From an uncultured Nitrosomonas sp. (lineage in GTDB: Bacteria > Pseudomonadota > Gammaproteobacteria > Burkholderiales > Nitrosomonadaceae): a DNA stretch of 64,000 nucleotides. The position numbers and the translations under genes were made by a program. Location of the stretch: contig CADEDO010000011.1 in the NCBI GenBank assembly GCA_902826115.1, positions 1 through 64,000 of the forward strand, written 5' to 3'. Positions 1 through 64,000 of the stretch are shown piece by piece (the stretch's first letter is position 1; each line of letters opens with the position of its first letter). The notes under the pieces are model-generated. The model was not told where the DNA came from. It saw nothing but the letters and a program-made list of their open reading frames with translations, and made no database searches.

Positions 1-275
1 TTGCCTTGGTAAGCCATTACCTTACCAACTAGCTAATCAGACATCGGCCGCTCCAAAAGCATAAGGTCTTTCGATCCCCTACTTTCCTCCTCAGAGTGTA
101 TGCGGTATTAGCACATCTTTCGATGCGTTATCCCCCACTTTAGGATACGTTCCGATGTATTACTCACCCGTCCGCCACTCGCCACCAGGTGCAAGCACCC
201 GTGCTGCCGTTCGACTTGCATGTGTAAAGCATGCCGCCAGCGTTCAATCTGAGCCAGGATCAAACTCTTAAGTTT
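1..275 (-). rRNA. rrs: 16S ribosomal RNA, 5' end only (partial)
   Basis: The minus strand reads the universal start of bacterial 16S rRNA: the conserved AGAGTTTGATCCTGGCTCAG block is the complement of about 249-268. By alignment to the usual numbering the mature 5' end falls near 275. The gene runs off the left edge of the window, so only about the first 275 bases (helices of the 5' domain) are present. The variable bases look like a betaproteobacterium of the Nitrosomonas type, from memory and not from a search. Confidence 0.97.
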
Positions 276-417
276 AATTCTGTTAAAACTCTCGCTTGAC
301 GTTTTATTGGAAAAAACCAAATTAATTCCAATTTATTTCTTGCGAATACTTATTTATTTTAGATTATATTTCAAATCTTTCTCTTATTAAGTACCCACAC
401 CTATCGATTGTATTTTT

Positions 418-494
418 TTAAAGAACATTAACACTTTTTAATTCTCGCTAAGCAGCGAAGAACAGAATTATACAGTGTCTACGCAGATGGTCAA
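418..494 (-). promoter_or_regulatory. rRNA operon promoter and boxA antiterminator
   Basis: On the minus strand a -35 TTGACC (489-494) is separated by 16 bases from a perfect -10 TATAAT (467-472). Downstream, TGTTCTTTAA (418-427) matches the boxA antitermination element of rRNA leaders, and the leader then runs about 140 bases to 16S. The 333-base stretch between 16S and prfB (276-608) therefore holds the rrn promoter and leader; I see no other gene in it. prfB lies upstream in the same orientation with no obvious terminator between. Confidence 0.85.
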
Positions 495-608
495 GTATTT
501 CCTCGATGCATCTTCATTTAATTCACCTTTTAATAGCTCCCGCAACCTAGATTATTTAGAAAAACATTTAAATACAATCGCTCACTTTCATTTTTTATAT
601 TGCATCTT

Positions 609-1716
609 TTATCTGACACCTTGTTTGAGACTCGCTTCTATAAAATCATTCAGATCCCCATCAAGAACACTTTGGGTATTACCTACCTCAAGATTTGTTC
701 GCAAATCCTTTATGCGCGATTGATCCAGCACATAGGATCTGATTTGATGCCCCCAACCAATATCTGTTTTTGTTTCTTCTATCGCTTGCTTCTCATCATT
801 GCGCTTACGCAATTCAGCTTCATATAATTTGGATTTTAGCATTGCAAGCGCATCTGCTTTATTACGATGCTGTGAACGCCCACTTTGACACTGCACCACT
901 ATTCCCGTTGGATTATGAGTAATACGAATAGCAGAATCTGTTTTATTGATATGCTGTCCACCGGCTCCCGATGCTCGGAATGTGTCAATCCTTAAATCTG
1001 CCGGATTAATTTCTATCTCGATCGTATCATCGATTTCAGGGTACACGAATACACTCGCAAAAGAAGTGTGCCGCCTATTGCCAGAATCGAATGGTGACTT
1101 CCTTACTAGGCGGTGCACCCCTGTTTCGGTTCGCAGGTAGCCATAAGAATATTCACCCGTGACTTTCAAACTGGCACTTTTAATACCTGCAATATCTCCA
1201 GGAGATTCCTCTAGCACTTCCACATTCAGTCCCTGCCGCTCACAATATCGCAGATACATACGTTCAAGCATCGCGGCCCAATCTTGCGCTTCCGTCCCTC
1301 CAGATCCTGATTGTATATCTACAAAGCAATTGTTAGGATCCATAGGATCCGAGAACATGCGTCGAAACTCCAAATCAGCGATTACTTTTTCAACGTTATT
1401 GACATCAGCAGAAATACTTTTTAGCGCCTCATCATCTGATTCGCTCCTGGCCAGATCAAATAATTCCTGCGCATCTTGCAGCTGTTGTTCCATTTTCCCC
1501 AATGTCACAACAGTATCTTCGAGTAGTTTTTTTTCCCGACCTATTTCTTGAGTACGTTTACTGTCATTCCAAATAGTCGGATCTTCAAGTAATCGATTTA
1601 ATTCGCTTAGTCGTATTTGTTTCTCATCGAAGTCAAAGCAACCTCCGTAATTCACTGGCCCGATTATCCAAGCCCTGAAGGTGATTTGAGATGGCATTAA
1701 TTTGTTCTGCTTCCAT
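609..1716 (-). CDS. prfB: Peptide chain release factor 2 (programmed +1 frameshift)
   Basis: RF2 recognises UGA and UAA stop codons and triggers peptide release on the ribosome. Zero-frame translation starts at the ATG at 1716 ([16 protein letters not shown]...) and meets an in-frame TGA after 27 codons. A +1 shift at CTTTGAC joins it to the main frame, so the coding sequence is join(1716..1636, 1634..609), 368 residues, close to the usual 365. The SPF stop-recognition tripeptide is at about 207-209 and the catalytic GGQ at 252-254, both as in the family. A naive ORF call would start wrongly at 1697 in the other frame. prfB is not next to lysS here, unlike in E. coli; lysS lies at 42.9 kb. 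Confidence 0.96.
1632..1647 (-). promoter_or_regulatory. prfB autoregulatory frameshift site
   Basis: Minus strand reads CGGAGG-TTG-CTT-TGA-C. The slippery CTT TGA C (1638-1632) is preceded, three bases upstream, by a Shine-Dalgarno-like GGAGG (1642-1646). This is the spacing known to drive +1 slippage in bacterial prfB. When RF2 is scarce the ribosome pauses at TGA and shifts, giving full-length RF2: a feedback loop. Confidence 0.95.
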
Positions 1717-1960
1717 TATATTTACCTTAAATTTAGTTTATTAATTATACCCATAAGTCAACCCGAATTTTTTGTATACCTACCATTATCTTAGATCAAC
1801 CATCTTTCCTTCTAATACAATATTAAAATCCCATGCTCAGAATTCATGATTTCTGAACTCCTGATTTAAAAAATACATATAATCTATTTCTAATACTTAT
1901 TATTCTGCAGACTCTATTTTTAAATTCAATTTTCTAACCAATCATTTCACAAGCTCAACG

Positions 1961-2659
1961 ATGTCAAAGTTTCTTGCTTTAATCCCAGCAGCTGGTTCCG
2001 GTTCTCGCATGGGTAACGAATTACCCAAACAATATTTGTCATTAAATAGTAGGCCAATGATATACCATGCAATCAACACGCTATATCAAAACCACTGGAT
2101 AAGCCATATTTTTGTCATACTCACTCCTAGCGATGATGAATGGGTCAAATATAATTGGTCAGAGTTTTCAGAAAAACTCATTGTACTTAACTGTGGCGGA
2201 GCCACTAGAGCAGAAAGTGTATTAAATGGGCTTATCACCGCAAAACAAAGGAGTCTGGTCGATACAAACGATTGGATATTAGTGCATGATGCTGCACGAC
2301 CTTGCTTAACTCAAACTCAGCTAGATAAATTAATCAATGAATTAGCCAATGACAAAGTCGGCGGATTACTGGCGGTACCCGTAGCCGATACATTAAAGCG
2401 CAGTAACACTCAAGACCGAATTGCGCATACCGAATCTAGGGAAAATCTATGGCAAGCGCAAACACCTCAGATGTTTAGATACGATCTACTCACTAAAGCA
2501 TTGCACAACACAATGAATATAACCGATGACGCCAGCGCCGTTGAAGCCATGGGACTGCAACCTAAACTGGTACTCAGCGATACTTACAACTTCAAAGTGA
2601 CTTATCCCCAAGATCTGGCCCTAGCAGAATTAATCATACAAAAAAGGAATAATCCATGA
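1961..2659 (+). CDS. ispD: 2-C-methyl-D-erythritol 4-phosphate cytidylyltransferase
   Basis: IspD transfers CMP from CTP to methylerythritol 4-phosphate in the non-mevalonate isoprenoid pathway (cytosol). The 232-residue protein has the N-terminal nucleotide-binding loop ([12 protein letters not shown] with PKQY following) and the conserved VHDAARP segment near residue 110, and matches the usual 230-residue length. The ATG at 1961 follows an AT-rich leader; a TATAAT at 1878-1883 is a possible -10. The stop overlaps the ispF start by 4 bases (ATGA), so the two consecutive pathway enzymes are translationally coupled. Confidence 0.96.
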
Positions 2660-3138
2660 GCACAATCAGAATCGGACAAGGCTTTGATGTACATCAACTG
2701 GTTGAAGGTCGTCAATTGATTATTGGTGGAGTAACGATCCCCTATGACAAAGGGTTGCTAGGCCATTCTGATGCTGATGTATTACTTCATGCAATTTGTG
2801 ATGCACTGATCGGTGCTGCAGCGCTAGGGGACATCGGCAAACACTTTTCTGATTCGGATCCACGCTATAAAAATATCGATAGCCGCGTATTACTGCGCAA
2901 TGTACATAGCTTATTAGAAAGCAATGAGTACAAAATCATCAATATTGATGCCACTATTATTGCTCAAGCGCCGAAAATGGCACCTCATATTCCTGCCATG
3001 ATTTCTAACATTGCACAAGACCTCAATATTCACATCAGCAATATCAACATCAAAGCTAAAACTGCCGAGCGGCTAGGTGCAATTGGTCGTCAAGAAGGTA
3101 TTGTGGCAGAAGCTGTATGCTTAATTGAGCGGATGTAG
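2656..3138 (+). CDS. ispF: 2-C-methyl-D-erythritol 2,4-cyclodiphosphate synthase
   Basis: IspF cyclises CDP-methylerythritol phosphate to the 2,4-cyclodiphosphate and releases CMP, two steps after IspD in the MEP pathway. The 160-residue protein carries the zinc-binding DVH motif at residues 9-11 (GQGFDVHQL), the [13 protein letters not shown] block and the [11 protein letters not shown] region, all diagnostic of the family. The start codon overlaps the ispD stop. Confidence 0.97.
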
Positions 3139-3144
3139 GCTAGA

Positions 3145-3693
3145 TTGATTGGCCGGTGCAGTCATATTGCTGGCAGGCCCCTTCGGGTATTTTTTGCTAT
3201 TTTTCCGAATCAAGCTGCGCAAGATCAATTGACTCGGCAGACTGAACTGCTCGAGCCGATCTGTGGAGGATACAAAGTAAAAAAAACACACCTGCATCTC
3301 ACATTGCTATTTCTAGGAAATGTAAGCATTCACCGCATTGAACCCCTGCAAGAAGCTATGAAGGCTATTTCAGAAAAGGAATTTGAAATAAGTTTAGAGG
3401 TAATTGGTTATTGGAAAAAAAGCCAAATTATTTATATGCAAGCAAAGCGATTTCCCAATGAACTATTTTCACTTGTCGATTCAATCAAGGGGAAATTGTC
3501 AGAAGCCGAATTCTTATTCGACGAACGCACTTTTAAACCACACATTACACTCATCAGAAAGGCGACGCGTCCAGCAAGGATTGAACTGCCCCAACCCATT
3601 CAATGGCATGTCAACGAGTGGTTTCTCGTACAGTCGAAACAAACTAATCAGGGCATCAATTACATTCCATTGGCACAATGGTTCTTGAAATGA
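3145..3693 (+). CDS. thpR: RNA 2',3'-cyclic phosphodiesterase (2H phosphoesterase)
   Basis: ThpR (old name LigT, 2'-5' RNA ligase) opens 2',3'-cyclic phosphate ends of RNA. The two HxTx catalytic motifs of the 2H superfamily are present: HLTL in KKTHLHLTLLFLG (about residue 50) and HITL in FKPHITLIRKA (about 130). Length is 182 residues, normal for the family. The best start is TTG at 3145, only 6 bases after ispF, so it probably rides on the isp transcript. The N-terminal dozen residues before LRVFFAIFP are uncertain because no ATG is available. Confidence 0.88.
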   Translation: MIGRCSHIAGRPLRVFFAIFPNQAAQDQLTRQTELLEPICGGYKVKKTHLHLTLLFLGNVSIHRIEPLQEAMKAISEKEFEISLEVIGYWKKSQIIYMQAKRFPNELFSLVDSIKGKLSEAEFLFDERTFKPHITLIRKATRPARIELPQPIQWHVNEWFLVQSKQTNQGINYIPLAQWFLK

Positions 3694-3791
3694 CCAGTGG
3701 TTTCTTGTGAAATGGAAGCAAAATAACTTTTTAATCATTACTCAATTACCATCAAAGCAAACTTTATCCTATTTTATCCATTTATATTATC

Positions 3792-4466
3792 TTGAAAATT
3801 CTCGCCCTCGAAACGTCTACTGAATTCTGCTCTGTTGCACTTTACCTTGATGACAAAATACTCACTCAGGAGATTCTTGCCGAGCGTCGGCATTCTGAAA
3901 TTGTATTGCCTATGGTTCAAGAAATATTGGCGGATGCAGAACTCACACTGGCACAATTAGATGGTATCGCTTTTGGCGCAGGCCCTGGCTCCTTTACAGG
4001 GCTCCGCATAGCTTGTGGAGTCGCCCAAGGCCTAGCATTTGCCACTAATCTTCCTATTGTAGGTGTCAGTACGCTAGAAGCGATTGCCCAGCAAACTGGT
4101 GAACAAAAAATCATTGCGGCACTTGATGCCCGCATGGGTGAGATTTATCATGCGGCCTATCAGCGACTAGCTCAGCACTGCTGGCAAGCCATTAGCCCAC
4201 CGATGCTATGCCACCCTCAACAAGCCCCTTCAGTGGTAGGTGACGAATGGCATGGATGTGGTAGTGGTTTTGATGCTTATACTCAAGAGTTGTCGATAAT
4301 TTATACTAAAAATATTCACCAGATTCACTTTGGACATCACCCGCATGCACGTGAAATAGCACAACTGGCAATCCCCAAATTTACTGATGGCACTGACACT
4401 GAACCAGCCAATGCAGCGCCTGTTTATATCCGTAACAAAGTAGCATTAAAGGAAAACGAACGATGA
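3792..4466 (+). CDS. tsaB: tRNA N6-threonylcarbamoyladenosine (t6A) protein TsaB
   Basis: TsaB is the non-catalytic ASKHA-fold partner of TsaD in making t6A37 on tRNAs that read ANN codons. The protein opens with the ASKHA phosphate-binding strand (KILALETSTEFCSVAL) and carries the family block FGAGPGSFTGLRIACGVAQGLA. Length is 224 residues, typical. Translation probably starts at TTG 3792. Its last bases overlap the rimI start (ATGA), a common tsaB-rimI pairing. Confidence 0.94.
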   Translation: MKILALETSTEFCSVALYLDDKILTQEILAERRHSEIVLPMVQEILADAELTLAQLDGIAFGAGPGSFTGLRIACGVAQGLAFATNLPIVGVSTLEAIAQQTGEQKIIAALDARMGEIYHAAYQRLAQHCWQAISPPMLCHPQQAPSVVGDEWHGCGSGFDAYTQELSIIYTKNIHQIHFGHHPHAREIAQLAIPKFTDGTDTEPANAAPVYIRNKVALKENER

Positions 4467-4924
4467 ATATTCCATCGCCCGGAAGAGCTGAGATCAGAAA
4501 AATGCAGTCTTCAGATCTAGATCGGATTATCCAAATTGAACGTGAAATTTTTCTTTTTCCTTGGTCACTGGGTAACTTTGCAGATTCACTCAAAACCGGA
4601 TATTTATGCCACGTACTGGAACAAGACAATATCCTGTTTGGATATGGAATCATGATGATGAGCCCAGAAGAAGCGCATGTGCTTACGCTTGGTATCGCCG
4701 CCAATTGGCAGAAAAAAGGCTGGGGAAGAAGATTACTGCATCATTTCATTCAGCTTGCCCAGGAAAATCATGCAAAATCAATATTCCTGGATGTCCGGGA
4801 ATCAAATCACGGCGCTGCGCAGCTCTATAAACAAATGGGTTTTCAACATATTGCTACGCGCAAAGGATATTATCCGGCCATGTGTGGACGAGAAGATGCA
4901 CTAGTCATGCAATTAATGCTATGA
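4463..4924 (+). CDS. rimI: Ribosomal protein S18 alanine N-acetyltransferase
   Basis: A GNAT-fold acetyltransferase that modifies the N-terminal alanine of ribosomal protein S18. The 153-residue protein shows the FPWSLGNFADSL motif typical of RimI and the acetyl-CoA loop (Q/R-x-x-G-x-G/A) as QKKGWGRRLL near residue 90, followed by LDVRESNHGAAQLYKQMGF. It overlaps tsaB upstream and the glycosylase downstream by 4 bases each, so the three genes form one coupled unit. Confidence 0.94.
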   Translation: MNIPSPGRAEIRKMQSSDLDRIIQIEREIFLFPWSLGNFADSLKTGYLCHVLEQDNILFGYGIMMMSPEEAHVLTLGIAANWQKKGWGRRLLHHFIQLAQENHAKSIFLDVRESNHGAAQLYKQMGFQHIATRKGYYPAMCGREDALVMQLML

Positions 4925-5655
4925 ACAAGCGGCGTAAACAATTATTGAGAGAATTAGGTCTCTCGCCTATATGGCATTTAAAATCAGATACCTCAGAGCA
5001 GAACGAAATTTCCGCATCATCACTCACTGAAATTAAAGGTTCGATACTGCCGCCTGCTGACGTCACAAAAGATACTCAGGATTCCCAACCAATTCATTTG
5101 ATGAATTGGGATCAACTAAAATCAGCAGTATCCGGTTGTATGTCATGTCCATTAAGTCAAACACGAACACACACGGTATTTGGTGTCGGCGATGAAAATG
5201 CGAACTGGCTCTTTGTCGGAGAAGGACCAGGTGCAAGAGAAGATGCAATCGGCGAACCATTTGTAGGACAAGCCGGCAAGCTGCTTGATCAAATGTTGGC
5301 GGCCATCAGGCTGAAACGGGGCGATCAAGTTTATATTACCAATATTGTCAAATGCCGCCCGCCCAACAATAGAAACCCAAGTTCGGGCGAGGCTCGACAG
5401 TGCGAGCCATACCTGACGCGGCAAATTGAATTAATCAACCCCAAACTCATTGTTGCACTGGGAAAAGTCGCCGCACAAAATCTTCTTGGAAGTGAAGACA
5501 GTATTTCCAACTTACGCGGAAAAATCCATCATTACTCCGGTATACCCTTGATTGTTACTTACCATCCCGCTTATTTATTGCGCGCTCTTCCAGAAAAAGC
5601 CAAAGCTTGGAAAGATTTATGTTTTGCTCAATCAACCATGCAATCACTCAGATAG
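4921..5655 (+). CDS. udg: Uracil-DNA glycosylase, family 4 (Fe-S type)
   Basis: Removes uracil from DNA in base-excision repair. The 244-residue protein has four cysteines placed as in the 4Fe-4S family 4 enzymes (C73, C76, C145, C161), motif [17 protein letters not shown] in the active site, and the C-terminal HPAYLLR motif. The ATG at 4921 is preferred because it overlaps the rimI stop as ATGA; an upstream in-frame ATG at 4882 would lie deep inside rimI. Residues 20-60 are a low-complexity linker of the kind seen in proteobacterial homologues. Confidence 0.93.
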
Positions 5656-5695
5656 ATATTCATCATAGGAAGCTTACAAAATTAGTTTAACGATA

Positions 5696-6970
5696 TTAGT
5701 GTTTCTTATTTTCACCAATCAGATGCAATGAATCTTCCTTGCTTTGATTCAACAGATGCCACTTCCGAATTAAGGCCATCATCACAGATACAAATAATCC
5801 AAAAGCGACGATCACGACATAGATATGCACATCGAGCAATATCAGTGCAGCGTACAGTGACAGCATCAGCAGAATACTCAAATTTTCATTGAAATTTTGC
5901 ACTGCAATGGAATGCCCCGCCCCCATCAGAATATGTCCACGATGCTGCAATAGCGCATTCATCGGAACAACAAAGAATCCTGCCAACCCACCGATTAGCA
6001 TCAACAATGCAATTGCAATCCATAAATCTTTCACTAAAATCATGGCCATCACAACAATCCCCATCGCAATACCTAGCGGAATGACTTTGACTGATTGTCT
6101 TAATGAAACCCATCGGGCGGCCATGATTGCACCTATTGCAATACCCACAGCCACCACACCTTGTAGTTGAGCAGCCTGGTTCAGAGGATAATTCATTGCC
6201 ACTTCAGCCCATTTCAGCACAATAAACTGTAGTGTTGCGCCTGCCCCCCAGAATAAAGTTGTTACAGCCAGTGATATCTGTCCGAGTTTGTCTGTCCATA
6301 ACAGCTTCACACAATGTCTAAATTCATGGATCAGATAAAATGGATTCTTCTTGGGAATACGGTGATCTACACCGGTATTAGGAATATACAGATTGAATAA
6401 TGCTGCAATCGCATAAATGATAGCAACCAACAAAATACTGACTTCCAATGCGCTATCAATTCCTGTATCAATGAATGGAAAATCAAATCCCATGAGAACA
6501 TTCGCTACGGCAGGGGTAATCAGAACACCTCCCAATACCGTGCCTAATACGATAGAAGCTACCGTAAGTCCTTCAATCCAACCATTCGCGATTACCAGCT
6601 TTTCCGGGGGCAGTAACTCAGTCAAAATGCCATATTTAGCCGGTGAATAGGCAGCGGCACCCAAGCCTACAACTGCATAGGCAGCTAATGCGTGATATTG
6701 ATGCATGGCGAAAAACAATAATCCGCAACCGGTGATTTTGATAGTATTGCTAATAAACATGACGCGTCCCTTGGGCATGGAATCAGCAAAGGCACCCACA
6801 AAAGGAGCAAGAATGACATAGAACAACACAAACACAAACTTCAGCATGGGTGTTAAGTAGGCGGGAGCATGCAAATCAATTAACAATGCAATCGCGATAA
6901 CCAACAATGCATTATCTGCCAGAGAAGAAAAGAATTGCGCCGCCATAATCGTATAAAAACCGCGTTCCAA
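5696..6970 (-). CDS. lplT: Lysophospholipid transporter (MFS)
   Basis: An inner-membrane transporter of the major facilitator superfamily, best matched to LplT, which flips lysophospholipids inward for re-acylation. The 424-residue protein is hydrophobic throughout with about 12 membrane segments. The N-terminal half has the LplT-like FFSSLADNALLVIAIALL and the GAFADSMPKGRVMF loop, a variant of the MFS motif A. The usual partner Aas (acyl-ACP synthetase) is not in the window. It diverges from alr across a 251-base spacer, in which I see nothing but AT-rich promoter-like sequence. Confidence 0.85.
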   Translation of the reverse strand: MERGFYTIMAAQFFSSLADNALLVIAIALLIDLHAPAYLTPMLKFVFVLFYVILAPFVGAFADSMPKGRVMFISNTIKITGCGLLFFAMHQYHALAAYAVVGLGAAAYSPAKYGILTELLPPEKLVIANGWIEGLTVASIVLGTVLGGVLITPAVANVLMGFDFPFIDTGIDSALEVSILLVAIIYAIAALFNLYIPNTGVDHRIPKKNPFYLIHEFRHCVKLLWTDKLGQISLAVTTLFWGAGATLQFIVLKWAEVAMNYPLNQAAQLQGVVAVGIAIGAIMAARWVSLRQSVKVIPLGIAMGIVVMAMILVKDLWIAIALLMLIGGLAGFFVVPMNALLQHRGHILMGAGHSIAVQNFNENLSILLMLSLYAALILLDVHIYVVIVAFGLFVSVMMALIRKWHLLNQSKEDSLHLIGENKKH

Positions 6971-7221
6971 GCCATTTCCTTATTAGGTTTAAGTTATATT
7001 TCCCAAATTCTTAGCCACAAAATCATCTTTTTGCCTTGAAACTATTTACTAATAAATCGCTGACGACTTTAATCATTCATTTAATCCTATATGAAACCAT
7101 GCATATATGTAGTTTATGCTTAGATGATGACAACAAAATTAAATGCAGCTTACCGAATTTAGATTATTATAAAAAGTTTTGTGAATAATACTCGCATCCG
7201 CTTATTCTGGACATAAAATTA

Positions 7222-8304
7222 ATGCCTCGCCCTACTCAAGCTTTTATCGATCTTTCTGCTCTAGCACATAACTTAGGCGTAGTTCGTCAATATGTTCCTT
7301 GTTCTCGCATCATGGCTGTCGTCAAAGCAGATGCTTATGGTCATGGATTATTGCATACTGCAAGCGCTCTAAAAGATGTCGATGGATTTGCGCTGTTAGA
7401 ATTAGATGCAGCGATATCTCTACGTGACGCCGGTTATCAACAACCCATTCTTCTCTTGGAGGGTTTTTTCTCTACAGAAGAATTAGCTTTATTTGAGCAA
7501 TATCGTCTAAGCGCTGTTATTCACCATAGCGAACAAATTGCCATGTTGTCAGATTCAAAGCATCACAACCTGGATTTGTTTCTAAAAATCAATACTGGAA
7601 TGAATCGTTTAGGACTGGCGCCCGAGCAATTTCCACAAATCATGAAGGCGCTGACAGACCACCCAGGCATCGACAGCATCACATTGATGACACACTTTGC
7701 AAGTGCCGATGATCCTTTGGAGGAAGATGAAGTATTTCAACAACTACAATACTTTGAAGCCATTACGCAAAATCACAAGTATCCGCATTCACTTGCAAAT
7801 TCAGCGGCTATCATACGCTACCCCGTAACTCATGCCGACTGGGTGCGCCCGGGCATCATGCTATATGGCGCTTCTCCCTTTGCCGATAAAACTGCATCAG
7901 AGCTTAATTTAAAGCCAGTGATGACTCTATCGAGCAAAATTATTGCCATTCACGATTTAAAAATTGGCGATAGAGTGGGCTATCACGGACTTTTCCAGGC
8001 CGATCGCCCAATGCGCATCGGCGTTGTGGCATGTGGTTACGCAGACGGATATCCACGACATGCGCCAACCAATACACCTGTATTAGTCAACAATCAGCGA
8101 AGTCGGCTATTGGGCCGGATATCCATGGATATGCTAGCCATAGATTTAACTGAGATTAGAGATGTCGAGCTCAATAGCCCGGTGATTCTTTGGGGAAATG
8201 GAATGCCGGTTGATGAAGTCGCTCATCAGGCAGGCACAACCAGTTATGAGTTACTATGTGCACTAGCCCCACGTGTAGAAAAAATTGCCATGACACAACC
8301 CTAG
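7222..8304 (+). CDS. alr: Alanine racemase
   Basis: A PLP enzyme that converts L- to D-alanine for peptidoglycan. The PLP lysine is K35 in VVKADAYGHG. The TIM-barrel domain runs to about residue 230 and the C-terminal beta domain contains GDRVGYHG, GVVACGYADGYPRH and RISMDMLAIDL, all family signatures. Length 360 is typical. The gene is single and faces the parvulin gene downstream; an inverted repeat spans its stop codon. Confidence 0.97.
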   Translation: MPRPTQAFIDLSALAHNLGVVRQYVPCSRIMAVVKADAYGHGLLHTASALKDVDGFALLELDAAISLRDAGYQQPILLLEGFFSTEELALFEQYRLSAVIHHSEQIAMLSDSKHHNLDLFLKINTGMNRLGLAPEQFPQIMKALTDHPGIDSITLMTHFASADDPLEEDEVFQQLQYFEAITQNHKYPHSLANSAAIIRYPVTHADWVRPGIMLYGASPFADKTASELNLKPVMTLSSKIIAIHDLKIGDRVGYHGLFQADRPMRIGVVACGYADGYPRHAPTNTPVLVNNQRSRLLGRISMDMLAIDLTEIRDVELNSPVILWGNGMPVDEVAHQAGTTSYELLCALAPRVEKIAMTQP

Positions 8305-8322
8305 CAATTATTCTACACGTGG
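8269..8322. repeat. 12-bp inverted repeat spanning the alr stop
   Basis: CCACGTGTAGAA at 8269-8280 is exactly complementary to TTCTACACGTGG at 8311-8322, enclosing a 30-base loop with the alr stop codon. A second set (AATTGCC 8284-8290 against GGCAATT 8321-8327) allows an alternative fold. There is no T-run directly after it on either strand, so it is not a standard terminator, although it sits between two convergent genes. Confidence 0.5.
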
Positions 8323-8342
8323 CAATTCATAAAAAAACAGAA

Positions 8343-9137
8343 TTATTCTACCTTTGCTTTACTACGCAGGTCTTGCACAACATTTGCAAATTCACGTTGC
8401 AATATGCGTTGCTGTATATTTTGCTTCACTTCCTCAAATGGAGGCACTTGCATCGTACGAACATCCATGAGTTCTATAACATGCCAACCAAAAGAAGTTT
8501 GAACAGGCTGCTGCGTTACCTTCCCTTTTGATAAGCTTACCAATGCATCAGCAAAAGGTTTTACATACGCTGCTGGTGGACTCCAGTTTAATTCACCACC
8601 ATTTTCCTTGCTACCATCGTCAAGTGATTTTTCTTCGGCCAGTTTAGCGAATTTTGTGCCTTTCTTGAGTTTGGCAATAATATCCTTAGCTTCTGCTTCC
8701 GTTTCTACAAGTATATGACGTGCCTTATATTCTTTATCGCCCATCTGTACTTTAAGAACATCATATTCCTTACGTAAAGTATCCTCACTAACTGCGTTAT
8801 TTCGTATGTAGTCAGCTTGGTAAGCTCTGACCAACACTGCTTGGCGAGACATCGCAAGTTGTGTAACTACATCGGGATCAAGATCCAATCTTTTTTTGAC
8901 TGCTTCTTGCGCCAGAATTTCTTCAGCAATCAGGTTCTCACGCAAAGCTTTTCTCATTTCTGGACCGTCTTGCTGACCCTGCGCAACATTTGCTTTCACC
9001 ATGAGTTCCAGACGCGATTGCGGAATCTCTACACCATTCACTTTAGCTACCACCCCTGTTGATTGGGCTTGAGCTGCCATAGTAACCAAGCCAAAAATAC
9101 TAACTATCATTACTTGTGAAAATTTCGTCAAACGCAT
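8343..9137 (-). CDS. Periplasmic peptidyl-prolyl cis-trans isomerase, parvulin type
   Basis: A foldase of the SurA/PpiC group. Residues 1-25 form a Sec signal peptide (MRLTKFSQ, hydrophobic core, cleavage after AAQAQ). A SurA_N-like helical region follows, and one parvulin domain lies at about 130-225 (ARHILVETEAEAKDII, GGELNWSPPAAYVKPFADAL, SFGWHVIEL). At 264 residues it has only one rotamase domain, unlike SurA with two. In this lineage it usually sits beside yciI-yciB, as here. Confidence 0.9.
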   Translation of the reverse strand: MRLTKFSQVMIVSIFGLVTMAAQAQSTGVVAKVNGVEIPQSRLELMVKANVAQGQQDGPEMRKALRENLIAEEILAQEAVKKRLDLDPDVVTQLAMSRQAVLVRAYQADYIRNNAVSEDTLRKEYDVLKVQMGDKEYKARHILVETEAEAKDIIAKLKKGTKFAKLAEEKSLDDGSKENGGELNWSPPAAYVKPFADALVSLSKGKVTQQPVQTSFGWHVIELMDVRTMQVPPFEEVKQNIQQRILQREFANVVQDLRSKAKVE

Positions 9138-9294
9138 GGAATTTCCTTTTTTGTGATTTGGATAAAATTTATATTCACCAGAATATACTTGCTGACAGAG
9201 AGAAAGTATACGCTTTAACTTAATTGACGTGAATCACTACATGCCGTCATTTACAATGGAACGTAATCAGTTGTTATTAACAATTACAATCCCC

Positions 9295-9600
9295 TTATGC
9301 GGGTAATACCTTTTTGAAAGGTTTTACAGTCACGGATTTATAGATGCCTGTACTGACATATGGATCTGCATCAGCCCAAGCCTGCGCAGCTTCTAAAGAT
9401 TCAAATTCCGCCACAATCAGGCTCCCGGAAAAACCTGCTGTACCAGGATCGTGACTGTCTATAGCGGGATAAGGTCCTGCCAAAATGAGACGCCCCTCTT
9501 CCTGCAGCGCTTGAATTCTTTTCAGATGCTCCGAACGCACCGCCATTCTTTTCTCTAAGCTGTTTGGCACATCTTCACCATTTATGACATATAACATCAT
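9295..9600 (-). CDS. yciI: YciI family protein
   Basis: A 101-residue YCII/DUF1330-like ferredoxin-fold protein of uncertain function. The family core is visible as LVIN-type strand [17 protein letters not shown], the [19 protein letters not shown] block, and [16 protein letters not shown] near the C terminus. The active-site-like His and Asp of the family (in EHLKR and DADPY) are present. Its start overlaps the yciB stop by 4 bases, so the pair is cotranscribed. Confidence 0.88.
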
Positions 9601-10205
9601 TGCTCTTTGCTCACCTTCGATTGTCCATCTTGATTGCTCGGCGTATGAATTATTTCATTTTCAATTACTATGGGCACCGTATCTTTCAAATATTTTCCCA
9701 GCATTATTACTTGCAACACAATAAAAACAAGCATTAATCCGGTAGCACCAAATAATTTAAATGTAACCCACGTATCGATTGGAAAATTAAATGCGACATA
9801 AATATTGATACAACCCATGGACATAAAAAAACCTATCCAACCCAGATTGAGTTTATTCCAAACGAAAAAAGGCAAACTCATCTGCTTTTCCAGCATAGCT
9901 TGAATTAAATTCTTTTTGAAGAATTGATTTGAAATCAATAAAACAGTTGCAATCAACCAATACAAAACTGTCGGCTTCCATTTAATGAATGTCTCATCCT
10001 GGGATACTAATGTTGCTCCTCCAAAAACAACAATGACCGCTAGATTTATCCACATCATTTTGTCAACTTGATGACGGCGAAACCAAAGCCAGCCAATTTG
10101 CAGTACTGCAGCCGCCATTGCTACAGCGGTTGCAACAAAAATATCATAGACTTTAAAAGCCAGAAAAAACAAAACTACCGGAAAAAGATCAAATAAAAAT
10201 TTCAT
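9597..10205 (-). CDS. yciB: Inner-membrane septation protein YciB (IspZ family)
   Basis: A polytopic inner-membrane protein with roles in septation and envelope maintenance. It opens [18 protein letters not shown], the family hallmark, and has five to six membrane segments. The conserved [12 protein letters not shown] and [15 protein letters not shown] blocks are present. Length is 202 residues with a charged C-terminal tail of about 25 residues. It overlaps yciI. Confidence 0.93.
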
Positions 10206-10274
10206 AATTACTGATACTCAGAGTGTAATTTAACTATCAACAAGAGAAATTGATCGTTCAAAAAAGTATTTTCT

Positions 10275-11426
10275 TCATTTCAAGATGAAAGGTAATTGGG
10301 GAGTCAGATTATTCTTCTCCTTGGTTGCAACACCTAATAATGCAAAACCTAACAAATTACCTGCTTCATCCTTAAAAAGTGCTTTCACTCCGTCTTCATC
10401 TGTCTCAACTTGCCACTCCCCAATAGCACCCAAATCAGGTGGAGAAACCACGGTAGGACATGCCGGAGTTTTGACCATTACTGGCATTGCCGGATAAACA
10501 ACCGGTGTTGGATTACCCGCAAGTGTTGCAGCCAAAGCTCGAGCAGCATGTGTAATCGGCATCACAAAAGGTAGGATCTTACCTTCAACTTCTGCACAAT
10601 CACCCAGTGCATAAATATTGAGACACTGGGTTTGTAGTAGACGATTAACCAAAATCCCCCGATTAATCTGAATACCGGCTGCCTCTGCAAGTTGAGTTCG
10701 AGGACGCAATCCTACAGCAGAGAGGACTATATCCGACTCAATCGAGTCTCCATTGGTCAATATCAAATGCAAATGCTCATCAATTTGATTGATCGATTGA
10801 GTGGCTGTATCCAAATGAAAAATCACACCAGCAGCTTCTAATTTTTGTTGCAAAAATACACCGCCCGCCGAAGGCAAAAGTCGACCTAAAGGCTGAGCAC
10901 TGATATCGATCACATCCACCTGATAACCTGCAGTAACCAGGTCGTTTGCAAATTCACAACCAATCAAACCCGCGCCAATAATACTAATCCGTTTTTTGTC
11001 TTTTATCACATCACGGAAGTTTTGATAATCATCAAGATCATTTACTGTTAATACCTTCGCCACACCATCACCCTGCAATGGCAAACGTATTTGGTCTGCA
11101 CCCAATGCAAAAACCAGTTGGTCGTAGAATATTTCCTCACCATCAACTAATGTCAGCGTATTTTGAGCTTGATTAATAGCAACTACCCGGCAATGTGGAC
11201 GAATGGCAATTTTCAATTGCGCTGCCATCTGAACTGCATCGCCATTTAAAATAGACTCGGGTGTTTTACCCGTAGATAGCGCATTGGACAACATAGGCTT
11301 GGAATAAAAACCACCATGATCAGCTGATATCATAGTAATGGGAATACTTGAATCTAATTTTCGCAGCTCACGCGCTACGGCATACCCAGCCAATCCACTG
11401 CCTATAATTACCACCGCATTACCCAT
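10275..11426 (-). CDS. FAD/NAD(P)-dependent reductase, rubredoxin reductase-like
   Basis: A flavoprotein disulfide-reductase-fold enzyme that would pass electrons from NAD(P)H to the adjoining rubredoxin. It has an N-terminal FAD-binding GxGxxA (VVIIGSGLAGYAVA), a second dinucleotide fold in the middle (ISIIGAGLIGCEFA), and the C-terminal ALGDCAEVEG FAD motif. Length is 383 residues, as for rubredoxin reductases. It starts 3 bases after the rubredoxin stop, which is the strongest clue to the partner. A rubredoxin-type pair can serve oxygen or peroxide detoxification or a hydroxylase; nothing here decides which. Confidence 0.88.
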   Translation of the reverse strand: MGNAVVIIGSGLAGYAVARELRKLDSSIPITMISADHGGFYSKPMLSNALSTGKTPESILNGDAVQMAAQLKIAIRPHCRVVAINQAQNTLTLVDGEEIFYDQLVFALGADQIRLPLQGDGVAKVLTVNDLDDYQNFRDVIKDKKRISIIGAGLIGCEFANDLVTAGYQVDVIDISAQPLGRLLPSAGGVFLQQKLEAAGVIFHLDTATQSINQIDEHLHLILTNGDSIESDIVLSAVGLRPRTQLAEAAGIQINRGILVNRLLQTQCLNIYALGDCAEVEGKILPFVMPITHAARALAATLAGNPTPVVYPAMPVMVKTPACPTVVSPPDLGAIGEWQVETDEDGVKALFKDEAGNLLGFALLGVATKEKNNLTPQLPFILK

Positions 11427-11429
11427 CGC

Positions 11430-11594
11430 TTAAATCTCCACCATTTCAAAATCTGCTTTACTCACTCCGCATTCCGGGCAAGTCCAATCTTCTGGCACAT
11501 CTTCCCAACGAGTTCCAGCTTTAATACCGTGTTCTGGATCACCCGTCGATTCATCATAAATAAATCCACATAAGTTACATTGAAATCTTTTCAT
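11430..11594 (-). CDS. Rubredoxin
   Basis: A 54-residue one-iron electron carrier. The translation [16 protein letters not shown]... ends ...[17 protein letters not shown], with the two CxxCG iron ligand pairs at residues 6/9 and 39/42 and the conserved aromatic positions. It is the first gene of a two-gene unit with the reductase, just downstream of a terminator that isolates it from mlaA. Confidence 0.96.
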
Positions 11595-11630
11595 TATTGC
11601 TAACTATTTCTAATAGTCTATAAATAAAAT

Positions 11631-11668
11631 GCACATTGACTTGAAGAAAATTTCTTCCATCAATGTGC
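11631..11668 (-). terminator. Hairpin terminator after mlaA
   Basis: GCACATTGA (11631-11639) pairs with TCAATGTGC (11660-11668), and an inner GAAGA/TCTTC extends the stem. On the minus strand the hairpin is followed by ATTTTATTTA, which ends transcription from mlaA before rubredoxin. A longer T-run (CTTTTTT) on the plus side makes it potentially bidirectional, though no plus-strand gene precedes it. Confidence 0.75.
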
Positions 11669-11812
11669 CTTTTTTAAAAATTGGATTTCTTCAATAAAAG
11701 ATGTCAATCCGCGCAGATATTGTCTTGATTTAACTTTCTCATGGACGCCTACAATAATGAAGAGCGGTAGTTAATCCACAAAATGCTTCCAGAAAGACTC
11801 CTCTCTTGCTTT

Positions 11813-12610
11813 CTATTTAACTTCTTTAGTATCTGTATTATTAATTAAGCTAGTTCTTCTTTGGATATATGCATCACGCATAAACTCATATTTGTCCAAT
11901 GCTGCTTCTTCCAATGTTTTCTCTGCATCCAATAATTGTGCTCGTGTATTGATCGTCCTACCTGTTGCAACGGGAAGTCGCAAAGCCACCGAATTAAGTA
12001 AAGCAACATCTTTCAAGAAAATTCCTGTTATCCCTTGTGTAACAGGATCCATAAAGAAACCATCAACTCCAATTCCCACCGTATCACGTAAGGAACTTGG
12101 CCCCAAGAATGGCAACACTATATAAGGTCCACTACCGACACCATACCGTCCCAATGTTTGTCCAAAATCCTCATTCCGCTTAGTCAGATTAATATCGCTC
12201 GCAGCACTAATATCACTAGCAATGTCAATCATCCCGAATATACCGAAAGTCGTGTTAATTAATAGCCGTCCACTGCTGGCAAGTGCACTTTCATAATTCA
12301 ATTGCAGAATGGAATTAGTTAATACCACGACATCATTTAAATTGGAGAAGAAATTGCCAACCACCAATTCAATGGGATCCGGTGTAATCTTCTTATATCC
12401 TCTAGCGACCGGTTCTAATATGTTGTTATCGACCATTTCATTAAAATTAAAAACGGCACGATTCATAGGCTCCAGTGGATCCCGATAGTCTTTCTGATTA
12501 TTTGTATTTGTTGACGCACAACCCGTTAACAATAAACCTAGCATCAGAATCACAGTTACTTTGAAGCGGATAAAATTAGTCATATTTTTATTTATTTTAA
12601 AAAAATTCAT
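11813..12610 (-). CDS. mlaA: MlaA outer-membrane lipoprotein (VacJ)
   Basis: MlaA extracts mislocalised phospholipids from the outer leaflet of the outer membrane and hands them to MlaC. A lipoprotein signal with lipobox LLTGC (Cys31 if started at 12610) is followed by the family block DPLEPMNRAVFNFNEMVD and GIGVDGFFMDPV. Starts at 12643 (TTG), 12610 (ATG) or 12583 (ATG, giving MTNFIRFK) are all possible; none has a strong ribosome binding site. The other mla genes are not in the window. Confidence 0.93.
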   Translation of the reverse strand: MNFFKINKNMTNFIRFKVTVILMLGLLLTGCASTNTNNQKDYRDPLEPMNRAVFNFNEMVDNNILEPVARGYKKITPDPIELVVGNFFSNLNDVVVLTNSILQLNYESALASSGRLLINTTFGIFGMIDIASDISAASDINLTKRNEDFGQTLGRYGVGSGPYIVLPFLGPSSLRDTVGIGVDGFFMDPVTQGITGIFLKDVALLNSVALRLPVATGRTINTRAQLLDAEKTLEEAALDKYEFMRDAYIQRRTSLINNTDTKEVK

Positions 12611-12832
12611 GAATCTTGCCACATTGATAAAAAATAGCCTCAACAGGCTTTGTTACCAAGCGCTACTTTTTCTGACATCCATAAATGATACTACACACGA
12701 TAATTAAAAAGCCATCATTAAAACAAGCATCAAGTCCCAGATATACGACAAATCACTCATGGTACTTTACAACCGCATCTATACAATTCAAAGTTAATTA
12801 TAGCTAAATAGCCAGAGAATATAACTTAACAA

Positions 12833-14926
12833 TCAAGCAATTTCCATCCCATTATGGCGCAACAATGCGTCCAACTCCGGTTCGCGCCCTCGAAATGCAA
12901 CGAATGATTCCAATGCGGACCGGCTTCCTCCCTTTGCAAGTACTTCTTCTAGGAAACGTGCACCTGTTGCCGCGTTGACTACTCCGTCTGAAGCTGTTTC
13001 TTCAAACATACTATAAGCATCCGCAGATAACACCTCTGCCCATTTATAACTGTAATAACCTGCGGCATAGCCTCCAGCAAAAATATGTGCAAAACTATTT
13101 GGAAAACGATTGAAGTCAGGTGGGATAATCACAGCGACAGTTTTACGAATATCATTGAGCAGTTGAATCACTGTTTTATTGCCACTGGGTTTGAAATCAA
13201 AATGTATATGCATATCAAACAGAGCAAACTCAATTTGCCGTAACATCTGCAATCCACTTTGAAAATTCTTAGCTTTCATCATCTTATCGAATAGTGCCCT
13301 GGGCAATGATACACCTGTATCGACATGCTGAGTCATGCCGGCAAGCACATCCCATTCCCAACAAAAATTTTCCATAAACTGACTGGGCAACTCTACCGCA
13401 TCCCATTCAACACCGTTGATGCCTGACACTCCCAAATCTTCGACTTGCGTCAATAGATGATGTAATCCATGCCCAAATTCGTGGAACAATACAATCACTT
13501 CATTGTGTGTAAATAAAGCCGGGCGCAGCTGATTATTAATAGTTACAGGCGCTGAAAAATTACAAGTCAGATAAGCAACTGGTATTTGTATGTCATGATT
13601 TCCCGTGCGTTGATTCTCAATTCGCCGACGCGTTACGGCATCGTCCATCCAAGCCCCCCCTCGCTTGGTAGGGCGCGCATATAAATCAAGGTAGAATTGT
13701 CCAATTAATTGACCATTTGCATCGTTAATATCGAAAAACTTCACATCGGAGTGCCAACTTTGAACATGCCGTGAAGCCGCCGCCGGAACAATATGAATAC
13801 CATATAATCTCTCAACCAGCTTAAACATACCCATCAAGACCTTATCTTCAGGGAAATATTGCTTAACCTCCTGATCAGAAAAAGCATAGCGCTCTTCACG
13901 CAACTTTTCACTGACATAAGCCAGATCCCAAGCCTCAAGTGTCGACAGATTCAATCTCTCCGCGGCAAACTGCTTCAGTGCTTGAAGATCCTGCTCAGCA
14001 TAGGGCTTTGCTTTGGCAGCCAATTTACCCAGAAAATCCAATACCTGCTGAGGAGATGTCGCCATTTTTGTCGCCAATGAAACTTCCGCATAATTCTCAT
14101 AGCCAAGCATTTGTGCCGCTTCCTGACGAAGATCAAGTATCTTGTTAATGAGCGGCATATTGTCTCGCTCAGCACCTGTCTGGCTATCAAATTCACTAGC
14201 GCGAGTGGCGTAAGCTCGGTACATCTGTTCACGCAAATCGCGATTGTCAGCATATTGCAGCACGGGAAGATACGCAGGCATATGCAAAGTAAATTTCCAG
14301 CCTGTTTTGCTATCTTCTTCAGCTAATTCTTTGGCTGTTTGCAGAACATCAGCAGGAATTCCTGATAAGGCTTTCTCATCATCAATCAATAATGAGTAGG
14401 CATTAGTCGCGTCCAACAAATTGTCATTGAATTTTGAAGACAAGCCCGACAGCGCTTCCTGAATCTGTAAAAACCTTTGCTTCTTGTCAGATGGTAATTC
14501 CGCGCCACCCAACCGAAAATCTCTTAATTCATTGTCAATAATCTTTTTTCGTGCTGGATTTAAATGCCCAAATTCCGCACTTGCACGTAACTGCTTAAAT
14601 TTCTCGAATAACAATAAATCCTGTGATAACTCTGCATAAAACTGGGTAATGAGCGGGAGATTTGCATTGTAGATTTCTCGCAACTGAGGGCTGTTCATCA
14701 CGGCATTCAAATGCGACACCTGTCCCCAAGCTCGTGACAACCGCTCGCTCGCATCCACCATCGGTTGTACAAAATTCTGCCACGTAGGCATATCTTGTCC
14801 CGCGCGTACTTTCTCAATCACCATTCGATTTTCGTTCAGCAGCGCCTCAATCGCTGGCGTAATATGCTCATTCTTTATTTCTGCAAAACGAGGCAGTCCA
14901 GAAAAATCAAGTAATGGGTTTGACAT
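12833..14926 (-). CDS. prlC: Oligopeptidase A (M3 metallopeptidase)
   Basis: A cytosolic zinc endopeptidase that degrades short peptides, including cleaved signal peptides. The HExxH zinc motif is HEFGH at residues 482-486, inside the M3 signature HEFGHGLHHLLTQ, with the third-ligand helix downstream (VEWDAVELPSQFMENF). Length of 697 residues is close to E. coli OpdA (680). It is monocistronic. Confidence 0.96.
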   Translation of the reverse strand: MSNPLLDFSGLPRFAEIKNEHITPAIEALLNENRMVIEKVRAGQDMPTWQNFVQPMVDASERLSRAWGQVSHLNAVMNSPQLREIYNANLPLITQFYAELSQDLLLFEKFKQLRASAEFGHLNPARKKIIDNELRDFRLGGAELPSDKKQRFLQIQEALSGLSSKFNDNLLDATNAYSLLIDDEKALSGIPADVLQTAKELAEEDSKTGWKFTLHMPAYLPVLQYADNRDLREQMYRAYATRASEFDSQTGAERDNMPLINKILDLRQEAAQMLGYENYAEVSLATKMATSPQQVLDFLGKLAAKAKPYAEQDLQALKQFAAERLNLSTLEAWDLAYVSEKLREERYAFSDQEVKQYFPEDKVLMGMFKLVERLYGIHIVPAAASRHVQSWHSDVKFFDINDANGQLIGQFYLDLYARPTKRGGAWMDDAVTRRRIENQRTGNHDIQIPVAYLTCNFSAPVTINNQLRPALFTHNEVIVLFHEFGHGLHHLLTQVEDLGVSGINGVEWDAVELPSQFMENFCWEWDVLAGMTQHVDTGVSLPRALFDKMMKAKNFQSGLQMLRQIEFALFDMHIHFDFKPSGNKTVIQLLNDIRKTVAVIIPPDFNRFPNSFAHIFAGGYAAGYYSYKWAEVLSADAYSMFEETASDGVVNAATGARFLEEVLAKGGSRSALESFVAFRGREPELDALLRHNGMEIA

Positions 14927-14999
14927 GTTGCTCCAAATAATGGGTTAGAAACGAATAGAATAATTATTGCAAATTAGTACATAAGCCATGCTAATGAGT

Positions 15000-16274
15000 T
15001 CACCGTTCATAAACAATGTGCCCATTCACCAAGGTATATTTAATTCCCCCCGGTAACTCCATGCCCAGGAATGGAGTATTCTTACCTTGACTCAGAATGG
15101 CTGATGATGTCACCTTCCAATAATGTTCTGGATCAAAAATGCATATATCCGCGGCGCTTCCAACAGACAAATGCCCTGCATCTATACCCAATATTTCTGC
15201 CGGATCGGAAGTAATCTTAGCCAGCACTTTGAGCATAGGCAAACGCATTTCCATGCCCCATTTTAAGGTTAACGGTAATAATAATTCCACACCGGTTGCG
15301 CCAATTTCTGAAAGACCGAATGGAAGCAACTTAGCATCTTCATCCACCGGCGCATGATCCGAGCATATCGCATCAATCGTGCCATCCAGCAAACCGTTAC
15401 GCAACGCATCCCGATCTCCAGAGCTTCGCAGTGGCGGCATCAAATGACAATTTGAATCGAAGAACCCAATATCCATATCAGATAGGTGTATATGATTGAT
15501 AGTGACATCGCAAGTCATCGGCAATCCCTGCTGTTTAGCTGCGCGAATCATTGCCAGTCCCTCCGCGCTGGAAATCCGGCACAAATGCACCCTGACTCCT
15601 GTTTCTTTAGTCAATAAAATAATATTGGATAAAGCCACCGTCTCGGCACAAACAGGAACAGTAGGCAAACCCAATCGAGTTGCCACCTCTCCATCATGTG
15701 CCACCCCATCATTGGTCAGGCTGATTTCTTGCGGACGCAGCCACACGCTAAAATCAAAAGTAGAGGCATACCGCATGGCCTGCATTAGCACGCGCAGATT
15801 AGGCAATAGACCGTCCGGTTGGCCGAAGACGATGCAGCCCGCATCATTTAATTCTGCCATTTCGGTTAATCGCTCTCCCCGCAATCCCTGAGTAAGCGCA
15901 CCGATGGGATAAACATGCGCTTGATTGAGGTTTTTGGCACGATGTTTCAACATTTCCACCAGCCCTGGCTCATCTAATGGCGGATCGGTATCGGGTGGAC
16001 AGGCAAAACTCGTCACTCCGCCAGCAACTGCCGCCCCCATTTCCGATTCCAGCGTGGCCTTATATTCAAGTCCAGGCTCGCGTAAACGTACAGATAAATC
16101 AACTAGACCCGGGCACACAATGAATGACTGCGCATCAATGATCCGGCTCGCTTGGAATTCATCGGGAGGCATGCCTATGGCAATGATTTTGCCTTTGGCA
16201 ATAAAAACATCCCGAACCGCATCAATACCGTTCTTAGGATCAATTAACCGCCCATTTTTGATATGAATTTTCAT
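15000..16274 (-). CDS. pyrX: Dihydroorotase-like protein PyrX (PyrC'), probably inactive
   Basis: Amidohydrolase-fold protein of the type I dihydroorotase family. Active members have HxH in PGLVDxHxHLREPG; here the segment is PGLVDLSVRLREPG, so the two metal-binding histidines are Ser61 and Arg63. The distal block is SDHAPVDED instead of the usual DHAPH. In Pseudomonas and relatives such a pseudo-dihydroorotase (PyrC'/PyrX) is a structural partner of aspartate carbamoyltransferase. The gene lies 11 bases downstream of pyrB, which fits that role. An active PyrC should then be encoded elsewhere. Length is 424 residues. Confidence 0.9.
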   Translation of the reverse strand: MKIHIKNGRLIDPKNGIDAVRDVFIAKGKIIAIGMPPDEFQASRIIDAQSFIVCPGLVDLSVRLREPGLEYKATLESEMGAAVAGGVTSFACPPDTDPPLDEPGLVEMLKHRAKNLNQAHVYPIGALTQGLRGERLTEMAELNDAGCIVFGQPDGLLPNLRVLMQAMRYASTFDFSVWLRPQEISLTNDGVAHDGEVATRLGLPTVPVCAETVALSNIILLTKETGVRVHLCRISSAEGLAMIRAAKQQGLPMTCDVTINHIHLSDMDIGFFDSNCHLMPPLRSSGDRDALRNGLLDGTIDAICSDHAPVDEDAKLLPFGLSEIGATGVELLLPLTLKWGMEMRLPMLKVLAKITSDPAEILGIDAGHLSVGSAADICIFDPEHYWKVTSSAILSQGKNTPFLGMELPGGIKYTLVNGHIVYER

Positions 16275-16285
16275 GACGACAGCCT

Positions 16286-17245
16286 TTAGACCTGATTACC
16301 AGCCAAAATTGACATCACCGCCATACGCACCGCTATACCGAATGTCACTTGAGGCAAAATCACCGACTGCTTACCATCCGCGACCGCGGAATCAATTTCC
16401 ACGCCACGATTCATTGGACCGGGATGCATGACAATGGCATCGCGCCGAGCGAGGGATAATTTTTCAGGTGTCAAACCATAGTATTTAAAATATTCCTCTG
16501 GGCTTGGCAGATTTGCGCCTTGCATGCGTTCATTCTGTAAACGCAACATCATCAGCACATCAATATCTTTTAGTCCCTTCGCCATATCGTGATAAACCTG
16601 CACACCGAGACGTTCTACCATTTTTGGTAATAAAGTTTTAGGGGCAATCACCCGAACTTCAGGAACTCCCAAGGTGGTCAACGCATGAATTTGAGAACGC
16701 GCAACCCGGGAATGCAAAATATCGCCAATGATAGCGACTCGCAAATTATGAAAATCATGCTTGTAACGCCGAATAGTAAACATATCCAACAAAGCTTGTG
16801 TTGGGTGAGCATGACTGCCATCCCCCGCATTAATCACGTGAATCTCAGACCGAACATGCTTTGCGATCAGATGTGCAGCGCCACTTTGTGCGTGCCGCAC
16901 CACAAACATATCCGCATTCATAGCGGAGAGATTGTTAACCGTATCCAGCAATGTCTCACCTTTTGACTGCGCAGAAACCGCAATATTGAGGTTGAAGACA
17001 TCTGCCGACAAACGCTTGGCAGCAATTTCAAATGTTGTACGTGTACGAGTGCTGGGTTCAAAAAAAAGATTGAATATCGATTTCCCGCGTAATAGTGGAA
17101 TTTTCTTGACATCACGCTCAGTCACACCGACGAACGACTCAGCCGTATCCAATATCTGCAATAAAATCGAAGCGGGCAGACCTTCCGTTGTCAGCAAGTG
17201 CTGTAGCACGCCGTGTGCGTCCAATTGCGGGTTTCTATTGATCAT
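16286..17245 (-). CDS. pyrB: Aspartate carbamoyltransferase catalytic subunit
   Basis: Condenses carbamoyl phosphate with aspartate in pyrimidine synthesis. The carbamoyl-phosphate site [13 protein letters not shown] is at about 60, HPTQALLDM at about 150 and [12 protein letters not shown] near the C terminus. Length of 319 residues fits. No pyrI regulatory subunit is present; instead pyrX follows, as in class A dodecameric ATCases. The start overlaps the pyrR stop by 4 bases. Confidence 0.97.
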
Positions 17246-17760
17246 TCCGAAAGGCTCTTATGATACAAATTCAAACTCAACTTTCCATGATCATCACATC
17301 TCAGTTCCAGCATTTTATCCGTAGGTAGTTTGAGTGTCTCTCCGATATATTGAGCGGCAATCGGCAATTCTCTGCCACCCCGATCGACCAAAGTAGCCAG
17401 ACTGACAGAGGCAGGTCGTCCATAATCAAACAACTCATTGATTGCTGCGCGAATTGTACGCCCTGTATATAGTACATCGTCGACCAATAAAATATGGGCG
17501 CCCTCGACTTCAAAAGGAATTTCTGAAGGTTTAACTTGTGAATGCAGGCCAATTTTGTCGAAATCATCGCGATAAAACGACACATCCAACGCACCCAGCG
17601 GCAGTGTAATGGCTAGCTCTTGATGCAAGCGCTCAGCCAACCACACTCCGCCAGTATGAATACCGATGAGTGCAAAATGTTTACTAGCCACATCGGGCTG
17701 TATTTCTTTCACAAGATTTTTCAATAGTAGTTCAGCGTCTGGTAATTGCATGCTGTTCAT
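17242..17760 (-). CDS. pyrR: PyrR, pyrimidine regulator / uracil phosphoribosyltransferase-like
   Basis: A PRT-fold protein with the PRPP loop [17 protein letters not shown]. In Gram-positives PyrR attenuates pyr mRNA; in Proteobacteria its regulatory role is less clear. The ATG at 17760 ([13 protein letters not shown]) gives 172 residues, normal for the family; the ATG at 17751 is an alternative. The longer frame to 17853 would lie deep in ruvX. The gene overlaps ruvX upstream and pyrB downstream. I found no convincing PyrR-binding loop in the carA leader. Confidence 0.93.
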
Positions 17761-18217
17761 CAAAAAATGATTGAAGGATATGTTGTGCGGCCACTTGATC
17801 GAGAACTGTTTTTTGTTTTCTACCCGTGATGCCCACTTCCCGCAGTGCGGCACTGGCTGATTGACTGGTATAGCGTTCGTCTTTCAATATCACCTTGATT
17901 TTAAAACGCCCTGCTAAACGTCGTGCAAAGCGCTGACTTAAATGGGTCAACTCATGCGCTGTCCCATCACTATGCATCGGCAATCCGACCACGAGCAAAA
18001 CGGGTTGCCATGTTTCAATCAGTTTGGCAATCATAGCGAAGCGTTGCTCCGTATTTTCGCTGTCTACCGTTATCAGTGGTTGCGCTGTGCTTAGCAGGTT
18101 GTTACCAACCGCCACTCCAATGCGTTTTTTTCCAAAATCAAAAGCCAGCACCGTTCCTTCAGGCAATCGTTCTGATATTTGGCTTGTGATTAGATCATTG
18201 GCAAGATTCTCTGTCAT
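17732..18217 (-). CDS. ruvX: Holliday junction resolvase-like / 16S pre-rRNA nuclease RuvX (YqgF)
   Basis: An RNase H-fold nuclease implicated in processing the 5' end of pre-16S rRNA. The family signatures are present: LAFDFGKKRIGVAVG (first catalytic Asp), VGLPMHSDGTAHE and LKDERYTSQSA. Length is 161 residues against about 140 in E. coli because of an N-terminal extension. It lies between yqgE and pyrR in the common proteobacterial order. Confidence 0.94.
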   Translation of the reverse strand: MTENLANDLITSQISERLPEGTVLAFDFGKKRIGVAVGNNLLSTAQPLITVDSENTEQRFAMIAKLIETWQPVLLVVGLPMHSDGTAHELTHLSQRFARRLAGRFKIKVILKDERYTSQSASAALREVGITGRKQKTVLDQVAAQHILQSFFDEQHAITRR

Positions 18218-18228
18218 TAGCAGTGAAC

Positions 18229-18789
18229 TTATGCGTGCCCAATTTCATTGGATAAATTTGCATAGCTAACGCCTAGCAATCGCATAGCTGCGGGCAATCG
18301 TTCTTCCGATGGCAAATCAAATATTACCCCAGGTGAAGCAGGCACCGTCAACCAGGCATTCTGTGCCAATTCTTGCTCGATTTGACCCGCGGCCCACCCC
18401 GCATAACCCAGTGCAATCAGCGCTTGATCAGGACCCTCATCATTGGCGATAGCCTTTAAGATATCCATCGATGTTGTCAAACCCATGTCTTGATTCACAG
18501 TTAGCGTTGACTGCCACTTACCCACAGGATGATGCAATACAAATCCACAATCCAGTTGAACGGGGCCGCCAAAAAGCACTGGCGTTGATTCCATTAGAGA
18601 ATCAACCTGCGGTATACCCAGTTGCTTAAAGAGATTAACCAGGGTAAGGTCGGTAGGTCGGTTAATGACGATACCCAACGCACCCTGCTCATTATGTTCG
18701 CAAACATACGTTAATGTCTTAGAAAACATAGAATCCACTAACGTGGGCATCGCAATTAGAAAATGGTGAGTCAGATTAACATTTTTCAT
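18229..18789 (-). CDS. yqgE: YqgE/AlgH family protein (DUF179)
   Basis: A conserved 186-residue cytosolic protein of unknown biochemical function. The DUF179 blocks are seen: [45 protein letters not shown] and [15 protein letters not shown]. It is the first gene of the yqgE-ruvX-pyrR-pyrB-pyrX unit, 11 bases before ruvX. Confidence 0.95.
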
Positions 18790-18855
18790 AATGGAATCAG
18801 TTTTCTATTGACCATTTCATATTCAATTTTTTTACGATATAAGCTTTCTGTTTTG

Positions 18856-19482
18856 CTATATCCAATAAGCTGTTCGAGTCATTACTTTTGACCCCAGCTT
18901 CATCGTGAATTTTACTGGTAGCGGCAATTCTGCCCCGCCATGAGATAATGCCATGGTGGCATGACTAGCCTCATCTATTTCCATCTGCGTCACAATTGCC
19001 CGGCTTTTTTCGTCGTTATTTGGCAATTGCTGCAAATGACTCGCCAAGTGCGCTCCCACTTGATGCTCTGTTTCCGCAAGAAACCCCAGATTCCATTTAT
19101 CTCCCAGCAGCCCCGCTACGACACCGATTGCAAAAGATCCACCATACCAAAGCGGATTTAGCAAGCTTTTGCGCCCGCCCAATTCAGCGATGCGCCGTTC
19201 CGTCCATGCCAAATGCTCGGTTTCTTCCCGCGCTGCTTGCATCAGAGTTTGTTGCACTGCCTCATTACGCGCTGTTAAACCTTGTCCTTGATACAACGCT
19301 TGCGCGCAGACCTCACCCACATGATTCACACGCATGAGTGCAGAAGACAACTGTTTCTCCGTATCAGTCAGATCCGCTTCTGGCAGCTCGCTTCCTGGGA
19401 CGGGCCTCATAGTTTGGGCTGAAGTCAGCAAAGTTCGCAAAGCGCTGTCAAAACCAATGATAAGCTTATCAATATTGATCAT
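18856..19482 (-). CDS. coq7: 2-polyprenyl-3-methyl-6-methoxy-1,4-benzoquinone monooxygenase
   Basis: A di-iron hydroxylase that acts near the end of ubiquinone synthesis. The ferritin-like ligands are visible as [30 protein letters not shown] and EIDEASHA. Length is 208 residues, typical of bacterial Coq7. It is read from its own probable promoter and shows that the organism uses ubiquinone. Confidence 0.95.
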
Positions 19483-19525
19483 AGTCTTTTATTAAATAAG
19501 GTGAGTCGATGAGAGCTAAGTATCC

Positions 19526-19553
19526 ATTATAGGCTGATATTTATGAAGTCCAA
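19526..19553 (-). promoter_or_regulatory. Probable coq7 promoter
   Basis: On the minus strand TTGGAC (19548-19553) and TATAAT (19526-19531) are 16 bases apart, about 45 bases upstream of the coq7 start. The -10 is perfect and the -35 weak. Confidence 0.45.
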
Positions 19554-19646
19554 ACCATCTTCATCCAAAGATGGGTCGTATCGCTTCTATTGATTCCTGC
19601 CTGCTTTAACCAGCTGTCAACTTACATTAGACAAGAATCATTCCAA

Positions 19647-20984
19647 TTATAATTCCAAACCCATTTGCCGTGCCAACAATGTCACCGGATGCAACACCTC
19701 AATATTGATTTTTTTCTCGGATAATCCATAAGTAATATGCATTGAGCAACCGATATTTGATGTTACCAAGTATTTAGCTTCCCCATCTATGATGGCAGAG
19801 ACTTTATCATCCAGCAATCGATCTGCAATATCAGGCTGATCAATAAAATATGTACCAGCCGCACCACAACATTGATCATTACCCGTCAAAGGCACTACTT
19901 GCACTTCGGGTATACGTGAAATCAATTCGTAAGGGTATGTTTGATCACGCAATACATTGCGTAAAGTGCACGGATCATGCACCAAAACTCTTTGCGGCAA
20001 CGGTAATATTTTCACATTTTCCCAGCCTTCAGCCGCGACCAGGAATTGACTAATATCTGTAATACTTGATAGCACCTGTACGTTTTCCACATTATTGGAT
20101 TCTAAAGATAGCTTGTGGTGCAACCCCACCCCAGATTCCAGTAATTGCACACCACACCCCGATGCCGTATTGATAACTATATTAGTAGTAAGCCCACCGA
20201 AGACTGATTTATTTTGTTGCGCCAACTCAGCAGCTTGTTTGAGTGCGCCACTATGTTGATGTATGGCGCCACAACAGGCTTGATTGCGGGGAACATGGAC
20301 GGTATAGCCTAAGCGATTGAGCACATATATGCTCGAATTCAGTGTTGCGACATCTGTTATACGAGCCACACACCCTAAAAATAGACTGACTTCCCCACGT
20401 TTTTTTCCTTCCGCCGGATAAATTTCCTGCCAATGACTACTTGCGGCATACTTTTTATTTTTAATTGCCGAATAGGGAAATTTAACAAACGGCAACTGAC
20501 TAATTAATTTAAGGATTCTACTCTCACCAAATAACCTAAACTTCATCAGCCATGATAAAGAACCCCCTTTTTGAATTAGATAAAACAGTTGGCGCAAAAG
20601 ATCTAGACGCTCAGGTCGAGTCAGCAATATTTTTTCCATCAACATGCGTACCCATGATTTCCGATTTATTGTAGTCAGCCCTGATTGCTCATTAATCAGA
20701 GCCCGTGTTTCATCCATCAAATGTCCAAATGAAACATGATTAGGACAAACCGCCTCACAAGCTCTGCAAGTCAAACACCGATCCATATGTTGCATAAATC
20801 GCGCATTTAGAGGAATACGCCCATTAGCCATTCCACTCATCAAAGCAATACGACCACGCGGAGAATCGGCTTCTGATTTCAGCAATCGATAGGTAGGACA
20901 GTGCGGCAAGCACAGGCCACATGAAACACACTGATTGGATTCATCAATAATAAAATTTTTAGAAAATTCTGAGGACAATTTCAT
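19647..20984 (-). CDS. GlcF-like iron-sulfur heterodisulfide-type oxidoreductase subunit
   Basis: An electron-transfer subunit like GlcF/GlpC. Two 4Fe-4S motifs are near the N terminus (CVSCGLCLPHCP at residues 19-30 and CLTCRACEAVCP at about 69-80). Two CCG domains follow (LFLGCVAR...ACCGAIHQHSG, then HDPCTLRN...QCCGAAGTYF). In GlcDEF this partner accepts electrons from an FAD subunit oxidising glycolate, but no glcD or glcE is adjacent, so the substrate is open. The ATG at 20984 (MKLSSEF) is preferred over the GTG at 20993. Length is 445 residues, about 40 more than GlcF. Confidence 0.85.
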   Translation of the reverse strand: MKLSSEFSKNFIIDESNQCVSCGLCLPHCPTYRLLKSEADSPRGRIALMSGMANGRIPLNARFMQHMDRCLTCRACEAVCPNHVSFGHLMDETRALINEQSGLTTINRKSWVRMLMEKILLTRPERLDLLRQLFYLIQKGGSLSWLMKFRLFGESRILKLISQLPFVKFPYSAIKNKKYAASSHWQEIYPAEGKKRGEVSLFLGCVARITDVATLNSSIYVLNRLGYTVHVPRNQACCGAIHQHSGALKQAAELAQQNKSVFGGLTTNIVINTASGCGVQLLESGVGLHHKLSLESNNVENVQVLSSITDISQFLVAAEGWENVKILPLPQRVLVHDPCTLRNVLRDQTYPYELISRIPEVQVVPLTGNDQCCGAAGTYFIDQPDIADRLLDDKVSAIIDGEAKYLVTSNIGCSMHITYGLSEKKINIEVLHPVTLLARQMGLEL

Positions 20985-21053
20985 AAATCCCACAATATAT
21001 ACAAAAAATTATTAGATAAGAGGTCGCTAATAAACTAATTAATTACTTATCAC

Positions 21054-21083
21054 TTGTCATGATTACAAAAATTACTGTAAAAT
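21054..21083 (+). promoter_or_regulatory. Probable rpsP operon promoter
   Basis: TTGTCA (21054-21059) and TAAAAT (21078-21083) are separated by 18 bases, followed by CTGCGG, a GC-rich discriminator typical of ribosomal promoters. The site is about 50 bases upstream of rpsP. Confidence 0.55.
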
Positions 21084-21136
21084 CTGCGGTTCTTTGAATT
21101 TAGAATTCATGTAATTATAGGCTTATAGGCAAAAAT

Positions 21137-21403
21137 ATGGTTATTATTCGGTTAGCTAGGGGTGGTGCTAAAAAACGTCCATTTTTTAATATGGTTGTTG
21201 CAAATTCTCGTGATGCTCGTGATGGTCGATTTATAGAACGCATTGGTTTTTATAATCCAAGAGCTATTGGTGGTGAAGAAAAATTACGAGTTCAATTAGA
21301 TCGAGTTGCTTATTGGCAATCCCAAGGCGCGCAGTTATCTTCAACAGCAACCCGACTGATTAAGCAATTTGCCATCAAAAAAGAAGCTGCAATAAATAGT
21401 TAA
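21137..21403 (+). CDS. rpsP: Small ribosomal subunit protein bS16
   Basis: A structural 30S protein. The 88-residue sequence starts [20 protein letters not shown] and contains [14 protein letters not shown], the family signature. It heads the classic rpsP-rimM-trmD-rplS operon. Start and length fit the family exactly. Confidence 0.98.
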
Positions 21404-21419
21404 TACTAATAAGTCGTCA

Positions 21420-21926
21420 ATGATAGTGATGGGGCATATCATTGGCCCTTTTGGTATTTATGGCTGGGTAAAAGTTCATCCGTACACTGAATATTTCGAT
21501 GGGCTATTAGAATATTCATCATGGTGGCTCAGCAAGGAAAATGAGGAATGGTTCGAGGTGCAAGTCATTACGGGTCAAATCCATGGAAGCACCCTAAATG
21601 TCAAAATAAAGGAATATACAGACCGCACCCAAGCCCTGAAACTCAAAGGAATGCAAATAGGGATTCCACGAGATCAATTGCCTGCTCTACCAGATGACGG
21701 TAATAGTGGATATTATTGGTCAGATTTAATTGGCTCTGAAGTAACTAATTTAAACGATGAAAAACTCGGCACAGTCATAGGATTATTTGAAACCGGCGCT
21801 AATGATGTTTTGCGCATACATAGTATCGATAAAAAAGAAATCCTTATCCCTTTTATTGAGCAAACTATCATAAAAGTGGATTTGAAGCTTTCTCGAATAG
21901 TGGTTGATTGGAATAAAGATTACTGA
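21420..21926 (+). CDS. rimM: Ribosome maturation factor RimM
   Basis: Assists assembly of the 30S head domain by binding S19. The N-terminal barrel starts [19 protein letters not shown], the family hallmark, and the PRC-barrel domain has [26 protein letters not shown] and LIPFIEQTI. Length is 168 residues. The gene lies 16 bases after rpsP and 11 before trmD. Confidence 0.97.
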
Positions 21927-21937
21927 GGTATTCGACG

Positions 21938-22708
21938 ATGCCTTTTGAGTTTGATGTTGTAACTCTGTTCCCAGATATGTTTAACGCCATTACGCAGTAT
22001 GGTGTAACCGGAAAAGCAAATAAGAACAACATTTTTCAGCTCAGCGTATGGAATCCGCGTGACTTTACCCAGGACAATTATCGTACTGTTGACGACAGTC
22101 CTTATGGTGGAGGACCTGGAATGGTTATGATGGCACAGCCGTTAGAAGATGCCATTATTCAGGCCAGAAATAGGCAAACAGCACAGGGAATTGTTAATAC
22201 TCAAGTTGTCTATCTGTCTCCACAAGGCAAGCAACTTAATCATCAAATGGTTACACGATTGAGCGCATTACCAGGATTAATTCTGCTCTGTGGTCGATAT
22301 GAAGGGATTGATGAGCGATTAATTGCTCGCGAAGTTGATATGGAGATCTCCATTGGCGATTATGTAGTTTCAGGTGGTGAATTAGCTGCTATGGTATTAA
22401 TTGATAGCATAGTTAGGCAAATTCCAGGAACATTAGGCGATCCGGAGTCAGCTAATCAGGATTCATTTGTAGATGGGCTATTAGATTATCCACACTACAC
22501 TCGACCTGAGATATACAAAGGTAATCAAGTACCAGAAATATTAATGTCGGGCAACCATGCACACATTAGGCGTTGGCGTCTACAGCAAGTTCTTGGTAGA
22601 ACATGGCTAAAACGACCAGATCTATTTGAGCTGAAGTTTGCAAATGGCATGTCAGTAGAAGAAGAGAAGCTTTTGGAAGAATTTAAACAATCCTGTAAAT
22701 CCAGGTAG
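21938..22708 (+). CDS. trmD: tRNA (guanine-N1-)-methyltransferase
   Basis: Methylates G37 of tRNAs to prevent frameshifting, using S-adenosylmethionine bound in a trefoil knot. The knot sequences [23 protein letters not shown] and [16 protein letters not shown] are intact. Length is 256 residues, as expected, and the operon position is canonical. Confidence 0.98.
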
Positions 22709-22732
22709 AATCGGCAAAATAGGGAAGAAGAT

Positions 22733-23152
22733 ATGAACTTAATTGATCAATTAGAAGCTGAAGAAATAAAACGTCTCAACAAAGATATCCCTGATTTCTC
22801 ACCTGGAGATACAGTGATCGTTAATGTCAACGTAGTTGAGGGAGATCGCAAACGTGTACAAGCTTATGAAGGTGTAGTAATAGCCAAACGCAATCGAGGT
22901 CTAAACTCAGCCTTTATGGTTCGCAAAATTTCAAGTGGAGAAGGCGTAGAGCGAACTTTCCAAACATATTCTCCGCTAATAGCCAGTATAGAAGTTAAGC
23001 GTAGAGGTGCGGTTTGTCGTGCAAAACTTTATTATCTTAGAGACCGTGCTGGTAAATCAGCTCGTATCCGCGAAAAGTTACCAGCCCGAGTTGGTAACAA
23101 GCATTCTGCAGCGGCTCAGAATACCACGGAGCAAGCAGCTGCTTCTGAATAG
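22733..23152 (+). CDS. rplS: Large ribosomal subunit protein bL19
   Basis: A 50S protein at the subunit interface. It contains [13 protein letters not shown] and [21 protein letters not shown], followed by [17 protein letters not shown]. At 139 residues it has a family-typical core plus about 20 extra C-terminal residues rich in Ala and Gln. It is the last gene of the operon and is followed by a strong terminator. Its ribosome binding site is GGGAAGAAG. Confidence 0.97.
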
Positions 23153-23171
23153 GAATCAAAGAATAGTCAAT

Positions 23172-23210
23172 AAGAAAAGCCGTACATTTTTCTCATGTAC
23201 GGCTTTTCTT
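23172..23210 (+). terminator. Rho-independent terminator after rplS
   Basis: AAGAAAAGCCGTACA (23172-23186) pairs perfectly with TGTACGGCTTTTCTT (23196-23210) around a 9-base loop: a 15-bp stem with a GC core, flanked by A-rich and T-rich arms, so it can work from both sides. Confidence 0.93.
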
Positions 23211-23258
23211 ATTATTAAATTGGATTAACCCATAACTTTAAAATACTTGTTACACTAT

Positions 23259-23603
23259 TTATTCGAGCAATTCCATAACATTTTCTGGTGGTCGGCATAA
23301 CTTGGCTTTGTCGCCACGAACCACAATCGGGCGTTGCATAAGATCAGGATTCTCCACCATTGCTCTCATCAGTTCATCATCAGATGCAGCATCTAAACCA
23401 CGAGCCAATGGCTCATCTTGTCGCAATAAATCACGTACTGGCACATCTAGCTTTTGAATCAATTCTCTCAATTGCTCAATAGTTAAAGGGGTCTCATAGT
23501 AATTAACAGACTCGAATTCCTCTCCACTATTATTAAGTAATGCCAATGTAGCCCTACATTTGCTGCAAGTAGGCTTCTGATAAATAACTATTTTGTCACT
23601 CAT
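23259..23603 (-). CDS. arsC: ArsC/Spx family thioredoxin-fold reductase
   Basis: A glutaredoxin-linked arsenate-reductase-family protein. The active-site region is YQKPTCSKCRATLALL, with Cys in a CxxC instead of the single CxxS of many ArsC. The C-terminal block RPIVVRGDKAKLCRPPENV matches the family; the usual catalytic arginines are plausible in QRPIVVRGD. The ATG at 23603 (MSDKIVIYQKP) gives 114 residues and is preferred over the upstream ATG at 23639. No arsB or arsR is nearby, so an arsenic role is uncertain. Confidence 0.85.
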   Translation of the reverse strand: MSDKIVIYQKPTCSKCRATLALLNNSGEEFESVNYYETPLTIEQLRELIQKLDVPVRDLLRQDEPLARGLDAASDDELMRAMVENPDLMQRPIVVRGDKAKLCRPPENVMELLE

Positions 23604-23661
23604 AACACTTTCCTCTTCAGCGAGAGAGCTTCCCATCAAGCATATAGCTCTTAAAAATATA

Positions 23662-24177
23662 TTATTTCACACCACATTCAGATGAAATTGCTTTATGAGC
23701 GGATGATGAACCACTTAATCCAAAAGTATCCACGGTTTCTGTCCCACGCGCTGATGATCCTTTGACTACCAGCGAACTTCCACGCTTGATCGCGTCAGTT
23801 ATCTTATTGTCAGTTGCTTCATCAGGAGCCCAAGCGGAATCATCTTGAGTAAAAAGTCGAAAATTCTGGTTGTTCACCGTGACTGTCGCTTCGCTACCAG
23901 GCTTATATGAATAACCGGCAATATAGCTAAACACATTCTTACTCTTTTCTGCTGGACGATGCGTTATCAAAGCAAACACATCACCTCTTTTTGTATAATT
24001 CCCTGATGTTTTTTTAGGGTGACTGACCATATAGCAAACTTTGCTATTGTTCTCCATAAACATATAAGCCGTCCAATCACCGTGCTCCCCTAACAGCTTT
24101 GGTTCCGTAGCTTGAGCTGAGTTACACAGTATAAAGATTGCGCTGGAAATGATTACTTTTCTGAAATTTAGCTTCAT
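23662..24177 (-). CDS. Exported IalB family protein
   Basis: A periplasmic protein of the invasion-associated locus B family. The ATG at 24177 gives a Sec signal peptide (MKLNFRKVIISSAIFILCNSAQA) and 171 residues. The family pattern is seen in LLGEHGDWTAYMF, CYMVSHPKK and DVFALITHRP, with C-terminal AISSECGVK providing the paired cysteine. Function in free-living bacteria is unknown. No ATG with a better ribosome binding site is evident; the longer frame to 24246 adds a hydrophobic stretch that looks spurious. Confidence 0.82.
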   Translation of the reverse strand: MKLNFRKVIISSAIFILCNSAQATEPKLLGEHGDWTAYMFMENNSKVCYMVSHPKKTSGNYTKRGDVFALITHRPAEKSKNVFSYIAGYSYKPGSEATVTVNNQNFRLFTQDDSAWAPDEATDNKITDAIKRGSSLVVKGSSARGTETVDTFGLSGSSSAHKAISSECGVK

Positions 24178-24279
24178 TTGGTAAACCTTGAGAATGATGA
24201 TTGATAGACTGCAATAATTGACGACATAAACCAGAAAATGCTGCAATTCTGGCTATTATTCGTGCTCAACGACAATGAC

Positions 24280-24534
24280 CTAGCAACCTTCCATCTTATA
24301 AATATAAAATCCATCCTTATTAATCGCATCGATGACATCTGCCGGTGCACTTTGACTATGACAGAAGCTACATTCCTTACTGGTAACCGTCGCATTGCCC
24401 TCACCAATTGAAGTAAGCCATTGCTTAGCATATTCAACTGCTTTTTGATCATCTTTCACAGCCGTGAATACATCAAAATGCATCGTATGCCCGTCTTTGG
24501 CTTTAACATAAGTATCATAAACATGAATTTGCAT
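24280..24534 (-). CDS. DUF2024 family protein
   Basis: An 84-residue protein of unknown function. It matches the DUF2024 pattern: starts MQIHVYDTYVKAKDGHTMHFDV, then EYAKQWL and CSFCHSQ, and ends with DGFYIYKMEGC. The CxxC pair and the terminal Cys suggest metal or redox chemistry, but that is inference only. It is read in the same direction as the IalB gene, 100 bases upstream of it. Confidence 0.8.
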   Translation of the reverse strand: MQIHVYDTYVKAKDGHTMHFDVFTAVKDDQKAVEYAKQWLTSIGEGNATVTSKECSFCHSQSAPADVIDAINKDGFYIYKMEGC

Positions 24535-24738
24535 TTTATTATTTCCTTAAAATTCTAAAAAAACTATCAGTCACCGCTAATGGAATAGCCTTAGCTAGGC
24601 ACTATTTTACAAATCTGTAAGCATCAACTATACCAATTAATTAATTAAACTGCCATGATGAATTACACCACCCAGATAACAGGCACCAACACGACAAATC
24701 ACTTAAATTCATTGCCGTTTCTCAAACAAATCCATACA

Positions 24739-25398
24739 TCATTTCTTTCTTGCAATAATTACTCCATCACGAGTTGGATTAATGAATGCATCAAATTCCG
24801 GATCATTAAAAACCTGTCGATTATGCTCTACAATCGCTTCCGTTGAACCAAGCGCAGTCTCGGTAAAATTCTCCATAGCTACCCGACCATGCCATAAAGC
24901 GTTATCAGCAATATAGAGACCACCCGAACGAATTCGCTGTCTGGCCAACTGCCAAACCTCAGGATAATCCCCTTTATCCACATCGTTGTAGCAGATATCA
25001 AACAAACCATCTGTTTGCATAAAAACATCTTGTGCCTTACCGACACGGAAATCCAAACGCTTCCATAAATCAGCATCAGAGAGGTATTTCTCTGCGCGCT
25101 CGCAATTTATCGGATTGCTATCACTACAAATAACGCGCCCACCCTCACCAACAGCCCTGGCAAACCAGTATGCCGAATAACCATAGCCACTGCCAAATTC
25201 AAATACACGCTTTGCATTAACCATCTTTGCCTGAGTCTCAAGGAAAGCACCAATCAGTCGGCCGACAATCGGAAAACTGCTCAAGCTTGCCAATTTCTCC
25301 ATTTCAAGCAGCACAGGATGACCGGTTTTTTCCAGTAATTTCTGCATATAGTTTTCAATGGCAGGATTTACCGGGATTAATGTATTTGCATCATCCAT
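24739..25398 (-). CDS. O-methyltransferase, class I SAM dependent
   Basis: A member of the caffeoyl-CoA/catechol O-methyltransferase family. The SAM-binding motif is FEFGSGYGYSAYWFARAV with VICSDSNPINCERAEKY, and ICYNDVDKGDYPEVW and DNALWHGRV follow as in the family, where Asp and Asn bind the metal. Length is 219 residues. It lies 38 bases downstream of the O-antigen ligase gene, so it may modify a surface sugar, or may simply be cotranscribed. Confidence 0.87.
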   Translation of the reverse strand: MDDANTLIPVNPAIENYMQKLLEKTGHPVLLEMEKLASLSSFPIVGRLIGAFLETQAKMVNAKRVFEFGSGYGYSAYWFARAVGEGGRVICSDSNPINCERAEKYLSDADLWKRLDFRVGKAQDVFMQTDGLFDICYNDVDKGDYPEVWQLARQRIRSGGLYIADNALWHGRVAMENFTETALGSTEAIVEHNRQVFNDPEFDAFINPTRDGVIIARKK

Positions 25399-25436
25399 AA
25401 TGACGAAGAATGAATATCACACCCTCTTTCTAAAAA

Positions 25437-26678
25437 TTAGCGCATTCGCTTATGCCAGTGCATGGCAACCGCAGTAATCATCAATAATAAAATTTGCGTT
25501 CTGCTAAAGATAATAAAAGTATCCGTGAGTCCAGCCAAGAAAATATAACTCACCAAACCGATTCCTAGGACACTTAGTTGCCCTTTCTTAAAGGCTTGAT
25601 ACCAACTCCAGAAAAGAAACATCAAAGCCGAGATCCCTAGCATGCCAATATGCATGCCGATTTCAATCCAGTCATTGTGGTAATGGGATGTATGCTGGAA
25701 TTCCGGCAGATCCTTATAAACACCATTTTTGTACGTTAGGATTGTGCGCTCGAAATAACTCTCCGGCACACCCGTTCCATGCCCAAAAAATGGACGCTCA
25801 GCAATGCCATGCAAACCGACATCCCACATTGCAAGGCGGTACCCTAAACTGGAGCTAAAATTATCTTGCTGCAACAGCTCGATATCACTCTTCACTTGCA
25901 CCAGCCTATTCTGAAAAACCGGGCTACTATAGGCAAAAATAGCCGTAATCATCAGCACAGAAATAGCAATGCCAAGAAACTTCGCAAGCTCCGACTTATA
26001 GCGCAAGAAAGCTAATAACAATACTGTTGTGAGCGTTGCAAACAGAAGAATTCTCCCATTCTGATGAAATTGCGCCCATATCAATGCCAGCGCAACTAGC
26101 CACAATACCACTCTCAATTTACTGGACTGACTTAAATCAGCCAAACAAACCACTACTACCGCACCTATTCCCAATGTGGCAGAGAAACTCAAATAAGACA
26201 TCCCTAGCAATGGAATCCCCTGCTCCCCCATTACCAGCCATTGATAAATACCTAACGCAAGCACTCCCAAATAGCCGGTGACTAGCCCCCCGATCACCCA
26301 CGGCAAGCGCTCCTTATTCAGCAGAGAATAAAATGGGATGAAGATCAACAACATAAAGTATTTAATCCATTTTATGCGCCCATGCTCCGGAATCTCGCCC
26401 CATAACAACCCCAACAGCAAACACACGCACAACAAAAGCAGTGCCTGAACAAACGGCTCTTGAATGGTCTGATGAAATCTGCGCAAACCTCCGTCCATCA
26501 ACCAAGCCAAAACCAACACCGTAAACGAAACAGGACTCAACGGGTTGTACCAGAACCCCACGCAAATCAGAAGCAATGCAAACCTTATAAACAGCTCGCT
26601 CCCCATCAAACTGGATGGCATAAAACCAATCAATCCATTTTTCTTCATAGTCTGTGTATTCAACCCCGGTTTGCTCAA
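25437..26678 (-). CDS. O-antigen ligase family protein (Wzy_C domain)
   Basis: A polytopic inner-membrane protein of 413 residues with 10-12 hydrophobic segments. The large periplasmic loop between the last segments carries GHGTGVPESYFERTIL and YHNDWIEIGMHIGMLG, the pattern of WaaL/Wzy proteins whose conserved His and Arg act in glycan transfer. It could ligate O-antigen or polymerise an exopolysaccharide; sequence alone does not decide. It belongs to the minus-strand glycan group 24.7-30.0 kb. The start could also be the Met at residue 11. Confidence 0.85.
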   Translation of the reverse strand: MSKPGLNTQTMKKNGLIGFMPSSLMGSELFIRFALLLICVGFWYNPLSPVSFTVLVLAWLMDGGLRRFHQTIQEPFVQALLLLCVCLLLGLLWGEIPEHGRIKWIKYFMLLIFIPFYSLLNKERLPWVIGGLVTGYLGVLALGIYQWLVMGEQGIPLLGMSYLSFSATLGIGAVVVVCLADLSQSSKLRVVLWLVALALIWAQFHQNGRILLFATLTTVLLLAFLRYKSELAKFLGIAISVLMITAIFAYSSPVFQNRLVQVKSDIELLQQDNFSSSLGYRLAMWDVGLHGIAERPFFGHGTGVPESYFERTILTYKNGVYKDLPEFQHTSHYHNDWIEIGMHIGMLGISALMFLFWSWYQAFKKGQLSVLGIGLVSYIFLAGLTDTFIIFSRTQILLLMITAVAMHWHKRMR

Positions 26679-26775
26679 ACGCTCAGTTTGATGTCACTGG
26701 ACAATATTTTCTCAATCAATGGAATCCTACTGGGAGATCTTGCGGATATTTGATGTAGCCTGAAAACCCAACCAT

Positions 26776-27795
26776 CTAATTCCATGTCTGCATTTTCAAT
26801 TTACATCCACGGATAAAAAGCACCAATAGAATACGCCAAATACCTGGAGTATCTGGCAATATCCAGACTTCAGAAATACGCTTATCTTTACGCGACCCGC
26901 CGCGCAGCATCAACTTGAAGATTGTCAGGATGCTGATTCGGCTATTACGCATCTGCAAGCAGAATAACTGTGGCAATGGCAACGGCGTTAGCCAATGGAT
27001 ACTGCCGCCTTGACTAAAAACAAATTCAATAGCGCCCGACAGCTCAGCCGGCAAATCATCCATCACAGGATTGTTCGCAGAAATCATCAGAACATTACGA
27101 CATACCCCCGGATAACGCGCAAGATAAAGAGCTCGATTCCGCTTCATTAATGCACGATAGAATTGACCGCGCCCGAATGATCCTCCCCCTTGATGATCGA
27201 TATGCGTATCCGGATGCACGCCCATGCGCCAACCTTGCTGATCCAAGCGGCGGCTCAGATCTAAATCCTCAAAATAACCACGGCCAAACTGAAGATCAAA
27301 ACCACCCAATGCCATAAAAATATCGCGTCGAATCAAAAAAGCATGTCCCTTAACACGATAGGTCTGAACATAGCCACCTGGTCGCCGCAAATATCGCTCT
27401 AGCTCGTGCCGGAAAAAATTTTTATGTCCAGGACTAATCGCCGCCAATTCAGGGTCGGCAACAAAAGCCGCGCACAATACTGGTAAAAAATCTTCGTCAA
27501 TCTCTGTGTCAGAATTCAGCACAAACACCAAATCCGCATCGGAGCGGGCAACGGCATCATTGACCGATTTACCAAAACCTTGATTCTCAGGCGCATGATA
27601 GATATGAACTTGTGGGTAGCGTAAATCATCGAGCATTGCGCGCGTTTCATCGCTGGATGCATCATCCTGAACATAAACAGTCCCTATCGACTGTTTTAAA
27701 TGGGTCATCACCGAATCGATGCAGCGTTTTGTCAGTTCCGGCGCATTAAACACCGGTATGACGACATCAACAGATAAGGCAGCAGGCTTATTCAT
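26776..27795 (-). CDS. Glycosyltransferase family 2
   Basis: A cytosolic GT-A transferase for surface-glycan assembly. The N-terminal fold is SVDVVIPVFNAPELTKRCIDS, the metal/nucleotide motif is VLNSDTEIDED at about 95, and the acceptor region contains FLIRRDIFMALGGFD and FGRGYFEDLDLSRRL, typical of rhamnosyltransferase-like GT2. Length is 339 residues. The C-terminal 60 residues are basic and not obviously catalytic. Donor and acceptor cannot be read from the sequence. Confidence 0.9.
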   Translation of the reverse strand: MNKPAALSVDVVIPVFNAPELTKRCIDSVMTHLKQSIGTVYVQDDASSDETRAMLDDLRYPQVHIYHAPENQGFGKSVNDAVARSDADLVFVLNSDTEIDEDFLPVLCAAFVADPELAAISPGHKNFFRHELERYLRRPGGYVQTYRVKGHAFLIRRDIFMALGGFDLQFGRGYFEDLDLSRRLDQQGWRMGVHPDTHIDHQGGGSFGRGQFYRALMKRNRALYLARYPGVCRNVLMISANNPVMDDLPAELSGAIEFVFSQGGSIHWLTPLPLPQLFCLQMRNSRISILTIFKLMLRGGSRKDKRISEVWILPDTPGIWRILLVLFIRGCKLKMQTWN

Positions 27796-27904
27796 AAACT
27801 GTCGACAGAAGACACCTTAAATCCATGCAATCACTTCGATATCCTATCAAGAAGCAAACACGTTCCCGCTCAGACTATCAAGCAGGCGGACAAACTGCGG
27901 CAGG

Positions 27905-28672
27905 CTAGATTCTTTGAAAGATCAAACAAGTTTCTCCCCAGTTTTTGGTAGAACGATGCTTGACTTCAAGTCCGGCAGATCGCATTAAATCGATGGCTTT
28001 TTCCTGCTCTGCGGTGGTTCCAAGCTCAATAATCACAGATTTCAAAGCAGGATGCCTTAAAACCGCATGAGCACCGCTCAGAATGGAAATTTCTATTCCA
28101 TCGACATCAATCTTCATATAATTCGGGTAGGGGAATCCCCACTTGTCGCATAAATCATCCAGCGTCACCCCAAAAATCCCTTGAACATGCGTGGCGGATA
28201 TTTTCATATTCTCGATGTCTTCATTTCCAAACTGAGATCGATTTCCACCCGGAATGAATTTGGGAATATACAGTTTGGAAAATTCACTATGCCCCGATAC
28301 CGCAACGCAATATGACAAAATATTTTTTCCCAAGTTATTGAAAAAAATATTTTTGTTTAATGCATAGTAATTATTACTTTGCGGTTCAAAGGCAAACACC
28401 TTGATTCTGTCGCCATACTTCTTAGCTGGATACAGCGAATATTGGCCGATATTTGCACCCAGATCGAAATAGCAGGAATCCGGCTCAAAACTATCCAACC
28501 AATCCAGCGTGTCCGGCTCTTTGATCGAATAAGTTTTAGCCCGCTTCAGCGTACGCAAATGATCGACTGAAATACGGATCGATTGATCCCTGACCTGCAC
28601 CTGTGCATACCCGCCCTTAAGCTTATACGCTGCCACAACCAATTCATTTAATATGTTTTTTGCTAGCATCAC
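27905..28672 (-). CDS. FkbM family methyltransferase
   Basis: A SAM-dependent O-methyltransferase of the FkbM type, common in O-antigen and capsule loci. The SAM site is CYFDLGANIGQYSLYPAKKYG with VFAFEPQSNNYYALNKN, and the family block is YMKIDVDGIEISILSGA. Length is 255 residues. It sits between the two presumed glycan transferase genes, so it probably caps or decorates a sugar. Confidence 0.9.
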   Translation of the reverse strand: MMLAKNILNELVVAAYKLKGGYAQVQVRDQSIRISVDHLRTLKRAKTYSIKEPDTLDWLDSFEPDSCYFDLGANIGQYSLYPAKKYGDRIKVFAFEPQSNNYYALNKNIFFNNLGKNILSYCVAVSGHSEFSKLYIPKFIPGGNRSQFGNEDIENMKISATHVQGIFGVTLDDLCDKWGFPYPNYMKIDVDGIEISILSGAHAVLRHPALKSVIIELGTTAEQEKAIDLMRSAGLEVKHRSTKNWGETCLIFQRI

Positions 28673-28737
28673 GATCGCTTCATAAAATTAAAAGGGTTAA
28701 GCCTTGTGTTTTCTACAAGGCGAGTAGGTGAAGCAGA

Positions 28738-30009
28738 TCAACACGCTGATTGCTCAAGTAGCGCTACATATCGAGGCAGTACATCAGCATCCGGCACATC
28801 CAGCATTTCTCTCAAAAAGCGCTGCCGATGCTCTTCAACATAGAAAGAATCACAACCATGAGTTAAGAAATGATTAATCTTCTCATACACATCATCGCGG
28901 CATTTCAATTCCGTTTCTGGCATGTAATAAGCCACGGTTGAACGAGGAGCAATCAGGTAATCAGCAGCCAATACCGGTTTTTTGGTTCTGACTGCTTCAA
29001 ACACAACCGAAGTAGCCAGGTCAATAATGACATCGGCCCAATTCATTAAATGCACCGAATGCGCATCATCGCCAGCAACACGCACATTCGGCAATTGCTT
29101 GATCGAACTGTCTTTGGTCAAGGATTGCTTCCAGCCGCTGCGCGTATGGGGTTTGATAATCAGTTCCACGCCGGGGAATCCGGCAATCATATGCACCACC
29201 TCACCCACTTCTTCCCAGAATGTCGTAAAGTTGGCTTTTCTCAAGAACATGACGATTTTAAGCCGACTATCCGAGCGCACTAATGGGGAAGGCGGCATTA
29301 AGCCAGACAGGATTTTCAACCACTCTTCACAATATCGCGGCGAACCCAATACGGCAATATTCTTGTCTTCCAGAAAGGGACGAAAGCGCATAGCACACAA
29401 TTCATTGGGCACAACCAATTTGTCAAATATCCCGGCGGTTGAAAACAGTGTGTCCGGCCCAACGCGTCTTTCGCCACGACGGATCAATTGACTGGCATGT
29501 GGACTATCGCCATGCGGCAATGACACCGCTCCCAGTCCTCTGCTTTTGGCCATGGCCACAACCACTTCAACCCACTCCACGCAAATCACGGAGTTTCTTT
29601 CAATCCAGTCAAAAGCGATGACACCTTTGCCCGTTGCCCCAAAACATCTCTCGAGTAAACGATCGGCAGTCTTTCGCCATAAGGGTTCGCGTTTTTTTTC
29701 ATCGAATCGCTCGGCCATCTTAGTTACTAATGGCCCGATCACTTTGATGCGCCGTACATTGCGCGTCAATAAGAGCATCTGTAAACGCCACTTGATGTAG
29801 TCGATCCAGGAAAATAGCTCGCGCATATGCGCAACTCGCACGCCTGCAAGTTGGCTTAAATACTGAACCCGAAAATCACGCCGGAATTTCGCCGAACCAA
29901 TCAGGACAACATCGCATTGATGACCCGACTGAATCCATTTGTAAATAATCGGAGTGATATGATCAATGTCGTTATAGTGGCGAAGAAAGAAAAGGGCTTT
30001 CATACCCAT
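28738..30009 (-). CDS. Putative surface-polysaccharide transferase, CDP-glycerol/KpsS-like
   Basis: A 423-residue protein I recognise only by fold. The N terminus (KALFFLRHYNDIDHITPIIYKW) looks like a GT-B Rossmann start. The C-terminal half has LIIKPHTRSGW and NWADVIIDLATSVVFEAVRTKKPVL, the pattern of the CDP-glycerol glycerophosphotransferase and KpsS/capsule transferase group. It is the first gene of the minus-strand glycan unit and diverges from the ulosonate cassette across 284 bases. A KDO-like transferase activity would fit its neighbours but is inference. Confidence 0.6.
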   Translation of the reverse strand: MGMKALFFLRHYNDIDHITPIIYKWIQSGHQCDVVLIGSAKFRRDFRVQYLSQLAGVRVAHMRELFSWIDYIKWRLQMLLLTRNVRRIKVIGPLVTKMAERFDEKKREPLWRKTADRLLERCFGATGKGVIAFDWIERNSVICVEWVEVVVAMAKSRGLGAVSLPHGDSPHASQLIRRGERRVGPDTLFSTAGIFDKLVVPNELCAMRFRPFLEDKNIAVLGSPRYCEEWLKILSGLMPPSPLVRSDSRLKIVMFLRKANFTTFWEEVGEVVHMIAGFPGVELIIKPHTRSGWKQSLTKDSSIKQLPNVRVAGDDAHSVHLMNWADVIIDLATSVVFEAVRTKKPVLAADYLIAPRSTVAYYMPETELKCRDDVYEKINHFLTHGCDSFYVEEHRQRFLREMLDVPDADVLPRYVALLEQSAC

Positions 30010-30293
30010 GATATGATTACAAAAATATTTAGGACGTACCGCATCACTATTATTTTCCCAGTTTAAGCAGATGATTCTGATATTAAAGGCCCGACCATTC
30101 TACTCTTGCAGTTATTCAATTACCAGCAGCGAACCAATAACAGAATCCGGGATAAAATCTCAACCTTAAAAGTTTTAATCTAATTTTTACATTTAGTATT
30201 GCTCGGGAAACAAGAAAAACCGGATAATCAGCAAGTAACTCTTGCGTGTCATTTTGAATATTCTTAATCACTAACTCATCACACAATCTATTC

Positions 30294-31043
30294 ATGAAAA
30301 CAATCGCTGTAATACCCGCTCGTATGGGCTCATCGCGCTTCCCGGGAAAGCCCATTGCAAAAATATTGGGCCGTCCGATGATTGAACATATTTACAAACG
30401 CGTCGCCATGAGCAAATCACTGGATGCAACCTATATTGCCACCTGCGATGAAGAAATCCGCCAGGTCGCAGAAAGTTTCGGCGCACCCGTCATCATGACT
30501 GCCCACACGCATGAACGCGCCAGTGACCGTGTTGCAGAAGCAGTCGCGCATCTCGACACTGAACTGGTGGTCATGGTGCAAGGAGACGAACCCATGACCC
30601 ACCCGGATATGATTGATACCGCCGTAGCGCCTTTTAAAGATGATCCGCATTTGGGTTGTGTCAATCTGGTGCACAAAATTGCACATGAAGCGGATTATTT
30701 GGATCCCAATACCATCAAAGTCGTCATGAACCAACAAGGGGATGCCCTGTACATGTCGCGCCGCCCCATTCCTACCCTGGCCAAAACCGGCTTTGCCGAC
30801 ACCGCGGCCTATAAACAGGTATGCATCATTCCCTTTCGCACCGCCACGCTGTTTCAATACACCCGCCTGTCCCCCACTCCGCTCGAGCAACTGGAGTCAG
30901 TTGATATGCTGCGCCTACTGGAACATGGTTATCGGGTTAAAATGGTGCCCACCGAGTTTAATACCCAGGCAGTTGACACCGAGGCAGATTTGGCGCGGGT
31001 TGCCAAACTGATGGAAACCGATCCGTTGCTTTCCCGTTATTAG
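30294..31043 (+). CDS. CMP-KDO synthetase-like cytidylyltransferase
   Basis: A 249-residue nucleotidyltransferase of the KdsB family. It has the CTP loop IPARMGSSRFPGKP, the metal site VQGDEP at 95-100, and PTPLEQLESVDMLRLLEHG as in KdsB. It differs where KDO is recognised: the usual HIGIYGYR is KQVCIIPFR (174-182), and the SRxxIP block is followed by a shorter loop. It heads an operon with an aldolase, dehydrogenase, epimerase and phosphatase. I infer a CMP-activated 3-deoxy-ulosonate other than KDO; a second, true kdsB would be expected elsewhere. Confidence 0.85.
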   Translation: MKTIAVIPARMGSSRFPGKPIAKILGRPMIEHIYKRVAMSKSLDATYIATCDEEIRQVAESFGAPVIMTAHTHERASDRVAEAVAHLDTELVVMVQGDEPMTHPDMIDTAVAPFKDDPHLGCVNLVHKIAHEADYLDPNTIKVVMNQQGDALYMSRRPIPTLAKTGFADTAAYKQVCIIPFRTATLFQYTRLSPTPLEQLESVDMLRLLEHGYRVKMVPTEFNTQAVDTEADLARVAKLMETDPLLSRY

Positions 31044-31051
31044 GAATCGTC

Positions 31052-31822
31052 ATGTCATTAAAATCAAAACTGAGTCGGTCAGAATTAACCATTGGCTCCT
31101 GGGTGACATTGGGACATCCTTCCATCGCTGAAATTATGGCAGCAGCCGGATTCGACTGGTTGGTTCTGGATATGGAACACAGCGTGCTGGAACTCAGTGA
31201 AGTGCAGTCCATCATTCAGGTTCTGGACGGCAAACAATGCCCGGCCATCGTGCGCCTGACATCCAATCATCCCGATCAGATCAAACGCGTCATGGACGCC
31301 GGCGCAACCGGCGTAATGGTGCCGATGATCAAATCCGCCGCCGATGCCAGAGCAGCCGTGGATGGCGTGTATTACCCGCCACGCGGACAACGCGGCGTTG
31401 GCCTTGCCCGTGCACAAGGTTATGGCGCCAGCTTCCAGGCTTACCGGCAATGGCTGGAAGATAATGCAGTGATCGTTGTCATGATCGAACATGTCGACGC
31501 CGTCAAAGCCATCGACGACATTCTCGCCGTACCGGGAATTGATGCCTATATCATCGGCCCTTATGACTTATCCGGTTCCATGGGTCGCCCCGGCGACCTC
31601 AATCACCCTGACGTACAGGCAGCGATCGCACAAGTTTTACAGGCAGGCCAGCGCGCCCAGAAACCTGGCGGCATTCATGTCATCGAACCCGATCCGGAAG
31701 CGCTGCAACAACGCATTCAGGCAGGCTTTAATTTCCTCGGCTATGGGCTGGATATCCGTATTCTTGATTCCATCTGCCGCAACCACCTTAAAAGTATCCG
31801 CGCAACACTCAAAACATCATGA
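31052..31822 (+). CDS. HpcH/HpaI family aldolase
   Basis: A class II, metal-dependent TIM-barrel aldolase that usually joins or splits pyruvate and an aldehyde to give 2-keto-3-deoxy acids. The catalytic His lies in LVLDMEHSVLEL (about 45); the substrate Arg is in IVRLTS, the metal-binding Glu in VMIEHVDAV and Asp in IIGPYDLSGSMG. Length is 256 residues. It starts 9 bases after the cytidylyltransferase and overlaps the dehydrogenase by 4 bases. In this setting it is a candidate replacement for KdsA-type chain extension, an inference. Confidence 0.92.
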   Translation: MSLKSKLSRSELTIGSWVTLGHPSIAEIMAAAGFDWLVLDMEHSVLELSEVQSIIQVLDGKQCPAIVRLTSNHPDQIKRVMDAGATGVMVPMIKSAADARAAVDGVYYPPRGQRGVGLARAQGYGASFQAYRQWLEDNAVIVVMIEHVDAVKAIDDILAVPGIDAYIIGPYDLSGSMGRPGDLNHPDVQAAIAQVLQAGQRAQKPGGIHVIEPDPEALQQRIQAGFNFLGYGLDIRILDSICRNHLKSIRATLKTS

Positions 31823-32757
31823 AAAAATTTGTCATCTCCACGTCGTCTTTCGATCTCGACAATAATCCGGCTATTCAACGCCTACTGCAAAACGGTTTTC
31901 AGGCTATTACCAACCCGCATCGCCGCAAGCTCACTGAAGATGAGATTATCGAATTATTGAATGGCGAGGTGGTTGGCCTGATTGCGGGCATCGAACCGCT
32001 GACTGAGCGGGTATTTCAGTCGGCTAGCCCGCTAAAAGTCATTTCGCGCTGCGGCGCCGGCATGGATAGCGTTGATCTGGCAGCAGCCCAAAAACATGGC
32101 ATTGCGGTGCTGAATACGCCGGAAGCCCCCGCGCAAGCGGTTGCCGAGCTAACCATGGGATACATACTGACTCTCCTGCGCCAGATCAACCAAATTGATC
32201 AAGCGGTGCGCAAAGGCGAATGGCCGCGCACGCAAGGCCGCTTGCTGGCAGCGCAAACAGTCGGCATTATTGGGATGGGGCACATCGGTCGGCGCGTTGC
32301 TCGCCTGTGCCAGGCTTTTGAAGCTACCGTCATCGCGCACGATCCGCATGTCAATCAAGCGCCAGACGGCATCACGCTGATGTCTCTGGAAAAATTATTA
32401 GCCACTGCCGACATGATCACCCTGCATCTGCCGTATGGCCCGGACACGCATCATCTGCTGAACGCTCAGGCATTCGCAGCCATGAAGCCTGAAGCAATAG
32501 TGATTAATGCTGCACGCGGCGGATTGGTGGATGAAGACGCGCTGGCTGAAGCATTGAGAAGCGGCAAAATCAGTGCCGCTGCCTTGGATGTTTTTGAACA
32601 GGAGCCTTACCGGGGTCCGCTGCTTGAATTTGGCAATACCATCCTGACATCCCATGTCGGCTCGCTCGCCAGAGAATCGCGTCAACGCATGGAAATTGAG
32701 GCGGCCGACAATTTGCTGCAGGGACTCATCCAAACAGGTTTAATCAATCACGGATAA
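31819..32757 (+). CDS. D-2-hydroxyacid dehydrogenase (phosphoglycerate dehydrogenase-like)
   Basis: An NAD-dependent dehydrogenase of 312 residues. The nucleotide fold is GIIGMGHIGRRVARLC; catalytic residues are Arg in NAARGGLVDEDAL, Glu in LDVFEQEP and His in SHVGS. There is no ACT or regulatory domain as in SerA. In the operon it might make or reduce a 2-keto or 2-hydroxy acid feeding the aldolase, but the substrate is not readable. Overlap with the aldolase gene (ATGA) indicates coupled expression. Confidence 0.92.
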   Translation: MKKFVISTSSFDLDNNPAIQRLLQNGFQAITNPHRRKLTEDEIIELLNGEVVGLIAGIEPLTERVFQSASPLKVISRCGAGMDSVDLAAAQKHGIAVLNTPEAPAQAVAELTMGYILTLLRQINQIDQAVRKGEWPRTQGRLLAAQTVGIIGMGHIGRRVARLCQAFEATVIAHDPHVNQAPDGITLMSLEKLLATADMITLHLPYGPDTHHLLNAQAFAAMKPEAIVINAARGGLVDEDALAEALRSGKISAAALDVFEQEPYRGPLLEFGNTILTSHVGSLARESRQRMEIEAADNLLQGLIQTGLINHG

Positions 32758-32761
32758 CACG

Positions 32762-33691
32762 ATGATCAATGAAACAGTTGTAGTATTTGGCGCCAGTGGT
32801 TTTCTCGGCAGTCATGTTGCCGACGCACTCACTGCCGCAGGCTATCGAGTACGGTTATTTGATCGCAGCCCGTCGCCCTATCTGCAAAGCAATCAGGAAA
32901 TGATCATTGGCGACATCATGAACCTGGATCAAGCCATCGAAGCCGCCAAGGGAGCATCCATCGTCTATAATTTTGCCGCCATTGCCGACATTGACGAAGC
33001 CCACAACAAACCCATTCCCACCGCCACCATCAATGTGCTGGGCAACATGCACGCATTGGAGGCTGCGCGCATCGCAGGCGCCCGTCGCTTTGTGTTCGCC
33101 AGCAGCGTGTATGTGTATTCCGAGTCCGGCTCGTTCTACCGCGCCAGCAAACAAGCCGCGGAGCGTTTCACGGAAACCTATCATGAACGCTATGGCCTGG
33201 ATTACAACATTCTGCGCTACGGCTCGCTATATGGCCGGCGCGCGGATAAACGCAATGGCATCTATCGCATGCTGCACGAAGCGGTTGCGCACCACTCCGT
33301 GACTTACAAAGGCAGCGGCGAAGCCATGCGCGAATACATTCATGTGGAAGATGCGGCGCGCATGAGCGTGCAAATCCTGGCTCCTGAATTTGCCAATCGG
33401 CACATGATCCTGACCGGTCAGGAAAAACTGCGCATCAAGGATGTCATGACCATGATCTCGGAAATCATGCCGTGGCCGGTTGAATTGCATTTCGACGAAG
33501 CCAACGCCGTGCATCACTACGAAATCACGCCCTACGCTTTCCAACCGCGCATCGGTCGCAAAATGGTGTTGAATGAGCATGTCGATCTGGGGCAAGGCCT
33601 GCTCGATTGCTTGCGGGAAATCCACCAGGACTTGCATCATGGCGACGCAGATGACGATGCAACCCCGTCAACCTCGGATAACAGGGCATAG
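32762..33691 (+). CDS. NAD-dependent sugar epimerase/dehydratase (extended SDR)
   Basis: An extended short-chain dehydrogenase of 309 residues. The NAD loop is VFGASGFLGSHVADAL, the active-site pair is Y-x-x-x-K in YRASKQAAE, preceded by FASSVYVYS, and the sugar-nucleotide region has REYIHVEDAARMSVQ. It lies 4 bases after the dehydrogenase stop. The likely substrate is a nucleotide sugar or a modified aldose used in the same pathway. The C-terminal 15 residues are Asp-rich and unlikely to be structured. Confidence 0.9.
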   Translation: MINETVVVFGASGFLGSHVADALTAAGYRVRLFDRSPSPYLQSNQEMIIGDIMNLDQAIEAAKGASIVYNFAAIADIDEAHNKPIPTATINVLGNMHALEAARIAGARRFVFASSVYVYSESGSFYRASKQAAERFTETYHERYGLDYNILRYGSLYGRRADKRNGIYRMLHEAVAHHSVTYKGSGEAMREYIHVEDAARMSVQILAPEFANRHMILTGQEKLRIKDVMTMISEIMPWPVELHFDEANAVHHYEITPYAFQPRIGRKMVLNEHVDLGQGLLDCLREIHQDLHHGDADDDATPSTSDNRA

Positions 33692-33700
33692 CCATTCATC

Positions 33701-34342
33701 ATGAAAAACATTCACTGGCAGGCCATTATTTTTGATTTTGACGGCGTTGTAGTCGAATCTGGGAAAATCAAAACCCAGGCATTCGCGGAACTCTATCGCC
33801 CTTACGGAGAAGATATCGTCGCACAAGTAGTGCAATTCCATATTCAAAACGGCGGTATGTCGCGCTACCGAAAATTCCGTCACTTCCAGCAACATTTTTT
33901 ATCCAAACCGCCGCTGACCGAAGCGGAAGAAAAAGCACTGGATGTCCGCTTTTCCGAACTGGTCGTCGAAGCCGTCATTGCTGCCGAAGGCGTGCCTGGC
34001 GCGCTGGAACTGATTCGCCAGCAATCTGAGAAAATTCCGCTGTTTGTCGCCTCCGGCACGCCGGAAACCGAGCTTAAAGTCATCGTCGAGCGTCGCGGCT
34101 TAACACCCTATTTCACCGAAGTGCGCGGCGCACCGGCACTCAAAAAAACCCTCATCGCGGAAATTCTATCCGCCCACGCACTCAATCCCGAATCGGTATT
34201 GATGATCGGCGATGCCATGGCTGATCTCGAAGGCGCGCAAGCCAACAACACCGCATTCCTGGGCCGCGTCCACTCTGATGACCCCAATCCTTTTCCCGCA
34301 CATATCGAAGTCGTTGCGGATTTGCGCGGATTAGTCGCCTAA
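33701..34342 (+). CDS. HAD family phosphatase
   Basis: A 213-residue HAD hydrolase of the phosphoglycolate-phosphatase-like subgroup. Motif I is IIFDFDGVVVES, motif II is VASGTPE, motif III Lys is in LKKTLI, and motif IV is MIGDAMADLEGAQ. In KDO synthesis the phosphatase KdsC removes the 8-phosphate; this enzyme could play the same part on a different 3-deoxy-ulosonate phosphate. It is the last clear member of the 30.3-34.3 kb cassette, 9 bases after the epimerase. Confidence 0.9.
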   Translation: MKNIHWQAIIFDFDGVVVESGKIKTQAFAELYRPYGEDIVAQVVQFHIQNGGMSRYRKFRHFQQHFLSKPPLTEAEEKALDVRFSELVVEAVIAAEGVPGALELIRQQSEKIPLFVASGTPETELKVIVERRGLTPYFTEVRGAPALKKTLIAEILSAHALNPESVLMIGDAMADLEGAQANNTAFLGRVHSDDPNPFPAHIEVVADLRGLVA

Positions 34343-34358
34343 AACCACTCAATCTCCC

Positions 34359-35039
34359 ATGCAAAGACATGTCTACCCGGATATCGAACAACTGAGCCAG
34401 GCTTTTGCCGACTTTGCCGCCACCGCACTACGCAATACCTTAGCTCAGAAACAGCACGCCACGCTGGTGGTTCCAGGAGGCAACACACCGCGCCACTACC
34501 TGCCTATGCTGGCAAAATGCGCGTTACCTTGGGATCGCATCACCGTCACGCTGAGCGACGAACGCTGGGTTGATGTCGGCGATGAACAATCCAATGAACG
34601 TCTGGTAAAACAATGCCTGCTGAATCACCTTCCCCCAGACACACCTTTCGTGGGACTCAAAACCCAACACGACAACCCTTTTGCTGCCATTGATGAAATT
34701 CACCAACGACTGGATCACCTACCATTGCCATTGAGTCTGACGGTATTGGGCTTGGGAGAAGATGGACATATTGCTTCATTGTTTCCGGGTATGAATCCTG
34801 ATCTGCTTTCAACTCATCACTGCGTTGTGGTCGCACCACCGATTGCGCCATCGCTGCGGATTAGTCTTTCACTGAAAATGCTGGTAGAGAGTGAGCATAT
34901 TGCACTGGTGGTTACGGGGAAAAGTAAGCGGCGGTTGTTGGATCAGTTGAATGAGTATCCTGATCCGAAGCTGCCAATTGTATGGTTATTGCAGCGCGCT
35001 CATGTATCAATTACGGTTTTTGAAGTAGATGGAATATGA
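34359..35039 (+). CDS. pgl: 6-phosphogluconolactonase
   Basis: Hydrolyses 6-phosphogluconolactone in the oxidative pentose phosphate pathway. The DevB-type enzyme of 226 residues has VVPGGNTPRHYLPML, TLSDERWVDVGDEQSNERL and VLGLGEDGHIASLFPG. It lies 16 bases after the HAD gene, so it may be cotranscribed with the cassette although its role is central metabolism. The base composition falls towards its end. zwf is not in the window. Confidence 0.95.
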   Translation: MQRHVYPDIEQLSQAFADFAATALRNTLAQKQHATLVVPGGNTPRHYLPMLAKCALPWDRITVTLSDERWVDVGDEQSNERLVKQCLLNHLPPDTPFVGLKTQHDNPFAAIDEIHQRLDHLPLPLSLTVLGLGEDGHIASLFPGMNPDLLSTHHCVVVAPPIAPSLRISLSLKMLVESEHIALVVTGKSKRRLLDQLNEYPDPKLPIVWLLQRAHVSITVFEVDGI

Positions 35040-35068
35040 AATTAATTTAACAAAGTGGATTTTAATCT

Positions 35069-35743
35069 ATGCCTGAAAACGCTCATGATCAATTTCCAAA
35101 TCTTCGTCTTCTCGAAATATTCCCACTATCGGCACGAGCAACTAGCTGGCGTGCTCGTACATCGCTGGATAATTTTTTTTCTAAAGAGGAAATTGTTCAA
35201 ATTGATGGCAGTATTCCTATGCTCCAAGGTCTTGATTATCACTACAATCACTTCATCTCTCAATTCCATCAACTTGCATCGTATTACAAACGACTCGAAT
35301 CTCACCTAAAAGACTTGATGAGCGGACATGAGAGAAGCTCGCTGTACCCAAGTAGTACAGAAGCAGAACGCCAGACTTTCAAATCCCTTGAACATGAAGC
35401 GATAGCCTATATTAACAGGGTTGGACAATTCTATTGCTTTGCAAAGGCCTTTGGACATCAATCGTGTTTGCTACGCGCTTCGGAATTGATGCTTTTCAGA
35501 AACAAGCATACAGCGCACCGCTCAATTGACATACCCAAGGGAGAAACTGTTCATGAAAAAATGTGGCAGGCCATGTCTTTCGGATTTTATCATCTCAGTG
35601 TAGGCTCTTTTCCAGTGTTCCAAATTTCCAATAAGGGACAAACCATTGAGCTTCATATGCGTAACGATCACCCGATTATCATGAAGCAAGCACTCTCTGT
35701 TTTACAGACAATTCATTCAGTGCCTGGGGATGCGTTATCATAA
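35069..35743 (+). CDS. Unknown protein with HEPN-like RNKxxAH motif
   Basis: I do not recognise this 224-residue protein. It is helical, with no signal peptide or membrane segment. Residues 144-150 read RNKHTAH in LMLFRNKHTAHRSID, resembling the R-x(4-6)-H catalytic motif of HEPN-fold RNases and AbiU2-like proteins. If so it could be a toxin or defence component, but no antitoxin or nucleotidyltransferase gene adjoins it. It is more AT-rich than its upstream neighbours. The start ATG at 35069 has only a weak ribosome binding site (AGTGG). A strong hairpin lies 50 bases past its stop. Confidence 0.65.
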   Translation: MPENAHDQFPNLRLLEIFPLSARATSWRARTSLDNFFSKEEIVQIDGSIPMLQGLDYHYNHFISQFHQLASYYKRLESHLKDLMSGHERSSLYPSSTEAERQTFKSLEHEAIAYINRVGQFYCFAKAFGHQSCLLRASELMLFRNKHTAHRSIDIPKGETVHEKMWQAMSFGFYHLSVGSFPVFQISNKGQTIELHMRNDHPIIMKQALSVLQTIHSVPGDALS

Positions 35744-35792
35744 GAAATCACCAGAACCAGAACTGGGAGATATCAAAATAGAAGGTGATTCC

Positions 35793-35822
35793 GGTTGTAT
35801 CAAATGAAAATTTGATACAACC
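35793..35822. repeat. Perfect 13-bp hairpin with GAAA tetraloop
   Basis: GGTTGTATCAAAT (35793-35805) and ATTTGATACAACC (35810-35822) pair perfectly around GAAA, a GNRA-type loop on the plus strand. There is no T-run on either side. It lies between the convergent stops of the unknown gene (35743) and the sulfotransferase (35877), so it may still end or stabilise transcripts. Confidence 0.75.
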
Positions 35823-35876
35823 CAACAAAGAAGCGACTCTTAACCGTGCATACTCGCACAATCCAACAAAACCCCG

Positions 35877-36797
35877 TCAAATCGTCCCACCATTCTCCAG
35901 CCATTCCCGGCAATCCGGAGTCAACGCACGCCCGCAAGCAGCATCATAGAGCGCTAATTCTGCATCAGACAGTACGTCGCGCCAACGGTTATTGGTGCCT
36001 TTGTGCATGAAAGTCTCCGCCCCGCCTTTCCAGAACTGGCCGCCTCCCGGCGCATACAGCTCGCCCTGGCGTTTCATCTCGGTAAAGGAGATGGCCTTGA
36101 TGATGCCTTCCCATGCCTGCTCGGGCACATCGATCTCCAGAAATGCAGCCATGCGGCGAACTTCACGCTCAGTGTCCGCGAGCATGTCGCTGTAGTGGAA
36201 CAACTGAATGTTGGGCAGATGACGGAAATTCCACCAGGATTGCACATTGGCAAGATGTGACCAGTACGGCCAGCCGTCGGTTTCCCATGCAAATGAACCG
36301 CGGGTTATCCAATTCCGCCAGAAAGTATGGATATCATCCGGCGCGGGCGGGAGTTCATCTCCCATGCGTCCAGGCAGCATATTCAGGAGCATCAGCATTT
36401 CTTCCTTCATACCGGCATAGTGATTCCACAACGACATGAAAACGTCACGGGCATCGCGGGCGATGTAGAGATATTTGATCTTTTCGCTATAAGGCACGCC
36501 ATCGAGCGGCAAATGCGTCTTGATAAAGCGGCGATGCTGCTGCGCCTTCAGATTGTTCAGAACCCCTTCGAGTGGAATAATCCGCATGTCCAGCCACGGC
36601 GACATTACCGCAGGCGCCGCAGGGAAATTCCCATCCGGAAAGAGCAGGTGCGCAACAATCGCTTGCGTCCACGTCGTGCCGGCTTTGTATGACGTTGCGA
36701 TGACGATATCATCATCACGCGATTCGAAATAATCCCAGCGCGTACTGTCAAAATGGTGATTCTGGTAAATATGCGTGCGTTGAGGAAGATTCAGCAT
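35877..36797 (-). CDS. PAPS-dependent sulfotransferase domain protein
   Basis: A 306-residue cytosolic sulfotransferase (Sulfotransfer_1 type). The 5'-phosphosulfate loop is SYKAGTTWTQAIV at about 31-43, and the 3'-phosphate site is ARDARDVFMSLWNHY near 110. A C-terminal region with MHKGTNNRWRD completes PAPS binding, as the family's RKGxxGDW does. Such enzymes sulfate small metabolites or glycans. No sulfate-activation genes are nearby. A single-gene unit facing a gene of unknown function, it could sulfate the surface glycan encoded nearby or some secreted compound; that is speculation. Confidence 0.9.
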   Translation of the reverse strand: MLNLPQRTHIYQNHHFDSTRWDYFESRDDDIVIATSYKAGTTWTQAIVAHLLFPDGNFPAAPAVMSPWLDMRIIPLEGVLNNLKAQQHRRFIKTHLPLDGVPYSEKIKYLYIARDARDVFMSLWNHYAGMKEEMLMLLNMLPGRMGDELPPAPDDIHTFWRNWITRGSFAWETDGWPYWSHLANVQSWWNFRHLPNIQLFHYSDMLADTEREVRRMAAFLEIDVPEQAWEGIIKAISFTEMKRQGELYAPGGGQFWKGGAETFMHKGTNNRWRDVLSDAELALYDAACGRALTPDCREWLENGGTI

Positions 36798-36943
36798 GTT
36801 TCTGACCTATTATGAAATGACGGTTGGTTAACTTACAAGGACACTCTCGATTTAGCAAGCGCCTGCAGCGTATACAGATAACGTAATGAGTAAAAAATCT
36901 GCGCTGGGCTTAATTCAGCATAGTTTGCTTTTATCCCACTCAG

Positions 36944-37366
36944 TCACTCCTCCGGTACCACTCTTGGCCGCCGGTTGTTATCGAGAGCCACGTAAGTCAA
37001 TACGGCTTCGGTCACTTTGATGCAAATCTCCTCGCCGCCTTCGCGCACACCACGTTGCGCGTATACTGTCACATCAACGGTAATCGAGGTGCGCCCTACT
37101 TTGATGATTTCAGCATAAAAGCTCACGAGATCGCCGACAAATACGGGTTGCTTGAATACAAAGGAATTGACCGCCACCGTTGCGATCCGTCCGCGCGCGC
37201 GCCGCATGGCGGGGATACTGCCAGCCATATCGACTTGCGACATGATCCAGCCGCCAAAAATATCACCCGCGTAATTGGTATCCGCCGGCATTGGCACAGT
37301 ACGCAAAACGGGCTGACCTTCCGGCAAGGCAACATGAAGGGAGGCATCATTCGGTATGGTATGCAT
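36944..37366 (-). CDS. yciA: Acyl-CoA thioesterase, hotdog fold (YciA type)
   Basis: Hydrolyses acyl-CoA to fatty acid and CoA. The hotdog signature is GDIFGGWIMSQVDMAGSIPAMRRARG, with the catalytic Asp in SQVD and the N-terminal TNYAGDIFGG. The ATG at 37366 (MHTIPNDASLHV) gives 140 residues, as for YciA; the longer frame starting at 37402 adds an unlikely extension. It is monocistronic. Confidence 0.9.
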   Translation of the reverse strand: MHTIPNDASLHVALPEGQPVLRTVPMPADTNYAGDIFGGWIMSQVDMAGSIPAMRRARGRIATVAVNSFVFKQPVFVGDLVSFYAEIIKVGRTSITVDVTVYAQRGVREGGEEICIKVTEAVLTYVALDNNRRPRVVPEE

Positions 37367-37529
37367 GTGAAGCTCCTGAATAGAGACGCGACAAGAATAC
37401 AATAATCGATCAGTTCAGGTCGGATTTTCTTTTTTCAAGCGGCTCATTCAAAACCATAAGCATCATTGGTATTTCCCTGCCAAACACAGGACAATAAGAC
37501 CGAAAAATCATTTTACCTAATAGGCATTT

Positions 37530-38369
37530 ATGGAATCCTTATTTGAAGCCGCTGCGCGCTGCTTGATGGCTTGTGAAGTTGAAGAAAAATTGCATTTGAC
37601 CCAGCAAACGGCACAGGCATGGCGCGATGATTTATTGTCCTTAGACTGCAAAGACGGGCCTGAGCCGATTGGCGAACCTGGACATCCAGCAAAACCTGTT
37701 TTGGTGACACCTGATCAAGTACCCAGACGTGGCCTCGGCACTCAAGAAGGACTTGCCGCTCTGGTGCATGCAATGGCGCATATCGAATTTAATGCCATTA
37801 ATCTCGCCTGGGATGCCGTGTATCGTTTTCGTGATCTGCCTGAATCCTATTACAGCGACTGGGTAACCGTAGCCCATGAAGAGGCTGATCACTTTCAACT
37901 GCTGCGCACGCGCTTGCATGAGCTGGGCACTGACTATGGAGATTTCACGGCGCATAACGGTTTATGGGACATGGCTAAGCGCACGGCCTATGATCCGATG
38001 GTGCGCATGGCGCTGGTGCCGCGCGTGCTGGAAGCCAGAGGGTTGGATGTGACGCCCGGGATTATCAAACGATTGCGTCAGGTCGGTGACGAAAAAACGG
38101 TCGCGGTGCTGGAAATCATTCTGCGGGATGAAGTCGGGCATGTGGCGATCGGATCGCGCTGGTTTAAATACTGTTGCCAACAACGCGGATTGGACTCAGA
38201 ACAAACGTTCCGCGAATTGATCAGCCAATACTTTACACGCCAGATGAGCGGCCCGTTTGATTATGAAGCACGGCAAAAAGCAGGATTTACGGTAACCGAG
38301 CTAGAAGCGCTTGAATGCATGAAAGATTCCACAGAGCTTTCCAGTAAGATCCCATCGAATCGCCCCTAA
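37530..38369 (+). CDS. DUF455 ferritin-like protein
   Basis: A 279-residue ferritin-like protein related in fold to MiaE. Metal-ligand-like motifs are HIEFNAINLAWD, VAHEEADHFQLL and IILRDEVGHVAIG, which imply a dinuclear metal site. Function is unproven; the family is widely conserved in Proteobacteria. Downstream at 38370-38414 the transcript faces metW. Confidence 0.87.
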   Translation: MESLFEAAARCLMACEVEEKLHLTQQTAQAWRDDLLSLDCKDGPEPIGEPGHPAKPVLVTPDQVPRRGLGTQEGLAALVHAMAHIEFNAINLAWDAVYRFRDLPESYYSDWVTVAHEEADHFQLLRTRLHELGTDYGDFTAHNGLWDMAKRTAYDPMVRMALVPRVLEARGLDVTPGIIKRLRQVGDEKTVAVLEIILRDEVGHVAIGSRWFKYCCQQRGLDSEQTFRELISQYFTRQMSGPFDYEARQKAGFTVTELEALECMKDSTELSSKIPSNRP

Positions 38370-38414
38370 CAACTTATTTTATAATGAAAAACGTTACCGT
38401 AGACTCGACCGCTT

Positions 38415-39023
38415 TCAACGCTCAAAACGATAAAATGCCAACAAACCCATCAGGTTGGGCAAGAATTTAACCGGATGATTATTATTCATCACCCGGCGTT
38501 CGAGTATACGCGCACCGCTTTGATGACACAGCGCTTCAAAATCGCCCAACGTGCATAAATGGATATTGGGCGTGTCATACCAATGATAAGGCAGTGTTTT
38601 GGACATGGGCATATGGCCTGCAATCACCTGCACGCGGTTTCTCCAGTAACCGAAATTAGGAAATGAAACAATACCCTGCTTACCAACACGCAGCATTTCC
38701 TGAATGATGCCTTCGGTATTGCGCATAGCCTGCAGCGTCTGGGATAAAATGACGTAATCGAATGAATCCGACTCAAAGCTGGATAATCCCGCCTCCAGAT
38801 CATACTGAATGACATTAATGCCATTAGCAAAACATTTGAGTAGATTGGCATCGTCAATTTCCACGCCATAGCCAAAAACCTGCCGCGTATCACGCAAATA
38901 GCGCAGCAAAGAGCCGTCACCGCACCCCAGATCCAATACCTTTGCGCTGGGTTTAATCCATTCTGCAATGGCAGCAAAATCTGGGCGTAATGCAATGGTG
39001 GATGGCACTGTAGGATCTTCCAT
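38415..39023 (-). CDS. metW: Methionine biosynthesis protein MetW
   Basis: A SAM-methyltransferase-fold protein always paired with MetX, required for its activity in several proteobacteria. The SAM motif is KVLDLGCGDGSLLRYL; MetW signatures ILSQTLQAMRN and VGKQGIVSFPNFGYWRNR follow. Length is 202 residues. It lies 24 bases downstream of metX in the same transcript. Confidence 0.96.
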   Translation of the reverse strand: MEDPTVPSTIALRPDFAAIAEWIKPSAKVLDLGCGDGSLLRYLRDTRQVFGYGVEIDDANLLKCFANGINVIQYDLEAGLSSFESDSFDYVILSQTLQAMRNTEGIIQEMLRVGKQGIVSFPNFGYWRNRVQVIAGHMPMSKTLPYHWYDTPNIHLCTLGDFEALCHQSGARILERRVMNNNHPVKFLPNLMGLLAFYRFER

Positions 39024-39047
39024 GATTAATTTATGTTTATCAAATGT

Positions 39048-40175
39048 TTAGATAGCAATATTGTTCATATATGCCCTTACCAGTTGATGGTAATACTGCG
39101 TTTCCATCAGAAACGAGTCATGACCATGACTGGAGGTGACTTCCGCATAGCTGACGTTGATTTTATTATCCAGCAACGCTTTGACAATCTCCCGCGAACG
39201 TTCCGGCGAGAATCGCCAATCGGTAGTGAACGACAAAACCAGGTAATTGGCTTTCGCAACCCGAAAAGCGGCGCTCAAATCCCCGTTATACGCATCAGCC
39301 GGATTAAAATAATCCAGTGCTTTGGTCATCAGCAAATAGCTATTGGCATCAAATAATTCCGCAAATTTGTCTCCCTGATAGCGCAAGTAGGATTCAATTT
39401 CGAATTCGACATCAAAACCAAAGGCAATTTCTCCATTGCGCAGGCTGCGTCCAAATTTGGCCGCCATCGAGTCATCGGAAAGATAAGTAATATGCCCCAA
39501 CATGCGCGCCAATCGAAGTCCTCGCCGTGGCAAGGTGTTATAAGCGTAATAGTTGCCACCATAAAATTCCTGATCGGTCATGATCGCCTGGCGGGCTACG
39601 TCATTAAAAGCGATGTTCTGTGCGCTCAATTTTGCCGCTGCTGCGATCACCAAGGCATGCCGCACTTTTTCCGGATAATCCAGTGTCCATTGCAATGCCT
39701 GCATGCCCCCCAGACTGCCGCCCACCACCGCAGCAAATTGCTCGATGCCTAAATGCTCGGCTAATTGCGCCTGGGTTTCCACCCAATCTTCCACCGTCAC
39801 GATCGGAAAGTTCGCGCCATAATGTTTTCCGGTTCTGGCATCGATACTGGCTGGCCCAGTGGATCCATGACATCCTCCCAGATTGTTCACGCCGATTACA
39901 AAGAAACGGCTGGTATCAATCGGTTTGCCAGGACCCACCATGTTATCCCACCAACCGAAACTCTTGTCTTTATCCGCATAAACACCAGCCACATGGTGAT
40001 TACCCGAAAGCGCATGACAAATCAGCACAGCATTTGAGCGCTCGGCATTCAGTTGCCCGTAGGTTTCGTACACCAGGTGATAGTTGTCAAGCTGCAATCC
40101 GCTTTTCAGCAGCAATGGCTTGTCAATGGTCACAAATTGAGGGGTTACCACCCCCACTGATTTTGAATCTTGCAT
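39048..40175 (-). CDS. metX: Homoserine O-acyltransferase MetX
   Basis: An alpha/beta hydrolase that acylates homoserine in methionine synthesis. The nucleophile elbow is [12 protein letters not shown], the N-terminal [11 protein letters not shown] and [15 protein letters not shown] are family marks, and the catalytic His is in SSHGHDSFL. Length is 375 residues. Acetyl versus succinyl specificity cannot be told from these motifs alone. The 73-base gap to ptsI upstream leaves no space for a typical SAM riboswitch. Confidence 0.96.
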
Positions 40176-40248
40176 TTATTTAAGGAGAATCTCGAAGAAA
40201 CGACTAAAAAGCTTGTTAATCATTATATCGCCAAAAAACTGACGTGCA

Positions 40249-41976
40249 CTAGTCATTCAATTTGGTCAACAACGCGGCCATTTTTTCCGGATGGTCCGTT
40301 TTCATGATTTTGTGCACTAACGGGATAATATCAGGCAAATGGCTTTTCAATATCTGGTTCTTCACCGTCAGCAACTGAGCCGGATACATGGAAAATTGCT
40401 GCAAGCCAAAACCCAGCAGTAAGCGCGTGAACTGTTTGTCACCGGCCATTTCGCCACAAATTGATACCGGCACCTTGGCACGATTGGCTGTCTGGATGAT
40501 ATGCGAGACCAGCCACAGGATAGCGGGATGAAACGGATCATACAGATGGGCTACCGCATCATCGATCCGATCAACTGCCAAGGTATATTGAATCAGGTCA
40601 TTGGTACCAATGGACAGAAAATCCAGCTTGCGCATGAAAATATCCACACACAACGCGGCGGCTGGAATCTCAATCATGCCACCGACTTTAATCTGTTCAT
40701 CAAAAGCTATCTTATCGTCGCGCAAGCTCTGCTTGGCGCATTCGATATGATGCAGGGTCTGGTCAATTTCTGCCACATTCGACAACATCGGCACCAAAAT
40801 GCGAATCCCGCCATAATGCGAAGCTCGCAAAATGGCACGCAGCTGCGTATGAAACATCTGCGGCTCAGCCAGACTCAGGCGGATTGCGCGTAAGCCCAGA
40901 GCGGGATTGGCGGCCACTTGCACGGAACCTTTCAAGCTTTTATCCGCCCCCAAATCAAAGGTACGAATGGTTACCGGCTGCTTATGCATTTTCACCGCAA
41001 CGGTACGATACGCTTCAAATTGCTCATCTTCGCTCGGTAGATCGTCGCGATTGAGAAATAGAAATTCGCTGCGAAACAGGCCAATACCGGTCGCACCGCT
41101 TTCTTTAACCTGATCGATATCTTCCGGCAATTCAATATTTGCGTACAAGTCTATCGGCGTGCCATCCAGCGTCACTGCCGCAACACTTTTGATGCGCTGT
41201 AATTTCTTCCTTTCCAGCTGTAACTGACCTTGCCGCAAGCGGTATTCATCCAGAACGTATTTATCCGGATTAACAATGACGATGCCTTGAATACCATCCA
41301 CAATCAGGCAATCATTTTCCAGAATCAACTGGTGGGCGTGATGCAGCGCCACGATGGAAGGAATATTCAGACTGCGGGCAACAATGGCGGTATGCGAGGT
41401 CAAGCTGCCCAGATCGGTCAGGAAAGCAGTGAATTGATGTTGCTTATATTGCATGACATCGGCCGGACTCAGGTCATGAGCCACTAAAATGCTATCACCG
41501 GTCAGTCTCGACGCTACTGGCAAATAACCAGGATGTCCCAGCATCGCTTTGAGAACACGCTCAACCACTTGCACCACATCCGCTTTGCGCTCGCGCAAAT
41601 ACGCGTCCTCAATTTCTTCAAACTGAGCCAGCAGCTCCTGCATCTGTTGCGTCAACGCCCATTCTGCATTGCAGTGAGTCTGCATGATCATGCTATGCGT
41701 GGCTTCGGTAAGCGTGGGGTCATCCAGAATCATCAAATGTAAATCCAGGAATGCGCTGAACTCGGCGCGTGCATGACCATCGGCTACCGATTGTTGCAAG
41801 GCTTCAAATTCAGTGCGAACCACAGCGAAAGCGCTATCCAATCGTGCAATTTCTTTATCCAACTGATTTTTAGGAATCAGATAGTGCATCACCTCCAAAG
41901 TGGTCGGTGCGGCCAAATGCGCATGCCCAATGGCTATGCCTTCAGATACGCCAATTCCTTGCAGGATAAAGCTCAT
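40249..41976 (-). CDS. ptsI: PTS Enzyme I (PEP-protein phosphotransferase)
   Basis: The first protein of the phosphotransferase relay: autophosphorylates from PEP, then phosphorylates HPr. The active His is in GSLTSHTAIVARSLNIP, the PEP-binding segment is GIGLFRSEFLF, and the C-terminal region has VPVSICGEMAGD with its conserved Cys. Length is 575 residues, as for E. coli EI. It overlaps ptsH by 4 bases and is not followed by any sugar permease. Confidence 0.97.
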   Translation of the reverse strand: MSFILQGIGVSEGIAIGHAHLAAPTTLEVMHYLIPKNQLDKEIARLDSAFAVVRTEFEALQQSVADGHARAEFSAFLDLHLMILDDPTLTEATHSMIMQTHCNAEWALTQQMQELLAQFEEIEDAYLRERKADVVQVVERVLKAMLGHPGYLPVASRLTGDSILVAHDLSPADVMQYKQHQFTAFLTDLGSLTSHTAIVARSLNIPSIVALHHAHQLILENDCLIVDGIQGIVIVNPDKYVLDEYRLRQGQLQLERKKLQRIKSVAAVTLDGTPIDLYANIELPEDIDQVKESGATGIGLFRSEFLFLNRDDLPSEDEQFEAYRTVAVKMHKQPVTIRTFDLGADKSLKGSVQVAANPALGLRAIRLSLAEPQMFHTQLRAILRASHYGGIRILVPMLSNVAEIDQTLHHIECAKQSLRDDKIAFDEQIKVGGMIEIPAAALCVDIFMRKLDFLSIGTNDLIQYTLAVDRIDDAVAHLYDPFHPAILWLVSHIIQTANRAKVPVSICGEMAGDKQFTRLLLGFGLQQFSMYPAQLLTVKNQILKSHLPDIIPLVHKIMKTDHPEKMAALLTKLND

Positions 41977-42242
41977 TCGCTTTCACCAAAGCAATCTTCA
42001 ACCAACGCTATCAAAGCTGTCATGGCTTCGATTTCGTCTTCGCCGCTGGTCTCAAGCTGTATGCTGGAGCCTTTATTGGCCGCAAGCATCATGACGCCCA
42101 TAATGCTTTTAGCATTCACGCGCCGATTGTTGCGTGTCGCCCAAACTTCACATTTGAATTGACTCGCCAGCTTGGTCAGCTTGGCAGAAGCGCGAGCGTG
42201 CAATCCCAGTTTATTGATTATGGTTACTTCCTTAAGTTGCAT
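41973..42242 (-). CDS. ptsH: Phosphocarrier protein HPr
   Basis: An 89-residue phosphocarrier. His15 in NKLGLHARAS receives phosphate from EI, and Ser46 in AKSIMGVMML is the site phosphorylated by HPr kinase where that enzyme exists. The ATG at 42242 is chosen over an in-frame upstream start at 42272 because it begins right after the EIIA stop and gives the usual length. It lies between the EIIA gene and ptsI. Confidence 0.97.
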   Translation of the reverse strand: MQLKEVTIINKLGLHARASAKLTKLASQFKCEVWATRNNRRVNAKSIMGVMMLAANKGSSIQLETSGEDEIEAMTALIALVEDCFGESE

Positions 42243-42243
42243 A

Positions 42244-42636
42244 TCAAGATTCCACGTTAATAGACAGTACACCGGATTGACCTCCGCTCAGTCCTTTGTC
42301 GATCACCACCGGCAATGGTTCATTCCGATAAGTCAGTACCCGCACCAACATAGGTAAATTAACCCCAGCGATACATTCCACTTTACCAGGTTGTACCAAT
42401 CGGCTGGCAATATTGCACGGCGTGGCGCCGAACATATCACTTAGCACCAACACGCCATCACCGCTATCCAGTTGCTGAACCAATGCACGCGCTCGGGACA
42501 ATACAACATCCGGATCATCCTGGACAAAAACCCCCAGATGCCTCAATTGCAGCGGCTGCATGCCAACTACGTGACTTGCGCAGCGAATCATATGATCCCC
42601 TAAATCTTCATGCGTAAGAACTAAAATTCCAATCAT
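42244..42636 (-). CDS. PTS EIIA component, mannose family
   Basis: A 130-residue soluble EIIA of the mannose/fructose/sorbose family (ManX N-domain like). The active His9 is in GILVLTHEDLGDHM. The first gene of the EIIA-HPr-EI unit, with no IIB or IIC. In betaproteobacteria this incomplete set is thought to regulate rather than transport sugar. The three genes are tightly packed. Confidence 0.94.
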   Translation of the reverse strand: MIGILVLTHEDLGDHMIRCASHVVGMQPLQLRHLGVFVQDDPDVVLSRARALVQQLDSGDGVLVLSDMFGATPCNIASRLVQPGKVECIAGVNLPMLVRVLTYRNEPLPVVIDKGLSGGQSGVLSINVES

Positions 42637-42860
42637 CTTGCTACTTCATCCTGCTCTTTGGTTTAAAGAATCTGTTCAAGAATTCTAGCATTGACAGTGC
42701 CTGAATACTTGAATCATTATTCAGATCAATCTGAAACAAAATATACAGCCATTTCTGATATTGCAAGGATGAGGCGTATAATTGACGCATTAATGATAAA
42801 AATTATGACAGACTCAACAACCATCAGAATCAGCATTTAATTTCTCAAAAAAAACCTCAT

Positions 42861-44369
42861 ATGACTCAGGAAAATCAATCCGCAACACCTCAAGATGAAA
42901 ATCAAATCATCGCTGAACGCCGCACTAAACTGACTGAATTACGCCAAGCCGGCAATGCCTTCCCTAACACATTCCGACGTGATGATTTGGCTGCAAAATT
43001 ACATCAACAATTTGGTGAATTCTCCAAAGAGAAACTGGAAGAATCTCCAACCACCGCAACAGTAGCCGGTCGCATGGTGTTGAAGCGCGTCATGGGCAAG
43101 GCCAGTTTTGCTACTCTCCAGGATATGAGTGGCCGCATCCAGTTGTATATTTCCGACGATCATACCGGAGAATCTGTGCATGCCGCCTTCAAACACCACG
43201 ACTTAGGCGACATTTTCGGCGCTCAAGGCACTTTGTTTAAAACCAAAACTGGTGAACTCTCTATCCGGGTCACTGATTTACAATTACTGACCAAGTCCTT
43301 GCGCCCTCTTCCAGAAAAATTTCATGGCTTGACGGATCAGGAACAAAAATACCGCCAACGTTATCTGGATCTCATCACTAACGAAGAAACCCGCAGGGTA
43401 TTTACCATCCGCTCAAAAGTGATTCAGGCCATGCGCGAATTCTTTGTTGCTCGCGATTATCTGGAAGTTGAAACCCCTATGATGCACCCGATTCCCGGCG
43501 GTGCCTCTGCGCGACCATTTTCCACGCATCATAATGCGTTGGACATGGCACTCTATTTGCGCATCGCACCCGAGCTATACTTGAAGCGGCTGGTGGTCGG
43601 TGGCATGGAAAAAGTATTTGAAATCAATCGCAATTTCCGCAACGAAGGCATTTCCACGCGCCACAATCCCGAATTCACTATGGTGGAATTCTATGAAGCC
43701 TATCAGGACTATACCTATCTGATGGATTTCACAGAAAAAATGTTTTCCCATGTGGCTAGCACCGTGTTGGGAACCACCCAGATCACTTACCAAGGCCGGG
43801 AGATTGACCTGTCCAAGCCATTTATGCGCTTGACCATCACTCAGGCCATTCAGAAATTCCATCCGGAATATTCCGATGCGCAATTGAATGACCGTGATTT
43901 CCTGATCAGCAAATTACAAGCCTTGGGGATTCACTATAACGCTCGCGACGGTGTGGGCGGCTTGCAACTTTCCTTATTCGATGAGACTACCGAGCATTTA
44001 TTATTTGAACCCACTTTCATTATCGATTATCCGGCAGAAGTTTCTCCGCTGGCGCGGCGCAATGACAGTAATGCCGAAATCACCGATCGCTTCGAGCTAT
44101 ATATCGCCGGGCGGGAAATTGCCAACGGATTTTCAGAGCTCAATGACCCCGAAGATCAGGCCGCGCGCTTCCAGGAGCAAGTGAAAGCGAAGGATGCTGG
44201 CGATGCGGAAGCCATGCATTACGATGCCGATTATATTCGCGCACTGGAATATGGCCTCCCCCCCACAGCAGGCGAAGGTATCGGTATTGATCGCTTAATC
44301 ATGCTGCTGACGGATAGTCCCAGTATTCGGGATGTCATTTTGTTCCCGCAATTAAGACGGGAAGACTGA
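42861..44369 (+). CDS. lysS: Lysyl-tRNA synthetase, class II
   Basis: Charges tRNA-Lys. The N-terminal OB-fold anticodon domain (about 60-150) contains [17 protein letters not shown]. Class II motifs are seen as motif 2 in [22 protein letters not shown] and motif 3 in [16 protein letters not shown]. Length is 502 residues. A possible -10 TATAAT is at 42777-42782. It is not linked to prfB, which is 41 kb away. Confidence 0.98.
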
Positions 44370-44381
44370 GCCTAATTGCTG

Positions 44382-45044
44382 TTAGCGCAAAGTGATGATG
44401 GGCCAGTTGTTGTTTTCCGCGTGCCTTCTTAAGGTAGGGTCCGGATCTACGGCAACAGGATGCGTCACTTTGCTGAGCAAAGGCAAATCATTGAGGGAGT
44501 CACTATAAAACCAGCTGCGCAGGAAGGATAACCAGGTCAAATTATGCTCATCCAGCCATTTCTCCAATCGTTCAATTTTGCCTTCCCTGAATGAAGGAAC
44601 CCCGGATACCCGACCGGTAAATTCTCCATCCTTGACTTCCGGCTCGGTGGCAATCAGATGATCAATTCCCAAGGCTTGCGCGATAGGCGCCGTCACAAAA
44701 CTATTGGTTGCCGTGATGATGATGCACAGATCGCCATCCAGTTGGTGTCTTTCAATCAACTCACGCGTACCGCGTGCAATCAACGGCATGATCCTTTTAC
44801 TCACAAACTCTCTCCGCCACGCCTCCAACTGGGCCCGTGGATGACGCGCCAACGGCTTCAACTGAAAATCGAGAAACTCATGAATATCCAGTGTGCCGGC
44901 TTTATATTGCTCATAAAATTCCATGTTCCTGGATTCGTGTAATTCACGATCCAATGCCTTCATTTCAATCAAAAACTGCGCCCACTGGAAATCACTATCG
45001 CCAGCGATCAGCGTGTTATCCAAATCAAATAATGCTAAATTCAT
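44382..45044 (-). CDS. HAD-IB family hydrolase (SerB/CicA-like)
   Basis: A HAD phosphatase of subfamily IB. Motif I is LALFDLDNTLIAGDSDFQW, motif II lies in CIIITATNSFV, and motif IV is FYSDSLNDLPLL. The ATG at 45044 (MNLALFDLDN) gives 220 residues and overlaps the hda stop as ATGA; AGGTGG is its ribosome binding site. The longer open frame to 45182 lies inside hda. Substrate unknown. Confidence 0.9.
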   Translation of the reverse strand: MNLALFDLDNTLIAGDSDFQWAQFLIEMKALDRELHESRNMEFYEQYKAGTLDIHEFLDFQLKPLARHPRAQLEAWRREFVSKRIMPLIARGTRELIERHQLDGDLCIIITATNSFVTAPIAQALGIDHLIATEPEVKDGEFTGRVSGVPSFREGKIERLEKWLDEHNLTWLSFLRSWFYSDSLNDLPLLSKVTHPVAVDPDPTLRRHAENNNWPIITLR

Positions 45045-45724
45045 GAAGCCACCTGTAATAATTCTCGTAACAAAGGAATGGTAATTTGGCGTTGATTCGC
45101 CAAAGAGTAACGATCCAGCGCATCCAGCGTCATCATGAGTGATGGCAAATCGCGCCGCCCGTGTCGTAACAGATAAAGACAAATCTCCTGGGATAAATCA
45201 AAACCACAATCCGCCGCATAGCTTTTCATCGCCTGCATTTTTTCTTCTTCGGTCAATTCATGCACCTGATACACCAGCCCCCACCCCAAACGCGTCACCA
45301 AATCCTGGCGCATGTCCAGATAGGCTGGAGCAGCGGGACCACTCACGAGCAGGAATGCCTGCGTCTCATCACGCAATTGGTTATAAAGATTAAATAACTC
45401 GGACTGGGCTGATTCCGTCAAGCAATGAATGTCGTCGACTGCAACACAATCAATATCCTGATCCACAGAAAACTTGGCATCGGGATTCTGTTTGGCGGAG
45501 AAATATACCGCTTTTGCGGTATTTTGTGTATAACCTGCAACCATTGCTTGCAGCAAATGACTCTTGCCACACCCCAAACCGCCCCATAGGTATACGAACC
45601 GCTCTTTTTCCCGCCCCGCCAGAATATTGCCAAGCAGATACAGCAGTTCAGTATTGCGCCCCGGTAGAAAGTTTGTCAGTGTAGGCGATGAAGGCGGTTT
45701 AATGTCTAATAACAACTGTTTCAT
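45041..45724 (-). CDS. hda: DnaA regulatory inactivator Hda
   Basis: An AAA+ DnaA homologue that, with the DNA clamp, stimulates hydrolysis of DnaA-ATP to limit re-initiation. It lacks the DnaA DNA-binding domain. Walker A is YLWGGLGCGKSHLLQA (with the usual glycine-rich shape), Walker B is CVAVDDIHCL. The N terminus MKQLLLDIKPPSSPTL includes the clamp-binding QLLLD, residues 3-7. Length is 227 residues. Confidence 0.95.
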   Translation of the reverse strand: MKQLLLDIKPPSSPTLTNFLPGRNTELLYLLGNILAGREKERFVYLWGGLGCGKSHLLQAMVAGYTQNTAKAVYFSAKQNPDAKFSVDQDIDCVAVDDIHCLTESAQSELFNLYNQLRDETQAFLLVSGPAAPAYLDMRQDLVTRLGWGLVYQVHELTEEEKMQAMKSYAADCGFDLSQEICLYLLRHGRRDLPSLMMTLDALDRYSLANQRQITIPLLRELLQVAS

Positions 45725-45767
45725 TGTGAGCGCTCAATATCATGGTCAAGCCTGGCAACAACGATGA

Positions 45768-46832
45768 CTATGAATTATATAAATTGCTTTCCAGATATTG
45801 TTGATGGATATGACGTAACCAAACCAGCATCACGGCGCTGACCGGCAACGCGAGCAAGATACCCAAAAAACCAAATAATTGACCAAAGGCCATTAATGCA
45901 AAAATGACCATAACAGGATGCAAACCGATGCGATCACCCACCAGCCAGGGTGTTATCAGCATCCCCTCGAGCAACTGGCCAATGCCAAATACGATCCACA
46001 CCGGGATCAAACCGGCCCATCCCTGGAACTGCATCAATGCGGCAAAACTCGCGAGCGTCAAACCAACAATCATCCCAAGGTAAGGTACAAATACCAGAAT
46101 GCCGGCCAGCAGGCCGATGGGAAGTGCAAATTCCAGACCCACCAACCAAAGGCCCGTGATATAGCAAATACTCATCAGCAATATGACGGATAGTTGCCCA
46201 CGCAAAAATTCCGCCAAAATCCTGTCCGTCTCACGAGTCAATATAGAGACCTGATGATGCCAGTAGCGGGGAATCATTTCATCGGCATGCTTAACCAGGC
46301 TATCCCAATCCCGCAATAAATAGAACAATACTACCGGCACTAGCAGCAAGTTGACCAAAAACTCCACGATCGCCATTCCACCGCTGGTCAAAGACGGCAG
46401 CACCTTGGCAGCCACGCCACCGGCGCTCCGCCAGTGCTCTGATACCGCCTGTTTAAACATAGCAATGTCGAGCTGCAAACTGATATTCAATCTTGCTTCT
46501 AACCAAGGAATCACATGATGCTTGATCATGTCCAAGTAATCAGGCATTTTTTCCAGCAAACGGCTGGCCTCTTTCTCAAACAAAGGCACCATGATCAAAA
46601 TCAGGGCTGCAAATACGCCTAACAACAGAAACATCACCAGTACAGCCCCGATTGTGCGTGAAATCTGCTTATCCGCAAAATAAGTCACCATCGGATTACA
46701 AATATAAGCAATCACTGCAGCCAGCAAAAACGGTGTCAAAATGGGGCTTAGCAAGTAAACCAAGCCACCGATCGCGAAAACCAACACCAACCACCAGAGA
46801 TAATGCAGATCATTGGAGTGCTCAGTAGTCAT
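45768..46832 (-). CDS. AI-2E family transporter (PerM-like)
   Basis: A polytopic inner-membrane protein of 354 residues with about 8 membrane segments, of the AI-2 exporter / PerM family. Family blocks are PILTPFLLAAVIAYICNP near the N terminus, LLVPVVLFYLLRDWD in the middle and LVFVPYLGMIVGL then GDRIGLHPVMVIFAL later. Substrate is not known for most members. Located 43 bases upstream of hda in the same direction, a common betaproteobacterial order. Confidence 0.92.
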   Translation of the reverse strand: MTTEHSNDLHYLWWLVLVFAIGGLVYLLSPILTPFLLAAVIAYICNPMVTYFADKQISRTIGAVLVMFLLLGVFAALILIMVPLFEKEASRLLEKMPDYLDMIKHHVIPWLEARLNISLQLDIAMFKQAVSEHWRSAGGVAAKVLPSLTSGGMAIVEFLVNLLLVPVVLFYLLRDWDSLVKHADEMIPRYWHHQVSILTRETDRILAEFLRGQLSVILLMSICYITGLWLVGLEFALPIGLLAGILVFVPYLGMIVGLTLASFAALMQFQGWAGLIPVWIVFGIGQLLEGMLITPWLVGDRIGLHPVMVIFALMAFGQLFGFLGILLALPVSAVMLVWLRHIHQQYLESNLYNS

Positions 46833-46952
46833 AGGCCCTATCGCAGCATAAAAATTGCACTGTAGCGGTTATGTCGAGATAACTCAACTTCACAGCCTTG
46901 GAACACTCAGTCTCCAATATTGTAGAGAAGAGGCATTGACATTCATAAAATC

Positions 46953-48350
46953 TTAGGATGATTTGGCCTGTTTTGCTTTTAATGCGTGACTGGCGAGATT
47001 TTTCCCAAGCTCCCAGATAGAGCCCGGTACTTGATGAGTATCTGCAATCGTTTTAGTAAATGCACTGATGATGTGGTCCCGGTCTTTCTGCGTCAGTATC
47101 AACGGTGGTAACAGTTTGACCACATTCATGCCATGCCCGGCAACCTGGGTCAGTATTCTGTGTTCCTTGAACAGCGGAATAGTGATCATCTGGCAGAATA
47201 ATCCTTTATTGGCTGCTTCCAGCATCACCCACGCGGCTTTCAACGACAAGCTGCTGGGTGATTTGAATTCAATCGCGATCATTGATCCCTTGCCTCTCGC
47301 TTCTTTCAGGAATTCAAATTGACCTGTCAGCGCATTTAACCGGTTGATGATATCCGCACCAATGATTGCACTGTTTTCCACCAGTTTCTCGGTTCTAACC
47401 ACTTCCAGGCAAGCCAAGCCGGCCGCCATCGCCATATTATTCTTGGAAAATGTCGAGCCATGCACAACCGCACGATCCATACGATTAAACACGCTATCCA
47501 TAATTTGCTGCGTCATCGCCACAGCACCGACCGGCACAAAACCGCCGGATAAAGCCTTTGCCATACAAATCATGTCAGGTTTTACATTCCAGTGTTCAAT
47601 CGCCCAGAATTTCCCAGTACGACCGAGGCCGGTTTGAATTTCATCAGCCACAAACAATGTGCCGTATTTTTTACACAAGCGTTCGACTTCAGGAAGGTAG
47701 TCATCACTTGGGATATTCACGCCTTTGCCCTGAATCGGCTCAACCACGAAAGCTGCCACATCCCGATTGCATAGTGCCTTATCTAGCGCTGCAAGATCAT
47801 TGAAAGGCACAGAACCGCAATCCAGCAGCAGGGGACCAAAGCCGTCGCGGAAAATTTGCTCGCCATTGAGCGAAAGCGCCCCCATCGTCAAGCCATGATA
47901 AGCGTGATCACAACAAATAATTCTGTTGCGCTTGGTGGCATAACGGGCAAATTTTATCGCGGCCTCAACCGCCTCCGTACCGGAATTGCAAAAGAACACT
48001 CTTTCCAGGTTATCCGGCGTGGTAGTCAGAATCTCTTTTGCCAGCAAGCCGCTCAGTATGGAAACATCGAGTTGCACCAGATCGGGCATTTCGAGAGACA
48101 ATACCTCTTTCAGGGCATTGATGATCGTCGGGTGGTTGCGGCCAAATGCATAAACCCCAAAACCACTCAGCAAATCGAGATATTCGTTATCATTCTCGTC
48201 ATATAAATATTGGCCGACAGCCCGCTGATAATTCCGATCATAACCAATCGTTTTTAAAACCCTGACCATCTGAGCATTCAGATAATGCTCGTGCAGATCA
48301 AATTTATCCGTACGATGCTGTGACAACAGATTGGCTATACTAAAAGACAT
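46953..48350 (-). CDS. Class III aminotransferase, possibly HpnO (hopanoid)
   Basis: A PLP-dependent class III (acetylornithine/4-aminobutyrate-like) aminotransferase of 465 residues. The PLP pocket is FCNSGTEAVEAAIKFAR, the Asp-glutamine region is LFVADEIQTGLGRTG, and the lysine is in CMAKALSGGFVPVGAV. The sequence around YLDLLSGFGVYAFGRNHP and the long C-terminal tail resemble HpnO, which makes aminobacteriohopanetriol, but no other hopanoid gene is in the window. The alternative is a generic aspartate or ornithine-type aminotransferase. Confidence 0.85.
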   Translation of the reverse strand: MSFSIANLLSQHRTDKFDLHEHYLNAQMVRVLKTIGYDRNYQRAVGQYLYDENDNEYLDLLSGFGVYAFGRNHPTIINALKEVLSLEMPDLVQLDVSILSGLLAKEILTTTPDNLERVFFCNSGTEAVEAAIKFARYATKRNRIICCDHAYHGLTMGALSLNGEQIFRDGFGPLLLDCGSVPFNDLAALDKALCNRDVAAFVVEPIQGKGVNIPSDDYLPEVERLCKKYGTLFVADEIQTGLGRTGKFWAIEHWNVKPDMICMAKALSGGFVPVGAVAMTQQIMDSVFNRMDRAVVHGSTFSKNNMAMAAGLACLEVVRTEKLVENSAIIGADIINRLNALTGQFEFLKEARGKGSMIAIEFKSPSSLSLKAAWVMLEAANKGLFCQMITIPLFKEHRILTQVAGHGMNVVKLLPPLILTQKDRDHIISAFTKTIADTHQVPGSIWELGKNLASHALKAKQAKSS

Positions 48351-48421
48351 TCATGACCTCTGCGTTTGAAAAAACATCGCCAGCATAGCGGCGACTAATA
48401 TCCATGAGTTCCGGGAAAGAG

Positions 48422-48450
48422 AAAAAACTGATGCCGCTCATCGGCGGCAT
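48422..48450 (-). terminator. Rho-independent terminator
   Basis: ATGCCGC (48431-48437) pairs with GCGGCAT (48444-48450) around a 6-base loop. On the minus strand the hairpin is followed by CAG and then TTTTTT (48422-48427). It would end a transcript from the Mut7-C gene and isolates the aminotransferase gene downstream. Confidence 0.8.
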
Positions 48451-48742
48451 TACCATAACCATCTAAGTGTAAATCGATCATACCATTCATCTGTTTCATT
48501 TGATGCGCAAAAAACACAATGATTCCCGCATATTTATTAATAATTGGCTGACACGACATTGCTTAAATGCTTCGGCGCGATTCTGACGTAAAGGCACGGG
48601 AAATTCAACTACATGCGCGATACTATTGGCATGCCAAACACTGATAACCACTGGCGTGGCTAGTAATCTCTGCCAAGATTGAGCACGCATGAAATCCGCT
48701 TAGCACGCCGCAATCCAAGACAAACCCAATAACACAATAAGC
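48451..48742 (-). other. Intergenic stretch, possible gene remnant
   Basis: Together with the terminator, the 392 bases between the aminotransferase start and the Mut7-C stop contain no convincing gene. On the minus strand an open frame of 64 codons (48496-48690) sits just after the Mut7-C gene and before the terminator, but it has no clear ribosome binding site and no motif I recognise. It may be a decayed piece of a gene or chance. Confidence 0.3.
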
Positions 48743-49489
48743 TTATGATGTTTTGGTACAAAATTCACCAACCAGACGCATCACTCGAGCACAATGACTT
48801 CCTTGCCAGTAGACATGCTCGCAAGCAGAGCAGATTAAAAATCTGTCATAGTGTAGTTTTGTCAGTGGCTGCAAGCAGTGCTCGATTTTTTGTTTCTCGA
48901 TTTCCACCAGTTTTCCATTGCAGTGTGAGCAACGCGTCAATGGATTGATTAAAGAATATAGATCAAATCTTTTCAGAACTTCTTGAGTCTGCAGCTTGGG
49001 ATCATCTGCCCGCACAAAATATCCGTGCATAATGATTTTTCGTTGTAGTAATGAGCGATCGCGAGTGAGCACTGTGCGTTGTTGCTCACTGGCAATGGCT
49101 GCCACAGTGCCATCATCGTAGTCATTTCGATACAAACAATCGAATCCCAGCAATCTCAAATAACGCGTTAGCTTGCCAAGATTGGCATCGACTATAAATA
49201 ACCGGGGATATGGCGATTCCGGGCGCAGCTGCAACGGTAATTTCACTTCAGGATTCCCAGAAGCTGGATAAACCTGGATAACATCATTAGCCTGCACAAT
49301 GTAATGAAAGTCCACTGCCAGGCCATTGACCAGAATCAACTCAATTTCCGTGTGCGGTACGTTAAAAGCTTCGATCACATCCTTGACCGAAGCTTTTCGA
49401 TCAAGTCCATGAACAATTTCTGCATCAACCAGAGTGGGCGCAATAAAATCATTCAGTGACTGATAAAAACGTAGTCGAATCTGAGCCAT
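48743..49489 (-). CDS. MoaD/ThiS-like domain fused to Mut7-C RNase domain
   Basis: A 248-residue two-domain protein. Residues 1-80 are a beta-grasp ubiquitin-like domain (MAQIRLRFYQSL... DVIQVYPASGNPEVKL) without the C-terminal Gly-Gly of active sulfur carriers. Residues about 95-180 are a PIN-like Mut7-C RNase domain (LFIVDANLGKLTRYLRLLGFDCLYR, with acidic residues later in TRDRSLL). A zinc ribbon ends it (CSHCNGKL...CSACEHVYW and a further CARV). The family is known as Mut7-C; its RNA target is unknown. Confidence 0.9.
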   Translation of the reverse strand: MAQIRLRFYQSLNDFIAPTLVDAEIVHGLDRKASVKDVIEAFNVPHTEIELILVNGLAVDFHYIVQANDVIQVYPASGNPEVKLPLQLRPESPYPRLFIVDANLGKLTRYLRLLGFDCLYRNDYDDGTVAAIASEQQRTVLTRDRSLLQRKIIMHGYFVRADDPKLQTQEVLKRFDLYSLINPLTRCSHCNGKLVEIEKQKIEHCLQPLTKLHYDRFLICSACEHVYWQGSHCARVMRLVGEFCTKTS

Positions 49490-49613
49490 TGCTAGTTCTT
49501 CATCAAATAAAAAAATTGAATCAAAACAAGGAGTCTAATCTGAAAAAATTCAGCCAAATAGGATTAGTAGACAGCTAGTCTAAACACTATTTTAGTATCA
49601 AGGTTAATCTGGT

Positions 49614-49627
49614 TTGATCAAGATCAA
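49614..49627 (+). promoter_or_regulatory. FNR/Anr-type regulator site
   Basis: TTGATCAAGATCAA is an exact match to the FNR consensus TTGAT-N4-ATCAA. It lies 89 bases before the lipoprotein start. If bound at position -41.5, transcription would begin near 49662, and TAATCT at 49650-49655 would be the -10. The 226-base region between the Mut7-C gene and the lipoprotein otherwise shows nothing. Confidence 0.7.
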
Positions 49628-49715
49628 TATTGTACCTATCGGTACCCGGTAATCTGTTAACCGCAATAACAGGAAGGTTTTACTTTTCAATCAATAATTA
49701 ACTAGAAGGCTAGAT

Positions 49716-49907
49716 ATGAGAATTAAGCATTTTTTTGTAGTTACCGCAGTTTTAATTCTAACTGCATGCGGTGGCAAACCCACGGCTCCGGAAACACCTG
49801 ATCCTGAGGCTTATGGAAAGACCATTCAACCTTTCCATCAAATACCTTCCGGTGATCAAGAAGGAGGCGGTAAAGCTAGATCAACTGAAGACAAATCGAA
49901 TTACTAA
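49716..49907 (+). CDS. Small lipoprotein, possibly oxygen-regulated
   Basis: A 63-residue exported lipoprotein: basic n-region MRIKHF, hydrophobic core, lipobox LTAC with Cys18. The mature part is only 46 residues, hydrophilic, with Pro and Gly (KPTAPETPDPEAYGKTIQPF) and a charged C-terminal tail. The ribosome binding site is AGAAGG, about 8 bases upstream. An FNR-type site upstream suggests induction at low oxygen. I cannot name the family. Confidence 0.8.
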   Translation: MRIKHFFVVTAVLILTACGGKPTAPETPDPEAYGKTIQPFHQIPSGDQEGGGKARSTEDKSNY

Positions 49908-49913
49908 ACGCTG

Positions 49914-49967
49914 ATCAGTGTTCTTTAGCAAAAAATCACAAGCAAATTTAAGCGACAGAACACTGAT
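49914..49967 (+). terminator. Weak hairpin terminator after the lipoprotein
   Basis: ATCAGTGTTCT (49914-49924) pairs perfectly with AGAACACTGAT (49957-49967), followed by TTT. The loop is 32 bases, unusually long, so it may be a terminator or a processed 3' structure. Confidence 0.45.
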
Positions 49968-49989
49968 TTTCCAACTACTCACTCGTTAT

Positions 49990-50112
49990 TCACATCATCG
50001 AATCCACCTGAACTTCTAAGTTTTCCAGTTCACAAACTGTATTAACACGCACGCAATCCGATGCACTGCCAACTCTGTCAGCAAATTCAGCACTGACTAT
50101 TGCGTGGTCCAT
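49990..50112 (-). CDS. Possible 40-residue ORF overlapping the P450 stop
   Basis: A 40-codon open frame starting at ATG 50112 and ending at TGA 49990 (MDHAIVSAEFADRVGSASDC...). It overlaps the last 16 bases of the P450 gene in a different frame, as coupled genes do. The composition is acidic and helical-looking with two Cys. No Shine-Dalgarno is visible and no family is recognised, so it may be chance. Confidence 0.3.
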   Translation of the reverse strand: MDHAIVSAEFADRVGSASDCVRVNTVCELENLEVQVDSMM

Positions 50113-51377
50113 GCCAGATCATATGATTCCGGGAAAGGTCCTGATTTATAATCAATATCACCCTTTGGCTCAACTCCTTGCTTTATTAATACCTGGCGCA
50201 CCATTTCCGGAATCATGACCATTCCAACGTAACGTCCCAGGCACTCGTGACTACCAAAACCAAAATGAAAATAGTTATACCAATTGCGTTGCGGAATAAA
50301 TGCTTCCGGCGATTCAAAAGCACGTTCATCGAAGGTTGCCGATAGCGTTACAGGCAAAACATAAGTACCCGCCCGTAAAACAGTTTCATAGTTAGTACCT
50401 TTCGCTGCCGTGTAATCACTGACCGTAGTACGAAACAAATATGAAGTGATCGGAACAAATCGCAAAGCTTCCCAGACAATCCCATCAAATTCAGTTAGAT
50501 CGCTCTTCTGAGCCGCCGTTTGCGCCGCCACCAGCCATTCTTTATGCTGAAATAAATATTGCAGCACTTGAGCAACGGCCTGCGAAGTGGTTTCAATCGC
50601 GCCAATCAATAATCCACCCGCATTGACCCCCAAACGCTTAATATCAAAGTCCAGTTCTTTCGCAAAACTGGTACGCAACATTCTAGTCACAATATCATCC
50701 TCTAACCTGATGATGGTTGAGAATGTCAATTTCTCAAGCTTAACCGCCAACAATCGTTTCCCGATGAGCATGGTGATATAGTCACCCAATTTCTTGGATG
50801 TCTCGGCATGGCGGTCTACAATTTTTTGGTATAGTTCTGGCGAAACGATATCAAAAGGCTGGTTATGAAAGGTATCATATTGATTCCAATAGGACCATTC
50901 GATCAAATCACTTCTTTTTGCACCGGTTAACCCAAAATATTTTTGCACCAGTGTCGCAGGAACCATGCGGCAAAAATCATTCACAACTTCAATGTTGCCA
51001 TTGGCTTGATTCAGAATTCCTTTGGCAATATCGGCCACCATGTCGCGAACCCTGGGAATATCATCACGACTCAGCATGAACTGCATGAGTGACTTTTCAC
51101 GCGTATGCAACGCATCATCATCATGCGCCATCAGGTAATTATCCATCTTAGGAACATAGGGCTGGACAGTAAAAACCTTGGGCATATTCAAAATTTCCCT
51201 GACATCGTCAAAGCGGGTAACCAAGGTACACTTTGGCGTGACAAGAATAGGTCGCTTAGCACGCAATTCCTTAAAAAATGGTAACGGCTCTGTATCCATC
51301 CACCGACGAACCAATGGAAACTTATCCGCTTCAGCTGCCGCATCATACTGGTCAAGATAGCTTGTACTTGTATTCAT
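50097..51377 (-). CDS. Cytochrome P450
   Basis: A 426-residue soluble P450. The haem-binding loop is HFGFGSHECLG with ligand Cys379, the K-helix ExxR is EALR at 303-306, and the I-helix oxygen pocket is LLIGAIETTSQAV, so acid and Thr are kept. Neither a ferredoxin nor a reductase gene adjoins. The ATG at 51377 (MNTSTSYLDQYDAAAE) has a strong ribosome binding site (AAGGAG, 8 bases upstream). It starts 46 bases after the stop of the di-heme gene and almost certainly shares its transcript. The substrate is unknown; a role with the di-heme protein is likely. Confidence 0.95.
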   Translation of the reverse strand: MNTSTSYLDQYDAAAEADKFPLVRRWMDTEPLPFFKELRAKRPILVTPKCTLVTRFDDVREILNMPKVFTVQPYVPKMDNYLMAHDDDALHTREKSLMQFMLSRDDIPRVRDMVADIAKGILNQANGNIEVVNDFCRMVPATLVQKYFGLTGAKRSDLIEWSYWNQYDTFHNQPFDIVSPELYQKIVDRHAETSKKLGDYITMLIGKRLLAVKLEKLTFSTIIRLEDDIVTRMLRTSFAKELDFDIKRLGVNAGGLLIGAIETTSQAVAQVLQYLFQHKEWLVAAQTAAQKSDLTEFDGIVWEALRFVPITSYLFRTTVSDYTAAKGTNYETVLRAGTYVLPVTLSATFDERAFESPEAFIPQRNWYNYFHFGFGSHECLGRYVGMVMIPEMVRQVLIKQGVEPKGDIDYKSGPFPESYDLAWTTQ

Positions 51378-51423
51378 TGCATTGCTCCTTTGCATATAAG
51401 GATCGTTAAATAAATTACCTTGA

Positions 51424-53481
51424 TTACAGGGTCTTAAGATATTCCAGCAAATCCAGTTTTTCATCTTTGGTGAGTGGTTTCAGCACCTTTCCATTTAGCT
51501 GCGCGGTCTTGCCGGATGCGTATTCGTGGCCGGCATTACTGTTGCCTTTCAAACTGGTATCAAAGGTAGATCCCTTGTATCCGCTACTTTTCAAGCCTAC
51601 TTTTGCGGGATCGAATTCACGTGATCCGACTTGGAACTGATCAGGGCGATATTCGCCATCTTCGGGATCACCTTCACGCTTCTTTGGCAACAATAAATCA
51701 TATAATGTAGGAACTGAACCATTGTGCAGATATGGAGCGGTCGCCCAGATGCCATTTAAGGAGCGCGCTTTGTAAGCATTTAACGAAGCAAGCGGACTGG
51801 CGGTAGTGTCCGGATCATAGTTACCTTGCTTAATGGAAGACTTAATTTCATTATGAAAGAAAGCCTTGGTGATATCCACAATCCAGTCTGTCCATCGCTG
51901 AAAGAACCATTTATCGGGATCCGGGGTAGCAACCACGTTGAGTGTTGCTTTGGTCAGCAAGGCGGCAACCGGTGCTTTACGGTCCAGCAGAATATCGCCA
52001 ACTTCAAGACCCACGTATTGATTCCGCAGAATACCGGAATATCCCTGCGCATTGATGCTGTTCTCGGACATGCGTGGATCGGTTCCGACATCACTTACCC
52101 TCGACATATTGGCAATGATACGACGATCAGGATCGGCACGATCAATCCGGGCATGGCAACTGACACAATATTCATTAAATATTGATTCGCCTCGAGAAGC
52201 ACGTTGCTGATCGATCGATCCCAAGATATCCTGCGGCCACACAGGTGATTGTAATTTTTGCAGGTGGGATTCAATTTTGCGCAAATTATGCACATCCACC
52301 GATGAGGCAAAGCTGACTTGAGTAATGCCCGAAGATTGCCCGCCGATCAGCGTGGACAGATTCGCTCTTTTGGCTTCTTGCCAATCTAATGTTCCAAATA
52401 CTCCAATGACTTCGCCCGTATTACGCCCAACCGGCCCCAATCCGGCATTGGCCGCCAAACCATTCCATTGCACATAATCATGCTGCGGAATATCCCATAA
52501 GAACGGATAACTGACGGGGGCATCAGCCGGATTAAACAATTCTTTACGTAATCTGCCTAACTGCCATTTCGTCAGAGTTTTACTCAGGCGTTCAACCACA
52601 TGATCGCGCTGTTCACCTGACAGCACCTTGTCGGTATCTTGCACGATCTTGTCGAGATCCTGATCCGATAATTGATCATCGCGCATGATCTTGCGATCAC
52701 GCAACAGCTCTCTGAGTTCTTTTTCGTTAATAAGATGCTCAAGCACCCGGTTATAAATGCGCCCGAACGCATCCAGTCGTGCGAAACCATAGGGAGTCGG
52801 GCTACGATTGACAATGGTGTAGCTGGTAATGCGTTGCTCATATTTTTCCAAATCAGCCAATACTTCCGCCTCTGATTTGTAATGTCCGCTCGCCAATACA
52901 TTTTTAACAAACCGCCCCCGGGTCGCTTCATTCTCGCGCGTATATCGCAAGGCCTTGGCAAGGTCAATCATGATATTTTCCATATCAGCGCTGGCCGGAC
53001 CGCCATCAATACGAATACCGACACCGTTATAATTGATTTGTCCGGTATGGCAAGCCGCACAAGTCAACCCCACATAATCTTTTCCTTTGTAGGTGTCTTT
53101 GACCCAGCCGACTGGCAAAGCATCCGGGTTACCAGAAGTCGCTTTCTGCGGCAGGTAGCGATACGCATTCATATTCTCAGAAGAACGAAAAGGCTCTGAT
53201 TTCTCTGCTTTTTCCAATGCTAGAAAGAAATCATACGGCATCAAGTTAGACCCTTGCGTGGTATTATAGAACCACATGCTGTCTGCGGTATCCCAGCCCT
53301 GCTCAAGGTATTTGATCGACGTATAACTATCGCCAAACTGATCTTGCTTAACCGTTGCCGCACCACGATCGGGCTCAGTCTCAGGAATTAACGTGCAGGC
53401 AGATATTCCAAGGAAAGAAAACACTACTACTGAAATTAGAAGCAGAAGTTGTTTTCCAGACGACACAAAATATTGTTTCAC
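51424..53481 (-). CDS. Di-heme cytochrome c peroxidase-like lipoprotein (RoxA/OdsA-like)
   Basis: A 685-residue exported di-haem protein. The signal peptide ends in lipobox GISAC (Cys29). Covalent haem sites are CAACH (141-145) and CVSCH (439-443). A conserved YLHNGSVPTLYDLLLP block near 595 is typical of the cytochrome c peroxidase/MauG group; the length matches the large subfamily holding rubber oxygenase RoxA and the Pseudomonas oleate dioxygenase/diol synthase, far longer than classic CcpA (about 330). Start is GTG 53481 after AAGGGG; the longer TTG frame to 53499 has no such site. It is followed directly by the P450 gene. Probable oxygenase or peroxidase acting on a hydrophobic substrate. 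Confidence 0.9.
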   Translation of the reverse strand: MKQYFVSSGKQLLLLISVVVFSFLGISACTLIPETEPDRGAATVKQDQFGDSYTSIKYLEQGWDTADSMWFYNTTQGSNLMPYDFFLALEKAEKSEPFRSSENMNAYRYLPQKATSGNPDALPVGWVKDTYKGKDYVGLTCAACHTGQINYNGVGIRIDGGPASADMENIMIDLAKALRYTRENEATRGRFVKNVLASGHYKSEAEVLADLEKYEQRITSYTIVNRSPTPYGFARLDAFGRIYNRVLEHLINEKELRELLRDRKIMRDDQLSDQDLDKIVQDTDKVLSGEQRDHVVERLSKTLTKWQLGRLRKELFNPADAPVSYPFLWDIPQHDYVQWNGLAANAGLGPVGRNTGEVIGVFGTLDWQEAKRANLSTLIGGQSSGITQVSFASSVDVHNLRKIESHLQKLQSPVWPQDILGSIDQQRASRGESIFNEYCVSCHARIDRADPDRRIIANMSRVSDVGTDPRMSENSINAQGYSGILRNQYVGLEVGDILLDRKAPVAALLTKATLNVVATPDPDKWFFQRWTDWIVDITKAFFHNEIKSSIKQGNYDPDTTASPLASLNAYKARSLNGIWATAPYLHNGSVPTLYDLLLPKKREGDPEDGEYRPDQFQVGSREFDPAKVGLKSSGYKGSTFDTSLKGNSNAGHEYASGKTAQLNGKVLKPLTKDEKLDLLEYLKTL

Positions 53482-53856
53482 GATAATTCCCCTTTTCAAT
53501 TTGAATTAGATCAGTCAGTATTATTCGGAACAAGAAACTATAAACAAATCAATCTTGGTTTGAGTCTGCAAATAGGTTTGCAGCATTTTCCCATTCCTAA
53601 CATTACATAACCCTGGATTATCCTTCTTTGAGGTTTACGCTGATACTTCAGCCTTGATGAGCGACACTACTCCCCTTACGTATTCTAATAGCACCCGATT
53701 ATATTAAGAATTAGCTGCATATAACAGCAATACCACTCACTTTCGGAAAACTCTTTTAGAATCACTGGCTATTTGCCAATCACTCTATTGCTGGTTAACA
53801 TAAATAAGCCATTATAAACACAGCAGCAGGAAACCATCGCGAAAAAATACTTCTTC
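53482..53856. other. Divergent intergenic region
   Basis: 375 bases between the di-haem gene (minus) and the nucleotidase (plus). It is AT-rich. TATAGT on the minus strand near 53535-53545 is a possible -10 for the di-haem gene, without a good -35. I see no other gene or repeat in it. Confidence 0.35.
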
Positions 53857-55332
53857 GTGTTACAAACCATCTGTCTTTTTTTCATCATCACCGCTTGCAG
53901 CACGCTCCCTTCGACTGGTGTTGATGAGAATAGAATTCATGTGACGATTGTTCATTTCAACGATATTTACGAAATCACACCAATCAGTGGCGGTCTGGAA
54001 GGAGGGATCGCGCGAGTGGCGACCTTACGCAATCAGTTGCTGACTCGCAATCCAAACACGATTACTACACTAGGCGGGGATCTTTTTAGCCCTTCTGCCG
54101 TTGGCACCGCATCCTATCAGGGCGATCGTTTAGCTGGGCGACAAATGGTCGATGTGATGAATCATTTCGGACTTAATTACGCTACTTTCGGCAATCATGA
54201 ATTTGATATCAAAGAAAATCAATTCAAGCAACGCTTGCAGGAAGCTAAATTTACCTGGATATCCAGCAATGTTCTCAATGCAGATGGCCGATCTCTTTCA
54301 AATGTCCATCAAAATCTCATCATTCCATTCACCGATAAGAAAAGTGGCAAATCATTCAAAATAGGTATTTTCGGGCTGACACTGACAACCAATAAACCAG
54401 ACTACATCAGTTATACCGATCCACTGACAACGGCTGGCAATCAAGTACGGCAACTGGCAAAAACTGCAGATTTTATTATCGCATTGACTCACCAAACTAT
54501 GGATGACGACATTCAGTTGTTACAAGCCTACCCACAAATTGCATTACTGCTCGGCGGTCATGAACATACTAATTTTCAGAACTGGCGCGGCAATTTCACT
54601 CCATTGCTTAAAGCGGACGCCAATGTACGCTCAGTTTATGTGATCGATATTTATTACCATCTTCAAACTGGAAAAACAGAAATCAAGCCCACTTTTGTGC
54701 CTATCAACGATACCCTAACTGAAGATACCACCGTTAAAGCAGTCGTTGATCAATGGATGAAAATCGCTTTCGATGCTTTCCGCGAGCAGGGTTTTCAACC
54801 CGAACAGGTGGTTGCCATCACTAAAGAATCGTTGGATGGATTAGCATCCAACGTGCGCAGCACTTCGACCAACCTGACTCAACTCATTGCTCAAAGTATG
54901 CTACGGGCTTATCCTGACACCGACCTATCTATCTACAACAGCGGCTCGATTCGTATTGATGATATCCTGCCGGTCGGCAATATCACTGTTTACGATGTCA
55001 TTCGTATATTACCCTTTGGAGGTAATGTACAACTGGCCTCGATAAAAGGTCATTTATTGATAAAAATACTGAATCAAGGAATCGCTAATACGGGCACCGG
55101 CGGCTTTCTGCAATCAGCAAACACTCAATATATTAATAATACTTGGCATATCAATCATGCTTCGATTGATCCTCAAAAAGCCTACAAACTGGCCATAAAC
55201 GACTTTCTGGCTTCCGGAAAAGAGCAGGGACTGAGTTATCTCAATGCCAACAATAAAAATTTTGTTATTATTAATCAAGGCAAAAAGCAGGATATCCGTC
55301 AGCTAGTCATTGATCAATTGAAAATAAATTAA
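53857..55332 (+). CDS. 5'-nucleotidase/UshA family metallophosphatase lipoprotein
   Basis: A periplasmic 5'-nucleotidase of about 490 residues. N-terminal metal ligands are in IVHFNDIYEI (H-x-N-D), GGDLFSP, FGNHEFD (GNHE) and LGGHEHT; the C-terminal nucleotide domain has LSIYNSGSIRIDDI. A lipobox IITAC follows a hydrophobic stretch. The only conventional start is GTG 53857, which leaves no positively charged n-region. Upstream in frame are codons for AKKYFF, preceded by ATC at 53836 and a GGA, so the true start is uncertain. Confidence 0.88.
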   Translation: MLQTICLFFIITACSTLPSTGVDENRIHVTIVHFNDIYEITPISGGLEGGIARVATLRNQLLTRNPNTITTLGGDLFSPSAVGTASYQGDRLAGRQMVDVMNHFGLNYATFGNHEFDIKENQFKQRLQEAKFTWISSNVLNADGRSLSNVHQNLIIPFTDKKSGKSFKIGIFGLTLTTNKPDYISYTDPLTTAGNQVRQLAKTADFIIALTHQTMDDDIQLLQAYPQIALLLGGHEHTNFQNWRGNFTPLLKADANVRSVYVIDIYYHLQTGKTEIKPTFVPINDTLTEDTTVKAVVDQWMKIAFDAFREQGFQPEQVVAITKESLDGLASNVRSTSTNLTQLIAQSMLRAYPDTDLSIYNSGSIRIDDILPVGNITVYDVIRILPFGGNVQLASIKGHLLIKILNQGIANTGTGGFLQSANTQYINNTWHINHASIDPQKAYKLAINDFLASGKEQGLSYLNANNKNFVIINQGKKQDIRQLVIDQLKIN

Positions 55333-55420
55333 GCGGATCGCAAGCAGAATTGCAAAAGATCATTCATGAAATGACTCTCTTCCATAACGCATATTCATAG
55401 AAAAACAAACCTTTTTCGAG

Positions 55421-55426
55421 TATAAT
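55421..55426 (+). promoter_or_regulatory. Possible carA promoter -10
   Basis: TATAAT at 55421-55426 is a perfect -10 hexamer, about 80 bases upstream of carA. No good -35 is at the right spacing. The leader can form a weak hairpin (TAGGGT 55442-55447 with ACCCTA 55463-55468). Confidence 0.4.
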
Positions 55427-55506
55427 TTAGTGCTCAAAAGCTAGGGTATGCAAAATTAATTGACCCTATTTCCATATATATCGAGTCAGTATCCAAGGAG
55501 TTCTTT

Positions 55507-56649
55507 GTGTCACAACGCCCTCACGCCATCCTCGCACTTGCTGATGGGACTATTTTTCATGGCGTATCTATTGGCGTTGCAGGCATCAGAACGGGAGAAG
55601 TCGCTTTCAACACGGCAATGACCGGTTATCAGGAAATATTAACCGATCCGTCTTATTGCCAGCAAATCATTACCTTGACCTATCCACATATTGGCAATAC
55701 GGGCACCAACTTGGAAGATTTTGAATCCGGCAACATTAACAAAGTGTATGCGGCAGGTTTAGTGATTCGTGACCTTCCGCTGATGGCCAGTAGTCACCGC
55801 AAAACCCAGACACTATCCGAGTTCCTGTCGGATCAAAATGTAGTAGCCATCGCTGAGATTGATACACGCAAGCTAACCCGCATACTACGGGAGAAAGGCG
55901 CGCAATCCGGCTGCATCATGGCTGGAGAAATTAATGAAGACAAAGCACTGCAAACTGCCAGAGCATTCCCCGGCTTAGCCGGCATGGACCTTGCCAAGGT
56001 AGTCAGTTGCCAGCAATCGTACACTTGGACTGAAGGTGAGTGGTCACTCGAATCGGGTTATTCAACACGAGAAAATCCAAAATACCATGTAGCCGCATTT
56101 GATTTTGGTATTAAACGTACAATCTTGCGTAAGCTGGCACAACGTGATTGCAAAGTAACCGTATTTCCTGCACAGACTACAGCCGATGAGATTCTAGCCA
56201 TTCAACCCGATGGCGTGTTCCTTTCCAATGGCCCTGGTGATCCAGAACCTTGTGATTATGCAATCGAAGCTACCCGAGCATTGCTGAAAAAAAATATTCC
56301 CATCTTTGGCATTTGCCTGGGACATCAATTACTCGGATTAGCTACAGGTGCTCGCACCATCAAAATGAAGTTTGGCCACCATGGCGCCAATCATCCCGTA
56401 CAAGACATCAATAGCGGCAAAGTAATCATTACCAGCCAAAATCATGGCTTTGCGGTTGATATAGGCACGTTGCCGGAGAATGCGCGCATCACCCATGTGT
56501 CATTGTTTGATGGCAGCTTGCAGGGATTTGAATTAAGCGACAAACCTGCTTTCTGTTTTCAGGGTCATCCTGAAGCCAGTCCAGGACCACATGAAGCGGA
56601 TTATCTATTTGATCGCTTTATTAACATGATGCAACGTTATAAAAATTAA
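55507..56649 (+). CDS. carA: Carbamoyl-phosphate synthase small subunit
   Basis: Glutaminase subunit supplying ammonia to CarB for arginine and pyrimidine synthesis. The class I amidotransferase domain has the nucleophile Cys in [13 protein letters not shown] and the catalytic His-x-Glu in [13 protein letters not shown]. Length is 380 residues. The start is GTG 55507, with AAGGAG 6 bases upstream. carB follows after 67 bases. Confidence 0.98.
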
Positions 56650-56716
56650 TTTACACAGCGACAACATCAGATTCAAGAATCTAATAATTACCCCGTAATT
56701 TTTCCGGTCAAACAGT

Positions 56717-59700
56717 ATGCCTAAACGTACCGACATCAAATCCATTCTCATCATCGGCGCTGGCCCTATTATTATTGGTCAGGCTTGTGAGTTCGATTAT
56801 TCCGGTGTGCAAGCTTGCAAAGCTTTACGTGAAGAAGGCTATCGCATCATTCTGGTCAATTCCAATCCAGCCACGATCATGACCGACCCGGAAATGGCTG
56901 ATGCGACATATATTGAACCCATTACCTGGACCATGCTGGAAAAAATCATTGCGATGGAGCGCCCTGAAGCGTTACTGCCGACTATGGGCGGACAAACTGC
57001 ACTGAACTGTGCTCTTGATTTGGTTAAACACGGCGTATTGGAAAAATACGGTGTCGAGCTTATTGGCGCATCACGCGAAGCGATCGACATGGCAGAGGAC
57101 CGTGAAAAATTCAAACAAGCCATGACGCGTATTGGATTAGGCTCTGCCCGTTCCGCAGTAGCGCACAGCATAGAAGAAGCATTGCAAGTTCAAGCGATGG
57201 TCGGTTATCCCGTCATTATTCGCCCCTCTTTTACAATGGGTGGTAGTGGTGGTGGAATTGCATACAATCGCGAAGAATTTCTGGATATCTGTGAACGCGG
57301 ACTGGAAACTTCTCCGACCAAAGAGCTGCTAATTGAAGAATCCGTCATTGGTTGGAAAGAATTCGAGATGGAAGTGGTGCGCGACAAACAGGATAACTGC
57401 ATTATAGTTTGCGCCATTGAGAATTTCGATCCAATGGGCGTTCATACCGGCGATTCAATTACGGTAGCTCCTGCCCAAACATTAACTGATAAGGAATATC
57501 AGTTAATGCGTAATGCCTCCATTGCAGTATTACGTGAAATTGGTGTGGAAACGGGTGGCTCCAATGTGCAGTTTGCCATTAATCCCCAAAATGGCCGCAT
57601 GTTGGTAATCGAAATGAATCCGCGTGTATCACGTTCCTCTGCATTGGCATCTAAAGCAACTGGCTTTCCAATCGCGAAGATTGCCGCCAAACTGGCCGTT
57701 GGCTATACCCTCAACGAGCTCGGCAACGACATTACCGGTGGTGTAACGCCCGCATCTTTCGAACCGGCCATTGATTACGTCGTCACCAAGATTCCTCGCT
57801 TTGCTTTTGAAAAATTTCCACAAACGAATGATCGTCTAACCACTCAGATGAAATCGGTTGGCGAAGTTATGGCGATCGGACGTACTTTCCAGGAGTCACT
57901 ACAAAAGGCCTTGCGTGGACTAGAAACTGGCGTTGATGGATTGGATGAAAAAACCAATAATCTGGATACCATTCAAACTGAGCTGGCAAACCCTGGTCCA
58001 GAGCGCATCTGGTATATAGCGGATGCCTTTCGTTGTCATCTATCAATCGATGAAGTCCATGCCTTAACTCATATTGACATCTGGTTCCTAGCACATATTG
58101 AAGATCTGGTCAAACAAGAACAAGTACTCATTGGTCAAAAGCTGGAAACACTCGATAAACAAGCGTTACGCAAACTTAAACGCAGTGGTTTCTCTGATCG
58201 ACGCTTAGCGAAGCTGCTTAATACAGAACAAACCGCTGTGCGCATCCATCGCCATCAATTCAACTTACGTCCAGTCTATAAGCGTGTAGATACCTGCGCA
58301 GCTGAATTTGCCACCAGCACAGCCTACATGTACTCCACTTACGAAGACGAATGCGAATCCCAGCCTACCGACAAAAAGAAAATCATGGTGCTGGGTGGCG
58401 GTCCTAATCGCATCGGACAAGGCATCGAATTTGATTATTGTTGCGTTCACGCAGCGCTGGCTTTGCGTGAAGACGGTTTTGAAACCATCATGGTCAACTG
58501 TAACCCTGAAACGGTTTCAACTGACTATGACACCTCAGATCGTTTGTATTTTGAACCGTTGACGCTGGAAGATGTACTGGAAATTGTCGCAGTAGAAAAA
58601 CCGCATGGCGTGATTGTTCAATATGGTGGACAAACACCTCTTAAGCTTGCACGTGACTTGGAAGCAAATGGTGTACCGATCATTGGCACCAGCCCAGACA
58701 TGATTGATTGCGCAGAGGATCGAGAACGATTCCAACAGATGTTAGAAAAACTGGGTTTGCGGCAGCCACCTAATCGCACAGCACGCAATCCAGAGGCTGC
58801 CTTGGTTGCTGCAGAGGAAATTGGTTATCCATTGGTAGTCAGACCCAGTTATGTGTTAGGCGGGCGGGCAATGGAAGTCGTGCATGAGCGTGTCGACCTG
58901 GAACGTTATATGCGTGAGGCTGTCAAGGTATCAAATGATTCTCCTGTATTGTTGGATCATTTCCTCACCAATGCAACGGAAGTGGATGTCGACGCAATTT
59001 ATGATGGAGAAACCGTTCTGATTGGCGGCATTATGGAACATATCGAGCAAGCAGGTGTGCATTCTGGTGACTCTGCTTGTTCTCTACCAACCTTTAACTT
59101 ATCGCCTGAAATTCTGGATGAATTGCGTCGCCAAACAGCCGAAATGGCGCGCGCATTGAATGTCGTGGGCCTCATGAATGTTCAGTTTGCAATTCAGGAC
59201 AATATAGTCTATGTGCTTGAAGTCAATCCCAGAGCATCTCGCACAGTACCTTTCATTTCCAAAGCAACCGGTCTCCAGTTAGCAAAAATCTCAGCACGCT
59301 GCATGACAGGAAAAACATTGATTGAACAAGGAATCACCAAAGAAGTCATTCCTGAATATTATTCAGTCAAAGAAGCGGTATTCCCTTTTATCAAGCTGTC
59401 CGGTGTTGATACAATATTAGGCCCAGAAATGAAATCTACTGGTGAAGTGATGGGAATGGGGGTTACTTTTGCTGAGGCTTTTGTTAAATCTCAATTGGCA
59501 ACTGATGTTCGTCTGCCCACCTCCGGTAAGATTTTCATCAGTGTACGGCAATCTGATAAATTACACGCCATCGAAATTGCACGCAGCCTTGCAGAACTTG
59601 GCTTCACTCTCTATGCTACTCGAGGTACTGCCGCCGCGATGACTGAAGCCGGTATTGATGTCATCATTATCAACAAGGTTGCAGAAGGTCGCCCACATAT

Positions 59701-59941
59701 AGTAGATATGATAAAAAACGGCGAGATCAGCTTAATAATTAATACAGTTAAAAATCAGCGCAGCGCTATACGCGATTCATACTCGATTCGACATGCAGCA
59801 CTGCAAGCAAGAGTAACTTACTATACGACTTTGGCAGGTGCACGGGCTGCCTGTGTAGGCATAATTAATAGGCGGGAGCTACAAGCTTATAATTTGCAGA
59901 AATTACATATTCAGCTAAAAGAACGCGAAATTGCAAATTGA
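56717..59941 (+). CDS. carB: Carbamoyl-phosphate synthase large subunit
   Basis: Makes carbamoyl phosphate from bicarbonate, ammonia and two ATP. Two ATP-grasp halves are clear: the first starts [22 protein letters not shown], the second (about 560 on) [22 protein letters not shown]. The C-terminal allosteric MGS-like domain begins about residue 940. Length of 1074 residues matches E. coli (1073). With carA and the pyrRBX unit at 15-17.8 kb it covers the first pyrimidine steps. Confidence 0.98.
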
Positions 59942-59992
59942 TCTTTATCGATTATTGAACCACATGACGAAAATGAAAGGCAAAAAAATACG

Positions 59993-60469
59993 ATGAGTAC
60001 AATTCCATTAACGGTAGCAGGAGCGGAAGCACTGCGCAAGGAATTACATGAGATGAAAACTGTGCATCGCCCTGCGGTCATTGCAGCAATTGCCGAAGCC
60101 CGCTCTCATGGTGATCTTTCTGAGAATGCTGAATATGACGCCGCCAAGGAAAGACAAGGATTCATCGAGGGACGCATTGCCGAATTGGAAAGTAAATTAT
60201 CCAATGCGCAAATCATTAATCCAGCCCTCATTAATGCAGATGGCGCATGCGTATTTGGCGCAACAGTCGAACTGGAAGATTTACAAAGTGGTGAAACTGT
60301 TACTTATCAAATCGTAGGTGATGATGAGGCTAATATCAAAAATGGAAAAATTTCTATCAGCTCTCCCATCTCACGCGCATTAATAGGTAAATTTTCTGGC
60401 GATATTGCTGAAGTTCAAGCACCTGGCGGCATACGCGAGTACGAAATACTTGATGTCAAGTACATCTAA
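59993..60469 (+). CDS. greA: Transcription elongation factor GreA
   Basis: Rescues backtracked RNA polymerase by promoting transcript cleavage. The coiled-coil tip carries acidic residues in [18 protein letters not shown], and the C-terminal FKBP-like domain includes [14 protein letters not shown]. Length is 158 residues. It is 51 bases after carB, in a carAB-greA order common in betaproteobacteria. Confidence 0.97.
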
Positions 60470-60488
60470 ATACTTTCATTGTTAAATA

Positions 60489-60848
60489 TCAACTCTGAAA
60501 ACTGCGCTTTGTACGAAATGGCTCACGTTTCTTTTTATTGGGGTTGGCCATACGAGTAGTCTTTTCATCACCATCTTCTGGTTTAGGTCGATAGATCACA
60601 AATATTTTACCAATATGCTGCACAGGTGCAGCTCCCAAACGTTGACAGATTTCTTCAAAAAGCGCGTTTCTAGCAATTCGATCATCAATTTGAACCTTAA
60701 CCTTGATCAATTCATGACTTAAAAGCCCACGATCCAATTCTTCAATAACACTGATCGTCAATCCACTTTTTCCGATCATCACTACTGGATTAAGCGCATG
60801 TGCTTGTGCTTTAAGTTCGCGCCGATGTGCAACAGTAAGTGTTAACAT
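60489..60848 (-). CDS. yhbY: RNA-binding protein YhbY (CRM domain)
   Basis: A small ribosome-assembly RNA-binding protein of the CRS1/YhbY family. It contains the CRM pattern: RRELKAQAHALNPVVMIGKSGLT, then ELIKVKVQ and GAAPVQHIGKIFVIYR. At 119 residues it is about 20 longer than the E. coli protein, owing to a Lys/Arg-rich tail (KKKREPFRTKR) that may add RNA affinity. It diverges from rlmE with a 30-base gap. Confidence 0.93.
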   Translation of the reverse strand: MLTLTVAHRRELKAQAHALNPVVMIGKSGLTISVIEELDRGLLSHELIKVKVQIDDRIARNALFEEICQRLGAAPVQHIGKIFVIYRPKPEDGDEKTTRMANPNKKKREPFRTKRSFQS

Positions 60849-60878
60849 AAATTCTCTTCAAATATATAATTCTACTTG

Positions 60879-61499
60879 ATGAAACAGGCCAAAACCAGCA
60901 AAGCTTGGATGAAAGAGCATGTTAATGATTTTTTTGTCAAACAATCTAAGAAAGACGGCTATCGCTCTCGAGCCGCATATAAGTTAATAGAAATCTCTGA
61001 ACGGGATCAGATACTGAAACCAGGCATGACAGTTGTCGATCTGGGAGCTGCACCTGGTAGCTGGTCTCAAGTTGCCAGTCACATTGTAGGCGCAAAAGGC
61101 AAAGTCATTGCATTGGATATCTTAGATATGCCCCCCCTGCCCGGGGTTGAATTTATTCGACATGATTTTAGAGAAGAATGTGCTGTGATTGAGCTAAATA
61201 ATCTGTTAAATGGTTGCCAACCTGATATTGTAATTTCAGACATGTCACCTAATATAAGTGGTATCGTAGTCAGTGACCAAGCCAAAAGTATGTATTTAGC
61301 TGAATTGGCATTAACTTTCTCAATTGAGCAACTGAACTACGATGGAAGTTTTCTGGTCAAAGTTTTTCAAGGCAGGGATTTTGATCAATTTATGCGTCAA
61401 ATGCGTACCGCATTCAAGAAAGTAATGGTACGTAAACCTAAGGCTTCGCGTGACCGTAGTAATGAATTATATTTATTAGGACTCGGGAAAAAGAAATAG
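60879..61499 (+). CDS. rlmE: 23S rRNA (uridine 2'-O) methyltransferase RlmE (FtsJ)
   Basis: Methylates U2552 of 23S rRNA. The K-D-K-E tetrad is found in YRSRAAYKL, ISDMSPN, FLVKVFQG and SNELYLLG, with SAM site VVDLGAAPGSWSQV. The ATG at 60879 gives 206 residues; a TTG one codon earlier is possible. It precedes ftsH, as in most Proteobacteria. Confidence 0.97.
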   Translation: MKQAKTSKAWMKEHVNDFFVKQSKKDGYRSRAAYKLIEISERDQILKPGMTVVDLGAAPGSWSQVASHIVGAKGKVIALDILDMPPLPGVEFIRHDFREECAVIELNNLLNGCQPDIVISDMSPNISGIVVSDQAKSMYLAELALTFSIEQLNYDGSFLVKVFQGRDFDQFMRQMRTAFKKVMVRKPKASRDRSNELYLLGLGKKK

Positions 61500-61564
61500 T
61501 CACCCTTCCCCTAAAAGTATTTCAAAGCGTAATGTATTAAGAAGTTTTAAGTTTTTAAACAAAA

Positions 61565-61595
61565 TTGCATATAACATGAGCCATTCTGTTATATT
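61565..61595 (+). promoter_or_regulatory. Possible ftsH promoter
   Basis: TTGCAT (61565-61570) and an extended -10, TGTTATATT (61587-61595), lie about 60 bases upstream of ftsH. I could not see a clear heat-shock sigma-32 pattern here, although ftsH is heat induced in other bacteria. Confidence 0.35.
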
Positions 61596-61655
61596 TCTAA
61601 AAATAGAGTTAGAATGATTAACCGAGGACTATAAGGTGCAAACCAAGGAGCTATT

Positions 61656-63575
61656 TTGAATAATCTAATTAAAAATATGGCCATTTGGCTAGTAATTGCA
61701 CTTGTGTTGATGACAGTATTTAATCAATTTAGCGTACGTCAACCGGCGCAAGTACCGATGGAATACTCTCAATTTATCACTGAATTGAATCAAGGTAGGA
61801 TTGCCAAAGTTGTTATTGAAGGACGAACGCTCAAAGGCACAAAGTCTGATGGCAGGCGCTTCACAACATATGCACCATCCGATCCCTGGATGGTCAGTGA
61901 TTTATTGAAAGCTGGCGTTATTATTGAAGCCAAACCGGAAGAAGAACCATCAATGATGATGAGCATTTTCATTTCTTGGTTCCCAATGCTATTGTTAATT
62001 GCCGTATGGATCTTCTTCATGCGTCAAATGCAAGGCGGCGGACGTAATGGGGGTGCATTCTCATTTGGTAAAAGTAAAGCACGAATGCTGGATAAAGCCG
62101 CTAACACAGTGACTTTTAATGATGTTGCCGGCTGCGAGGAAGCAAAAGAAGAAGTTGCAGAGTTGGTGGAGTTTCTACGTGATCCAACAAAATTTCAGAA
62201 ACTAGGTGGACGAATTCCAAGAGGAGTTTTGATGGTAGGTAGTCCTGGAACTGGCAAAACACTGCTTGCTCGCGCAATTGCAGGTGAAGCTCAAGTTCCT
62301 TTCTTTAGTATTTCTGGATCCGACTTCGTTGAAATGTTTGTAGGTGTGGGTGCATCCAGAGTACGCGACATGTTCGAGCAAGCAAAAAAACACGCACCTT
62401 GCATCATTTTTATTGATGAGATTGATGCGGTAGGTCGTCAACGAGGAGCAGGACTGGGCGGCGGAAATGATGAGCGCGAGCAAACGCTCAACCAATTACT
62501 GGTTGAAATGGATGGTTTTGAAGGTGCAATGGGAGTCATCGTCATTGCAGCAACCAATCGTCCTGATGTACTGGATCCTGCTTTGCTACGTCCAGGTCGT
62601 TTTGATCGCCAAGTAACCGTACCGCTACCTGACATTCGTGGACGTGAACAAATTCTTCATGTGCACATGCGCAAGGTACCACTTTCACCTGATGTGAAGG
62701 CTGATATTCTGGCACGTGGAACACCGGGTATGTCTGGGGCAGATCTTGCTAATTTAGTCAATGAAGCCGCACTATTTGCCGCACGCAGCAACAAGCGTTT
62801 AGTGGATATGGATGATTTTGAACGCGCAAAAGACAAAATCTTCATGGGTGCAGAACGACGCTCAATGGTAATGCCCGAACATGAGCGTCGCAATACTGCG
62901 TATCATGAATCAGGTCATGCAGTCGTGGCCCAATTGTTACCAAAAACCGATCCGGTTCATAAAGTAACAATTATTCCACGAGGCCGTGCTTTGGGTGTAA
63001 CCATGCAGCTACCTACAGAAGATCGCTTTAGTATGGAGCGCGAAGAAATACTGCAAAGAATTTCAGTAATGTTTGGTGGACGTATTGCTGAAGAAGTATT
63101 TATGAAACAAATGACTACTGGCGCATCCAATGATTTTGAACGAGCAACAGAATTAGCTCGTCAAATGGTAACTCAGTGGGGTATGTCAGATATTCTTGGT
63201 CCAATGGTATATGGTGAAAATGAAGGCGAAGTTTTTCTGGGTCGCTCAGTCACTACTCATAAAAACATGAGTGAAGCAACCATGCAAAAAGTCGATGCGG
63301 AAGTTCGTCGAATTGTTGATGAGCAATATGCTATTGCACGCCAACTCATTGAAGCTAATAAAGATAAGATTGAGGCCATGACCAAAGCTTTATTGGAATG
63401 GGAAACAATTGACAGTGATCAAATCAAGGATATCATGGAAGGTCGCCCACCACGCCCCCCTAAACCCCCACAATCAATGACTTCAACTACAAATGGTGAA
63501 TCGCCATCAGTTAAATCTGATGAAAAAAATGAACCAAAGGCGACTCCACAAGAGATAGTTAAAGAAATTGATTAA
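61656..63575 (+). CDS. ftsH: ATP-dependent zinc metalloprotease FtsH
   Basis: A membrane-bound AAA+ protease for quality control and for LpxC turnover in related bacteria. Two N-terminal membrane segments flank a periplasmic loop (about 1-30 and 100-125). Walker A is GSPGTGKT, Walker [16 protein letters not shown], and the zinc site is HESGH (HExGH form). Length is 639 residues. Start is TTG 61656 after AAGGAG. The C-terminal tail is Pro and Lys rich. It is followed by a terminator, then folP. Confidence 0.97.
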
Positions 63576-63590
63576 TCATTGATAATTTAG

Positions 63591-63626
63591 AAAACGGGAT
63601 ACGATCAAAAAATCGTATCCCGTTTT
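63591..63626 (+). terminator. Rho-independent terminator after ftsH
   Basis: AAAACGGGATACGAT (63591-63605) pairs perfectly with ATCGTATCCCGTTTT (63612-63626), a 15-bp stem with a 6-base loop and a T-run. It lies 16 bases after the ftsH stop and separates it from folP. Confidence 0.93.
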
Positions 63627-63654
63627 TACTTCCTTAGTATCATTTATTTTAATT

Positions 63655-64000
63655 GTGCCCTTTCTACAGAAAGAAAATATATTCTCAATAAATCGCCCAC
63701 TGATTATGGGCATTGTCAATGTAACACCCGATTCCTTTTCGGATGGAGGACTGTATTTGTCAACCCAGAAAGCCATTGCACATGCAAGGAATCTCATCGA
63801 AGAAGGAGCTGATATTCTCGATATCGGCGGAGAATCAACCCGCCCAGGCAGTCAAGCAGTCAGCATTAATGAAGAGATAGATCGTGTTATCCCTGTATTG
63901 GAAGCACTTTTGAGTACCGGCACTCCGATCTCGATTGATACTTCAAAACCTCAAGTCATGAAGTGCGCTATAGAAGCCGGTGCTTTCATGATTAATGATG
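63655..64000 (+). CDS. folP: Dihydropteroate synthase (partial, runs off window)
   Basis: Joins pABA and dihydropterin pyrophosphate in folate synthesis; target of sulfonamides. The visible 115 residues include MGIVNVTPDSFSDGG, LIEEGADILDIGGESTRPG and ISIDTSKPQV, all family signatures. The best available start is GTG 63655, because no ATG precedes the core in frame; the ribosome binding site is poor, so the start is uncertain. The 3' end lies beyond 64000. Confidence 0.9.
   Translation, partial: MPFLQKENIFSINRPLIMGIVNVTPDSFSDGGLYLSTQKAIAHARNLIEEGADILDIGGESTRPGSQAVSINEEIDRVIPVLEALLSTGTPISIDTSKPQVMKCAIEAGAFMIND

What the first reader, a model, noticed from the sequence alone, without database searches (positions are those of the whole stretch)
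50097..53481. Two-gene operon: exported di-haem oxygenase-like protein plus cytochrome P450
A 685-residue di-haem lipoprotein of the large cytochrome c peroxidase subfamily is followed after 46 bases, with a strong ribosome binding site, by a P450. Large di-haem relatives include RoxA (rubber cleavage) and the Pseudomonas enzymes that turn oleate into hydroperoxide and diol. P450s such as fungal PpoA domains and plant CYP74 rearrange fatty-acid hydroperoxides. A bacterial oxylipin-type pathway built from a di-haem dioxygenase and a P450 is a testable idea. One difficulty is location: the di-haem protein is periplasmic and the P450 cytosolic.
Basis: partly seen in the sequence, partly recalled or inferred. 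Interest (0 to 1): 0.75.

Follow-up and report, generated by a model that had tools for sequence, protein, structure and literature searches.

The report
Paired haem oxygenase and P450 genes
An ammonia-oxidising bacterium carries two neighbouring genes, a two-haem enzyme and a cytochrome P450, that stay together across distant bacteria and probably make and then convert oxidised lipids, much as fused fungal enzymes do.

Summary
The two genes are as described: a 685-aa di-haem lipoprotein (51424-53481, -), then 46 bases later, behind AAAGGAG, a 426-aa P450 (50097-51377, -). The window is Nitrosomonas-like.

The pairing is real and old. Of the 80 nearest P450 relatives kept (51-98% identity; Pseudomonadota, Acidobacteriota, one Verrucomicrobiota contig), 77 have a RoxA-type di-haem gene within 3 kb on the same strand. 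In a 398-genome phylum sample all 18 family members have a haem partner; 0 of 20 other P450 loci do.

The partner is interchangeable. Within one P450 clade it is a di-haem protein, a COX-like protein (3 plasmids; catalytic Tyr-His kept, distal Asp as in Nostoc 10S-dioxygenase) or a DyP peroxidase, sometimes fused. P450-free di-haem genes are followed by a short catalase-related gene in 8 of 31 stretches examined; two COX-like relatives also have one beside them. Nostoc 10S-DOX feeds a catalase-related hydroperoxide lyase.

Best reading: the haem oxygenase makes a lipid hydroperoxide, probably from a monounsaturated fatty acid, and the P450 converts it. Coupling is near certain; the chemistry is inferred. 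Against: the P450 keeps a normal Glu-Thr pair, and the two proteins lie in different compartments.

The parts
51424..53481 (-). di-haem RoxA-like lipoprotein gene (685 aa, GTG start)
   Evidence: NF040606 620 bits (cut-off 150), PF21419 66.7 bits (cut-off 26.7); RoxA best solved relative
53395..53481 (-). lipoprotein-type signal, lipobox ISA-Cys29
   Evidence: read by eye from the translation; lipobox rule recalled
53047..53061 (-). N-terminal haem site CAACH (Cys141-His145)
   Evidence: both Cys and the His invariant in alignments A2 and A5
52153..52167 (-). C-terminal haem site CVSCH (Cys439-His443)
   Evidence: both Cys and the His invariant in A2 and A5
51709..51735 (-). PYLHNGSVP (residues 583-591), the stretch called MauG motif in PA2077/PA2078 (PYFHNGSVP)
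51526..51528 (-). His652 in GNSNAGH, aligned with NDNGGH of RoxA (taken as RoxA His641)
51378..51423 (-). 46-base gap with ribosome binding site AAAGGAG at 51385-51391
50097..51377 (-). cytochrome P450 gene (426 aa), divergent family
   Evidence: PF00067 59.9 bits; AlphaFold2 pLDDT 85.6, nearest solved folds bacterial CYP134A1 and CYP109
50586..50603 (-). I-helix GAIETT (residues 259-264), acid-alcohol pair Glu262-Thr263
50460..50471 (-). ExxR motif (Glu303-Arg306)
   Evidence: Glu and Arg invariant in A4 and A6
50235..50264 (-). haem-thiolate loop FGFGSHECLG (Cys379)
   Evidence: Cys379 invariant in A1, A4 and A6

Best explanation
The two genes form a two-step lipid oxidation unit. The exported di-haem lipoprotein, a relative of RoxA and of the group that holds the Pseudomonas fatty-acid 10S-dioxygenase, adds O2 to an unsaturated lipid, most likely a monounsaturated fatty acid, and leaves a hydroperoxide. 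The product passes to the cytosolic P450, which converts it by isomerisation, cleavage or a further hydroxylation. The P450 belongs to one clade whose members are coupled to haem oxygenases or peroxidases of three unrelated folds. Shown: the gene pair, its conservation, the difference of partners within one P450 clade, and the catalase-related gene that stands beside relatives of both oxygenases where this P450 is absent. Inferred: the substrate, the hydroperoxide intermediate, the direction of the steps and passage across the membrane.
For: Pairing: 77 of the 80 best P450 relatives (L088-L167) and 104 of 107 loci in all have a partner within 3 kb on the same strand or in the same protein; 53 of 56 after clustering at 82% identity. 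Phylum sample: 18 family-level hits (178-637 bits) in 398 genomes; 16 were fetched and all 16 have a partner; the other two are the window and G015 (DyP). Control: 0 of 20 other P450 loci. The genomes of the three unpartnered loci carry di-haem genes elsewhere; two of these genes fall inside the mostly P450-linked di-haem clade. Partner kinds: di-haem, COX-like PF03098, DyP. The P450s form one clade against the 20 controls (100*); the COX-like rows are sister to 38 di-haem-type or unpartnered rows (40 rows, 99*), with the Bradyrhizobium di-haem row outside at 94 (quick tree). The R. etli COX-like protein's best solved relatives are COX-2 (197 bits), LYRWH aligning on LYHWH; 3 of 3 have LYRWH and FAQYLTDGF, Asp where COX has His207, as in 10S-DOX FtdsF. 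Nostoc 10S-DOX makes 10S-hydroperoxides of oleate and linoleate, used by a catalase-related lyase (PMC13049297, passages). PA2077, a di-haem protein, is also a 10S-DOX on oleate (PMC4496055, passages). In 8 of 20 stretches fetched with P450-free di-haem genes a short catalase-family gene follows; COX-like relatives L270 and L272 have one beside them too.
Against: The P450s with di-haem or COX-like partners keep Glu-Thr in the I-helix (87 of 88), which fits an ordinary O2-activating monooxygenase. The di-haem protein is exported and the P450 shows no signal. DyP peroxidases are not known to me as fatty-acid dioxygenases, and 16 of 16 DyP partners keep the GxxDG motif. The catalase link is partial: 12 of the 20 P450-free di-haem stretches lack such a gene, as do 11 further P450-free di-haem loci, and 5 of the 8 positives come from one genus code. 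From the di-haem side the P450 link is loose (4 of 51 strong RoxA-like matches). That COX-like rows are nested among di-haem rows, not just beside them, rests on one branch at 94. Foldseek found no significant solved match for the di-haem model. No assay exists.
Confidence: 0.6

Rival explanations
1. Reverse order or conventional P450: the P450 is an ordinary O2- and electron-dependent monooxygenase that hydroxylates a lipid in the cytosol, or further oxidises the alcohol made by the oxygenase; it does not use a hydroperoxide.
For: Glu-Thr acid-alcohol pair kept in 87 of 88 P450s with di-haem or COX-like partners; fold nearest to class I bacterial P450s such as CYP134A1, CYP109 and CYP142; the compartments fit a P450 step followed by export.
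Against: None of the 16 DyP-coupled members of the same clade has the Glu and 7 are fused to the DyP; catalase-related genes stand beside relatives of both oxygenases where this P450 is absent. The ferredoxin pattern scan gave one doubtful ORF near 56 family loci and 1 of 20 controls, so it does not discriminate.
Confidence: 0.25
2. Protective peroxidase: the partner only removes peroxide produced by, or toxic to, the P450.
For: NCBIfam names the di-haem family a cytochrome c peroxidase; DyP partners keep GxxDG; catalase-related genes also occur beside P450-free di-haem genes.
Against: COX-like partners keep the catalytic Tyr and have lost the distal His; the di-haem partner is exported while the P450 shows no signal; 20 other P450 loci have no such partner.
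Confidence: 0.1
3. Isoprenoid rather than fatty-acid chemistry: the di-haem enzyme cleaves an isoprenoid (as RoxA cleaves rubber) and the P450 processes the fragment.
For: RoxA is the best solved relative; DyP enzymes that cleave carotenoids are recalled, from no call.
Against: P0001 falls far below the RoxA, RoxB and RoxC cut-offs (42-57 bits against 900-1000); COX-like partners point to fatty acids.
Confidence: 0.15

Closest known systems
Fungal DOX-CYP fusions (linoleate diol synthases, Ppo proteins)
   Same: a haem dioxygenase coupled to a P450; HxCxG Cys loop; COX-like partner in the rhizobial version
   Different: here mostly separate bacterial genes, a class-I-like P450, and three alternative partner folds; direct kinship with the fungal P450 domain was not tested
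Pseudomonas PA2077/PA2078 oleate diol synthase (FadCcp; also called OdsA/OdsB, name from the finding)
   Same: RoxA-type di-haem proteins with two CxxCH and a PYxHNGSVP stretch, exported; five loci here (L115, L117, L119, L120, L129) also have two di-haem genes in a row
   Different: second step in Pseudomonas is another di-haem protein, here a P450; haem His spacing 298 residues against 245 and 235; no direct sequence comparison was made
Nostoc 10S-DOX plus catalase-related hydroperoxide lyase
   Same: COX-like dioxygenase with a separate hydroperoxide-metabolising haem enzyme; same distal Asp pattern as the rhizobial partner
   Different: P450 in place of the catalase-related enzyme; di-haem protein in place of 10S-DOX in the window
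RoxA, RoxB, RoxC rubber oxygenases
   Same: N-haem, PYxHNGSVP and C-terminal GH and EYxKTL stretches align with RoxA
   Different: far below the NCBIfam cut-offs
CYP74 clan (allene oxide synthase, hydroperoxide lyase)
   Same: proposed substrate type
   Different: acid-alcohol pair kept; no chain named allene oxide synthase or hydroperoxide lyase among the 60 of 163 solved relatives shown

Membership tests
NF040606 di-heme-cytochrome C peroxidase subfamily | score over the curated cut-off of 150 bits | tested here: met
   620.2 bits, residues 63-684
RoxA-like (PF21419) | score over the cut-off of 26.7 bits | tested here: met
   66.7 bits
RoxA/RoxB/RoxC rubber dioxygenase | NCBIfam cut-offs 1000/900/900 bits | tested here: not met
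   42.2, 56.9, 55.2 bits
FadCcp (PA2077/PA2078) | two CxxCH sites and PYxHNGSVP | tested here: met
FadCcp (PA2077/PA2078) | groups with PA2077/PA2078 in a tree | not tested
   no labelled PA2077 sequence was at hand
FadCcp (PA2077/PA2078) | dioxygenation of fatty acids | not testable with these tools
   needs an assay
cytochrome P450 | ExxR and FxxGxHxCxG with Cys ligand; PF00067 cut-off | tested here: met
CYP74-type or DOX-CYP hydroperoxide isomerase | Asn or nonpolar residue near the haem iron in the I-helix stretch SRS4 | tested here: inconclusive
   GAIETT kept, but no such enzyme was aligned, and PMC13049297 reports Thr at this place in 8R- and 9R-AOS
COX-like dioxygenase (rhizobial partner, not the window) | catalytic Tyr and proximal His (COX Tyr385, His388) | tested here: met
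   LYRWH in 3 of 3; alignment to COX-2 shown for one
10S-DOX type (rhizobial partner, not the window) | Asp in place of COX His207 (FtdsF) | tested here: met
   YLTDGF in 3 of 3; pattern from PMC13049297

The most novel reading that the evidence does not exclude
A previously undescribed bacterial P450 clade is a dedicated second-step enzyme for oxygenated lipids. It is coupled to haem oxygenases or peroxidases of three unrelated folds (RoxA-type di-haem, COX-like, DyP), fused in some, and may alternate with catalase-related enzymes in the same role. It is a modular bacterial oxylipin system, and a candidate for the kind of bacterial P450 once joined to a COX-like protein from which the fungal DOX-CYP enzymes have been proposed to come.
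Probability: 0.45. Interest if true: 0.88.

Novelty: new variant of a known kind. Interest (0 to 1): 0.75.

Why it matters
The roles of oxylipins in prokaryotes are called largely unidentified in the start of the abstract of PMC5155153, and none of the passages read pairs a bacterial di-haem protein with a P450. This family gives a genome-wide handle on such pathways in ammonia oxidisers, methanotrophs, rhizobia and Acidobacteriota. [quoted passage not shown] A P450 clade whose partner differs in fold from branch to branch is a natural experiment on which chemistry was kept.

Tried and rejected
Rejected: pairing peculiar to this genome; simple cytochrome c peroxidase in the CcpA sense, on profile evidence only; membership of RoxA, RoxB or RoxC; chance adjacency (control).

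Led nowhere: the AlphaFold2 model of the di-haem protein (pLDDT 78.7, no haem) had no Foldseek match at E 1e-3 or better, so the fold comparison is inconclusive. The second aligner was not available. Two catalase-family proteins found nothing among solved structures by phmmer, and four found no NCBIfam family. Pfam PF00199 matched 6 of the 7 given to it: L270 below the cut-off, L276 and L286 just over, L272, L288 and L292 clearly; the Ruegeria protein of L273 did not match. The ferredoxin pattern scan was uninformative. Apart from the P450 and the di-haem cluster, no gene cluster reached more than 6 of the 56 clustered loci within 6 kb. Direct placement against PA2077 or CcpA was not done.

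Selection to be known: the 107 loci are the 80 kept (of 231 confirmed), 16 fetched, 10 others (L068, L069, L078-L085) and the window. L068 was picked because its weak P450 hit lay beside a di-haem hit. The plasmid loci are 8 of the 12 top rows; four close relatives of these were not fetched. Clustering at 82% removes much of this. Many hosts are metagenome bins; single contigs such as the Verrucomicrobiota one (L138) may be misbinned. Eleven di-haem loci fetched along the way (L065, L070-L077, L086, L087) have neither a family P450 nor a catalase-related gene.

Full report
Observation. Both genes are present and open at the stated coordinates. The upstream gene encodes a 685-residue protein with a lipobox-like ISAC at Cys29, two CxxCH sites (His145, His443), PYLHNGSVP and a GH652 near the end. 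The next gene starts 46 bases later behind AAAGGAG and encodes a 426-residue P450. The closest match in the genome collection is a Nitrosomonas contig with a 98% identical P450.

What the di-haem protein is. It scores 620 bits in NCBIfam NF040606 (cut-off 150) and 66.7 bits in Pfam RoxA-like PF21419 (cut-off 26.7); the RoxA, RoxB and RoxC models give only 42-57 bits against cut-offs of 900-1000. The best solved relative of the family profile is RoxA 4b2n (E 8.6e-14), aligned at the N-haem, the PYFHNGSVP stretch and the GH near the end. Among the 44 solved sequences at E<=1 none bears the name cytochrome c peroxidase; the di-haem enzyme 6e1c is there at E 0.017. In the tree described in PMC4496055 (passages read) RoxA and the Pseudomonas fatty-acid enzymes PA2077 and PA2078 form one group and classical peroxidases with MauG the other. 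Our protein falls on the RoxA side by profile, but PA2077 itself was not placed in a tree here.

What the P450 is. It is a divergent bacterial P450. The model (pLDDT 85.6) is closest to folds such as CYP134A1 and CYP109. It keeps ExxR, the Cys loop and a Glu-Thr acid-alcohol pair.

Conservation of the pair. The P450 scan of the species genomes confirmed 231 relatives, of which the best 80 were kept. Of these 80, 77 have a di-haem gene on the same strand within 3 kb: 75 upstream, 74 of them overlapping or at most 160 bases away, and 2 downstream. The exceptions are L139, L160 and L164. The record titles name Nitrosomonas, Nitrosospira, Methylobacter, Nevskia, Endozoicomonas, Kiloniella, Zetaproteobacteria, Acidobacteriota and one Verrucomicrobiaceae bin; many are metagenome bins. 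The three exceptional genomes all carry di-haem genes elsewhere; L234 and L235 from two of them sit inside a 14-row clade (95*) that is otherwise P450-linked. Of 8 genomes of the window's genus in the order draw, the window's included, 4 have the pair, one has a variant di-haem plus P450 (G063), one has a DyP plus P450 (G015) and two matched neither query.

A sample drawn by P450 sequence alone, and a control. In 398 genomes of the phylum, 18 had a family-level P450 (178-637 bits); the next P450s fall to 120 bits or less. Sixteen were fetched and all 16 have a haem partner: 3 di-haem, 7 DyP near the gene and 6 DyP fused to it. The other two are the window and G015 (DyP). Twenty loci of the lower-scoring P450s in the same list, 10-19.5 kb each, have none of the three partner kinds.

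Partner kinds. Over all 107 loci the partners are 85 di-haem (77, 5 and 3 in three subclasses), 9 adjacent DyP, 7 fused DyP, 3 COX-like and 3 none. In a quick tree of 76 rows the P450 family is one clade against the 20 controls (100*) and the fused DyP rows are one clade (99*). The COX-like rows are sister to 38 di-haem or unpartnered rows (95* for the 38, 99* for the 40), and the Bradyrhizobium di-haem row lies outside these at 94, so the nesting of COX-like among di-haem rests on that one branch; L068 and L212 are long and of unsure place. Three partner folds in one clade still require at least two exchanges. From the other side the link is looser: of 51 RoxA-like matches above 50 bits, 4 lie beside the P450 family by their coordinates.

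The COX-like partner. In plasmids of Sinorhizobium medicae, Rhizobium gallicum and Rhizobium etli the gene after the P450 is an animal-haem-peroxidase protein (Pfam was run on two of the three). The R. etli protein's best solved relatives are COX-2 (197 bits); its LYRWH aligns with LYHWH of COX, that is Tyr385 and His388. All three have LYRWH and FAQYLTDGF, where COX has FAQHFTHQF, so the distal His207 is Asp. PMC13049297 (passages) gives FtdsF for cyanobacterial 10S-DOX and FthqF for COX, and says that 10S-DOX makes 10S-hydroperoxides of oleate and linoleate, which a catalase-related lyase can use. PA2077, a di-haem protein, also makes the 10-hydroperoxide of oleate (PMC4496055). Two unrelated oxygenases known for one product thus have relatives beside one P450 family.

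The catalase-related gene. The nearest plasmid relatives of the COX-like protein outside the P450 loci include Paracoccus yeei and Methylobacterium currus, where it lies directly beside a short catalase-family gene; in Paracoccus a RoxA-like gene precedes both. In Acaryochloris no such gene was detected, and in Ruegeria only a weak relative that Pfam does not call catalase. I then fetched 20 stretches with RoxA-like di-haem genes not beside the P450. In 8 of 20 the di-haem gene is followed at once, on the same strand, by a gene of that family; 12 of 20 are not, nor are 11 other P450-free di-haem loci, so 8 of 31 in all. Five of the 8 come from one genus code (f55 g148), the others from three more families. 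Their frames are 377-411 aa; of the four given to Pfam all match PF00199, two barely. Two of the P450 loci (L095, L105) have a catalase-family gene about 5 kb away on the other strand. The pattern suggests that either a P450 or a catalase-related enzyme can follow either oxygenase, but it is incomplete.

I-helix and partner. Of 88 P450s with di-haem or COX-like partners 87 keep Glu-Thr (ETT or ETM); L068 reads VVNPQ. None of the 16 DyP-coupled ones has the Glu; 13 read PTT, PTI or PTN there. The DyP partners keep GxxDG (16 of 16). DyP loci also encode a third protein with hydrophobic stretches (judged by eye): separate in 9 of 9 adjacent loci, six of them by weak matches of 30-44 bits, and as the middle of the fusion in the six fusions used for that profile. 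This suggests two chemistries in one clade and is the main reason for caution about the window's P450.

Mechanism, shown and inferred. Shown: coupling, partner differences, motifs. Inferred: di-haem dioxygenation of a monounsaturated lipid at the outer face of the inner membrane or in the periplasm, passage of the hydroperoxide inward, and conversion by the P450. The compartment problem remains for the di-haem version; no signal peptide was seen by eye in the P450 or in the COX-like and DyP N-termini printed.

Literature. In the rows shown, searches of the open library listed no paper whose title or abstract start describes a bacterial di-haem/P450, COX-like/P450 or DyP/P450 pair; subscription papers and preprints are not covered. 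[quoted passage not shown] PMC4420034 (passages) calls bacterial cyclooxygenases putative sequences as of 2015. PMC5155153 (passages) says that Pseudomonas diol synthase activity is periplasmic. PMC11719350 was seen in two passages. Other papers were seen in search listings only.

Noticed in passing
L085, L206, L208, L209, L210, L211, L213: P450 and DyP fused in one protein of 1408-1535 aa with a long middle part; a gene homologous to the annotated adenylate/guanylate cyclase of L085 lies directly upstream in all seven.
   Followed up: partly
L276, L283, L286, L287, L288, L289, L290, L292: RoxA-like di-haem gene directly followed by a short catalase-related gene; L292 also has a patatin-like gene upstream.
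   Followed up: partly
L270:2141-6617: Paracoccus yeei plasmid row of RoxA-like di-haem, catalase-family and COX-like genes.
   Followed up: partly
L115:4368-10284, L117, L119, L120, L129: Two di-haem genes in tandem before the P450; in L115 the first copy groups with the window genome's separate paralogue on C9.
   Followed up: partly
L163:6744-12357: Endozoicomonas locus with di-haem genes of two subclasses on either side of the P450.
   Followed up: no
48743-49489: Mut7-C RNase-type gene beside the P450 in the window and also beside the DyP-coupled P450 of Skermanella (L084); may be coincidence.
   Followed up: no
49716-49907: Small plus-strand ORF (63 aa) that reads like a lipoprotein, just downstream of the P450 (read by eye).
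   Followed up: no
46953-48350: Class III aminotransferase whose best NCBIfam match is the prodigiosin enzyme PigE (427 bits, below the 850 cut-off).
   Followed up: no
L083:1075-9236: Bradyrhizobium barranii plasmid: oleate hydratase gene about 3 kb upstream of the di-haem gene and 5 kb upstream of the P450.
   Followed up: no
L068:7731-11587: Variant pair in another genome of the window's genus: 650 aa di-haem and a 626 aa P450 with N-terminal extension and VVNPQ in place of IETTS.
   Followed up: partly
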